From assembly GCA_947259175.1 (NCBI GenBank), contig CAMYKW010000023.1, positions 1 to 46,349 of the forward strand: a stretch of DNA of 46,349 nt, written 5' to 3'. How positions within the stretch are numbered: position 1 is the stretch's first letter; each line of letters opens with the position of its first letter. The translations under genes and the position numbers were made by a program. The notes under the pieces are model-generated. The model saw only the letters and a list, made by a program, of their open reading frames with translations, had not been told where the DNA came from and searched no databases. Positions 1 to 46,349 of this stretch are shown in pieces. The stretch comes from an uncultured Gammaproteobacteria bacterium (GTDB lineage Bacteria; Pseudomonadota; Gammaproteobacteria; Arenicellales; JAANXG01).

Positions 1-5
1 CTCGA

Positions 6-100
6 CCCATAGCTCGCTATGGGTCTCGCTCCAGGCACAGCACGCAGCCGCACGAGTCCTGCGCCAGCATCCGGGATCCTGGTGAGAAATGCGGGCTAGC
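6..100 (+). repeat. Left-end copy of inverted terminal repeat with hairpin
   Basis: Positions 62-100 (39 bases) are the exact reverse complement of 46254-46292 at the other end of the window. Outward of it, 6-13 and 16-23 form a perfect 8-bp stem (CCCATAGC/GCTATGGG) with a 2-base loop. The right-end copy has the same stem with a different 4-base loop. The sequence between stem and 39-mer is only loosely conserved (a shared TCGyTCCAG motif). It could be a dispersed palindromic repeat or the end of an insertion sequence where assembly broke. No transposase fragment is visible. The identity is directly seen; the class of repeat is inference. Confidence 0.85.
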
Positions 101-151
101 CCGTGCTGCAGATAAAGTATCACATCCGAGTTGGTGGAAACATCGCAACAT

Positions 152-3100
152 TCACCGCCATTCTAGCCTGGCGTAATCCACCGCGTAGAATCCGTTTGAC
201 AACCGGATGACGGCATTCTTGTGGTGTTCGTCTGCGAGCAGGTCCTGCGCCATCACCCCGACCATTTCTTCATCGCTCCACAAATATTTAAAGGCATAGA
301 TCTTCAGGCCCGATCGGGACGTGCCGAGATAACGAACGTCGCGCTTCAGGCGCCGGTCGGAGATCAACGCCGGGCAGGCATCCGCGCCGCCGTTGAACAG
401 GATATTTCCTGTGTTGCCACCGCCGTCATTACAACTAAACGGTACCGCGGTGTTGCCGGCGCCGCTGACGTTGCCGTTGGTCAAATTCGTGGTGAACCCG
501 CCAATGCCGCTGAACGTCGTATTGTTCAGGTCGATGACGCCTCCCGACGCGGGAATTCCTGAGCCAACCTGAATCCCGTCCCCCGAAGTGGTGGAAATCG
601 TGCCGGCGGTCACATTTACACTTCCGGTCATACCTAGAACTGTGCCAACAGAAACCCCATCGTTACCTGTGTTGGAGATGTCGACATTGGCGAAAGTGAA
701 GGTCCCGTTGACATCGTCGATGACAATTCCTTCATTACCGGTGTTATCAATCGTCGTCGTTCCGATTACGTCGAATGTGCCGCTACCGGCAAAAAGGATT
801 GAAATGCCGTTCTGACCGGAAGGGCCGACAAATGTGGAATTTGTCGAAGTCACATTGTTCAGCGTGATGTCGAAATTGCTCGTGCCATTCAGCACGAAGG
901 CGGGGCCACCGTCGGAGTTGATATTGTTCGTACCAAAAAGATTGATGTTGTTTCCGGGTAGCGCCAGGAAACCGACACGCCCGAAGCCGTCTACGGTGCC
1001 GTCGGTGTCGATATCCAGATTGGTGAAATTGATGGTGCTGAAATCGGCGATGATATCGACACCGGCGTTGCCCGTTTGCTGGTTGGTGATAACCGTATCC
1101 ATGAAGCTGTAAGTGCCACCGCCAAGTCCAACAAAAATCGCCGAGAACCCCGCGTTGTCAATGGCGGTCGGAATGTCTACGGTCACGTCCCCGTCCGCGT
1201 CCAGAATCTCGATGCCGGACAATGTCGTGTTATTCGCCACGAGCGTATTGGCCCCGACTGGGTTGAAGTTGATCGCTGAGCCCGCACCGGTAGTATTGAC
1301 GTGGATCAATCCGGCACCGCCGTTTACTGATACGCTGCCGTTGTAGTTGAAGTTGCCGCCTGCCGCGAAGTCGCCGATGTTCACCGCCGCCCCACTCGGA
1401 TCAGTGATCGAGGTATTGGCGCCGAAAGTAAACGTACCTCCGCTGTCAGTTAATATATCAATGCCGGCGTCTCCGCCATTGAGCGTAGTCGTGCCCTGGA
1501 AATCGTAGGCGCCGTCGGCGTTGTCGAACTGCAGCCCATCACCACCGGTGGCATTGATGTTGGTACTTGGATCGAAAGTAAACAGCCCCGTATTACCGCC
1601 CGAGATATTGACCGCGGAACCGCTGCTTTGTGTGATTGAACCGCCGGCGTCGAAGGTGACATTGGAATTTCCACCGTTCGCACGCAGACCCGCGGTAGCG
1701 GCGTTGTTAATCGTCGTATTGCTGAAGGTGAATGTTCCGGTCGTTCCAAGGAGATCGATGCCTGAAATGCCCGCGTTGTTGATGTTCACCTGTTCGACGG
1801 TGGCGTTGTTGGATCCGTTGGCGAAGATGCCAAAGGTGCTCACATTACCGATGTCGAGCCCGCGTACCGTATTGTCGTTGGCGAGGATGATTCCGACGCC
1901 GCCCGGGTTGAGGTTGGTCAGGGTCGGTGTCTGTGCGGGTGAACCGGATACGAGAGTCTGGCCGGCGACCACTAGGTCCACACCCTGACCGATGAGTTGC
2001 TGGTTGTCTTCGAGGATCATGCCGCCGTCATACTGCGTATCGCTGCCGTCGAATACAAAGATGAAGTCGCCCGGACCGTCGGGATCGACGCCGTCATTGT
2101 TGACCTCGGCCAGGCTGGTGAACGGGTCCGTTAAACGCCCGTCGCCGCCGGGGGACGCGGTGTCGTCGATATACCACACCAACTCGTCCACCTCGATAAA
2201 CACCGTCCCCATTCCGCTGGCGCCGGCGTTGTTCATGATCTGATAAGTAAAACTATCCGTGTCGTTAGCGAATGCCACCGGCGGGTTATAAACAAACGTG
2301 CCGTCGGGATTGACCGCCACCTCGCCGCCGTTCGCCGAGATCGGCGCCGCGGTAAAGGTGTCGAACGGATCGTCGTTGGCGAAGATGCTAAGGCCCAGGT
2401 CGTCCATGTCAAACAAGGTATTGCCGATGGCGAATGGATTGCCGGCGGCATCGGTGAAGAAATCGTCGACGACCAACAGCGAGTTGAGTTGGAACTCGAA
2501 CGCGCCGATGTCGGCCTGGCCATCCGCGACGCGGTTCGATCCACGCTGGTCGGTGGGCAGGAACAGCACATTGGAACCACTGTTGGACGCCGGACTGGTA
2601 CTGGGAATCGCGTGGGTGAGGGTCGGCCCGCCGTTGTCCATCAACGCCCCCAGCTGGGGATCCTGACCGACAATATTATCGGCGCCATTGATGGTGGCCG
2701 CCGACGGATCCTCGATCAGGCTGAAGTTGGCGGTAACCGTGCCGTTGATATCGGGCCCGGTGCCGGCTCCCGTGAGCGTGTTGTCGGCCACGACGGTGCT
2801 GTCGAGATTGACGACGCCGCCGCCGTTGAAGATGCCGCCGCCGTCACCGTTGGCCTGATTGTTCGCCACCGTGCTGTTGAAGAGATTGAATGTCGCCTGA
2901 CCGTCGGCAAAGATCCCGCCGCCATCCGTAACCGCAGCGTTCCCGGAGATTGTCGAGTTGATGACATTGATCGTCCCCGACGTTAAACCAAAGATGCCGC
3001 CGCCCGCACCCGCGGTGCTGTTGTTAGAGATCGTACTGCGCTCGATGGTCACCGGCCCGTTGCCACCAACGACACTGATCCCGGATGCATCGGCATTGTC

Positions 3101-6100
3101 CACCGTGCTGTCCCTGATGGTGAAACTCCCGGTCAAATTGTTGATGTCGATACCGGGACCGATTGCGTTGAGCACCCGCGCGTTCTCTATGGTGATGAGC
3201 GAAGCCGCATTGTTGAGCTCGATGCCGTCGCGACCATCGCTCAAGATCGATCCATCGACGAAATCAATGACGCCGCCGGTGGTGCCGTCGATGCGGATGG
3301 CCCGCTGGCCCAGGGTCTTGTTGATATCCCCGAGGAAGGTCACGTTCGGGGAACCGGTGTCGATGTTCACCCCGATTCCGGTGGGATTGTCCACTCGGGT
3401 AGCGGCGCTGAAGGTGAACGTGCCGCCACTGCCGCTTAGGATATCGATGCCGGCGTCACCGCCATTGAGGGTGGTGGTGCCGTTGAAATTGTACGTGCCG
3501 TCGGCGTTGTCGAATTGCAACCCGTCGCCGCTGGTGGCGACGACGTCTCCCGCGAAAACGACGTTACCGGTGTGACCGCTGGTCACATTGACCGCGGATT
3601 GATTTTGATTTTGCGAGATCGAGCTCAAGACGCCAAAGCTGATGTTGGCCGCACCGCCGTCGATATCGATGCCGGCGGCGCCAGAGGTGTCGGTGATGTC
3701 GGTATCGGTAAAGGTGAAGGTGCCGGCACCGCCGTCGATGTCGATGCCCTCGTTTCCGGATAACTCCATATCCAGTTGAAACATGACATTCTGGCCGACA
3801 TTGTTCAAAAAGATACCGTCACCGGCATCCTGGACCGCGTCCGCCGCGAGGCTGTTAAACACAATGGTGCTCGGACCCAGCGTATCCTGGATCGAAACGG
3901 CACGGCCGGCATCGTTGCTAATGGTGCCACCGTAGGTAATATCCGGTGAATTCGTCCCGTCACCGGTTACATTGAACGCGTCGCCGGTGGGATTGGAGAT
4001 GTCGATATTGGCAAAGGTGAATGTGCCGTTGGAATTGCCGAGGATGTCGATGCCCGCGTCGCCGCCGTTCAAGGTAGTGACGCCGGTCATGGTGTTGAAG
4101 TTGTACTGCCCGTCGGCATTGTCGAACTGCAGGCCGTCGCCATCGGTGGCGTCGATATCGACTCCGAAGTTCAGCGTGCCGCTGTGCCCGCCCTGCACGT
4201 TCACCGTGATCGCATTATTGGCCTGAGTGATCGAACCGCCGGAAAAGGTCACGTTCGCCGATCCGCCATCGACATCGAACGCGGTGCCGGTCGGATTGGT
4301 AATGTCGGTATTGGCGAAGGTAAACGTGCCATTGGAATCGCCTAGGATGTCGATGCCCGCATCACCGCCGTTGAGGGTCACGGCCCCGCTGAACTCGTAA
4401 GTTCCGTCGGCGTCGTCGAACCGCAGGCCGTCGCCGTTGGTAGCGTTGATTGTGCTGCCCGGATTGAATACAAACGTCCCGCTGTGACTGCCGATCACGT
4501 TGACGGCGCTGCCGTTGTTCCCCTGATTGATGGCCCCGGGGCCGAACAAACCGTTGTCGGGTTCCACCGCCGTCGAACCGAATATGATGGTCGACGTGCC
4601 GCCGTCGACGTCGATTCCGGTCCCGCCGGCATCCGTTACCGTGACATCGGTGAAGGTAAACTGGCCGCTGCCGCCGATGATATCGATGCCGGTGGTGCTG
4701 TTGATCACGGTGATGCGGTTGACATTCACATTGCCCGGCAGGTTGTCGATCCGCACGCCGGAACCCACGTTGCTCACTGTGAAGTTGGAGATCTCGGAAT
4801 TGTCGTTGGCGTGAAATGCGGCGCCTTCGATAGACTGAATCACCGGCCGCGGATTGCCGATGCCGTTCACCGCCGGCAGGTCGATCACCCCGAGTTGATC
4901 GGTGTTGACCCGATGCTGATTATTACCCCCCTCACCGAGCACGCGCTGATTGGCGGCCACGTTGTAGTTCTGACCGTTGAAGGTGGTCCCGGAATGGACA
5001 TAAACGATATTCCGGTCGGCCTTATTCGAATCGGCGTCGGCGTCATTCAACGAGCCGTGGGGAGTCTCGATGGTACCGTCACCGGCCGCACCGGAGTCGT
5101 TGACGTGGTTGATGGTGATGGGATTCCCACTGTCGGTGAGCACGACATTGCCGTCACCGGAGACCGTCGTGTTCTCCTGAATCACGGTATTGCTGGAAAC
5201 ACGGGTGCTGTTGGAGGTTTGTACACCCACTTGCTGGTCCATGCCCACCTGGCGCCGCTGTTTGTTCTCGGCGAATTCCGACTCCTCGGTCTGCACCCGG
5301 ACGTCGCGGATGACGTCCTCCGCCAGGCGCGCCTGAATCGGCCGGTTGCGGAACTGCTTCATCGTCTGTTTGGGCGCCTTGAACGGATTCTCGCCCCGCA
5401 TCAAAGCGCCGACGTCGAACGGAAAGTGCAGCCGCGCCCCCAGAAACCAGTCGGTACCGTTCAGTTCCTTGTCTTCGAACACTTCCGCATCCACCGTAAC
5501 AAACGGCCCCGCGCGCAACTCCAGCCGCCCCTTGGCTCCCTTGATCTTCTGATCAAACGGGCCGTCAAAATCGTAATACCCGGCAAACAACCGCACCTCG
5601 GGCGCCGTGTCCGGCAACGGCAACTTCACCCCCACCTCGGCGTCGACCCCCTTTAGCCCGGCCTCGAACTGCTCGAAAAACATGTCGGTTACCGTCGTCG
5701 TGCGCGTCGTGGTCCGCGTCGTGGTCGTGGTGGTGCGCCGCGTGGTCGTCGTCGCCGTCGCCGTGGTGGTCGCGCTACTGCTCGATGCGGCGATGTTATG
5801 ACCGGTGAAGAACGGGTCGGCGGCCGTGGATGTGGTGGTCGTGCCCACCACCGCACTGGATGTCGATACACTCGTCGAAGTGCGGGTGCTGACGTCGGTT
5901 TTGACATCGACATTCACCGCCTGCAACTGCGCCTCGTTGATCAGATCCGTCTTGTCTTCCGGATCGTAGTAGTTGATTCGTGCGTCGAGCCACTTCGACA
6001 AAAACTCCAGTCCCGCGCCCCATTGATTGAACCGGTTGTCGTGTTGCGACTTGCGGCTGTCGTAATAGACATTGGCGCCGAGAATGGCGTCGCGATCCCC

Positions 6101-6376
6101 GAGCTTCTTGCGAAAACCCAGACCGATGTTGCCCTCGGTCTCGCCTTCGTCTTTGAGCGCAAAACGAGGATTGAGAAATAATAAACTATCGTCGGTGCCG
6201 TGAAGCGGCGCAAGAATGCTGACAAACCCTTCGCCGGTCTTGTTGCCGACGCGGGCCCCCAGGGTAGTCTGACCGGACGCGCCGTGGCTAAGAGGAGGAA
6301 CAGCGCAGTAGACCGCGGTCATCAGGCACAGGCCCACGCGTCTCAATCGATGACTTATCCCCGAATGTCGAATCAT
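152..6376 (-). CDS. Inverse autotransporter beta-helix surface protein with C-terminal S74-type domain
   Basis: A 2074-residue predicted outer-membrane surface protein. Residues 1-33 look like a signal peptide ending SHGA. Residues ~38-330 match the inverse-autotransporter (intimin/invasin type) beta-barrel, with strand motifs such as GLGFRKKLG and GANVYYDS. The barrel is interrupted at ~157-232 by a Thr/Ser-rich insert, and no LysM domain precedes it. A linker (~330-455) leads to a parallel beta-helix with GTFTF-type rungs (~456-1140). Then come POMP-like repeats and a choice-of-anchor-Q-like end (~1140-1295), a cadherin/Ig-like domain (~1298-1397) and a second beta-helix (~1398-2000). Residues 2005-2074 resemble the Peptidase_S74 intramolecular chaperone: SDRRLK places Ser2006 and Lys2011 like the endosialidase Ser-Lys dyad, followed by GVMAQDLL and GFYAVDYARL. 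The GGGGGAG-like Shine-Dalgarno lies very close to ATG 6376. The role (adhesion, released tip or trimerisation) is unknown; domain calls are by eye. Confidence 0.85.
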   Translation of the reverse strand: MIRHSGISHRLRRVGLCLMTAVYCAVPPLSHGASGQTTLGARVGNKTGEGFVSILAPLHGTDDSLLFLNPRFALKDEGETEGNIGLGFRKKLGDRDAILGANVYYDSRKSQHDNRFNQWGAGLEFLSKWLDARINYYDPEDKTDLINEAQLQAVNVDVKTDVSTRTSTSVSTSSAVVGTTTTSTAADPFFTGHNIAASSSSATTTATATTTTRRTTTTTTRTTTRTTTVTDMFFEQFEAGLKGVDAEVGVKLPLPDTAPEVRLFAGYYDFDGPFDQKIKGAKGRLELRAGPFVTVDAEVFEDKELNGTDWFLGARLHFPFDVGALMRGENPFKAPKQTMKQFRNRPIQARLAEDVIRDVRVQTEESEFAENKQRRQVGMDQQVGVQTSNSTRVSSNTVIQENTTVSGDGNVVLTDSGNPITINHVNDSGAAGDGTIETPHGSLNDADADSNKADRNIVYVHSGTTFNGQNYNVAANQRVLGEGGNNQHRVNTDQLGVIDLPAVNGIGNPRPVIQSIEGAAFHANDNSEISNFTVSNVGSGVRIDNLPGNVNVNRITVINSTTGIDIIGGSGQFTFTDVTVTDAGGTGIDVDGGTSTIIFGSTAVEPDNGLFGPGAINQGNNGSAVNVIGSHSGTFVFNPGSTINATNGDGLRFDDADGTYEFSGAVTLNGGDAGIDILGDSNGTFTFANTDITNPTGTAFDVDGGSANVTFSGGSITQANNAITVNVQGGHSGTLNFGVDIDATDGDGLQFDNADGQYNFNTMTGVTTLNGGDAGIDILGNSNGTFTFANIDISNPTGDAFNVTGDGTNSPDITYGGTISNDAGRAVSIQDTLGPSTIVFNSLAADAVQDAGDGIFLNNVGQNVMFQLDMELSGNEGIDIDGGAGTFTFTDTDITDTSGAAGIDIDGGAANISFGVLSSISQNQNQSAVNVTSGHTGNVVFAGDVVATSGDGLQFDNADGTYNFNGTTTLNGGDAGIDILSGSGGTFTFSAATRVDNPTGIGVNIDTGSPNVTFLGDINKTLGQRAIRIDGTTGGVIDFVDGSILSDGRDGIELNNAASLITIENARVLNAIGPGIDINNLTGSFTIRDSTVDNADASGISVVGGNGPVTIERSTISNNSTAGAGGGIFGLTSGTINVINSTISGNAAVTDGGGIFADGQATFNLFNSTVANNQANGDGGGIFNGGGVVNLDSTVVADNTLTGAGTGPDINGTVTANFSLIEDPSAATINGADNIVGQDPQLGALMDNGGPTLTHAIPSTSPASNSGSNVLFLPTDQRGSNRVADGQADIGAFEFQLNSLLVVDDFFTDAAGNPFAIGNTLFDMDDLGLSIFANDDPFDTFTAAPISANGGEVAVNPDGTFVYNPPVAFANDTDSFTYQIMNNAGASGMGTVFIEVDELVWYIDDTASPGGDGRLTDPFTSLAEVNNDGVDPDGPGDFIFVFDGSDTQYDGGMILEDNQQLIGQGVDLVVAGQTLVSGSPAQTPTLTNLNPGGVGIILANDNTVRGLDIGNVSTFGIFANGSNNATVEQVNINNAGISGIDLLGTTGTFTFSNTTINNAATAGLRANGGNSNVTFDAGGSITQSSGSAVNISGGNTGLFTFDPSTNINATGGDGLQFDNADGAYDFQGTTTLNGGDAGIDILTDSGGTFTFGANTSITDPSGAAVNIGDFAAGGNFNYNGSVSVNGGAGLIHVNTTGAGSAINFNPVGANTLVANNTTLSGIEILDADGDVTVDIPTAIDNAGFSAIFVGLGGGTYSFMDTVITNQQTGNAGVDIIADFSTINFTNLDIDTDGTVDGFGRVGFLALPGNNINLFGTNNINSDGGPAFVLNGTSNFDITLNNVTSTNSTFVGPSGQNGISILFAGSGTFDVIGTTTIDNTGNEGIVIDDVNGTFTFANVDISNTGNDGVSVGTVLGMTGSVNVTAGTISTTSGDGIQVGSGIPASGGVIDLNNTTFSGIGGFTTNLTNGNVSGAGNTAVPFSCNDGGGNTGNILFNGGADACPALISDRRLKRDVRYLGTSRSGLKIYAFKYLWSDEEMVGVMAQDLLADEHHKNAVIRLSNGFYAVDYARLEWR
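155..364 (-). other. Peptidase S74-like domain (C-terminal 70 residues of the surface protein)
   Basis: Codons 2005-2074. The serine codon is at 359-361 and the lysine codon at 344-346, giving the S-x4-K spacing of the S74 self-cleavage dyad in phage endosialidase and tail-fibre chaperone domains. The later VGVMAQDLL and GFYAVDYARL segments match the short bacterial form annotated as tail-fibre domain. It is preceded by a Cys pair (FSCND and DACPAL). In phage proteins the domain folds trimeric beta-helices and then cleaves before the serine. Whether it is active here is inference. Confidence 0.75.
1441..4520 (-). repeat. Region holding repeated beta-helix modules in the surface protein
   Basis: A module GDGLQFDNADG-x-Y-x-F followed by TLNGGDAGIDIL and GTFTF occurs four times, near codons 653, 750, 955 and 1617 (DNA about 4340-4445, 4040-4150, 3435-3540 and 1455-1545). 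DNA similarity between copies is high enough to see by eye, which points to internal duplication. Three copies sit in the first beta-helix and one in the second, beyond the cadherin-like domain. Such copies can recombine and change passenger length, and short-read assembly may have collapsed or added units. Confidence 0.8.
5685..5800 (-). repeat. Low-complexity Thr/Arg codon tract inside the barrel region
   Basis: The minus strand reads as runs of ACG/ACC threonine codons broken by arginine codons (residues ~193-231). It is a near-simple repeat prone to slippage. It follows a Ser/Thr-rich stretch and sits between predicted barrel strands, so it likely forms a long surface or periplasmic loop. 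Confidence 0.7.
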
Positions 6377-6421
6377 TGCTCCCCCATCGTTATTGAACTA
6401 ACACTTCCTGCTCTGCGACCG

Positions 6422-6451
6422 AGTATATCCCTCCCGACAAACCACTGTCAT
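6422..6451 (-). promoter_or_regulatory. Candidate sigma-70 promoter of the surface-protein gene
   Basis: On the minus strand, ATGACA (-35, five of six consensus bases; plus-strand 6446-6451) is followed by an 18-base spacer and TATACT (-10; plus-strand 6422-6427). Transcription would start near 6415, leaving a leader of about 40 bases before ATG 6376. It lies downstream of the terminator of the preceding operon, so the gene looks independently transcribed. Confidence 0.5.
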
Positions 6452-6500
6452 CATCGCTATCGCGCCGTGACGTCGTCAATCCCGCCGCTATCGTCGGGAC

Positions 6501-6528
6501 AAAAAAAGAGCGGCCCAAGGCCGCTCTT
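6501..6528 (-). terminator. Rho-independent terminator of the tkt-gap-pgk-pyk-fba operon
   Basis: A perfect 10-bp stem, AAGAGCGGCC (6506-6515) with GGCCGCTCTT (6519-6528), encloses a 3-base loop. On the minus strand it is followed by a run of seven T (6507-6501). It lies 132 bases after the fba stop codon and before the promoter of the surface-protein gene. Confidence 0.9.
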
Positions 6529-6533
6529 ACTGT

Positions 6534-6643
6534 TTAAGGAAGCTCTGAATAATCCATCCCTGTATTATCAGAGCTCGAAAAACGAAAAGTGCGATTTTCG
6601 TTTTTCTCCACAGTTCAATGACTTACGTGATGAGGTTCCTTAA
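6534..6643. mobile_element. MITE-like 110-bp element with TTAA-flanked inverted ends
   Basis: The ends TTAAGGAAGCTC (6534-6545) and GAGGTTCCTTAA (6632-6643) are inverted repeats with 11 of 12 bases matching. The outer TTAA at both ends could be a target-site duplication. Inside are two hairpins: 6541-6553 with 6564-6575 (one bulge), and a perfect 12-bp A/T-rich stem 6577-6588 with 6595-6606. It has no coding capacity and lies between the fba stop and its terminator. A MITE is inferred from shape; the parent IS is not identified. Confidence 0.5.
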
Positions 6644-6659
6644 TAATTAACGAGTTTTG

Positions 6660-7724
6660 TCAGTTTACTCGGGGATCGAGGTCGCCGCTTGCGTAACGGT
6701 CGGTCATCGCTTCCAGGCTTATGGGTTGTATCTTCGACGCATTGCCGGTGGTGTTGAAGGCCTCGTAGCGAGCCTTGCAGATATCGCGCATCGCCGCGGT
6801 CGCCGCGCTGAGGTATTTGCGCGGATCGAAGTTTTTCGGATTCTCATGCAAGTGCTTCCGGATCGCACCGGTCGAGGCCATGCGCAAGTCGGTGTCGATA
6901 TTGACTTTGCGCACCCCGTTCTTGATGCCTTCCTGGATTTCCTCCACCGGCACGCCGTAGGTCTCGCCCATGTCTCCGCCGTGATCGTTGATGATCTTCA
7001 ACCAATCCTGCGGCACCGAGCTGGACCCGTGCATTACCAGATGGGTGTCCGGTATGCGCGCATGGATCTCCTTGATGCGCTCTATGGCGAGGATGTCGCC
7101 GGTGGGCGGACGCGTGAACTTATACGCCCCATGGCTGGTGCCGATGGCAATTGCCAACGCATCGACGTGCGTATCCTTGACGAATTTGGCGGCCTCTTCG
7201 GGATCGGTCAACAGTTGCGAGTGGTCGAGTTTGCCCTCGGCGCCGGAGCCGTCTTCCTCACCGGCCATGCCGGTCTCCAGGGAACCCAGACAGCCGAGCT
7301 CGCCCTCCACCGATACGCCGCACGCATGGGCCATATCCACGACCTGCCGGGTCACTCCGGCATTGTAGTCGTAGTCCATCGGTGTTTTCATGTCCTCTCC
7401 AAGCGAACCGTCCATCATCACCGAAGAAAAACCGAGCTGAATGGACCGTTGACACACGGCCGGCGAGGAGCCGTGATCCTGATGCATGACTACCGGGATG
7501 TGCGGCCATTCCTCGATCGCGGACAGGATCAGATGACGCAAAAACGGCGCACCCGCGTATGTACGCGCCCCCGCCGAGGCCTGCACGATCACCGGACTGT
7601 CGGTCTCATCCGCGGCCTCCATAATCGCCCGCATCTGCTCGAGATTGTTCACATTGAATGCCGGCACGCCGTAACCATGTTCGGCAGCATGATCCAGCAG
7701 TTGTCGTAAAGAAATAAGCGCCAT
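6660..7724 (-). CDS. fba: Class II fructose-bisphosphate aldolase
   Basis: A cytosolic, metal-dependent aldolase interconverting fructose-1,6-bisphosphate with DHAP and glyceraldehyde-3-phosphate (also sedoheptulose-1,7-bisphosphate in the Calvin cycle). It has 354 residues, the usual length of the Calvin-cycle subtype also found in Pseudomonas. Visible motifs are HQDHGSS (81-87, proton donor Asp and metal His), VEGELG (139-144), the metal-ligand histidines in GTSHGAYKF (~His198) and MHGSSS (~His232), and KVNIDTD for the phosphate site. It is the last gene of the minus-strand tkt-gap-pgk-pyk-fba series, 58 bases after pyk, and is followed by a strong terminator. Confidence 0.95.
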
Positions 7725-7782
7725 GTTGTGCTCCTTAATATTACTGATAAATTTATCTTTAAAACCAATACAACGTCTTCGC

Positions 7783-9198
7783 TCAAACTTTGAGTATCTT
7801 CAGGGAATTGGTACCTCCGGTGATACCGGTCAAATCGCCCTTGGTGACGACGATGGAGTCGTCTGTTTTTACTATGCCGAGCCGCCGCAACTCGCGTATC
7901 GCCTGTTGTTCGGCTAGATCGGTGCCCATGGCATCCGCCGCCACGAGTATCGGATAAACGCCACGATAAAGCGACACCCGGCGCACCGTCGCGACAATGG
8001 GAGACATCGCAAAAATCGGAATCCCGGAGCTGTTGCGCGACATCCACTTCGCGGTCGCGCCCGACTCCGTCATCGCCACAATCGCCGCCACCTGCGCATG
8101 ATTCGCGGTATACATCGCCGCCATGGCGATCGATTCCTCGGCGGTTTCAAAGCGCGCATCAACACGGTGGTTGAAAGCGACACGATGGCGCTCGGCGCCG
8201 CGACAAATGCGATCCATGGCCTTGACCACTTTCGCCGGGTGCTTACCCACCGCTGTCTCCGCGGACAACATCACTGCGTCGGTGCCGTCCATTACCGCGT
8301 TGGCGACATCAAGAACCTCGGCGCGCGTCGGCTGCGCACTGTCAACCATAGATTGCATCATCTGAGTTGCCGTTATTACAATGCGATTGGACTCCCGCGC
8401 CTGGCGAATGAATCTTTTTTGGATGCCGGGTAACTCGGCGTCGCCGATCTCCACACCCAAGTCCCCGCGGGCGATCATCACTCCGTCAGCGGCGTCAATA
8501 ATTGCGTCAACATGATCTATCGCTTCCGCACGCTCGATCTTGGCGATTATTCCGCCTTCGCCACCGGCCGCCTGAAACAAATCGCGCGCCTCAACCACAT
8601 CTTCTCGCGAGCGCACGAAGGAGACCGCCAGATAATCCGCTTGCGCCAGTGCCGCGGTGCGAATATCGGCATGGTCCTTTTCCGTGAGCGCTTCCGCCGA
8701 TAATCCACCGCCCAAGCGATTCAAACCCTTGAAACCCGTCAATACACCGCCGTTGAGCACCCGGCAACGGATTTGATTGTCCGATACTTGCTCGACTTGC
8801 ATGACGATGTTGCCGTCATCGAGCAGCAAAACGTCTTCAGCCGCCAAATCATCGGCCAGGCTCTTATGCGTCACGCCAACGCTGTTTTCACTACCCTGGT
8901 CGGAATCAAGTTCGGTGTCCAGGGTAAACTGCGCGCCGTCTTCGAGCGTGATTCCGCCTTTCTTGAAACCCTCGATACGAATCTTCGGCCCCTGCAGGTC
9001 GACCATCACCCCGACCTGCCGGCGATGCGCCTGGGCGATGTCGCGCACCGTTTCAATGCGCCGTAGGTGATCGTCGGCTTCTCCGTGGGAAAAGTTAACC
9101 CGGGCGACGTCCATGCCGCCCTGGATAATCCTTTCCAACTCACCGGGGCGATCGGTGGCTGGCCCCAGTGTGGCCACTATCTTGGTTCGGCGAAGCAT
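7783..9198 (-). CDS. pyk: Pyruvate kinase
   Basis: Transfers phosphate from phosphoenolpyruvate to ADP, giving pyruvate and ATP in lower glycolysis. Family motifs in order are [12 protein letters not shown], the NFSHG loop, [10 protein letters not shown], the catalytic IIAKIE lysine segment, [11 protein letters not shown], and [10 protein letters not shown]. The allosteric C-terminal domain is complete. I chose ATG 9198 (471 residues) because it aligns with the start of known PykA proteins. A GTG at 9222 would add eight residues. pgk lies upstream with a spacer of about 140 bases containing imperfect hairpins. Placement inside the carbon operon, between pgk and fba, is common in autotrophic gammaproteobacteria (recollection). 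Confidence 0.95.
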
Positions 9199-9338
9199 GT
9201 CCCTATACGAGGCTCTTGGCACGCAACAAACAAGTCACCTTGATCGACCCTATACGAGTGCAACACCGCCGCCGCAAACGCGCAGCTTGCGCATTTTGAT
9301 TCCTGCCTGCGGCTGCGTTTGCTTCTTCGCCCGACCCG

Positions 9339-10517
9339 TTAACTTTGCGCACGCTGCTCCAACATCGCCACCGCGGGAAGCTTCTTCCCTTCCAGGAATT
9401 CGAGAAACGCACCGCCGCCGGTGGAGATGTACGAAATCCTATCGGTGAGCCCGTATTTGTCCACCGCGGCCAAGGTGTCACCACCGCCCGCTATCGAAAA
9501 AGCGCTGCTGTTGGCGATCGCCTCGCCCAGGATTTTGGTCCCGGCGCCGAACTGGTCGAATTCGAACACGCCCACCGGACCATTCCACACGATGGTTCCG
9601 GCGGACTGCATCATCTCACCGTAACGCTCCGCGGTCTCGGGTCCAATGTCGAGGATCATGTCTTCGTCGCCGACTTGGTCAACCGGCTTGATCGTGGCCG
9701 TTGCCGCCTCGGAAAACTCGTTGCTCACGACCACGTCGGTGGGGACCGGAATCTCTCCACCCTTGGATTTGGCGGCATCCATCAAGCGCTGCGCCTCGGG
9801 AATCAGGTCATGTTCGCAGAGCGACTTACCCACCGGGTGGCCGGCGGCGGCGATGAAGGTGTTGGCGATACCGCCTCCGGGTATCAATTGGTCGACCACC
9901 TTGGACAACGAATCGAGCACAGTGAGTTTGGTGGAGACCTTGGATCCGCCGACAATCGCGGCCATCGGACGGCTGGGATTGCCGAGCGCCTTGCCCAGGG
10001 CGTCCAGCTCAGCCGCCAACAGTGGGCCGGCGCATGCCACGGGGGCGTGTTTGGCCACTCCATGAGTCGAGGCTTGGGCGCGATGGGCGGTGCCGAAGGC
10101 ATCCATCACGTATACGTCGCACAGCGACGCCATCCTGCGGGACAAACTATCATCGTCGGCTTTTTCTCCCGCGTTGAAGCGCACGTTTTCGCACAAGACC
10201 ACCTCGCCATCGGCCATGTCCAGCCCTTGCAACCAATCCTTGACCAGCCGCACCGGGGCATCCAACAGCCCGGAGAGATGTTCCGCCACCGGCGCCAACG
10301 AGAACGCCTCGTCGTATTCTCCCTCCTTGGGACGACCCAGGTGGGTCATCAACATTACCTTGGCACCGGCTTTCCGCGCGTGCTCGATGGTCGGCAACGA
10401 TGCGCGTATGCGTTTGTCGCTGGAGACCTTGCCGTCCTTCACCGGTACGTTGAGATCCTCGCGGATCAGGACCCGTTTACCCGCCAGGTCCAGGTCGGTC
10501 ATCTTTATGATTGTCAT
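9339..10517 (-). CDS. pgk: Phosphoglycerate kinase
   Basis: Interconverts 1,3-bisphosphoglycerate/ADP and 3-phosphoglycerate/ATP. The 392 residues are typical of monomeric bacterial enzymes. Motifs visible are IREDLNVPV near the N-terminus (often R-x-D-x-N-VP), MTHLGRP (substrate basic patch), [20 protein letters not shown], and the nucleotide loop GGGDTLAA. It starts at ATG 10517, about 90 bases after gap on the same strand. A second in-frame ATG five codons in is possible. Third gene of the carbon operon. Confidence 0.95.
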
Positions 10518-10610
10518 GATACTTTTCGACTCCAGTAGTGGCCTTGGGCACGTCCCGGCCTGCGCGGCATCGAACGCCGGCGCAAACGCATTTTGTCTGC
10601 GGCAGTTCGC

Positions 10611-11621
10611 TTATGCCGCCATTAACGCCCGCGCGGTATCCAACATGCGATTGGAAAATCCCCACTCGTTGTCGTACCACGAACAGACCTTGACGGTGCT
10701 GCCGTTGACCACCCGGGTCATCGAAGCGTCGTAGGTAGACGACACTGCGGTGTGATTGAAGTCCACCGAAACCAACGGCTCGTCGTTGTACGCCAGGATT
10801 CCCTTCAGATCACCCTCGGAAGCGGCCTTCATGATCTTGTGAATTTCGTCGACCGAGGTTTCGCGGGACGACTGGAAGGTCAGATCCACCAATGACACGT
10901 TGATGGTCGGCACACGCACCGCGAATCCGTCCAACTTACCGTTCAATTCCGGCAACACCAGACCAACCGCGGCCGCGGCGCCGGTCTTGGTCGGAATCAT
11001 GGATTGGGTGGCGGAACGGGCGCGGCGCAGATCCGAGTGAAATACGTCGGTCAGAACCTGATCGTTGGTGTAGGAGTGAATCGTCGTCATCAGCCCACCC
11101 TCGATACCGATGCTGTCGAGCAAGGCTTTCACCATCGGCGCCAGGCAATTGGTGGTGCACGATGCGTTCGATATCACCGTATCGCTTGCTTTGAGCACGC
11201 CATGATTGACGCCGTAGACGATGGTCGCGTCGACGTCACTCCCTCCCGGCGCCGAGAGTAAAACCTTCTTTGCGCCGGCAGTGAGATGCGCGCTGGCCTT
11301 CTCCTTACTGTTGAACAGGCCGGTGCACTCAAAAACCACATCAATCTTGAGGTCGCCCCAAGGCAGCTTGCTCGGGTCACGCTCCGCGAGCACCTTGACC
11401 TTTTCGCCGCCCACTGCGAACGAATCGCCTTCGACTTTCACGTCGTACCCGAATTTTCCGTGCGCGGTGTCATACTTCAATAAATGTGCATTCGTGTGCG
11501 CATCACCGAGATCGTTGACCGCAACCACGTCGAACTCGTCATCACGGCCCGACTCAAACATCGCGCGAAAGACATTACGCCCGATACGTCCAAACCCATT
11601 AATTGCTACTCTTATTGCCAT
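10611..11621 (-). CDS. gap: Glyceraldehyde-3-phosphate dehydrogenase, type I
   Basis: Converts glyceraldehyde-3-phosphate, phosphate and NAD(P)+ to 1,3-bisphosphoglycerate. It has 336 residues. The Rossmann motif INGFGRIGR opens the protein. AVND (Asp37) ends the second strand and favours NAD. Catalytic Cys155 lies in SNASCTTN and His182 in [10 protein letters not shown]. The C-terminus keeps [13 protein letters not shown] good Shine-Dalgarno (GAGGAG, eight bases or so upstream) supports ATG 11621. The 99-base spacer after tkt contains a 6-bp stem (11677-11682 with 11696-11701). Whether this copy serves glycolysis or carbon fixation cannot be told from sequence. Confidence 0.96.
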
Positions 11622-11720
11622 GCGATTCTCCTCAAAACTGGATGACTACTAGCGGAATTCCAATAAATTAGTGACACGGGATCGGACTGCGCAACATCCC
11701 GAAGTGTTTTTGAATCCGGT

Positions 11721-13736
11721 CTATCCGGCAAGCAACTGATTCACCGTATTGACGACGTTATCCACGGTGAAACCGAATTGCTCGAATACATCTTTGGCAG
11801 GAGCCGATTCTCCAAATCTGTCGAGACCGATCACCGCTCCGTCCAGGCCTACATACTTATGCCAACCAGCGGTCACGCCGGCTTCGATGGCTACGCGCCG
11901 TTTAACCGCCCTTGGTAGAACCGACTCTTTGTATGCCTCGTCCTGGGCCTCAAACAGCTCGGCGCAAGGCATGGAAACGACGCGCGCCTTACCGGCAAAT
12001 TGTTTCGCCGCTTCCACGGCGAGCTCGACCTCCGAGCCGGTCGCTATCAAGATCACCTCGGGTTCGCCGTCGGCATCGACCAGTGTATAGCCGCCACGCG
12101 GGATATCCTCCAACTGCTGCGGCGTGCGCGGTTGATGCGGAACACCCTGCCGGGTCAACAACAGGCACGATGGGCCGTCCACTCGTTCGATTGCAGCCTT
12201 CCACGCCACTGCGGTTTCCACGCCGTCGCACGGCCGCCATACCGCCATATTTGGTATCAGCCGCAAGGTGGCGGTCTGCTCCACCGCTTGGTGGGTGGGA
12301 CCGTCCTCACCCAGTCCGATGGAGTCATGGGTGTAGACGAAAATGGTCGGCACCTTCATCAACGCCGCCATGCGCAGGGCGTTGCGCGCATACTCGGAAA
12401 AAATCAGGAACGTGCCGCCATACGGGATGAACCCCCCGTGCAGGCCAATGCCATTCATCATCGCCGACATGCCGAACTCGCGAACACCGTAATAAATATA
12501 GTTTCCAGCGGCGTCCTTGGGCGTGAGCGGCTTGGAGCCGGACCAGTTGGTATTGTTGGAACCGGTGAGGTCCGCGGATCCCCCGATCATTTCCGGCAAC
12601 ACCGCGGCGTAGGCGTTGAGGGCGGCCTGGGAATGCTTCCGGGTGGCATCCTTCTTCGCCGCTTCGTCGGTGGCGGCGATATATGCCGCGGATTGCTGTT
12701 CCCAGTCAGCCGGCAGACTGCGACTCATCCGGCGTTCGAATTCCGCGGCGAGTTCCGGATTGTCGGCCTTGTAAGCATTGAAGCGCTTGTTCCACTCCGC
12801 TTCGGCGTTGGCGCCGCGCGCGCTCGCGTCCCATGCCGCGTATACATTGTCGGGAATCACAAACGGCTCGTGGGGCCAACCGATGGTTTCACGCACCAAT
12901 GACACCTCTTCGTCACCCAAGGCCGCGCCATGACACTCTTCCTTACCCTGTTTATTGGGCGAGCCCCAGCCAATGATGGTCTTGCAGCAAATCAAGGTCG
13001 GCCGCGAGCCATCCGTCCTGGCTTGCTCGATCGCCTCGCGCACCGCATCGGGATCGTGACCGTCGACGGCGGGAATAACCTGCCACCCGTAAGCCGCGAA
13101 ACGCTGCGGTGTGTCATCGGTAAACCATCCCTCCACTTCACCGTCGATGGAAATGCCGTTGTCATCGTAAAAGGCGATCAACTTGCCCAACCCCAGGGTG
13201 CCCGCCAGCGAGCACGCCTCGTGGGAGATGCCCTCCATCAGGCATCCGTCGCCGAGAAAAACATAAGTGTAATGATCGACGATGGTGTGGCCTTTCCGGT
13301 TGAACTGCGCGGCCAGCGCTTTTTCCGCAATCGCCATCCCCACGCCGTTGGTAATGCCCTGACCGAGAGGGCCCGTGGTGGTCTCGATGCCGGGCGCATA
13401 CCCGTACTCCGGGTGTCCCGGCGTCTTGGAGTGCAGTTGGCGAAAATTCTTAATTTCATCGATGGGCAAGTCGTAACCGGACAGATGAAGCAGAGAATAA
13501 TGCAACATCGATCCGTGCCCGTTGGAAAGAATGAACCGGTCGCGATCCACCCACTTCGGATTATTGGGGTTGTGTGACAGAAAATCGTTCCACAACACTT
13601 CCGCGATGTCGGCCATACCCATCGGCATGCCGGGATGCCCTGAATTGGCTTTTTGTACCGCGTCCATGCTCAAGGCTCGGATCGCGTTGGCCAGTACTCG
13701 GCGATCGGGGATCTTCTGTTCGGGTGTCACAGACAT
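11721..13736 (-). CDS. tkt: Transketolase
   Basis: A thiamine-diphosphate enzyme of the pentose-phosphate and Calvin cycles, moving two-carbon units between sugar phosphates. Seen in order: [24 protein letters not shown] at the N-terminus (given here only as a landmark), SNGHGSML, the ThDP/Mg motif [28 protein letters not shown] in the pyrimidine domain, and the C-terminal GSEVELA domain. I prefer ATG 13736 (671 residues), because AGAGGA lies nine bases upstream. ATG 13745 is immediately abutted by it. First gene of the tkt-gap-pgk-pyk-fba series, so promoter control of the set probably acts upstream. No RuBisCO or PRK gene is in the window. Confidence 0.95.
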
Positions 13737-14151
13737 AGTTGCCATTCCTCTTCTACGTATTTAACGTGGCCGAAATTGCTAGATTTATACCGCTCCACGA
13801 ATCTTTGATAGGTGTCCGTCGGGCTTTCCGCCGCTTGTACCGCAACGTCCAACGGTGACCCTCATCTGGTGCCGAGAAGGATCCGCCAATAGCGCCGCAC
13901 ACGAGGGGCGGGTATTCTTACCCAGACGCCTGAGCACGGCAATACCGCGATACAGGTAAATTCGCCCTAAAGGCCTTAAAATTATCTATGCGTACATCCA
14001 AGTCAAACATTGATCTCGATCTAAATTTCGGCAGATTTTGATACCTGATCAGAACACTCGGTTAATTCGTCCGGCGCGCCGCAGGCGACGACCCGACACA
14101 CCGGAATCCCATGCCGAACCGACTACGCCGACGCCGATATGTTGAAAACCG
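13737..14151. other. Intergenic region between divergent tkt and bioA
   Basis: About 415 bases without a convincing gene. It must hold promoters for tkt (minus) and bioA (plus). The clearest element is TATAAAT on the minus strand at 13783-13789. An AT-rich patch at about 13976-14045 precedes bioA. No tRNA, riboswitch or recognisable operator was seen. A regulator such as CbbR often binds ahead of carbon operons, but no site could be assigned. Confidence 0.6.
13783..13789 (-). promoter_or_regulatory. Candidate -10 element ahead of tkt
   Basis: The minus strand reads TATAAAT here, about 47 bases before the chosen tkt start. No good -35 hexamer lies at standard spacing, so this is only a candidate for the carbon operon promoter. 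Confidence 0.3.
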
Positions 14152-15501
14152 ATGAACAACGCTGAGATCGCGGCACGGGACCTGAATGCCTTGTGGCACC
14201 CGTGCACGCAAATGAAAGACCACGAGCAACTGCCACTGATTCCGATACGTCGCGGAACCGGGGTATGGCTGGAGGATTTCGACGGAAACCGATACATCGA
14301 TGCCATCAGTTCCTGGTGGGTCAACCTGTTCGGCCACGCGAATCCGCATATCAGCCGCCGCGTCAACCGGCAAATGCAGGAGTTGGAGCATGTAATCCTG
14401 GCCGGTTTCACTCATGAGGCCGTGGTCACGCTGTCCGAAAAACTTATCGCCCTCACGCCGGTGGGTTTGACCCGCTGTTTCTACGCCGAAAACGGCTCAT
14501 CGGCGGTCGAAGTTGCGCTCAAGATGAGCTTTCACTATTGGAAAAACCAGGGACACTCCGGCAAGTGCGAATTCGTCAACTTAAGCAACAGCTATCACGG
14601 AGAAACACTGGGCGCCCTATCGGTGGGTGATGTGGAGCTGTACAAACACACTTACGAACCACTGTTGCTCAAGACCCGCACCGTCGCGGCTCCCGATGAT
14701 TACTATCGGGAACCCGGTGAGACCAGGCAGGATTACGCGGCGCGGCGCTTCGCGGAAATGGAAGCGACCCTGGAACGCCACGGCGAACGAATCTGTGCAG
14801 TCATCGTTGAGCCGTTGGTGCAATGTGCCGGTTACATGCGTATGCACCACCCGGAATACCTGTCTTGGCTGCGCGCGGCGTGCGACCGATACCAAGTCCA
14901 TTTAATCGCCGACGAATGCGCGGTGGGATTCGGACGCACGGGGACGCTGTTCGCCTGTGAGCAAGCGGGTATCACGCCGGACTTCATGTGCCTGGCCAAG
15001 GGCTTGACCGGCGGATTTCTGCCGCTGTCGGCGGTGCTAACCAACGATGATGTGTACGGCGCGTTCTACGACGATTACGAATCCCTGAGGGGCTTTTTGC
15101 ACTCCCACAGTTACACCGGAAATCCGCTGGCCTGCGCCGCCGCGCTGGGAACCTTGGAGCTGTTCGAGCAAAGCGATGTGCTGGGGCGAAATAGGCGGCT
15201 GGCACGGGCGATGGCGGACGCCACCGCTCATTTCAGGGACCATCCCCACGTCGCGGACGTCCGCCAATGTGGAATGATCCTCGCGATTGAAATGGTCAAG
15301 GATAAACACACCCGCGAGTCCTACCCGTGGCGCGAGCGCCGGGGACTGACGGTCTATCGCCACGGACTGGAAAATCAGGCGTTGCTGCGACCCTTGGGTA
15401 ATGTCGTGTACTTCATGCCGCCGTATGTCATAAACGAACAACAGATCAACCATCTCGCCGACGTGGCGTGGCGGGGAATACAGCTGGCCACGAAAGACTG
15501 A
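14152..15501 (+). CDS. bioA: Adenosylmethionine-8-amino-7-oxononanoate aminotransferase
   Basis: A PLP-dependent class-III aminotransferase making 7,8-diaminononanoate from KAPA using S-adenosylmethionine as amino donor (biotin synthesis). It has 449 residues. BioA features are LWHPCTQMKD near the N-terminus, DAISSWWVNLFGH, YAENGSSAVE, the IADECAVGFGRTG motif (Asp254 contacts the PLP pyridine nitrogen) and CLAKGLTGG with the Schiff-base Lys283. No other bio genes are nearby. It converges on chpC with only 10 bases between stop codons. No clear Shine-Dalgarno precedes ATG 14152. From memory, bioA is also found close to the pil-chp cluster in Pseudomonas. Confidence 0.95.
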   Translation: MNNAEIAARDLNALWHPCTQMKDHEQLPLIPIRRGTGVWLEDFDGNRYIDAISSWWVNLFGHANPHISRRVNRQMQELEHVILAGFTHEAVVTLSEKLIALTPVGLTRCFYAENGSSAVEVALKMSFHYWKNQGHSGKCEFVNLSNSYHGETLGALSVGDVELYKHTYEPLLLKTRTVAAPDDYYREPGETRQDYAARRFAEMEATLERHGERICAVIVEPLVQCAGYMRMHHPEYLSWLRAACDRYQVHLIADECAVGFGRTGTLFACEQAGITPDFMCLAKGLTGGFLPLSAVLTNDDVYGAFYDDYESLRGFLHSHSYTGNPLACAAALGTLELFEQSDVLGRNRRLARAMADATAHFRDHPHVADVRQCGMILAIEMVKDKHTRESYPWRERRGLTVYRHGLENQALLRPLGNVVYFMPPYVINEQQINHLADVAWRGIQLATKD

Positions 15502-15511
15502 TTTCGAGCTG

Positions 15512-15997
15512 TCAGTACACCGCGGTGGCCAGGGCGTCGATATCGGGGATCGTGGCGATCCGTCCGCGGGCGTCCACGGCGCTTGCGATGTAGCGCCCGG
15601 TGACGTTATCGGGGAGTGCGCAGGTAGCGAGGTCCTCGCTGACCACCATGGAACGCGGGTCGCGCCCGGTCAGGACCCCGAAATAATCGTCATGCCTGTG
15701 TCCCGGAAGCGGGTAAAAGACCACCACCCGCGAGTAACTGTCACGATTCGGTCGCCGCTCGGAGACCAGACGTTCGAAAGAGATTACCGAAATAGACAGC
15801 GCCCGCCAGTGGATCCTTCCCAACACCCAGTGGTGCGGACTATCCGCCTCATAGATGACATCCACCGGCAGCACCTCCGCTACCATTACGCTCGGCACCA
15901 TCAAGGCGCCATATTCCATGTTGATCAACAGCGTGTGCACCGGAGCGACTTCCGGCGTCGAGCCTTGCGGGCGAGTGTGCAGGTTTGACGTTTTCAC
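15512..15997 (-). CDS. chpC: CheW-like adaptor protein ChpC
   Basis: A short CheW-domain protein (161 residues from GTG 15997; TTG 16000 is one codon earlier). The N-terminal segment with LLINMEYGALMVPSVMVAEVLP and the later GRIHWRALSISVISFE fit a CheW adaptor fold. It starts within a few bases of the chpA stop codon, so it is almost certainly co-transcribed with chpA. In Pseudomonas, ChpC follows ChpB in the same cluster and acts as a second adaptor between PilJ-type receptors and ChpA. That it is ChpC and not a second PilI is inferred from position. Sequence identity to the family is modest. Confidence 0.75.
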   Translation of the reverse strand: MKTSNLHTRPQGSTPEVAPVHTLLINMEYGALMVPSVMVAEVLPVDVIYEADSPHHWVLGRIHWRALSISVISFERLVSERRPNRDSYSRVVVFYPLPGHRHDDYFGVLTGRDPRSMVVSEDLATCALPDNVTGRYIASAVDARGRIATIPDIDALATAVY

Positions 15998-16000
15998 CAA

Positions 16001-19000
16001 CTAATGCGCTTGAGTCGATTGTGGTTGAGAATAGAATTTCGGCAACAGCGCCTGCACGTTGGCCAGTAATTCTTCCTCCTGATATGGCTTCGTGAGATAG
16101 GCGTCAGCTCCCAGTTCCATCGCCTTGGCCCGGTGTTTGGACCCGGCGCGGGAGGTGATAATGACAATCGGGACATCCCGGGTCGTGACATTGGATCGAA
16201 TCTGGGTGGTGAGTTCGTAGCCATCCATTCTCGGCATTTCAATGTCAACCAACATCAGATCGGGTAGTCTCGCGCGTATCAGCTCCAGGGCCTCCACGCC
16301 ATCTTTTGCCATCAGCACCTCCATGCCGTGATGGCTCAGATTGCGGCTGGTGACCTTGCGCACCGTCAGCGAGTCATCCACCACCATAACCACCGGAGCC
16401 GCGTTTGCGTGGGACGCGGCCGCCGTCGGCCGTGTCGTCGGCACCGGTTCGCCGGCCACCCACAACTCGGCCAGATCCAGTATCAACACGACGCTACCGT
16501 CACCACGCACCGTGGCGCCAGTGATGCCCTGCAGACGATCCAGATGACCCCCGACCGGCTTCACCACGACTTCCTGGGTTCCCCACAGTTCGTCCACTTG
16601 CACAGCGATGTCCTGCGCGCCCATGCGCACCAGCAATATCGGCGTACGACTCGCAGGCTTGGCCTCGGGCGACAGTCCCAACCGCGCGGATAGGTCCATC
16701 AGCGGGTAAATGTGTCCATCGATGTCAATGGTCATTCGGTCGGGAGTCGTGGGCAACGCGTCACCGTCGATTTTCACCACACGTTGCACCACGCCCAGCG
16801 GAATGGCAAAGGATTGATCACCACAGCGCACGAATAGGGCGTGAGTGACCGAAAGCGTCATCGGCAAGCGAAACACAAACGTTACGCCTTGCCCGGGGGC
16901 ATTCTCCACGGTAATCGTGCCGCCCAAATGTCGCACCGCCGAGTGCACGACATCCAACCCAACACCCCGTCCGGAGACCTGGGTGACCGCGTCCGTGGTG
17001 GAAAAGCCCGGTGTAACAATGAGTTGGATCAAGTCCTGATCACTAAGTGCGCCGTCCGCCGCCGATACGCCCATTTGTCGGGCCTTCGCCCGGATCTTGT
17101 CGATATCCAGGCCGGCGCCGTCATCGCCGAACCGGACCATGATCTCGGTGCCCTCCTGCTTGCACTCAATGCGGATCGTGCCCACCGGCGGTTTTCCGGC
17201 TCGCACACGCTGTTCTATCGTTTCTATGCCATGATCTATCGCATTGCGAATCATGTGTTCGAACGCGTCGGTCATGGTTTCCAGTACATTACGGTCAATC
17301 TCTGCATATTGCCCGACGACCTGCAATTCCGCCCGCTTGCCCAGCGCCCTGGACGATTGGCGTGTGTGATGACGAAGGCGTGGGATCAGCGTCGAGAAGG
17401 GTACCATGCGGGCACGCATCAACCCGCCCTGCAACTCGTTACCCAGCAGCGACTGGTGCTGCAGTACCGATTCCGCAGTATGGGCAAATCCGGCCAACCC
17501 GGTCTCGATGGTCATCAGATCATCCAGGCTTTCACCCAAACTTCGCGACAGCTGCTGCAGTTTGGTGTAGCGATCGAACTCCAGGGGATCGAACTCCTTC
17601 TCGATGCTGCTCAGCCGTTTGTCGTCAACCGTTGTTTGCACCTGTGTTTCCGCCTGGATCTCCAAGTCGCGAAGCTGATCGCTGAATCGGTTGACGTTGG
17701 ACCTCAACTCATTGAGGTTCGTCTTCAATCCGTTCAAGTGGCCCTCCAACTGGGCGCGCGAAACGATGACCTCACCGGCGAAATTGAACAGATTGTCCAG
17801 CGCCGCGGCATTCACACGTACGCGCTCCTGCGCAACCTCGGGCGCGGTTTCAGATTCCGCTGCTTTACGGCCGGCATCCACCTTTGCGACGGCGAAAGAT
17901 GGAATTGCATGGTCGGAATCCGACACGGCTACATCCGCAACGCTCACCGTATCTTCGCTGGGTGTGGGATGGACCGGGCCCGGCTGATCGGGGCCGTCAT
18001 CGGTGACCCTCGCAGGATCGCTGAAGTAATCCAGCAAGGTCTGGTTGAACTCCGATACGTCCGGTATTGCCCGGTGTTGCTCCAAATGCTGCACCATATT
18101 GAACAAGGTATCGTGAACCTCCTCCAACAACACCCGCAATTCGCTGTGGTCGACAGTGGTTTGGTGTTCCATCCGTTCGAGCAGCGTCTCGGTGTTGTGG
18201 CTCAATTCCCCAATGGATTCTGCACCGGCGGCGCGGGCACTGCCTTTCAAGGTATGCAGATCGCGTTTCAGGGCGGCGCCGACATCGGCATAGCGTTGCT
18301 GATCGTCCCAATCCGCGAGTTGATGATCGATTCGCCCAAGGAGCGTGAATGCCTCTTCACAAAAGATGTCGCTGAAATCATCGGCAACATCGGTTTCCGT
18401 TTCCAGCACCTCCTTGATACCCATTAATTGTTCGCTCAACTCCGCCGGGACCACGGCATCGACGGCGTTTTCCTCCGGCACGTCCGGTACGAGCTCTCGA
18501 CGAATCTCCTCCAGGGACTCGCCCGTTTGCTGCGCCATTAGCACTTGTTGCGTTTCCGCGGCGACGACGTTCAGTTCCGACAGCGGCGGCGCAACCGCGC
18601 CGGTTTCCTCGACGTCATCGGTGGATTCGCGCGCCGGCTCCGACGCAGGCTGCGCATACCGCGCCCGCAATAAGGCGCAGCGATCGATAATCTGCGCGAA
18701 TGCCGGTTGCGACGGCGGCGCAAACTCGCCGTCCCGTTGCACCTTCGTGATCACCCTGTCGCCGGAATCGGCGAACTGGTTCAACAGCTCCATTTCGTTC
18801 GTACCCAGCGCGCCTCCGGCATCCAACACCGCATGCATCAGCCCATCCATGGCCTCACACGCATCCGACAGCTCCACCAGACCCACGGACTGGGAACTGC
18901 CGCGCAGGGTATGCAATGAACGCAACAGTTCCTCGGATATTCCGCAATCACGGGAGTTCTTTTTACACGCGTCGAGCGTCGCCCGAAATACTGCGATGTG

Positions 19001-21778
19001 CTGCCACGCCTCCCGGACATAGATATCGACAACGGAGTCTTCTCGTTCCTCCCGCCGGGGGGTATCGGAAACCGGCGTTCGTTGTTCCCCCTTGTGCACC
19101 ATGCTTGCCGCCACCGGCGCCGCTTCCGGCTCGGGCTCGGGCTCTGCAATGTCGACGGTATCGCGCTGTCCGGAATCCGCTGCGACGCTGTCATCCGCCG
19201 GCAATTCTGCCGCCGGACCCGCTGCGGGCGCCGCAACCTCCGAGAGTGTCGCGACATCGGGTTCGGTAATCGCCGCGGTCTGCTCCGGCGGCGTCAGGAT
19301 TTGTTGCGCCTGCGCCTCCCACCGTTCGAGGTCGATTTCGTCCGCTCCGTGCAATCCGTTCTTGAGCACCGGCTTGAGGGCGTCGATTGCCGAATCGACG
19401 TAATCGAACACCGGCTGTGAAATCGCAACTTTGTCCTCGATTACGTGATTGAGCACGTCCTCCACCAGCCACGCGAGTTCCGCCGGCTTGCCCACTGCCG
19501 CCATCCGTCCGCTGCCCTTGAGTGTATGGAACTGGCGCCGCAGATCAGCCAATGCCTTGTGATTATCATTGTCCTGCCTCCATGCCGGCAATGCTTCGCC
19601 GATCACCTGAAAGCATTCTCCCGCCTCCTCGAAATAGATCTCCAGGATGTCCGCTTGCAGCTCGGTATCTTGGATTGGACCCTCTTCGACCGCCGCCGGC
19701 GGCGTCGATGGCTGTTCCGGTACGGTTGCCGGCAACTCAGCCACCAAGGCAGCCAACTTATCCAACGACCGCAGCAACGTGTTGCGAACTTCGTCAGTCA
19801 GCAACGCCGGCTCGTCAGTGACGATGTCCATCAGATTATTTAGTTCCGACGAAATCTGATAGAGATTGGCCTGGTTGCGTTTATCGGCAAAGTACACGAT
19901 TCGCCGCAGGTTGCGCCGCAGTTGTTCCAAAGACCGATAATCCGCATCGTCCTTGGACCACCGACCAAGATGGTCGCGAATCTCGCCGACGAGATGGTGC
20001 GGATCCACGCGGTCCAGCTCGCGGTTGCTCACCGCATCTTCTAAATCACGAATCGCGCGATCCAGGGTGTCGGTCATTTCCGGCCGGCCGTGTTCCAGCC
20101 TTCGCACGTAGGCCTGGGTGGCGCCCACCGTTACGGCCAATGCGTCAATCAACATCTGATCCGAAGCCAACTTGCCGGCAATCAGATTGCGCACGCACTC
20201 GTCGGCCATTCCGAGCAATTCCGCGACCCGGTGTTGGCCGAGGATTTGCAGCACACCATGCACCTGCTTCAGGTCTTCGGGCACCGACTCGAGTGCTTCG
20301 GCCAGCTGCGTCTGTGCATATGACTCCAGTGCGCTCTCTATCCGGTTCAGATTCACATGAATTTCGCCGGCCACCGCAGTCATTACCTGTTTGAACTCGG
20401 CGGCGCCAAGCGCCTCTTCGCTCCACGTCTCCTGCTCTGCTTCGGCCAATTCCTGGACGCTGACGGTATCCAGGCGCAGCTGACGCAGCCGCTCGATCTT
20501 GGCATCAACCTCATCCTTCCAATCCAGGTCGGGGGTGTATATACCCTTCAGACTCTCATCTAAAAACAGCAGCGCGCCGGCCATTTCCAGCGAAGCGTCC
20601 TCTCGATTGACGGACTTTCCCTGGTCTATCGCTTTCGTGAGTTGGACGAGCTCTCCGGTCAAGCCGTGCACCGACTTTACCGCGCACTGTTCCGCCTGCG
20701 ACATGACCGCGTTGAGGTGCCTCAGCAATTCATTGCGCTCTTTCGCCTCCGTGGCTTCACCGCTGAAACAGGCGGCGAGCGCGTCCTGCGCCGAGTCGAG
20801 ATCGGATCGCACCAGATCGCGCAGGGTGAACAACTGATCAGGGGTGGGTAACGCCGCCAGCTCCTCTTCATCCACCGGCAGTTCGCCGGTGAGCAACACA
20901 TCCAGATCAAACGCCGCGCGCAAACTTTCCACCAGCGGCAGGGAATCCCGGTACTGGCCGATCTCAAACAACATCCGTTTAACCAAGTCTTCCGGCGACT
21001 CTCGAATCAACGCCGCTTCACCATCCTCACTCAGAGCGCGTATCTTCTGATCCACGCGCCCCAGCAGTTTGTTGCATTCGACGGGGGCGGCGCCCGCGCC
21101 GGAAGACAACGCTTCCAGTAACGCCTCAGTAACCCACCACAATTGCGATACCTTCCCGAAGTGAGCTATTTTCGACATTTCCGCGATTACCGATGCCATA
21201 CCCTGCAATGCAGACTTGTCGGCATTCCGTAACCAACCCAACAGATGCTTTTGATAGTCACGGCGCGAACTGTGCGCCTGCTGTTTGTATTCACTGTCGC
21301 TCAGCCGCGCACCGGGCTTTTTAGGCGGGATTTTGTCGAGATCGGGATGAAACAGGGTAAATGGATCTAACGCAGCCTCACTGCGCGCACCACGCAGATC
21401 ATTGAGCAACTCGATCTGCTTTACCGGCAGATCCGGCATACCCTTGTGCAGGTGAGCCAGGTAATCCGACAACGCGCTCAGACCTTGGTTGATCAACCCG
21501 GTGTGCGTTGATTCCAGAGGCACGGCGCCGTTCACCAGGGCGTCGGCCAACGCCTCGATCTCCTCCGCGAGCATCGCCGCGCCGTCGATTTCCATCATTT
21601 GCAGGGTGCCAACCACCTGGTGAAGATCATTGGCGACCATGCGAAACGGCGTTACGTCGCCATCATCTCGGGCCGGCTCAAAGTCGGACAGATACTCCTT
21701 GGCCTGCGCCAAAGTGACGTCGATTTCGGATCGAACCCAACTTAAGCTCTCTGGATCGACTCGCGCGAGACCGGTCAT
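16001..21778 (-). CDS. chpA: Chemotaxis-type hybrid histidine kinase ChpA of the twitching pathway
   Basis: A 1925-residue CheA-like kinase that in Pseudomonas controls type IV pilus activity and cAMP. Visible domains: N-terminal FimL/Hpt-like regions with variant motifs around His53 (LHQVVGTLQ) and His507 (QVHGVLQ). Three canonical Hpt domains follow, with phospho-accepting His751 (FHTLKGSG), His956 (LHTLRGSS) and His1175 (LHTLKGSA), separated by Pro/Glu/Ala-rich linkers. Next come a dimerisation segment (~1320-1400), a HATPase_c domain (N-box HMIRNAIDHGIE ~1508-1519, then GDDGAGLD and GRGVGLDVV), a CheW-like domain (~1640-1780) and a C-terminal receiver with Asp1845 in LVDIEMPRMDG. It starts at ATG 21778, 48 bases after pilJ. 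P. aeruginosa ChpA is described with more phosphotransfer domains, so three canonical histidines is a reduced set by eye. Confidence 0.93.
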   Translation of the reverse strand: MTGLARVDPESLSWVRSEIDVTLAQAKEYLSDFEPARDDGDVTPFRMVANDLHQVVGTLQMMEIDGAAMLAEEIEALADALVNGAVPLESTHTGLINQGLSALSDYLAHLHKGMPDLPVKQIELLNDLRGARSEAALDPFTLFHPDLDKIPPKKPGARLSDSEYKQQAHSSRRDYQKHLLGWLRNADKSALQGMASVIAEMSKIAHFGKVSQLWWVTEALLEALSSGAGAAPVECNKLLGRVDQKIRALSEDGEAALIRESPEDLVKRMLFEIGQYRDSLPLVESLRAAFDLDVLLTGELPVDEEELAALPTPDQLFTLRDLVRSDLDSAQDALAACFSGEATEAKERNELLRHLNAVMSQAEQCAVKSVHGLTGELVQLTKAIDQGKSVNREDASLEMAGALLFLDESLKGIYTPDLDWKDEVDAKIERLRQLRLDTVSVQELAEAEQETWSEEALGAAEFKQVMTAVAGEIHVNLNRIESALESYAQTQLAEALESVPEDLKQVHGVLQILGQHRVAELLGMADECVRNLIAGKLASDQMLIDALAVTVGATQAYVRRLEHGRPEMTDTLDRAIRDLEDAVSNRELDRVDPHHLVGEIRDHLGRWSKDDADYRSLEQLRRNLRRIVYFADKRNQANLYQISSELNNLMDIVTDEPALLTDEVRNTLLRSLDKLAALVAELPATVPEQPSTPPAAVEEGPIQDTELQADILEIYFEEAGECFQVIGEALPAWRQDNDNHKALADLRRQFHTLKGSGRMAAVGKPAELAWLVEDVLNHVIEDKVAISQPVFDYVDSAIDALKPVLKNGLHGADEIDLERWEAQAQQILTPPEQTAAITEPDVATLSEVAAPAAGPAAELPADDSVAADSGQRDTVDIAEPEPEPEAAPVAASMVHKGEQRTPVSDTPRREEREDSVVDIYVREAWQHIAVFRATLDACKKNSRDCGISEELLRSLHTLRGSSQSVGLVELSDACEAMDGLMHAVLDAGGALGTNEMELLNQFADSGDRVITKVQRDGEFAPPSQPAFAQIIDRCALLRARYAQPASEPARESTDDVEETGAVAPPLSELNVVAAETQQVLMAQQTGESLEEIRRELVPDVPEENAVDAVVPAELSEQLMGIKEVLETETDVADDFSDIFCEEAFTLLGRIDHQLADWDDQQRYADVGAALKRDLHTLKGSARAAGAESIGELSHNTETLLERMEHQTTVDHSELRVLLEEVHDTLFNMVQHLEQHRAIPDVSEFNQTLLDYFSDPARVTDDGPDQPGPVHPTPSEDTVSVADVAVSDSDHAIPSFAVAKVDAGRKAAESETAPEVAQERVRVNAAALDNLFNFAGEVIVSRAQLEGHLNGLKTNLNELRSNVNRFSDQLRDLEIQAETQVQTTVDDKRLSSIEKEFDPLEFDRYTKLQQLSRSLGESLDDLMTIETGLAGFAHTAESVLQHQSLLGNELQGGLMRARMVPFSTLIPRLRHHTRQSSRALGKRAELQVVGQYAEIDRNVLETMTDAFEHMIRNAIDHGIETIEQRVRAGKPPVGTIRIECKQEGTEIMVRFGDDGAGLDIDKIRAKARQMGVSAADGALSDQDLIQLIVTPGFSTTDAVTQVSGRGVGLDVVHSAVRHLGGTITVENAPGQGVTFVFRLPMTLSVTHALFVRCGDQSFAIPLGVVQRVVKIDGDALPTTPDRMTIDIDGHIYPLMDLSARLGLSPEAKPASRTPILLVRMGAQDIAVQVDELWGTQEVVVKPVGGHLDRLQGITGATVRGDGSVVLILDLAELWVAGEPVPTTRPTAAASHANAAPVVMVVDDSLTVRKVTSRNLSHHGMEVLMAKDGVEALELIRARLPDLMLVDIEMPRMDGYELTTQIRSNVTTRDVPIVIITSRAGSKHRAKAMELGADAYLTKPYQEEELLANVQALLPKFYSQPQSTQAH

Positions 21779-21826
21779 CGCTAAGCTGCCCTATATTCCC
21801 CGCATCCGCTCCAAACCGCCGCTGTG

Positions 21827-23947
21827 TCAGGCCGGAATCTTGAAGCCGGCCACAGATTCCTGCAGCTCTCGAGCCAAGTCGGTCAACTTACCGATCAGTT
21901 CAGCAGTCTTATGGGCCTCAGTGGAAGTAGTCGTGGTCACGTCCCGAATCGCGGTGATGCGTCCTGACAAGGATGTTGCAGTCCGCGACTGATGCTGGGC
22001 AGCTTCCGCCATGCTGCTGATCAGCCGCGAAAGCTCTTCAGACACCGACTCGATCTCGCCCAACGCCTGCCCGGCCGAATCCGCCAGCTGTGTTCCTTCC
22101 ACCACGCCCTGGGTGGCCTGCTCCATGGATACAACTGCTTCATTGGTATCGGACTGGATATTCTTCACCAATTCGGATATTTCCTTGGTAGCGTCGGTGG
22201 AACGTTCGGCCAGACGCTGCACCTCATCCGCAACCACGGCGAAACCACGCCCGGCATCCCCGGCCATCGCCGCTTGGATCGCGGCATTCAAGGACAAGAT
22301 ATTTGTTTGTTCGGCGATATCGCTGATCAACCGCACGATCTCGCCAATCTGTTGAGAACTCTCCCCGAGGCGCTTGATACGCTTCGAGGTTTCCTGGATC
22401 TGTTGGCGCATTTCGTCCATGCCGCGGATATTGCTGCGCACCGCTTCAGCGCCCTGCTTCGCCGTATCCACCGAACCCTGCGCCACCTCCGCAGAACGTC
22501 GTGCTTCAGTGGACATCTCCTCCATGGACCGGGCCATGCTCTGTATGTTGTCGCTGGTCTCGGTAATGTCATGGGCTTGCTTCTCACTGGCGGAGGAAAG
22601 CTTCTGCGCCGTGCCGGCGCTATCCGCCGAAGCCGCGGCCACTTGTTGCGAAGCCTCATTGATGCGACGCACAAGGTTACGCATTTCTCGCACCGCAAAA
22701 TTGACAGAGTCAGCAATCGCACCCGTGATCTGGTCGGTTACTTCCGCCTCGATGGTCAAGTCCCCATCTGCAAGATCACCCATTTCATCCAGAAGCTTGA
22801 GAATCGCATCCTGCGTTTCGCGGTTCTGACGCGCGTTTTCTTCGGCTCGCCTGCGAGCCTCGAGAATCACCGCGCGTACCAATAGGGACAAAAATATAAC
22901 CCCCAGCACCCCGAACACCCACGGCAACCAACGAGATATCTGGTCAGCGGATTCATCGGTGTAGGTTTCCGCCAAGGTTTGAACCGACGCCAATAGCGGT
23001 ACACTGTTATCGACGATATTTTCAGCCGCACTCTGGGCGAGAAAGAATTCGGTTACACTCGCGAGCAGACCGTCCACTGCTGTTTTCATTTCACCAAACG
23101 TGGCATCCACCGTATCAAGCTTGGCTTGCACCACCGGACCACTGGATTGACGTAACTGCTGGCTGGTTAAATCAAACAATCGGGTGTCTTTGCCCACTTG
23201 CGTAGCTGCGACCGCCGCTCCACTGCCACCCTGGGTGAATACATTTACGTTCTTGGCGATACGCTGACTGAGGCTTCGCTGCCGACCCGCAACATTAACC
23301 TGCTCCGGATCTCTCGATTCCCGCACCACCGCCTCGACCATTTCATCCGAATGCGTCAACAACAGCGGCGCCAGTTCATTAATCCGTTTCAGATAACCGG
23401 GCGTATCGAGCAGCGCTTCCTCGTGGACGAGGATGGTGTCGACGTCTTGTTGCGTGGCGGTCCATAAATCGCTCACCGGCGCCAGTTGCTCACTCACATC
23501 CGGCAACGCCGGGGACAGCAACCGATCGCTCCCACCCGTACCCAAGGTTTTGAATTCAGTTGCGAACCTTTCGCTTTGCTCGCGCAAGCGGCCATACGCC
23601 TCCTGATTGCCGGATACCGCCTCGCGTGCGTCCTTGGCTATACCCTGGGACAACATCATTAATTGAGAAGTCGTTTGCGCGTACTTAGCTTTGGTGGCGC
23701 TCTGTTGCATTTCCAGGGCCTGGAAAACCACAAATCCGATTACGGCTATCAACAGCGCGGCAATTAATATCGGAATATTCGAGAACAGCCTCGACACCGG
23801 CGACGGTTGTTCCGCATGTGTCAGATCGAGAGAGGCGATATCCCGCTCCATGGTAGCGGTAAGAGGATCGTCCACATCCACGAGATCCATATCGCTAAAT
23901 ACTTGATCTTCAAGATTACCTTTAATTTCGTTTTGTGCTGTCACCAT
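21827..23947 (-). CDS. pilJ: Methyl-accepting chemotaxis protein PilJ
   Basis: The receptor of the type IV pilus chemosensory system (706 residues). A transmembrane helix at ~53-72 ([18 protein letters not shown]) is followed by a periplasmic PilJ-type region (~73-335) and a second helix at ~340-362 ([19 protein letters not shown]). A HAMP-like segment then leads into a long coiled-coil signalling domain. The hairpin tip reads [40 protein letters not shown], the hallmark of PilJ (given as a landmark; tip at ~535-570). The C-terminus ends VAGFKIPA, close to the VAGF-x-x-P end of P. aeruginosa PilJ. GAGG lies seven bases before ATG 23947. It follows pilI by 32 bases and precedes chpA. Confidence 0.95.
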
Positions 23948-23979
23948 ATCCGCACCTCTATATCATGATCCGCGACACT

Positions 23980-24540
23980 TTACGCGCTCGCCCTCAATTC
24001 AACTTCAAGAAACGCACCGGCGCTTATCAACCGTTGCACATCGAACACTGCCCATATCTGATCGTTTTCCTCGAACGCCCTGTTCACATACGGCCTGATG
24101 TCCGCATCCAGGGATGCGACATCGGCGAGATTTTGCTCCTCGTCAAACGATTTGAGACCGTATACTTCATTGACCAATATCGCGCTGCGTAATTCCTTGT
24201 CATTGATCACCAACAGCTTGTTGTCGGCCTCGGAGGTCATCGGCGGACGGCCGAGGAAACACCCAAGATCGGTAACCGAATACAAACTACCACGCACGTT
24301 GGCGACGCCACGCAACCAGTTCTTGGTCCGCGGCACCGCGGTGACCGACCCACATTCCACGACATCGGTAATCGCGTCCAACGGTACCAACAACCGCCAC
24401 TGATCCACGGTAAAAGCGATACCCCGCCATAGTGGTTTAGTTTCCAATTTCTCAGGCAACTGGTGACCCGCTTGGCGGCTGACACGCTCGATGCGTATCA
24501 ATAGGTCGAGCGGTGTCTCCGCAACTTTAGATTCGGTCAT
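23980..24540 (-). CDS. pilI: CheW-type adaptor PilI
   Basis: A 186-residue CheW-domain protein coupling PilJ to ChpA. Key segments are IAFTVDQWRLLVPLDAITDVVE, PRTKNWLRGVANVRGSLYSVTDL (the typical CheW core) and ILVNEVYGLKSF. The start ATG at 24540 overlaps the pilH stop codon by four bases (ATGA), implying translational coupling. pilJ follows after 32 bases. In Pseudomonas, PilI is needed for pilus assembly and twitching. Confidence 0.93.
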   Translation of the reverse strand: MTESKVAETPLDLLIRIERVSRQAGHQLPEKLETKPLWRGIAFTVDQWRLLVPLDAITDVVECGSVTAVPRTKNWLRGVANVRGSLYSVTDLGCFLGRPPMTSEADNKLLVINDKELRSAILVNEVYGLKSFDEEQNLADVASLDADIRPYVNRAFEENDQIWAVFDVQRLISAGAFLEVELRASA

Positions 24541-24899
24541 AGGTCCTTGAGCTTCTTGATCAGCGAAACCTCTTTAACCGGTTTGACGAGATAGTCGACG
24601 GCGCCTTGGCGCTTTCCCCATAACTTGTCAGTGTCCTGGCCTTTTGATGAAATCATGACGATCGGAATGTGCGCGGTCGTCGGATCGCGCGTCAGCGTAC
24701 GGGTCGCCTCGAAACCATTCATTCCCGGCATGACGATGTCCATGAGAATCAAATCAGGGCTCTCCTGGTGTGCTTTATGAATCGCCTCCTCACCACTGGA
24801 AGCGGTCACCGGCGTGTAACCATTGCTAACCAGATACCCGCTCAAGATGTGCAGGTCCGTTGGCGAATCGTCGACTACTAGTACTTTTCCCGATTCCAT
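24537..24899 (-). CDS. pilH: Response regulator PilH
   Basis: A single-domain CheY-like receiver of 120 residues. Acidic pocket Asp10/Asp11 (VVDDS), phospho-acceptor Asp54 (LILMDIVMPG), the Ser in MISSKGQ and the conserved lysine in YLVKPV are all present. It lacks an output domain, as expected. In Pseudomonas, PilH counterbalances PilG, limiting cAMP and extension activity. The gene is between pilG (30-base gap) and pilI (ATGA overlap). Confidence 0.93.
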   Translation of the reverse strand: MESGKVLVVDDSPTDLHILSGYLVSNGYTPVTASSGEEAIHKAHQESPDLILMDIVMPGMNGFEATRTLTRDPTTAHIPIVMISSKGQDTDKLWGKRQGAVDYLVKPVKEVSLIKKLKDL

Positions 24900-24929
24900 A
24901 TGCTCATCTCTAAGAGTTTTTAATGCCTC

Positions 24930-25331
24930 TTAATGCCTCGTTTCTGATTCCTGGTCAGCTGCATCACTACAGACATATTTGGTTATCGCCTGAATCAACT
25001 CATCCTGGGTGAACGGTTTATTGATGTGCTGCTCAGAACCAGCGACACGCCCACGAGCGCGATCGAATAAACCGTCTTTACTGGAGAGCATCACCACAGG
25101 CGTCTGTTTGAAATGGCGGTTACTCTTGATAAGGCTGCACGTCTGATAGCCGTCCAAACGGGGCATCATGATGTCTACAAAAATAATATCCGGCCGATGA
25201 TCTGTAATCAGCGACATTGCCTCGAACCCGTCGGCCGCGGTTAACACCTCGTATCCCGCCTTGGTCAACAGGGCCTCGGTGGTCTTCCTAATCGTATTAC
25301 TGTCGTCGATGACCATTACTTTAACGGACAT
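24930..25331 (-). CDS. pilG: Response regulator PilG
   Basis: A 133-residue CheY-like receiver, first gene of the twitching chemosensory operon. Asp9/Asp10 (VIDDS), phospho-acceptor Asp53 (IIFVDIMMPRLDG), MLSSKDGLFD and NKPF are visible. AGSEQHINKPF replaces the AGSDQYLTKPF usual in PilG. A purine-rich stretch with GGGGGTAGG precedes ATG 25331. Downstream, a 10-base direct duplication of GAGGCATTAA begins in the last codons (24930-24951). In Pseudomonas, phosphorylated PilG promotes pilus extension and CyaB-dependent cAMP synthesis. Confidence 0.94.
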   Translation of the reverse strand: MSVKVMVIDDSNTIRKTTEALLTKAGYEVLTAADGFEAMSLITDHRPDIIFVDIMMPRLDGYQTCSLIKSNRHFKQTPVVMLSSKDGLFDRARGRVAGSEQHINKPFTQDELIQAITKYVCSDAADQESETRH

Positions 25332-25489
25332 CCTACCCCCTATGTCGCAATACTCGCGTCCGGAATACTACTTAAGACTAGACCATTACGGTTGTGAATT
25401 GACGGCCGTGCGCGCGGTTCGCGATGCTTGCGCCCGTCAGCGGCGATCCCGCGCCACCGGACAATTTAAGTAGTTTCTAGATAAACACG

Positions 25490-25495
25490 ATTATA
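25490..25495 (-). promoter_or_regulatory. Candidate -10 element ahead of pilG in an AT-rich patch
   Basis: The minus strand reads TATAAT here, inside an AT-rich patch (25478-25525) standing out in GC-rich surroundings. No good -35 is seen at 16-18 bases. It lies ~160 bases before the pilG start. An inverted pair CTACTTAA/TTAAGTAG (25368-25375 and 25466-25473) lies between it and the gene. A promoter for the pil-chp operon is the likeliest use. Confidence 0.35.
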
Positions 25496-25567
25496 TTTAT
25501 GATTTTAATAGCATAATCATGGCGATAATTCCATGCGTGGCGCATCCACGGCAGCGGGGCGGGGTGG

Positions 25568-26104
25568 TCAATCTGCCGCAAACACGTGTTTGACCACGCT
25601 GACGCGCCGCGCTGCGCGCAACAAATGGGGGTCCGGATCCACCATCAAAGCGCCGCCACATTCAGCCCACACCGCCAGATCCGCGCGCGAATCACCGACA
25701 TAGTCGAAATCGCCATGGCCGATCAACGCCCGCAACGCCTGCGCCTTGGCCGCGGCCTTGAGATTGGTGCGCCATTCCGTGGCCAACACATGATCAAAAA
25801 GTCCCAGATGATCGGCAACCTGTTGTGCATACTTGCGGTGTGACGCGGTAGCCAACACCAACATGCGACCGTGTGCGCGCTGCTCATGGAGGAATGCAAG
25901 CAGTCCCTGCCGATAAGGCAGGCGTGACGCATCCAAGTCCACCCGTTGCGCTATTTGGTGCTTTAAAAACGCACGCCCCCGCATCAACCAGATGGGCATT
26001 AGAGACACCAGATACGGTCGGCTGCGAAGCAAGCGCAACGCCGACTCTTTAAGCAGATCCGTCCGCACCAAGGTGCCATCAAGATCAACCGCAAGTGGAA
26101 TCAT
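25568..26104 (-). CDS. Free-standing HAD-family phosphatase (domain usually fused to UbiA)
   Basis: A 178-residue haloacid-dehalogenase-superfamily protein. Motif I is DLDGT (nucleophile Asp7, Asp9), motif II LATAS (Ser88), motif III NLK (Lys116), motif IV GDSRAD (Asp138, Asp142). The helical cap segment LMPIWLMRGRAFLKHQIAQRV resembles the HAD domain found N-terminal to UbiA-type prenyltransferases. Here the protein stops (VVKHVFAAD) just where the membrane domain would begin, and no UbiA remnant follows in 25332-25567. The substrate is unknown. It stands between pilG and gshB, on the strand of the pil operon. ATG 26104 has no clear Shine-Dalgarno. Confidence 0.8.
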   Translation of the reverse strand: MIPLAVDLDGTLVRTDLLKESALRLLRSRPYLVSLMPIWLMRGRAFLKHQIAQRVDLDASRLPYRQGLLAFLHEQRAHGRMLVLATASHRKYAQQVADHLGLFDHVLATEWRTNLKAAAKAQALRALIGHGDFDYVGDSRADLAVWAECGGALMVDPDPHLLRAARRVSVVKHVFAAD

Positions 26105-26270
26105 GAACGTGAATGCGCGGAGTTAGAATTCGGCTCGACTGTCGAGGTTCCCAACTTACCACGCGGCGTGCACGAACCGCGAGCGATCAATTCCAAGCGA
26201 AAATACATCGATGCGGTTCGCGACGACGCAAACACAGACACCGCCAGCGCTGCCTGGCGGGCTAATTGCG

Positions 26271-26276
26271 TATAAT
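26271..26276 (+). promoter_or_regulatory. Candidate -10 element of gshB
   Basis: A perfect TATAAT, with TG two bases upstream (TTGCGTATAAT), 38 bases before the gshB start. A small hairpin GCCAG...CTGGC (26243-26258) covers the region where a -35 would be, and no good -35 is seen. Confidence 0.45.
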
Positions 26277-26313
26277 CAAAGGTCCGATCACAGGATAGTT
26301 GTGGCCTGAAACA

Positions 26314-27261
26314 ATGACTAAATTGGGCGTAGTAATGGATCCCATCGGGTCCATAAATATTAAGAAAGATACCACTTACGCGATTCTACTCGCCGCGCAA
26401 ACCCGTGGCTGGCCGATCTATTACATGGAGCAGAACGATCTGTATCTCGACAACGGCGGGCCTTATGCCCGGATCCGTCATCTCACCTTGTTCCAGGATA
26501 CACAACGGTGGTTCGAGTTCGGCGGCGAAGAAACCATCCCGCTGGACCAGTTGGAGGTATTGTTGATGCGCAAGGATCCTCCGTTCGACATGGAGTATGT
26601 GCATACCACCTATCTGTTGGAGCAGGTTGAGGCCAGGGGCGTCGTCGTAGTCAACCGGCCACAGGCGCTACGCGATGCGAACGAGAAGATGTTCACGGCT
26701 TGGTTTCCTCAGTGCACGCCGCCTACGCTCGTGACGCGGCGTTACCAGGATCTCCGCGGTTTTCTGGAGAAACACAACGACATCATTCTCAAGCCGCTGG
26801 GCAGCATGGGAGGTGAGTCGATTTTTCGGGTAACCAGCGAGGATCCCAACGTCAATGTGATTATGGAAACGCTCACCGACTACCAGCAGCGCTTCATCAT
26901 GGCGCAACAATACCTCCCGGAAATCAAACACGGCGACAAGCGCGTGCTTCTTATTGATGGCGAACCGGTGCCTTATGCGTTGGCTCGCATGGCGCCGCCG
27001 GGAGAGACGCGCGCCAACCTCGCCGTGGGCGGCCACGGCGAGGGCAAGGAGTTATCGCCAAGGGACCGGTGGATATGCGAACAAGTGGGGCCCACGCTCC
27101 GCGAACGCGGAATCGTTTTCGCGGGCTTGGACATTATCGGGGACTTTTTAACTGAAATTAACGTAACCAGCCCCACCTGTATTCGCGAGTTGGATTCCAT
27201 CTACGGCCTGGATATCGGCGCGCAACTGCTTGACGCCATTGCATCCAAAGTTGCGAATTGA
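26314..27261 (+). CDS. gshB: Glutathione synthetase
   Basis: An ATP-grasp ligase joining glycine to gamma-glutamylcysteine. It has 315 residues from ATG 26314 (MTKLGVVMDP aligns with E. coli MIKLGIVMDP; an upstream TTG at 26299 is less likely). Family landmarks are INIKKDTTYA, LLMRKDPPFD, NEKMFTAWF, IILKPLGSMGGESIFR (glycine-rich ATP loop), KRVLLIDGEPVPYALARM, and the metal-binding LTEINVTSPTCIREL. The neighbourhood pilG-gshB-tonB matches Pseudomonas. It is on the opposite strand to pilG. Confidence 0.96.
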   Translation: MTKLGVVMDPIGSINIKKDTTYAILLAAQTRGWPIYYMEQNDLYLDNGGPYARIRHLTLFQDTQRWFEFGGEETIPLDQLEVLLMRKDPPFDMEYVHTTYLLEQVEARGVVVVNRPQALRDANEKMFTAWFPQCTPPTLVTRRYQDLRGFLEKHNDIILKPLGSMGGESIFRVTSEDPNVNVIMETLTDYQQRFIMAQQYLPEIKHGDKRVLLIDGEPVPYALARMAPPGETRANLAVGGHGEGKELSPRDRWICEQVGPTLRERGIVFAGLDIIGDFLTEINVTSPTCIRELDSIYGLDIGAQLLDAIASKVAN

Positions 27262-27527
27262 TTATAAGATGATACGCTAAGCCGATAATAGCATTGCGAA
27301 ATCCGTTCAGTTACCCAGGTTTCTACTAGGATTATCCAATGATCGTAAATACGTCCGCTGCGCCGATCGCGGGCGCCGCCGTGTGGCCGCTAGCCAAGCC
27401 GAATATTGCACCAAGGCATCCAGCGACTATTCCCGCTAGGTAGCGGGGAGGCTCGTAGCGTCAATTGTATGAAGACACCGTTAAAATTCGTGATAGTGCT
27501 CACTGAGAACAGTCGCTCGGCTAAACC
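27262..27527 (+). other. 266-base gap between gshB and tonB
   Basis: No gene is supported. It holds a compact hairpin TCCCGCTA-gg-TAGCGGG (27431-27447) and a purely formal 34-codon reading frame (27339-27443) that ends inside that hairpin. The hairpin lacks a T-run, so it is not a clear terminator. The length suggests a separate promoter for tonB, not identified. Confidence 0.5.
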
Positions 27528-28424
27528 GTGAATTACGCTGACACCATACCCGGTTTCAACAACAACGACCGGCTCGGATTGACGACCTTCGGGAGCGTCT
27601 TGCTCCACGTGGTGATCGTGCTCGGCATCGGATTTACCGCGCCACAGATCCTCCCCAGGACCAATCCTTTGCAGACCCTGGACATCACCCTGGTGAACAC
27701 GCGCAGTAACACCGCGCCTGACAAACCCGATTATCTTGCCCAGGCCAATCAAGACGGAGGCGGAGATACCGACAAGGCGCAAATCGCCAAGAGCCCATTG
27801 CCCGCCAAGCCGACGCCCAGCCGGTCCAAAGCGCTGCCCCAAGCCAAGCTCGCGGCAAAAATAGAGCCGCAGCCCGTCAAACCGGTTCCCGACTATGTGA
27901 CCCAGAAACAGACAGCGCAAAAGGTGCGCACCGCGCCGGCGGAACCGAAACCGATGCCCCGCAAACAGGACGTGAATAAGCTCGGGGTGGTGAACAACTC
28001 CAAACTGGACCAGGAACGCCAACGCCTGAGCGCGGAAATCAGCGCCGCGTGGCAAGATTACCTGAAGCGGCCGAAGCGTAAATTCCTAAGCGCGCGGACA
28101 CAGGAATATAAATACGCGGCTTACATGCAGACATGGATACTCAAAGTGGAACGCATCGGCAACCTGCACTATCCCCGGGAAGCGAGGCGTAAGCAATTAC
28201 GGGGCAGCGTGGTTCTCGACGCGCAAATCAGCCCAATGGGAACGATCCTCGGAATCGATGTCAAAAGGTCTTCGGGCCACAAAATCCTTGACGACGCGGC
28301 CACGCGCAGTGTGCGCCTGGCGGCGCCCTTCGACCCGTTTCCCGAAAATATCCGCAAAGAGGTGGATATACTGCATATTACCCGCACTTGGCAATACAGC
28401 GGTTCCCAGCTGACAAGCCGCTAG
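27528..28424 (+). CDS. tonB: TonB family energy transducer (TonB3-like)
   Basis: A 298-residue periplasm-spanning protein. One N-terminal transmembrane helix at ~20-38 (TTFGSVLLHVVIVLGIGF) keeps the His in SVLLHVVIV typical of TonB. A Pro/Lys-rich region (~75-150) follows, then a charged helix, and a C-terminal TonB domain (~205-290) with YPREARRKQLRGSVVLDAQISPMGTI and VDILHITRTWQY as landmarks. The start is GTG 27528 with weak ribosome-binding context. There is no exbB or exbD nearby. In P. aeruginosa the equivalent gene (tonB3, next to gshB and pilG) is needed for twitching and pilus assembly. That link here is by synteny. Confidence 0.9.
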   Translation: MNYADTIPGFNNNDRLGLTTFGSVLLHVVIVLGIGFTAPQILPRTNPLQTLDITLVNTRSNTAPDKPDYLAQANQDGGGDTDKAQIAKSPLPAKPTPSRSKALPQAKLAAKIEPQPVKPVPDYVTQKQTAQKVRTAPAEPKPMPRKQDVNKLGVVNNSKLDQERQRLSAEISAAWQDYLKRPKRKFLSARTQEYKYAAYMQTWILKVERIGNLHYPREARRKQLRGSVVLDAQISPMGTILGIDVKRSSGHKILDDAATRSVRLAAPFDPFPENIRKEVDILHITRTWQYSGSQLTSR

Positions 28425-28516
28425 CCCGCCTGGGCGCAATATGCAGGTCAGGCCCGGGATTGCCCGGGGTTTATGCATCACTTGTAAGCCCGCGCTCAGT
28501 CGCTGATACTATAACC

Positions 28517-29077
28517 ATGACAAGTTCGTTTCTAACCAACAACTTCCTGATCGCAATGCCGGCGATGCAGGATCCGAACTTCGATCACACCGTTACCTAC
28601 ATCTGTCAACACAATGAGGAAGGAGCATTGGGCATCGTGATCAACCGCGTCGTCAACCTCACCGTGGGCGATATTCTGGATCAAATGAGTATCGCCCGTG
28701 AGAAGTATCGAAAGTCCGGATCAGTGGTGCACTATGGAGGCCCGGTGCAAAACGACAGGGGGTTTATTCTGCATGAAGATATCGGCGACTGGGATTCCAC
28801 TTTACCGGTTACCGACAGCATCGCGCTGACCACGTCACGCGATATCCTGGAAGCCATGGCGCACAACGAAGGGCCTGAGCAATATTTGTTGGCGCTCGGC
28901 TATGCGGGATGGGGCAGCGGCCAGCTGGAACACGAAATCAAGGAAAACGCGTGGCTCAATGGTCCCGCGGATTGTGGCATTATTTTCGACACTCCTATCG
29001 AATCGCGCTGGACCAGCGCCGCCAGCCTGCTGGGAGTGGATGTGAACACCTTGTCCTCCGAGGCCGGTCACGCTTGA
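28517..29077 (+). CDS. yqgE: YqgE/AlgH family protein (UPF0301)
   Basis: A 186-residue soluble protein of unclear biochemical role. Landmarks are LTNNFLIAMPAMQDPNF, GALGIVINR, VHYGGPVQNDRGFILH and LALGYAGWGSGQLEHEI. The start is ATG 28517, chosen for agreement with family N-termini. The upstream gap contains a CCCGGG/CCCGGG hairpin (28453-28468). Its stop codon overlaps the TTG start of ruvX (TTGA). The yqgE-ruvX pairing is widely conserved. AlgH in Pseudomonas has been linked to alginate control, but function is open. Confidence 0.93.
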   Translation: MTSSFLTNNFLIAMPAMQDPNFDHTVTYICQHNEEGALGIVINRVVNLTVGDILDQMSIAREKYRKSGSVVHYGGPVQNDRGFILHEDIGDWDSTLPVTDSIALTTSRDILEAMAHNEGPEQYLLALGYAGWGSGQLEHEIKENAWLNGPADCGIIFDTPIESRWTSAASLLGVDVNTLSSEAGHA

Positions 29078-29493
29078 CACTCCTGGGATTTGACTACGGG
29101 ACGCAAAAAATCGGAGTTGCGGTCGGACAGACCATCACCCATACGGCGCGTCCGCTGGACACCGTCGCGGTTCACAAATCAGCCCCCGCCTGGCATCACC
29201 TGGACAAGCTGGTCGCCGAGTGGCGTCCGGACGGACTGGTGGTCGGACTGCCCTTGTCCTTTGACGGAGATGAGACGCCGATGTGCGACGAGGCGCGCCG
29301 CTTCGGGCAAGCACTACAGCGCCGCTACCAACTGCCGGTACACTGGATCGACGAGTCCCTCACCACCAAGGAAGCCCTGGTGACGCTGAGATCGGACGGC
29401 GCCAGCTTGGAAAAACAACAACGGGTGCACCATGAGGTCGCGGCGCAATTGATACTGGAAACGTTTCTGCACCAGCGAGATTTGACGGCATAG
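29074..29493 (+). CDS. ruvX: RuvX/YqgF, pre-16S rRNA nuclease
   Basis: An RNase-H-like fold nuclease of 139 residues, implicated in 16S rRNA 5'-end maturation. Signature segments are LLGFDYGTQKIGVAVG (catalytic Asp in FDYG), GLVVGLPLSFDG and the C-terminal WIDESLTTKEA. The last, acidic motif is less clear: VHHEVAAQLIL stands where the family has DxxAAxxIL, with His-Glu in place of the usual Asp. The start is TTG 29074, overlapping the yqgE stop by four bases with GAGG about ten bases upstream. No ATG or GTG fits the family N-terminus. Confidence 0.92.
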   Translation: MTLLGFDYGTQKIGVAVGQTITHTARPLDTVAVHKSAPAWHHLDKLVAEWRPDGLVVGLPLSFDGDETPMCDEARRFGQALQRRYQLPVHWIDESLTTKEALVTLRSDGASLEKQQRVHHEVAAQLILETFLHQRDLTA

Positions 29494-29517
29494 ACCGATT
29501 GACAAAACCAACTGATC

Positions 29518-30021
29518 ATGACCCAGCCGCAAACCAGACCTGTTGATGATCTGCTCGAGGAGATGAGCCGGGCGCTACGTATTTATCTCGACCGTGAGCC
29601 ACTGGTGATTGGAATCCATACGGGTGGCGCTTGGATCGCGGAGCGACTGCACGGCAGCCTGGGTATCCACGACGCTCTGGGCACCCTGGATATCACCTTC
29701 TACCGCGATGACTTCACCCGGATCGCGATGAACCCCCAGGTCAAGGCGTCGCACCTCCCGGCGGATATCGATGACCGGCATATAATCCTGGTGGACGATG
29801 TGCTGCATACCGGCCGCACCACCCGGGCGGCGATGAACGTGCTGTTCGACTACGGGAGGCCGAAAAGCATTACCCTGGCGGTAATCGTGGAACGAAACGG
29901 CCGGGAACTGCCGATTCAGCCGGATATTGTCGGGCAACATCTACAACTCGGCGACCATCAGCATGTAAAATTGATCGGCCCAGAACAACTACGACTGGAT
30001 ATTCTGGAGAGGACTGTTTGA
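29518..30021 (+). CDS. pyrR: PyrR bifunctional pyrimidine regulator / uracil phosphoribosyltransferase
   Basis: 167 residues. The PRPP-binding loop is [17 protein letters not shown] (~89-105), with [14 protein letters not shown] and [11 protein letters not shown] also characteristic. In Gram-positives PyrR controls attenuation of pyr operons. In Pseudomonas it lies upstream of pyrB and affects its expression. No attenuator structure is evident in this window ahead of pyrB. ATG 29518 lies 24 bases after ruvX, and the stop overlaps the pyrB TTG start (TTGA at 30018-30021). Confidence 0.94.
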
Positions 30022-30992
30022 CGGCGGCGGAAATCCAATTCGACACCGATGGTAATTTACACCACTTCCTCACTATTGAGGGTTTGGGCCGCGATACTCT
30101 TCTGCAAATTCTGGACATGGCCGAATCCTTCATCGACGTCGGCCATCGAGAAATCAAGAAAGTACCGCTGTTACGGGGCAAGACCGTCGTAAATCTGTTT
30201 TTCGAGTCAAGTACCCGCACACGGACCACATTCGAGCTCGCCGCCAAGCGCTTGTCCGCTGACGTCATCAACCTGAATCCACAACGGTTGTCCACCAGCA
30301 AGGGCGAAACGGTTTTGGACACGGTGAAGAATCTCGAAGCGATGCATACTGATCTGTTCGTGGTGCGCGATTCCCATAGTGGTGCGGCGTTCCTCGTAGC
30401 ACAACACGTGCCGCCCTACGTCAGCATCATCAATGGCGGTGACGGACGCCATGAGCACCCTACGCAAGCGATGCTCGATGTCTTTACCATCCGTCAACAC
30501 CGGCCGGATTTTCAGAACCTGCGAGTCGCCATCGTCGGCGACATTCTGCATTCACGGGTTGCCAGATCGCAGATTCACGCGCTCAACATCCTCGGCGCCG
30601 CCGAGATACGGGTGATCGGACCCAACACCCTGCTGCCAACCGAAGTGGAGCGCTTGGGTGTACATGTCTACAACGATATGAAACTCGGCCTCAAAGACGT
30701 GGATATCGTCATTATGCTGCGCTTGCAGCTGGAACGCATGCAGGGAAGTCTCATTGCCAGCGCCCAAGAGTACTTCAATCTCTACGGCCTGACCCAGGAC
30801 AAACTCGAATACGCCAAACCCGATGCTCTGGTAATGCATCCCGGTCCCATCAATCGGGGATTGGAAATCGCATCGGATGTCGCCGACGGTCCGAATTCCG
30901 TAATCCTGTCCCAGGTCACCAACGGCATTGCTGTCAGGATGTCGGTGATGGCCATGCTGTTGGGCGGTCAGTCCACCCGGAGGCAAGACTGA
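30018..30992 (+). CDS. pyrB: Aspartate carbamoyltransferase catalytic chain
   Basis: Condenses carbamoyl phosphate and aspartate, the committed step of pyrimidine synthesis. It has 324 residues and starts at TTG 30018, with GAGAGGA six bases upstream, overlapping the pyrR stop. Carbamoyl-phosphate loop SSTRTRT (64-70), [14 protein letters not shown], the metal-independent [12 protein letters not shown], and [10 protein letters not shown] near the C-terminus are all present. Class A enzymes form a dodecamer with PyrC'. The following gene overlaps by one base (TGATG). Confidence 0.96.
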
Positions 30993-32323
30993 TGGGATTG
31001 TTGATTCGCAATGGTCATCTGATCGACCCCGCCCATAACATCGACGGACAACACGACTTATATATCAATGACGGATTCGTGGCGGCCCTGGATCAACAAC
31101 CCGCGGACTTCGTTATCGGACGAATTGTTGATGCGCAAGGACTGGTGGTTTGTCCGGGCCTGATTGATATGCGCGCCCGCCTGCGCGAACCGGGGCTGGA
31201 GCACAAGGCAACCATCGACAGCGAGGTAAAAGCGGCCATCTCCGCCGGCATCACCACGCTGTGTATTCCACCGGATACGAATCCGGTTATCGACAACCCG
31301 GCAATGGCGCAAATGATCCAACAGCGCGCATGGCGCACCGGAAAAACCTTTATCCACCCGATTGGAGCGCTGACGAAGAACCTCGAAGGCAGCGTGTTAA
31401 CGGATATGGCCGCCTTGGACGAGGCCGGCTGCGTGGGGGTGAGTAACGCCCTGAATCCGGTGAGAGACACGGTAGTCATGCGCCGCGCCATGCAGTACGC
31501 CTCGACCTTCGACCTCACGGTATTTCTGCATGCCCAGGATCCGTGGCTGCAAGGAAACGGCTGTGTCCACGAAGGGCAGATCAGCACCCGCCTCGGCCTG
31601 CCGGCGATCCCCGAAGCTGCCGAGACGGTGGGGGTGGCGCGGGAGCTGGCGTTGATCGAAACCACCGGGGCACGCTGCCATTTTTGCCAATTGTCCACTG
31701 CCCGCGCGGTGGAGATGGTGGCCGAGGCGCAGCACCGCGGTCTGCCGGTGACCGCCGACGTTAGCGCGCATCATCTGCACCTCACCGAGCACGATATCGG
31801 ATTTTTCAACACCCAATGCCACGTCATACCGCCGCTGCGTACCGAACGTGACCGGGATCAGCTGCGCCAGGCGGTCAAAGACGGGATCATCTCGGTGATT
31901 TGCTCCGACCATCAGCCCCATGAGCCGGACGCCAAATTGGCCCCGTTCAGTGAATCGGAACCGGGGATCTCAGGGGTGGAGACCTTATTGCCCTTGACGT
32001 TGAAGCTGACGGACGGCAAGCAACTCTCGCTGTCGGAGGCCGTCGCCACATTGACCCACAGGCCGGCGCGGATCCTGGGCATAGACGCCGGTCATCTTGC
32101 ACCGGGGGCGACCGCTGACGTGTGCATATTCGATCCCGAACAGGAATGGCTGTTCGACCGCGAGCGCATGGTGAGCCGCGGACGCAACACGCCGTTTCAG
32201 GGTTGGCCGTTCAGGGGCAAGGTCACCCACGTGTTGATCGGTGGTGAGATCGCTTACGAGAGCGGATCAAACCAACCGGATGACCGCCGCGAACCGGTCA
32301 GCGACAGCCTGCTCAGAAGGTGA
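30992..32323 (+). CDS. pyrC': Non-catalytic dihydroorotase homologue PyrC' (ATCase partner)
   Basis: 443 residues with the amidohydrolase fold of type-I dihydroorotase, but with metal-site residues replaced. The strand-1 HxH motif (DxHxHLREPG) reads DMRARLREPG. LHAQD has Gln for the usual Glu. The second histidine segment reads HFCQLST instead of H(V/I)ST with a liganding His. The carbamylated lysine region has no evident Lys. SDHQPHE keeps the last Asp. This matches Pseudomonas PyrC', a structural subunit needed for ATCase assembly, so an active dihydroorotase must be encoded elsewhere. ATG 30992 has GGAGG nine bases upstream and overlaps the pyrB stop. Its 3' end overlaps pilU by 11 bases, tail to tail. 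Confidence 0.88.
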   Translation: MGLLIRNGHLIDPAHNIDGQHDLYINDGFVAALDQQPADFVIGRIVDAQGLVVCPGLIDMRARLREPGLEHKATIDSEVKAAISAGITTLCIPPDTNPVIDNPAMAQMIQQRAWRTGKTFIHPIGALTKNLEGSVLTDMAALDEAGCVGVSNALNPVRDTVVMRRAMQYASTFDLTVFLHAQDPWLQGNGCVHEGQISTRLGLPAIPEAAETVGVARELALIETTGARCHFCQLSTARAVEMVAEAQHRGLPVTADVSAHHLHLTEHDIGFFNTQCHVIPPLRTERDRDQLRQAVKDGIISVICSDHQPHEPDAKLAPFSESEPGISGVETLLPLTLKLTDGKQLSLSEAVATLTHRPARILGIDAGHLAPGATADVCIFDPEQEWLFDRERMVSRGRNTPFQGWPFRGKVTHVLIGGEIAYESGSNQPDDRREPVSDSLLRR

Positions 32324-33425
32324 CGTTGCGCATCGTCTCGCCCAGCTCATAGTCCTTGGAGTCACTGCTTTCCAGCTTGATACGCAGGCGCAGGTCATTG
32401 GCGGAGTCGGCGTTACGCAACGCATCTTCGTAGCTGATCAGGCCGGCCTCGTAGAGGTCGAACAAGGACTGATCAAAGGTCTGCATTCCCGCCTCTCGTG
32501 ACCGCGTGATTACGTCCCTCACCTCATGCATCTTGCCCTTCAAGATGAGATCGGAAATCAATGGTGAATTGATCATGATCTCGACCGAGGGAACCCGCCC
32601 CTTACCCTCTTTGAGAGGCAACAACCGCTGCGAAATCATGGCGCGCAGGTTCATCGACAGATCCATCAATAATTGAGTACGCCGGTCTTCCGGGAAGAAA
32701 TTGATGATCCGGTCCATCGCCTGATAAGTATTGTTGGCGTGCAGCGTGGCCAGACACATGTGGCCGGTCTCGGCGAACACGATCGCGTTGTCCATAGTTT
32801 CGCGGGTTCGTATTTCCCCGATCTGTATGACGTCCGGCGCCTGACGCATGGAGTTCACCAGGGCGATTTCCCAGGACTCGGTGTCAACGCCTATTTCACG
32901 TTGGGTGATGATGCAGTTCTTGTGTTCGTGCACAAACTCGATCGGATCCTCGACGGTGATGATGTGCCCATAACTGTGCTCATTGCGGTACCCCACCATC
33001 GCCGCCATCGACGTCGTCTTACCGGTACCGGTGCCGCCGACAAAGATAATCAAACCGCGTTGGGTCATCGCCAGTTCGTTCATTACCGGCGGCAGATGCA
33101 GCTCCTCGAACTTGGGAATGTAAGTCTGAATGCGCCGCAACACCATGCCCACCCGGCTTTGTTGCACAAATACATTGACCCGGAAACGCCCGATGTCCGA
33201 GGGATTGATGGCGAAATTACACTCGTTGGTGGCTTCAAACTGCCGGCGCTGCTCCTCGTTCATGATGCTGTATGCAAACTCCCGGGATTGATCGGGAGTC
33301 AGCGCCTGCTTGGTGATCGGCGATATCTTTCCGTCTACTTTCAGGCTCGGGGCGACGCCGGCGGTGATGAACAGATCCGACGCATTTTTGTGAACCATCA
33401 ATTTTAGAAAATCGGTAAACAGCAT
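32313..33425 (-). CDS. pilU: Type IV pilus retraction ATPase PilU
   Basis: A PilT paralogue that assists retraction of type IV pili. 370 residues from ATG 33425 (GGAG eight bases upstream; a GTG one codon earlier is also possible). An N-terminal PAS-like segment is followed by the Walker A loop GGTGTGKTT (130-138), ITVEDPIEF (Asp box), Walker B VIQIGEIR and the His box MCLATLHANNTYQAMDRI. The C-terminus reads KLESSDSKDYELGETMRNVTF in the family style (landmark). It follows pilT almost directly. Confidence 0.95.
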   Translation of the reverse strand: MLFTDFLKLMVHKNASDLFITAGVAPSLKVDGKISPITKQALTPDQSREFAYSIMNEEQRRQFEATNECNFAINPSDIGRFRVNVFVQQSRVGMVLRRIQTYIPKFEELHLPPVMNELAMTQRGLIIFVGGTGTGKTTSMAAMVGYRNEHSYGHIITVEDPIEFVHEHKNCIITQREIGVDTESWEIALVNSMRQAPDVIQIGEIRTRETMDNAIVFAETGHMCLATLHANNTYQAMDRIINFFPEDRRTQLLMDLSMNLRAMISQRLLPLKEGKGRVPSVEIMINSPLISDLILKGKMHEVRDVITRSREAGMQTFDQSLFDLYEAGLISYEDALRNADSANDLRLRIKLESSDSKDYELGETMRNVTF

Positions 33426-33427
33426 CA

Positions 33428-34495
33428 CTAAGCTCCACTAGCCATTGGGGTTGCGGACTGGGTGAACTTGGATTTATCAAGCGCCCTCGGGCGGGCTTCT
33501 TCCAGAGAAACCATGCGGTTGTTGACGAGCTGCAACAGGTGTTGATCAAGTGTCTGCATACCGTATGAATGCCCGGTCTGGATAGACGAATACATCTGCG
33601 CGATCTTGTTTTCGCGAATCAGATTACGAATCGCGGATGTTGCGATCATGATTTCCCACGCCGCGGTGCGGCCGCCGCCGAGTTTCTTCATCAACGCCTG
33701 CGCGACCACCGCTTGCAGCGATTCCGATAACATCGAACGCACCATCTCCTTTTCGGCCGCGGGGAACACGTCGATGATGCGGTCGATGGTCTTCGCCGCG
33801 GAGGTGGTATGCAGGGTCGCGAACACCAGATGCCCGGTCTCCGCCGCGGTCAGCGCCAGGCGGATGGTTTCCAGATCACGCATCTCTCCCACCAGGATAA
33901 CGTCCGGATCTTCCCGCAGGGCGGCGCGCAGCGCCTCGGAAAAGCCCAGGGTATGTGGACCCAACTCGCGCTGATTGATAAGGCAATTCTTGCTGGTATG
34001 TACAAACTCGATGGGATCCTCAATGGTGAGGATGTGTGAAAACAAATTCTCGTTCACGTGATCAACCATCGCAGCCAGGGTGGTTGATTTACCCGACCCG
34101 GTAGGACCGGTGCACAATACCAGACCGCGGGGTTTCAACGACAATTCGGCAAACACCGGTGGGGTGTTGAGTTGGTCCAGAGTCAAAACCCGGGTGGGAA
34201 TGGTGCGAAACACCGCCGACGGTCCGCGCTGTTGCTGAAACGCGTTGACCCGAAAACGGGCGATATTGGGAAGTTCGAAAGAAAAATCGACTTGCAGAAA
34301 CTCCTCAAAATCCTTCTGCTGTTTGTCATTCATGATGTCGTAAATCATGTTGTGGACCGTACGATCGGCCAACGGGTCAACATTGATCCGCTTGATATCA
34401 CCGTCGACCCGGATTAACGGCGGCAACCCCGATGACAGATGCAGATCGGAGGCATTTTTCTTATGGGCGAACGCGAGCAACTCGGAGATATCCAT
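33428..34495 (-). CDS. pilT: Type IV pilus retraction ATPase PilT
   Basis: A hexameric motor that depolymerises pili to drive twitching. 355 residues from ATG 34495 (AGAGGA seven bases upstream; the TTG at 34501 is less likely). Walker A GPTGSGKST (130-138), LTIEDPIEF, VILVGEMRD (Walker B), FATLHTTSAAKTIDRI (His box) and the C-terminal AIRNLIRE retraction motif are intact. About 355 residues is slightly longer than P. aeruginosa PilT, with extra residues at the C-terminus (LDKSKFTQS). pilU starts at the stop codon. It is divergent from yggS. Confidence 0.96.
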   Translation of the reverse strand: MDISELLAFAHKKNASDLHLSSGLPPLIRVDGDIKRINVDPLADRTVHNMIYDIMNDKQQKDFEEFLQVDFSFELPNIARFRVNAFQQQRGPSAVFRTIPTRVLTLDQLNTPPVFAELSLKPRGLVLCTGPTGSGKSTTLAAMVDHVNENLFSHILTIEDPIEFVHTSKNCLINQRELGPHTLGFSEALRAALREDPDVILVGEMRDLETIRLALTAAETGHLVFATLHTTSAAKTIDRIIDVFPAAEKEMVRSMLSESLQAVVAQALMKKLGGGRTAAWEIMIATSAIRNLIRENKIAQMYSSIQTGHSYGMQTLDQHLLQLVNNRMVSLEEARPRALDKSKFTQSATPMASGA

Positions 34496-34533
34496 CGACA
34501 ATCCTCTTAGGGCGCACGGCCTGAAGCGGCGAT

Positions 34534-34562
34534 TTGTTTAATTGTCACCGTTAAAGTATAAC
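34534..34562 (+). promoter_or_regulatory. Candidate sigma-70 promoter of yggS
   Basis: TTGTTT (34534-34539), a 17-base spacer and TATAAC (34557-34562), about 44 bases ahead of the yggS start. It lies between the divergent pilT and yggS genes. Confidence 0.45.
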
Positions 34563-34605
34563 GGCGCACACCACTCAGACAAGGCAGTATGACGACGATT
34601 TACCG

Positions 34606-35292
34606 TTGCAGACCGCTCACCAGCGCCTCGAAAAGGTTCAAACCTTAATATGCAACGCCGCCCGCCGGGCGGGCCGGACGCCCCGGGATGTCCGTCTGAT
34701 CGGCGCCAGCAAGGCGCAACCGGCCGCAGCGATCCGCGAGCTGGCGATGCTTGGAATCCGGGAATTTGGCGAGAATTTCGTCCAGGAAGCCCTGCAAAAA
34801 CAGGCCGATCTCGCCGATCTCGACCTCGTATGGCATTTCATCGGACGCATCCAAAGTAACAAAACCGCGGAAATAGCCGCACATTTTGACTGGGTCCACA
34901 GCGTCGACCGCATCAAGATCGCGCGCCGCCTGTCACAGCAACGCCCCGCGGCTCGGCGGCCGTTGAATCTCTGTCTGCAGGTGAACATCGACAACGAGCC
35001 GTCCAAGGCCGGTATGGAATTGGACTCGGTGGATGAGCTCGCCCATGCCGTCAGCCAACTGCCCGGCGTCCGTCTGCGGGGGCTCATGGCGATTCCGCAG
35101 CCTGCGGATGATCCCACAGAGCAACGGCGCCCCTTTGCGCAATTGCGCGCCGCCCTGGAAAGACTCAACGCCCGGGGGCTGACGTTGGATACCCTATCCA
35201 TGGGGATGAGCGCGGACATGGATGCGGCCATTCTCGAGGGCGCGACCATGATTCGCATCGGCACCGCGCTGTTCGGACCCCGACACCGCTGA
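34606..35292 (+). CDS. yggS: PLP homeostasis protein YggS/PROSC family
   Basis: A 228-residue, single-domain alanine-racemase-fold protein binding pyridoxal phosphate and balancing B6 and amino-acid pools. The PLP lysine is Lys36 in GASKAQP (often VSKTxP in the family). Other landmarks are FGENFVQEA, WHFIGRIQSNK, NIDNEPSKAG, LRGLMAIP, SMGMSADMDAAI, and IRIGTALFG. The start is TTG 34606, since no ATG or GTG is available in frame. An out-of-frame ATG at 34589 is not used. The yggS-proC-yggT order is widely conserved. Confidence 0.93.
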   Translation: MQTAHQRLEKVQTLICNAARRAGRTPRDVRLIGASKAQPAAAIRELAMLGIREFGENFVQEALQKQADLADLDLVWHFIGRIQSNKTAEIAAHFDWVHSVDRIKIARRLSQQRPAARRPLNLCLQVNIDNEPSKAGMELDSVDELAHAVSQLPGVRLRGLMAIPQPADDPTEQRRPFAQLRAALERLNARGLTLDTLSMGMSADMDAAILEGATMIRIGTALFGPRHR

Positions 35293-35487
35293 ATCCAGCT
35301 GTAAACTATCTCCAGTCGCGGCCGTGCACCGCTGTCATGCGCGACCGAAATTCCGCTAAACGACGTTGGAATATTCAAATTGCCCGGCGTGTATATTGCG
35401 CCCGGGCGCCGGCTACTTAACAATACGCATCTCAATGACAACAAACGCCGTAAAAACCATCCATCAACTGTTGAGCACCGGTCACTG

Positions 35488-36315
35488 ATGCAAGATCAAA
35501 CAATCGGCTTTGTCGGCGGCGGCAATATGGCGCGCAGCCTGGTCGGCGGCTTACTCAATACCGGCTGGCCCCACGACCGGATTTGTATCTCTGAACCGGA
35601 CGCGGAAAAACGTGAATTCTTCGAGCACCAGATGGGTGTTAGGACGACGCCACAGAATGACGCCACCATCGAGGCTTCCGACGTGGTGGTGTTGGCGGTC
35701 AAACCCCAGGTGATGAAGGGTGTGTTGCTGGCGGCGCGGGATGCACTGCAACAACGGCGGCCGCTGGTGGTGTCCATCGTCGCCGGGATTCTTGAACGGG
35801 ACATTCAGCGCTGGTCGGGGGATGGACTGTCGATCGTTCGCGCGATGCCCAATACGCCGGCGCTGGTGGGTTCGGCCGCCACCGGGCTCTACGCCAACGA
35901 ATTAGTGGATGACGCCCAGCGCGACGTGGCTGAATCATTACTGCGCGCAGTCGGCACCACCGTGTGGTTGCACGAGGAGGTATTGCTCGATGTGGTAACC
36001 GCACTGTCCGGCAGCGGACCGGCATATTTCATGTACTTCATGGAGGCGCTGGAACAGGCGGCCATCGAACACGGACTGGCTGCCGACACCGCACGGCTGT
36101 TGACACTGGAGACCTGCCTGGGAGCGGCAAAACTGGCAATCAACAGCGACGAAGACCTGTTGCAACTGCGGCAGCGCGTCACGTCGCCGGGTGGGACCAC
36201 CGAGCGCGCATTACAGGTAATGGATAAGGCAAAGTTGCCGGACATTCTCAATCAAGCATTCGATGCCGCGGTGAAAAGAGCCTCGGAGCTGGGTGAAATC
36301 CTGGGGAGGGACTGA
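35488..36315 (+). CDS. proC: Pyrroline-5-carboxylate reductase
   Basis: Reduces pyrroline-5-carboxylate to proline with NAD(P)H. It has 275 residues from ATG 35488, chosen because MQDQTIGFVGGGNMARSL places the GxGNMA Rossmann motif at the usual distance from the N-terminus. Others are VVLAVKPQVM, IVRAMPNTPALV, the catalytic helix region ALSGSGPAYF, and TSPGGTTERAL. The stop overlaps the yggT start by one base (TGATG). Confidence 0.96.
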   Translation: MQDQTIGFVGGGNMARSLVGGLLNTGWPHDRICISEPDAEKREFFEHQMGVRTTPQNDATIEASDVVVLAVKPQVMKGVLLAARDALQQRRPLVVSIVAGILERDIQRWSGDGLSIVRAMPNTPALVGSAATGLYANELVDDAQRDVAESLLRAVGTTVWLHEEVLLDVVTALSGSGPAYFMYFMEALEQAAIEHGLAADTARLLTLETCLGAAKLAINSDEDLLQLRQRVTSPGGTTERALQVMDKAKLPDILNQAFDAAVKRASELGEILGRD

Positions 36316-36896
36316 TGGGGGGAAATTACTTGGGAAACGCCGGCGTGTTTCTCGTCGACACCGTCTTTGGCCTGTACATACTGCTCGTCCTGTTGCGCTT
36401 CCTGTTCCAGTGGATGCGGGCGGATTTCTATAACCCGATCTCACAGTTCATCGTCACCGTAACCAACCCACCGCTGATTTTCCTGCGTCGGTTCATCCCC
36501 GGAATCTGGGGGCTGGACCTTGCCTCGGTGGGTTTTATGCTGGCTCTGTCGATGGTAAAGGTGTACCTGCTCGCGTGGATGGTCGGCGCGCACCCAAAAT
36601 TCACCGGGGTGCTGGTGTTCTCCATTGGCGAGTTGTTGCAGCTCGCAGTTTACGTATTCATGGTGGCGGTCATCATCCGCGTGGTCCTCAGCTGGATAGG
36701 CCCGCGCACTTACAATCCCGCCGTGGGCTTATTGCACAGCCTCACCGAGCCGGTGATGGCGCCGGCCCGCCGATTGCTTCCGGCGATGGGGGGGCTGGAC
36801 TTATCGCCGATATTGGTATTCATAGCCCTGGGTCTGGTGCTGCGGCTGATCGTGCAGCCGATCCTGGATATCGGCCGGGCACTGGCCATGGCGTGA
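36315..36896 (+). CDS. yggT: YggT family membrane protein
   Basis: A 193-residue inner-membrane protein made of two YGGT repeats. Each half has a hydrophobic helix pair around a motif: LRFLFQWMRADFYNPISQ in the first, RVVLSWIGPRTYNPAVGLL and the cytosolic-facing EPVMAPARRLLP in the second. About four transmembrane segments (~12-34, ~66-90, ~104-126, ~163-186). GGGGAGGG precedes ATG 36315. The role is unclear; in some bacteria YggT affects osmotic or ion balance and septation. Overlaps proC and yggU. Confidence 0.92.
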   Translation: MGGNYLGNAGVFLVDTVFGLYILLVLLRFLFQWMRADFYNPISQFIVTVTNPPLIFLRRFIPGIWGLDLASVGFMLALSMVKVYLLAWMVGAHPKFTGVLVFSIGELLQLAVYVFMVAVIIRVVLSWIGPRTYNPAVGLLHSLTEPVMAPARRLLPAMGGLDLSPILVFIALGLVLRLIVQPILDIGRALAMA

Positions 36897-37195
36897 TTGT
36901 CCGGCCCTGGTATCGATGGGATGGCGTCGATCTGGTTTTACGCGTCAGGGTCCAGCCTGGCAGTCGCAGCGACGACATTCTGGGCGTAAGCGGCGAAACG
37001 CTGCGGGTGCGATTGCGCGCGCCGGCGACGAACGGCAAAGCCAACCAAGCGCTGTTGGCGATGCTGGCGACGGCGTTCTCGGTGCCGACACGTAACGTCA
37101 CCATCCGTCAGGGCCACGGTTCGCGGATCAAGACCGTTGTCGTCGTTAATCCGTCGAAAATACCCGATGCGCTGCAAGCCGGAGAGCAATCCTGA
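36893..37195 (+). CDS. yggU: YggU/DUF167 family protein
   Basis: A small (100-residue) soluble protein of unknown function. LRVRVQPGSRSDDILG, LRVRLRAPATNGKANQALLAMLA and the basic IRQGHGSRIKTVVV are the family signature. The start is GTG 36893, overlapping the yggT stop (GTGA). It is the end of the yggS-proC-yggT-yggU series before a 289-base gap. Confidence 0.9.
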   Translation: MIVRPWYRWDGVDLVLRVRVQPGSRSDDILGVSGETLRVRLRAPATNGKANQALLAMLATAFSVPTRNVTIRQGHGSRIKTVVVVNPSKIPDALQAGEQS

Positions 37196-37484
37196 CGCCA
37201 CGACGGTAACACGCGCCGCACCCGCGACCGATGAATGCACCGTGGCTTTGGACAACCCACCCCTAATTCGACGTCACCGCCACCATGGGATGCAGGCACT
37301 CGCGCACGTGATCGCGTGGGACAATCTCGAGGCCAGACCTACCCCGCAGGTTGACCAGACCCGGATTGGCGTCTAAAAATAATTAAATAGCCAGCAAAAA
37401 GTGGGGGTTCTAGTTGCGGCATGACCCGGCGGCCGCGATCGCCGGGCCGGTTAATATCGTGCCCTTCCCTGATTCCATCTGACC
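37196..37484 (+). other. 289-base gap between yggU and the dynamin-like gene
   Basis: No gene is supported. A GC-rich hairpin (stem CCGGCG 37426-37431 with CGCCGG 37440-37445) lies 40 bases before the next gene, and a TAAAAATAATTAAATAG patch at ~37374-37390 is AT-rich. The hairpin lacks a T-run. An earlier 79-codon frame crossing from yggU has no recognisable content. Confidence 0.5.
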
Positions 37485-39461
37485 ATGCAAGCAAAGGCAG
37501 TCGTCATCGATCTATTTGGGCGTCGTCTGGACGATTACAGCCAATGGCGTAATCGGCTGATGCAGAAAATCCTAGCCTACCAGGCGTGGTACGACAAACA
37601 GGAGCACGACGATGCCGAGTACGAGCTGAGACTGCATGAGTTGGTGGACTCACTGCGAACGGACAAGCTGACCCTGGCGGTGGTCGGCGAATTCTCGCGC
37701 GGCAAGACTGAATTGATCAATGGTCTGTTTTTCTCCGACTACAACCGTCGCCTACTGCCGTCGATGCCCGGTCGGACTACGATGTGTCCAACCGAAATAC
37801 TTTACGACGAAAGGATTGAACCATCGATCCGGCTGCTTCCCATCGAAACCCGCAAATCCGCGCTTACCATCAGCGAGCACAAGAAACATCCGATCAACTG
37901 GACCAAGCTGGTCCTGAACTTGAATTCCGCGGACGAAATGGCGGAAATCCTGCAGGAGACCATGCGCAGCAAGCCGGTGCCCGTGCACCAGGCAAGAGAG
38001 CTGGGGCTGTACACGGACGAGATAATCAACGAATGCAACGCGCAAAAAGACCAGATAGAGGTTCCCGTCTGGCGCCACGCGATCATTAATTTCCCACATC
38101 CGCTGCTCAAGCAAGGTCTGGTGATCCTCGATACACCCGGCCTCAATGCGCTGGGGTCGGAACCTGAATTGACTTTGAACATGCTGCCCGCGGCACACGC
38201 TATTCTGTTTGTGCTCGCGGCGGACACCGGGGTTACAAAGACCGATCTAGAGGTATGGAAACATCACGTGTGCATAGCCACCCGCAGCGCGCGGGCGCGC
38301 CTGGTGACCCTGAACAAAGTGGACACGTTCTGGGACGAACTGTTGAGCGAATCGGAAGTCACCAAATTGATAGATCGCCAGTTGAAGGAGACCGCGCGAT
38401 TGCTGGACGTGGACCGCGACCATATCTTCCCGGTCTCCGCACAGAAGGGGCTCGTCGGCAAGATCAAGAAGAATGGGATGCTGGTGGAAAGAAGCGGCCT
38501 GCCGAGACTGGAGGCGAAACTCTCGGTGGATATCGTTGCACTGAAGCAGAAATTCGTTCGCGACAAGGTCGTCAACGATGCCGGCAACGTCGTGCAGTCC
38601 TCATATAATGAGATTGCGCTATTGGTTGAGAACAAAAGTCGGGAACTCGCCGAAATCAACGCCCTGCAAGGCAAAAGCTCAGAGGCCATCGACGCACTGA
38701 TTGAAAAACTCAAGCAACAAAAACTCGCCCACGAAAAACAAGTTCAGAACTTCAATGTCACACGCAAGATATTGCTGGACCAGCTAAAGCACATGCTGGC
38801 ACGCATGAGCATCAAACGGTTCGACGCATCGCTGTTGGAAACCCGGGATTCCATGCGTGACAGCTGGACAACGAATGGACTGCGCAACAGCATGTCGCGG
38901 TTCTTTACCGAGACCGGCTACACGCTGGATCTAGTTGAAAAAGAAGCGGATGCCATTAGAGATACCGTGGAAAAGATATATCAACATTTTCATACCGGGT
39001 GTGGTTTGCCGAAAACACGGCCAGTGAAATTTTCGGTGTCGCCGTTCGTGCGCCAGTTCGCGCGCCTGCACCGGGAAGCCGATATGTTTCGCGACAGTGC
39101 AGCCATGGTGATGATGGAACAACACTACGTGATCAAGAAATTCTTCTTGTCGATGGCGATCAGCGCAAGGACCATATTTCAAGACTGCCGGACTTCGGCG
39201 CGCAATTGGGGCAAAGCGGTGCTCCGTCCGATCAAGCGGCTCATCGATGAGCATCAAAATACTATCGTTCGGCGCATGGAGAACCTGGAGAAACTGCAGC
39301 ACAACCATTCTTCGCTCACCGACCGGATCAAGGAAACCAAGGAACAGCTTGCGGATCTGAAGAAAAGCGCGGCCGACCTTGATGAGCTGCTGGAGATTCT
39401 CTACGGCGACGCCGAAGCTGACGAACCGGAGGACCGCGTCACCGAACCCGCCTGCGGATAA
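37485..39461 (+). CDS. Dynamin-like GTPase
   Basis: A 658-residue large GTPase. G1 is GEFSRGKT (68-75), the G2 region PGRTTMCPTE (Thr98/99), G3 DTPGL (216-220), G4 NKVD (277-280), G5 SAQKG (~310). Long helical regions follow (~365-440, with coiled coil around EKLKQQKLAHEKQ, and ~580-640), as in bacterial dynamin-like proteins. A hydrophobic but not clearly transmembrane stretch lies near ~545-560 (FFLSMAISARTIF). The start is ATG 37485; no good Shine-Dalgarno is visible. The function could be membrane remodelling or stress tolerance; partner and lipid-binding loop are unknown. It interrupts the yggU-metX neighbourhood known from Pseudomonas. Confidence 0.85.
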   Translation: MQAKAVVIDLFGRRLDDYSQWRNRLMQKILAYQAWYDKQEHDDAEYELRLHELVDSLRTDKLTLAVVGEFSRGKTELINGLFFSDYNRRLLPSMPGRTTMCPTEILYDERIEPSIRLLPIETRKSALTISEHKKHPINWTKLVLNLNSADEMAEILQETMRSKPVPVHQARELGLYTDEIINECNAQKDQIEVPVWRHAIINFPHPLLKQGLVILDTPGLNALGSEPELTLNMLPAAHAILFVLAADTGVTKTDLEVWKHHVCIATRSARARLVTLNKVDTFWDELLSESEVTKLIDRQLKETARLLDVDRDHIFPVSAQKGLVGKIKKNGMLVERSGLPRLEAKLSVDIVALKQKFVRDKVVNDAGNVVQSSYNEIALLVENKSRELAEINALQGKSSEAIDALIEKLKQQKLAHEKQVQNFNVTRKILLDQLKHMLARMSIKRFDASLLETRDSMRDSWTTNGLRNSMSRFFTETGYTLDLVEKEADAIRDTVEKIYQHFHTGCGLPKTRPVKFSVSPFVRQFARLHREADMFRDSAAMVMMEQHYVIKKFFLSMAISARTIFQDCRTSARNWGKAVLRPIKRLIDEHQNTIVRRMENLEKLQHNHSSLTDRIKETKEQLADLKKSAADLDELLEILYGDAEADEPEDRVTEPACG

Positions 39462-39708
39462 CACGCCTACACCGCCGCCGGGCGCGAACTGGTAAACCGT
39501 TCGCACCGCGTCCCGCGGAACCGTGGGTACGCGCCGCTTTCACTTTTCCCAGCCATAGCCGCATGGACAATGTCGGCCGAAAGCGGCTTGGCGGTGGACC
39601 GCCTTCGCGCACCAACCGAAGTTTTGTCGCGCCGCCAACGCCGGGATCACAACTGATTGCGGTGGAAGTCATGACGCCGACCCCCGGTTTTCTATAGACT
39701 TGCCGGTT

Positions 39709-40851
39709 ATGGCACGCGAATTTCCCAGCGACTCTGTCGGCCTGGTCCAGCCGCGGACGGTCCACTTCGACCAACCGCTTGAGCTTAGCAGCGGTGAGAC
39801 GCTGGCCGGTTACGACATCGTCTTCGAGACCTATGGCGAGTTGAACTCCGCGCGCAGTAACGCGGTGTTGATCTGTCACGCCTTGAGCGGTAGCCACCAT
39901 GCGGCCGGCTACCATGATGCCGATGAGACAAAGCCCGGGTGGTGGGACAACATGGTGGGACCCGGAAAGGTCATCGATACCGACCGCTTTCACGTAGTCA
40001 GCTGCAACAATATCGGCGGCTGCCACGGATCGACCGGCCCCGCCACCATCAACCCCGAAACCGGTATTCCCTACGGTCCGGACTTTCCGATTGTCACCGT
40101 TCCCGATTGGGTGCAAAGCCAGGCGCGGCTCGCGGACACCCTGAATATAGGGCAATGGGCGGCGGTCATCGGCGGAAGCCTGGGCGGGATGCAGGCGATG
40201 CAATGGGCCATCGACTTCCCCGACCGCCTGCGCCATGCGGTGCTGATAGCGGCCGCGCCGAAACTCACCGCGCAAAACATAGCGTTCAACGAAGTCGCCC
40301 GCCAGGCCATCTGCAGCGATCCCGACTTTCACGGCGGCCGGTACTACGAAAACGACAGCGAGCCCTGGCGGGGTCTGCGCTTAGCGCGCATGCTGGGCCA
40401 CATTACGTATTTGTCAGATGATCTGATGAGCGAAAAGTTTGGCCGGGATCTGCGTGAGGGAAGGATCAATTTCGACTACGGGGTGGAGTTTCAGGTCGAG
40501 AGTTATCTTCGTTACCAGGCGGACAGCTTCGCCGGCAGTTTCGACGCCAATACCTATTTACTAATGACCAAGGCGCTGGATTACTTTGATCCCGCTGCGA
40601 AGGCGGGCGGCGTTCTGTCCTCCGCGCTGAAGGGCGTCAACGCCGACTTTATGGTGATCTCGTTTACCAGCGACTGGCGCTTCGCGCCGTATCGTTCGCG
40701 AGAGATCGTTCGCGCCCTGCATGACAATGACTTAAACGTGTCCTATGCGGAGGTGGAATCACATCAAGGCCACGACGCATTCCTGCTCAAGATTCCGCAG
40801 TATCTGGATGTGTTCACCGCCTACATGGACCGGGTCGCCGCCGGTTGCTGA
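39709..40851 (+). CDS. metX: Homoserine O-succinyl/acetyltransferase MetX
   Basis: An alpha/beta-hydrolase-fold acyltransferase activating homoserine for methionine synthesis. 380 residues from ATG 39709 (TTG 39700 would add three). The nucleophile elbow is GGSLGGMQA with Ser157. The acid Asp is in SFTSDWRF and the His in GHDAF near the C-terminus. [14 protein letters not shown] and [12 protein letters not shown] are family landmarks. DWRF, with Arg where acetyl-CoA users often have Leu, suggests succinyl-CoA use as in Pseudomonas (recollected rule, not computed). Upstream, 247 bases contain a small GGCGG/CCGCC hairpin (39590-39603) and no recognised riboswitch. Confidence 0.93.
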
Positions 40852-40865
40852 CCCGGGCTAAGCTC

Positions 40866-41597
40866 ATGTGTGGTCGCTACAACGTCATCCCCAGCGCCGA
40901 GGCGTTCTTGGATGCTTTCGACATCGGTTCTGGACTCGAACGCCTCCCGGACACGCCGGCGTTCAATATCAGTCCGTCGACGGGGAAAAAGACAACCCGG
41001 GTGCCCATTGTCCGCATGCGTGGAGATCAACGGGAACTGGCTATGGTACGCTGGCCCCTCATCCCGTCCTGGGCAAAAGGGCAAGCGGTGCGCTACAGCA
41101 CCGCCAATGCGAAAAGCGAGACCATGGACAGCAAACCCAGCTACCGCCGTGCGTGGCGGCAACGCCGCTGCTTGATTCCCGCCAACGGCTATTACGAATG
41201 GCAGCCGGTGCCCGAACAGAAGCACAAACAACCGCATCACATCCGCATGGTGGACCGGGGATTATTCGCCTTCGGCGGGCTATGGGAGGCGTCGCCCACC
41301 GAACAAGGCGAAGAAATTGAGTCATGCACCATCGTCACCACCGCCGCCAACCCGGCGCTAGCACACATTCACTCGCGCATGCCGTTGATCATACCCAGGA
41401 ACGGATACCGGGATTGGTTGAGCGGCACCACCGACGAGGCCAGGCGATGGATCCACCCTTGTCCGGCGGAGCTGCTGGACGCCTACCCGGTGAGCACTTA
41501 CGTCAACAACCCGGCCCATGACGATCCCCGATGCATCGAACCGCTCGCATCGGGACATCCGGCCGCGGCACGGATCCCGGCTGCTAAGAAATCATGA
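40866..41597 (+). CDS. yedK: SRAP domain protein YedK/HMCES-like, abasic-site DNA crosslinker
   Basis: A 243-residue SRAP protein that forms a covalent thiazolidine with abasic sites in single-stranded DNA through Cys2. Cys2 follows the initiator Met, so the start must be ATG 40866 and not TTG 40845. Catalytic-site residues are all present: Cys2 (MCGRY), Asn34 (FNISPS), Glu111 (NGYYEW) and His169 (HSRMP). WGLIPSWAK-like WPLIPSWAKG and the IPANGYYEW segment are classical. It lies 14 bases after metX and overlaps metW by ATGA, so it is probably co-transcribed with methionine genes, an unexpected context. Confidence 0.93.
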   Translation: MCGRYNVIPSAEAFLDAFDIGSGLERLPDTPAFNISPSTGKKTTRVPIVRMRGDQRELAMVRWPLIPSWAKGQAVRYSTANAKSETMDSKPSYRRAWRQRRCLIPANGYYEWQPVPEQKHKQPHHIRMVDRGLFAFGGLWEASPTEQGEEIESCTIVTTAANPALAHIHSRMPLIIPRNGYRDWLSGTTDEARRWIHPCPAELLDAYPVSTYVNNPAHDDPRCIEPLASGHPAAARIPAAKKS

Positions 41598-42232
41598 ACC
41601 GGAAGATCGCAGATATTCCCAATGCGCGTCCGGACTACGCGATCATCGCTGAATGGATTCGGCCGCGCAGCCGGGTGCTCGACCTGGGTTGCGGCGATGG
41701 GGCGTTGATGCGTTATCTGGCGGAACGGAAGCAAACCACCGGCTACGGCCTGGAATTGGACGACAAGTACCTGCCGCAGTGCATCCGCAACGGCATCAAC
41801 GTCATCCAGACCGATCTCGACCAGGGTCTGGCGGAATTCGACGACGACTCATTCGACTACGTACTGTTATCGCTGACTTTGCAGGCGATGCACTTTCCCG
41901 CGCGCCTTTTGGATGAAATGCTGCGTGTCGGCAGCCGCGGCATCGTCACCTTTCCCAATTTCGGCCATTGGCGGGCACGGTTACAACTCGGTGTATTCGG
42001 CAAGATGCCGATCAGCCGCACGCTGCCGCACCAATGGTACGACACGCCGAACATTCATCTTTGTACACTCAGGGATTTCGAGGCGCTGTGCCGGGACCGC
42101 AATATCGATATTCTCGAGCGGCGCGCGGTGGACCACACCCACCGCACCAGCCTGGGTTTGCGCTTGTGGCCGAACCTGCTCGGCGAGATCGCCCTGTACC
42201 AATTCACCCGTAAAGTGATCAGCCGTCGTTAG
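41594..42232 (+). CDS. metW: Methionine biosynthesis protein MetW
   Basis: A SAM-binding methyltransferase-fold protein of 212 residues that partners MetX in many proteobacteria and is needed for full homoserine acyltransferase activity. Motif I is VLDLGCGDGALMRYL. Further landmarks are GLELDD, LDQGLAEFDDDSFDYVLLS, and TFPNFGHWRARLQL and PHQWYDTPNIHLCT, typical of MetW. The start overlaps the SRAP stop codon. Its 3' end overlaps ampG by 14 bases, tail to tail. Confidence 0.94.
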   Translation: MNRKIADIPNARPDYAIIAEWIRPRSRVLDLGCGDGALMRYLAERKQTTGYGLELDDKYLPQCIRNGINVIQTDLDQGLAEFDDDSFDYVLLSLTLQAMHFPARLLDEMLRVGSRGIVTFPNFGHWRARLQLGVFGKMPISRTLPHQWYDTPNIHLCTLRDFEALCRDRNIDILERRAVDHTHRTSLGLRLWPNLLGEIALYQFTRKVISRR

Positions 42233-43625
42233 CGGCACCCGGGGGACGGGACTGGGGTGACGGGGATCCGGGAACGGGGACCGGTTCCCGGTCCATGAGA
42301 TAAATCACCAATAAGATTGCCGGTATGCCGATCGCCGATGCGTACACGAAAAACCAGGCGTACCCGTAACCGTCCACCATCAGACCCGAAAATCCGCCGA
42401 TGAATTTAGCGGGCAGGGTCATCAACGAACTGAACAGTGCATATTGTGTCGCGGTATAGGCGCGATTAGTGAGGCTCGACAAATAGGCGATAAAGGCCGA
42501 AGTCGCGATGCCCGCGCTCAGGTTGTCGGCACTGATCACCAGGGCCAACCACCACAAACTCTTGGCGCTGACCGCGAGCCACGCAAACAACAGATTGGTG
42601 ACCGCCACCAACACCGCCCCCAGCAGCAGCGGCCGCATGATGCCGAAGCGGACCACCAGCACGCCGCCCAGCCCGGCGCCGACGATGGTCATGAAGAATC
42701 CGAATATCTTGGTGACGTTGGCGATTTCGTCCAGGGCGAACCCCTTGTCGAGATAGAACGGATTGACCATCACCCCCATGGTGATGTCACTGATGCGGAA
42801 CAGGCCCACCAGCGCCAGAATTACAATCGCGAGGAAACCGTTGCGTTGGAAGAAATCGACAAACGGGCACACCACCGCGCCGATAAACCACGCGTACAGG
42901 GAGCGCAAACGGCGTGGCAGATGCGCGGAACGTTCCATGAATTCGACCACCCGCTGCTCTTGCAGATAGCTGTTGTCCGCGGCCGCCGTTGCATCCGGTT
43001 CACGGATGATTAGCGTCGTCGCGATACCGATACCGGCCAGCAGCGCCATCCCAAGATAAGCGGTGTGCCAACCGCTCGTATTTGCAATATGCAGGGCACC
43101 CGCGCCCGCCGCCAACAGGGCTATGCGGTAACCCAATATGTAGCTGGCGGCCATGGCCCCCTGTACTTCCTTACCCACGGCCTCGATCCGGTACGCGTCG
43201 ATGGAAATGTCCTGGGTGGCTGAGGAAAACGCCACGAGTAGCGCGAGCACCGCCACCCGGAACAAGTTATCGTGAGGATCGGTAAACGCCATCGCACACA
43301 ATCCCGCGGCGATTCCAATCTGCGCCAACAACATCCAACCCCGGCGCCGTCCCAGCCACCGGGTCAACACCGGCAGCGGCGCGCGGTCCACCACCGGGGC
43401 CCAGAAGACCTTTATCGAGTAAGTAATACCCACCCAACTGAAAAAGCCAATGGTAGTGCGGCTGACTTCGGCCTGGGTGAGCCATGCGGACAAGGTGCTG
43501 AAAACGAGCAGAAACGGCAGTCCGGCGGAGAACCCGAGAAACAACATCGAGATCACGCGCGGACGGGTGTAGACCCTGAACGCATCGGCCCAAGAAAGGC
43601 GCGCGGCCTGTTCCTTCCCGCTCAT
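42219..43625 (-). CDS. ampG: AmpG-type muropeptide/MFS permease
   Basis: A 468-residue inner-membrane MFS transporter of the AmpG family, importing anhydro-muropeptides for peptidoglycan recycling. The opening segment MLFLGFSAGLPFLLVFSTLSAWL, then KVFWAPVVDRAPLPVLTRWLGRRRGWML (loop 2-3 motif), and TQDISIDAYRIE are characteristic. About 12 transmembrane segments with a hydrophilic stretch in the middle. A Pro/Ser-rich C-terminus. It starts within the xth stop codon (ATGA), so it is co-transcribed with xth. Confidence 0.88.
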   Translation of the reverse strand: MSGKEQAARLSWADAFRVYTRPRVISMLFLGFSAGLPFLLVFSTLSAWLTQAEVSRTTIGFFSWVGITYSIKVFWAPVVDRAPLPVLTRWLGRRRGWMLLAQIGIAAGLCAMAFTDPHDNLFRVAVLALLVAFSSATQDISIDAYRIEAVGKEVQGAMAASYILGYRIALLAAGAGALHIANTSGWHTAYLGMALLAGIGIATTLIIREPDATAAADNSYLQEQRVVEFMERSAHLPRRLRSLYAWFIGAVVCPFVDFFQRNGFLAIVILALVGLFRISDITMGVMVNPFYLDKGFALDEIANVTKIFGFFMTIVGAGLGGVLVVRFGIMRPLLLGAVLVAVTNLLFAWLAVSAKSLWWLALVISADNLSAGIATSAFIAYLSSLTNRAYTATQYALFSSLMTLPAKFIGGFSGLMVDGYGYAWFFVYASAIGIPAILLVIYLMDREPVPVPGSPSPQSRPPGAANDG

Positions 43626-44395
43626 GATTCGAGCGCGTAATCCATGGTCAGGGGCGCATGATCCGAGAAACGTTCCGTCTTATATATGTGCGCCGATTGA
43701 ATTGCATGTCTGAGGCCCGGGGTGACGATCTGATAATCAATGCGCCAGCCCACGTTCTTGGCCCACGCCTGTCCCCGGTTCGACCACCAGGTGTATTGCT
43801 CCGCCTGCTGGTTCACGACGCGAAACGCATCGACGAAACCGGCTTCCCCCAACAACCAATCCATCCATGCCCGTTCCTCCGGCAGAAACCCGGAGTTCTT
43901 TTGATTCGACCGCCAATTCTTCAAGTCGATCTGCTTGTGAGCGATATTCCAGTCACCGCAGATAATAAATTCCCGGCGTTTGCGCCGGGCCGCCCTCAAC
44001 ACCTCGGCGAACCTGTCCATGAAATCAAATTTCGCCGCTTGCCGGTGCTCACTGCTGGAACCCGAAGGAAGATACAGCGACACCACACTGAGCTTACCGA
44101 AGTCGGCCTGCAGATAACGCGCCTCGGCGTCGAAATCGCCCCAGCCCAAACCATACGTCACCTTGTCCGGTGTCTCCCGGCTGTAGATGCCAACACCGCT
44201 GTAGCCCTTCTTCTGCGCGCAGTAGTAGGCGATTTGATACCCGGGCGGATGAAATACCGGATCCTCCAGTTGATGATTGTGCGCTTTCAGTTCCTGAAGA
44301 CACACGACATCCGCATCCTGTCCGGATAACCAGTCGTAGAACCCCTTACGCGCCGCGGAGCGAATTCCGTTGACGTTAAGCGTTATAATCCTCAT
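43622..44395 (-). CDS. xth: Exodeoxyribonuclease III (XthA/Crc-like family)
   Basis: A 257-residue EEP-fold nuclease. ATG 44395 is chosen over TTG 44398. Metal and catalytic residues are intact: Asn7 (NVNG), Glu35 (LQELKA), Tyr108 (SLYLPSG), Asp148 and Asn150 (GDWNIAH), Asp220 (WRIDYQ), Asp245-His246 (SDHAPL). It would act on abasic sites and 3' ends in base-excision repair. The remaining sequence, e.g. RRKRREFI, KNWRSNQ and ERAWMD, closely resembles Pseudomonas Crc, which lacks these catalytic residues, and it stands divergent from pyrE as crc does there. ampG overlaps downstream. Confidence 0.92.
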   Translation of the reverse strand: MRIITLNVNGIRSAARKGFYDWLSGQDADVVCLQELKAHNHQLEDPVFHPPGYQIAYYCAQKKGYSGVGIYSRETPDKVTYGLGWGDFDAEARYLQADFGKLSVVSLYLPSGSSSEHRQAAKFDFMDRFAEVLRAARRKRREFIICGDWNIAHKQIDLKNWRSNQKNSGFLPEERAWMDWLLGEAGFVDAFRVVNQQAEQYTWWSNRGQAWAKNVGWRIDYQIVTPGLRHAIQSAHIYKTERFSDHAPLTMDYALES

Positions 44396-44614
44396 CAAAC
44401 GTTAAGCCCTATATTGCAATCAAGAATCCTGGATGACGGGAGCGAAGCGAACGCCCATATTGTATTCTTCACGATGCGCAAGAGAACAGCGGCGGAATAC
44501 CGGGTACCGGCAATCAGCCGACCAAACGACGCGCCATACTGCACACCATGCGTGTACGGGTAAAGGACGTGACGATCGTTTCCATGATCACCTTGAGCTG
44601 AGCGGCAACTGATA

Positions 44615-45268
44615 GTGGAACAATATCAGCGCGAATTTGTCGATTTCATCATTGATACCGGCGCATTGCGCTTCGGCGCGTTCACCTTGAAGTCGGGCCG
44701 CAACAGTCCTTATTTTTTCAACGCCGGTTTGTTCAACAGCGGTTCGACGCTGAGGAAATTGGGGGAGTTCTACGCCCGGGCCATCGCCGCATGGAAGCGG
44801 CCTTTTGATATGCTGTTTGGCCCCGCCTACAAGGGCATCCCCCTGGTGAGCGCCACCGCCATCGCGCTGACCCACATCAACGGCGGGGACATCCCCTATG
44901 CGTTCAATCGCAAGGAAATCAAAGACCACGGCGAAGGGGGCCGCCTGGTGGGTGCCCACCTGCGGGGCAGGGTTATCATTATCGACGATGTGATCTCCGC
45001 TGGACTGTCGGTGGCATCATCCGTGACCCTGATTCGCGAGGCCGGCGCCGAACCCGCAGCGGTGTTCATCGCCCTGGATCGCGAAGAACGCGCGAAGGGC
45101 AGTTCCATCAGGGCGACCCAGGCCATCGAGAACCAGCACCAGCTACCGGTTCGCGCCATTGTAACGCTTACCGACCTGCTGGATTATCTGCGCACCCGGG
45201 CGGAGTACACCGAACATCTGGAAGCGGTACGCCAGTATCAGCGACAATACGGTACCGGAAACGGTTAA
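44615..45268 (+). CDS. pyrE: Orotate phosphoribosyltransferase
   Basis: Makes orotidine monophosphate from orotate and PRPP. 217 residues from GTG 44615. Landmarks are FTLKSGRNSPYFFNAG, FGPAYKGIPL, AFNRKEIKDHGEGG (flexible catalytic loop) and the PRPP motif VIIIDDVISAGLS (~120-132), where SAGLS replaces the usual TAGTA. The 219-base gap to the divergent xth holds no other recognisable feature, and a clear Shine-Dalgarno is lacking. It acts downstream of dihydroorotate dehydrogenase, not encoded here. Confidence 0.95.
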   Translation: MEQYQREFVDFIIDTGALRFGAFTLKSGRNSPYFFNAGLFNSGSTLRKLGEFYARAIAAWKRPFDMLFGPAYKGIPLVSATAIALTHINGGDIPYAFNRKEIKDHGEGGRLVGAHLRGRVIIIDDVISAGLSVASSVTLIREAGAEPAAVFIALDREERAKGSSIRATQAIENQHQLPVRAIVTLTDLLDYLRTRAEYTEHLEAVRQYQRQYGTGNG

Positions 45269-45307
45269 AATACCCATCAAAACCTTGTTATAGCCTGTCT
45301 ACTAGCC

Positions 45308-46258
45308 ATGTCTGTTTCGAATATATGCATACTGGGCGGCACCGGATTCGTCGGCCACAGCATCGCCGCCAAACTGGCCGCTCGCGGTCACAAAGTCCGA
45401 GTCCTCACACGCCGCCGGGAGCGCCATCGCGACATGCTGGTGCTTCCCTCTCTGACCCTCGCCGAGGGCGACGTTTGTGAATTGGGGTTCTTGCGGGAAC
45501 ATTTTCAAAACGCGGACGTCGTGATCAACCTCGTCGGAATCCTCAATTCTGCGGGAAAAAACAATTTTCAACGGGTTCACGTCGACCTCGTCAACAACGT
45601 GATCGAAGCGATGCAACAGACCGGGGTGGGGCGCTTACTCCACATGAGCGCTCTCAACGCCAGCAGCGAAGGACCCAGCAAATACCTGCGCTCCAAGGCC
45701 GAAGCCGAGGATCGGCTGCACGAATTGTCGGCCGCGAATGGTTTTGCAGTGACCAGCTTTAGTCCTTCGGTCATCTTCGGGCCCGGCGACAGTTTTATCA
45801 ACCGTTTCGCGAAACTGCTGCGCATGGCGCCCAAAGTGCTGCCGCTTGCATGCCCGAATGCGCGTTTCCAACCGGTCTATGTGGAGGATGTCGCCGCGTG
45901 TTTCGTCGAAGCCATGCACCACCACGACACGTTCGGACACCGATACAATTTGTGCGGGCCCCGGTCGTATACGCTTCTGGAACTGGTTACCTACATCGCG
46001 GAACTCATAGACGTGCGCTGTCGCATTGTGAAGCTGTCCGACTGGCAATCACGGCTGCAAGCCGCGGTCATGCAGTGGCTTCCCGGCAAACCGTTTACGC
46101 TGGACAACTATCACTCGATGACGGTCGACAGCGTCTGCGAAAGCGATTTTCCAGACGTGTTTGATGTGACGCCGCAGCCGTTGGAGGCGATTGTGCCTGC
46201 GTATCTGCACGAACCGGAGCGGCATTTCGACGCGTATCGCAGGCTCGCGCGGCGCTAG
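45308..46258 (+). CDS. NAD(P)-dependent epimerase/dehydratase, NDUFA9-like
   Basis: A 316-residue atypical short-chain-dehydrogenase-fold protein. An N-terminal Rossmann loop GGTGFVG (~10-16), VINLVGIL, HMSALNAS, then YLRSKAEAE (Tyr-x3-Lys), SFSPSVIFGPGD and FQPVYVEDVA are typical of the complex I NDUFA9-subunit-like family. The substrate is unknown; a role in quinone or respiratory-chain maintenance is only inference. The stop codon (46256-46258) falls inside the right-end repeat (46254-46292), so the repeat edge abuts the coding end. Confidence 0.85.
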   Translation: MSVSNICILGGTGFVGHSIAAKLAARGHKVRVLTRRRERHRDMLVLPSLTLAEGDVCELGFLREHFQNADVVINLVGILNSAGKNNFQRVHVDLVNNVIEAMQQTGVGRLLHMSALNASSEGPSKYLRSKAEAEDRLHELSAANGFAVTSFSPSVIFGPGDSFINRFAKLLRMAPKVLPLACPNARFQPVYVEDVAACFVEAMHHHDTFGHRYNLCGPRSYTLLELVTYIAELIDVRCRIVKLSDWQSRLQAAVMQWLPGKPFTLDNYHSMTVDSVCESDFPDVFDVTPQPLEAIVPAYLHEPERHFDAYRRLARR

Positions 46259-46349
46259 CCCGCATTTCTCACCAGGATCCCGGATGCTGGCGAAGAGACC
46301 GGGCGACTGGACGCCGCGCTGGAACGAAACCCATAGCCGTAGCTATGGG
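46254..46349 (-). repeat. Right-end copy of the inverted terminal repeat
   Basis: 46254-46292 is the exact reverse complement of 62-100. The outermost 46330-46337 and 46342-46349 form an 8-bp stem CCCATAGC/GCTATGGG with a CGTA loop, against a two-base loop in the left copy. The window ends at the last base of the stem. The GCTAGC at the inner edge is palindromic. Confidence 0.85.

Follow-up and report, generated by a model that had tools for sequence, protein, structure and literature searches.

A single gene for a dynamin-like GTPase, here called DLP-A, lies between yggU and metX in the window analyzed in this work, a 46,349-nucleotide contig (CAMYKW010000023.1) from an uncultured gammaproteobacterium of the order Arenicellales. 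A preliminary description of this DNA took the gene for an insertion into a neighborhood otherwise shared with Pseudomonas, and for a lone representative of a class of proteins that often act in pairs. Is DLP-A a recent arrival or an old component of this locus, and what could a dynamin with no partner beside it do?

The open reading frame begins with ATG and holds one Dynamin_N stretch, whose Pfam match passes the curated cut-off (59.8 bits against 27); the identification as a dynamin-like GTPase is therefore upheld. The G1 to G4 motifs, including the G2 threonine of the dynamin superfamily, are all found in this single 658-residue gene, as had been noted from the sequence, and their key residues are invariant in a family alignment of 28 sequences that takes in the window protein (Table 1). 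Between congeners, synonymous change far exceeds amino acid change, indicating that DLP-A is a constrained gene under purifying selection. None of the NCBIfam or PADLOC models claims the protein: the best NCBIfam scores fall far below their cut-offs, and PADLOC gives at best a partial match. The gene is real and conserved and belongs to a known kind, and its family is apparently uncharacterized. Literature searches (YggT with dynamin, dynamin with proC, transposon or fitness screens, PA0390 to PA0392) yielded no study that we recognized as dealing with any family member. One published mutant, in a dynamin of Pseudomonas pseudoalcaligenes AVO110, was set aside as functional evidence; that protein is described as a LeoA ortholog whose gene overlaps the one upstream and has a phage integrase nearby (PMC6344628), and by this description we take it to belong to another family. 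While the family, predicted fold, and chromosomal position of DLP-A are well supported, its cellular role is one that we infer.

Table 1. Features of the DLP-A locus, with positions in the window
Feature	Position	Strand	Evidence or remark
proC	35488..36315	+	TIGR00112 above cut-off
yggT, integral membrane YGGT family, conserved upstream neighbor	36315..36896	+	PF02325, 7.7e-37
yggU (DUF167), GTG start	36893..37195	+	TIGR00251, 1.6e-24; PF02594
DLP-A, dynamin-like GTPase, 658 aa	37485..39461	+	Dynamin_N, 4.3e-16; AlphaFold2 model and fold comparison; dN/dS 0.04-0.11
G1 P-loop GEFSRGKT, residues 68-75	37686..37709	+	E69, S71, G73, K74 invariant in 28 aligned sequences
G2 GRTTMC with T99, residues 96-101	37770..37787	+	G96, T99, C101 invariant in 28 aligned sequences
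G3 DTPG, residues 216-219	38130..38141	+	D216-G219 invariant in 28 aligned sequences
G4 NKVD, residues 277-280	38313..38324	+	N277, K278, D280 invariant in 28 aligned sequences
Putative trunk-tip/lipid-contact region, residues 507-545	39003..39119	+	Short helix between two long trunk helices in the model; role putative
metX, downstream neighbor here and in a minority of relatives	39709..40851	+	NF047916 above cut-off

Structure prediction, proposed in the preliminary description as a check, gave a BDLP/mitofusin-like fold with a basic region that we take for the trunk tip. The AlphaFold2 model (pLDDT 82.7, pTM 0.73) contains the long helices that had been claimed (residues 339-394, 399-440, 443-459/463-506, and 546-606), and a helical neck and trunk formed from the N- and C-terminal flanks. 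In Foldseek, the top match was BDLP (2.7e-17), with a whole-chain TM score of 0.43 and an rmsd of 14.5 Å. A second look at the Foldseek matches with VIA-align aligned the model along its length to BDLP 2j69 (Z of 22.7 over 531 residues, rmsd of 6.6 Å), and mitofusins scored within 1 unit of Z. The fit is to remote relatives (about 15% identity). The BDLP/mitofusin type is characterized by two hinged helical bundles and a lipid-binding tip; DLP-A agrees with it in overall fold, while its candidate tip region is charged. On the model, the putative tip falls at residues 507 to 545; the stretch from 507 to 562 carries a net charge of +6 and is net positive in all 28 aligned sequences. By hydropathy, DLP-A has no transmembrane segment, its best 19-residue value (1.52) lying in the G domain, as does the maximum across the 28 sequences (1.71). 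The relative L060 has its hydropathy maximum, 1.47, just after the tip region. Against this tip assignment, which comes from the model, the lipid-binding tip of Campylobacter jejuni Cj-DLP2 is reported to need a hydrophobic motif (PMC6104087).

The flanks and gaps given in the preliminary description are correct. Upstream of DLP-A, yggS, proC, yggT, and yggU run in the same direction, the last ending at 37195, 289 bases before DLP-A; after a gap of 247 bases, metX starts with ATG at 39709, followed by an SOS-associated-peptidase-like gene and metW. The opposite strand carries two pilT/pilU-family genes upstream and genes for an AmpG-family transporter and exodeoxyribonuclease III downstream. 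Judging from its sequence, the gene at 40845 to 41597, between metX and metW, looks like a YedK/HMCES-type SOS-associated peptidase. DLP-A has a GC content of 0.54 and a GC3 of 0.69, against 0.55 to 0.61 and 0.69 to 0.80 in four measured neighbors. Scans around the gene found one promoter-like site (37351 to 37380) against 1.5 expected and three terminator-like sites against 3.0 expected, no more than chance in either case.

The idea of an insertion relied on a presumed Pseudomonas arrangement without a dynamin. The PrrF RNA, which we take to mark Pseudomonas, was found over the cut-off in eight of eight tested genomes of family group f141 and in none of seven others (one of these, G436, matches below the cut-off); f141 is thus presumably the Pseudomonas family. 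Here, a single copy of the gene is present in 73 of 119 genomes, and it follows yggT in all eight loci read (seven newly read, plus that of G229), with metX and metW directly downstream in seven of them. The premise therefore fails, and the presumed arrangement fits only gene-less f141 genomes, of which there are 46. In nine genomes of this group without a family match, no dynamin was found at metX; the 1.5 kb upstream of metX contain yggT in eight, yggU in seven, and both in six. These nine loci (L231 to L239), with metX and yggT and/or yggU in place, form a natural presence/absence set for phenotype comparison.

The window genome carries a second family member on another contig, with 40% identity to DLP-A; we refer to this copy as B and to the window copy as A. 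B is flanked by mutM and a gamma-glutamyltransferase gene, and coaD, ftsY, and ftsE lie farther along. Its model (pTM 0.59) shows the main elements in the same order as in A, and similar fold matches that are likewise remote (about 15% identity). Of 100 relatives, 43 have a match, and 11 of the 12 relatives in the window genome's own family have an A-type copy, the exception (G009) being a 77% complete genome. In a sample of the class comprising 281 near-complete genomes, 76 match the A profile and 78 the B profile; the 205 genomes with no A match, along with the gene-less part of f141, indicate that the DLP-A family is dispensable over evolution. In a sample of the phylum, 24 of 249 genomes match, all in the same class (the number of the 249 from outside the class is unstated). 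A scan of named genomes gave 578 confirmed stretches, and the records with the best 80 of them bear titles of Gammaproteobacteria, Betaproteobacteria, a genus or order within either, or just Proteobacteria or Pseudomonadota; the sole exception is a record titled Chitinophaga, which groups among betaproteobacterial rows. No match was found in the phage records searched and no relative was confirmed in the viral contigs, while plasmid records gave only two matches, both weak and to other dynamins. DLP-A is therefore not a lineage oddity; its family is broad across Gammaproteobacteria.

We read the gene order around 177 dynamin ORFs at 175 loci, a mixture of chosen and best-scoring places with at least one duplicate contig (L061, L078). 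Of these ORFs, 97 stand at the A position, after proC, yggT, or yggU (any of them among the four genes upstream, strand disregarded); 53 stand at the B position (mutM among the three genes upstream, or coaD, fdx, or rsmD among the four downstream); and 27 lie elsewhere. The 55 loci from the class sample, hand-picked from matching genomes at one to five per family group, comprise 40 at A, 9 at B, and 6 at other positions, and the 40 span 31 family groups. On a tree of 175 rows, from which L193 was omitted as probably not of the family and in which two same-label ORFs of one locus were merged, the A (97 rows) and B (53 rows) positions are separated by a single change. This figure disregards the 25 "other" rows; when they are given a label of their own, the tree needs 14 changes, because 10 of them lie on the A side. 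That side comprises 107 rows, five of which run to a contig edge, with a support of 99 (SH-aLRT from quick searches, with several long branches flagged). In an earlier tree of 115 rows under a mixture model, the A-position rows fall inside one supported set of 62 rows. Since a single change separates them, the A and B positions both look ancient.

A few members depart from these two places. Those of family f10 (L065, L066, L070, L049, L050, and L071), single-copy and placed by the first tree on a long branch, adjoin a gene that by sequence resembles penicillin-binding protein 1, mostly still near ferredoxin-coaD-rsmD-ftsY. The most divergent members, in family f8 (L051, L067, L068, and L069), lie beside what appears to be a tRNA nucleotidyltransferase gene (cca), a third recurrent position. 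The single-contig genome G163 has three members (L181, L182, and L183): one follows yggT-yggU, one follows mutM, and the remaining one, at a different place, still groups with the A side of the tree.

Within the A position, the two flanks are not equally constant. A yggT or yggU gene is labeled upstream in 94 of the 106 A-side loci fetched, whereas metX or metW appears within the first three downstream genes in only 24 of the 106; DLP-A thus tracks yggT more than its other flank. Measured from the most upstream start codon, the median spacing is 125.5 bp from yggU (n = 42, four at 30 bp or less) and 259 bp from yggT (n = 53, none at 30 bp or less). Since the spacing mostly exceeds 30 bp, tight cotranscription with yggT or yggU is not indicated, and the adjacency to yggT might simply be retained synteny. 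A recent insertion of DLP-A was rejected, given a GC and GC3 near those of its neighbors, an old place, and the absence of the gene beside an intact metX in nine relatives. According to the preliminary description, its reading would fall if the gene were conserved here across the order with an assigned housekeeping role; conservation extends well beyond the order, and no assigned role was found.

Most bacterial dynamins are described as side-by-side operon pairs, with heterotypic pairing fundamental for function (PMC6104087). The window has no adjacent partner, as had been stated, and this is the rule in the family, since neighboring dynamin copies occur in just 2 of 175 loci, L081 and L144. 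DLP-A is not alone in its genome, however, given the B copy. Beyond A and B, a Dynamin_N search of the window genome found no third full-span dynamin (a match over at least 140 of the 168 profile positions); four other matches cover 45 positions or fewer. Among 40 genomes chosen for holding the family and searched with this profile, 29 have exactly one full-span protein. The remaining 11 carry between two and four; six of these genomes include at least one from another family, which could serve the family member as an in-trans partner. The tandem members at L081 (5624 to 9986) and L144 (5868 to 9938) are possible duplications and offer a comparison for paired dynamins. L144 is titled Chitinophaga yet lies among betaproteobacterial rows, and hence may be a binning error.

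How does DLP-A compare with known dynamins? BDLP1 of Nostoc punctiforme (2j68, 2j69) is its best full-length fold match, a single chain of similar length with the same order of G domain, neck, and trunk; what sets DLP-A apart, besides the low identity, is a basic tip region and the lack of any 19-residue stretch hydrophobic enough for a membrane segment. Cj-DLP1 and Cj-DLP2 share the fold class (5oxf and 5owv are among the matches) but are heterotypic and encoded side by side in one operon (PMC6104087), unlike nearly all loci of the DLP-A family. LeoA, of the LeoABC system, is dynamin-like as well and gives the best PADLOC match (1.3e-8, best stretch at residues 31 to 81) and a fold match (4aur); yet the NCBIfam LeoA model NF041922 scores 19.5 bits against a cut-off of 325, and LeoA is reported on a pathogenicity island (PMC4159319), whereas DLP-A lies in conserved housekeeping synteny. 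Escherichia coli RdcA (CrfC, YjdA) is, like DLP-A, a gammaproteobacterial dynamin-like GTPase with no dynamin gene annotated beside it, but it has 742 residues, matches DLP-A over only about 120 (blastp E of 0.012), and adjoins rdcB. Bacillus subtilis DynA, described as a membrane-surveillance dynamin (PMC8844932), is a possible functional analogue; it consists of two dynamins fused in one chain (PMC6104087) where DLP-A has a single Dynamin_N stretch, and the DynA model NF052648 gives DLP-A 29.8 bits against a cut-off of 1600.

As our best explanation, held tentatively and with a little under an even chance of being right, DLP-A, an A-type member of an apparently uncharacterized gamma- and betaproteobacterial dynamin family kept at one chromosomal place, would be a peripheral GTPase of the inner membrane that works alone as homo-oligomers and serves membrane maintenance, with links to YggT and to osmotic or heat stress. 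The GTP cycle, membrane binding, homo-oligomerization, YggT link, and stress role that we infer would fit together as follows. DLP-A would work as a single-gene BDLP/mitofusin-like GTPase; its GTP-bound G domains would dimerize, as the fold and motifs suggest, its neck and trunk would open, and its basic trunk tip would bind the cytoplasmic membrane at the inner leaflet, with no transmembrane anchor. Homo-oligomers may tether, seal, or remodel the membrane and so maintain it during osmotic, heat, or envelope stress, and the neighborhood points to a functional link with YggT. The yggS-proC(proH)-yggT-yggU operon has been discussed as an adaptation to salt and osmotic conditions (PMC6396713), and PA0392 to PA0394, which are yggT, proC, and yggS (PMC3922391), are reported as RpoH-induced 2.3- to 7.5-fold in Pseudomonas aeruginosa (PMC9866376); the osmotic and RpoH data pertain to the neighbor genes of DLP-A only. 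DynA and IniA provide precedents for membrane roles of bacterial dynamins (PMC8844932, PMC6715688). Of the roles first proposed, membrane repair or maintenance remains the best reading, division is possible, and phage defense is disfavored for a native syntenic gene without a phage match.

A division or nucleoid-segregation factor, acting at the division site with YggT (a member of the YlmG family) as a counterpart of the ylmE-sepF-ylmG cluster, would account for the conserved adjacency to proC-yggT. It would also agree with the presence of ylmG in the Gram-positive division cluster, with the disturbed nucleoid structure and division reported after a cyanobacterial ylmG deletion (PMC2923531), and with the action of Streptomyces DynA and DynB in division (PMC6104087). 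We nonetheless consider it unlikely: yggT is kept within 1.5 kb upstream of metX in eight of nine f141 loci without the dynamin, the patchy absence of DLP-A would be unusual for a core division protein, and the same sources report no apparent effect of ylmG inactivation in Streptococcus pneumoniae (PMC2923531) and no obvious division defect in a Cj-DLP knockout (PMC6104087). About equally doubtful is that A and B of the window genome form a heterotypic pair like Cj-DLP1 and Cj-DLP2, but from unlinked genes. The genome does have two family members as its only full-span dynamins, and both types occur in 11 of 12 relatives of the same genus and family. By the bit scores of the two profiles, however, just 6 of the 78 class genomes with a match combine a clear A with a clear B; the most frequent situation is A by itself, and several genomes have only B, so neither type generally needs the other.

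That DLP-A is a soluble signaling GTPase, acting like RdcA on a partner protein rather than on the membrane, seems quite improbable. RdcA is a soluble dynamin-like GTPase that acts on a membrane protein (PMC6510439), DLP-A lacks a transmembrane segment, and YggT could serve as such a partner; yet the two dynamins are barely similar, and where the partner gene rdcB adjoins rdcA, no constant soluble partner gene stands beside the DLP-A family at the loci read. An anti-phage function is less probable still, and we give it very little weight. Phage resistance is reported for B. subtilis DynA (PMC8844932), and the weak LeoA similarity of DLP-A lies in the same direction, but DLP-A shows neither a strong match to a defense model nor a mobile or defense locus. 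Its fixed chromosomal site, with one A/B change on the tree, its housekeeping neighbors, and the results from phage, viral, and plasmid records all argue against it.

Overall, what stands out is not an insertion; it is a dynamin family that is broad and old, mostly lacks pairing, and keeps a constant neighbor. Mostly one gene in a constant place across many families of the class, the DLP-A family represents a broad exception to the view that most bacterial dynamins work in pairs. The functionality of a lone dynamin becomes directly testable, for example in gene-bearing Pseudomonas relatives, and YggT, a widespread protein, gains a candidate partner. Going further, DLP-A and YggT might constitute a two-component module that remodels the inner membrane in Gammaproteobacteria, YggT acting as membrane anchor or receptor for a homo-oligomeric dynamin that works alone, an idea that we regard as speculative and rather unlikely. 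If true, this module would be the proteobacterial counterpart of the SepF-YlmG neighborhood, and a class of bacterial dynamin that needs no heterotypic partner.
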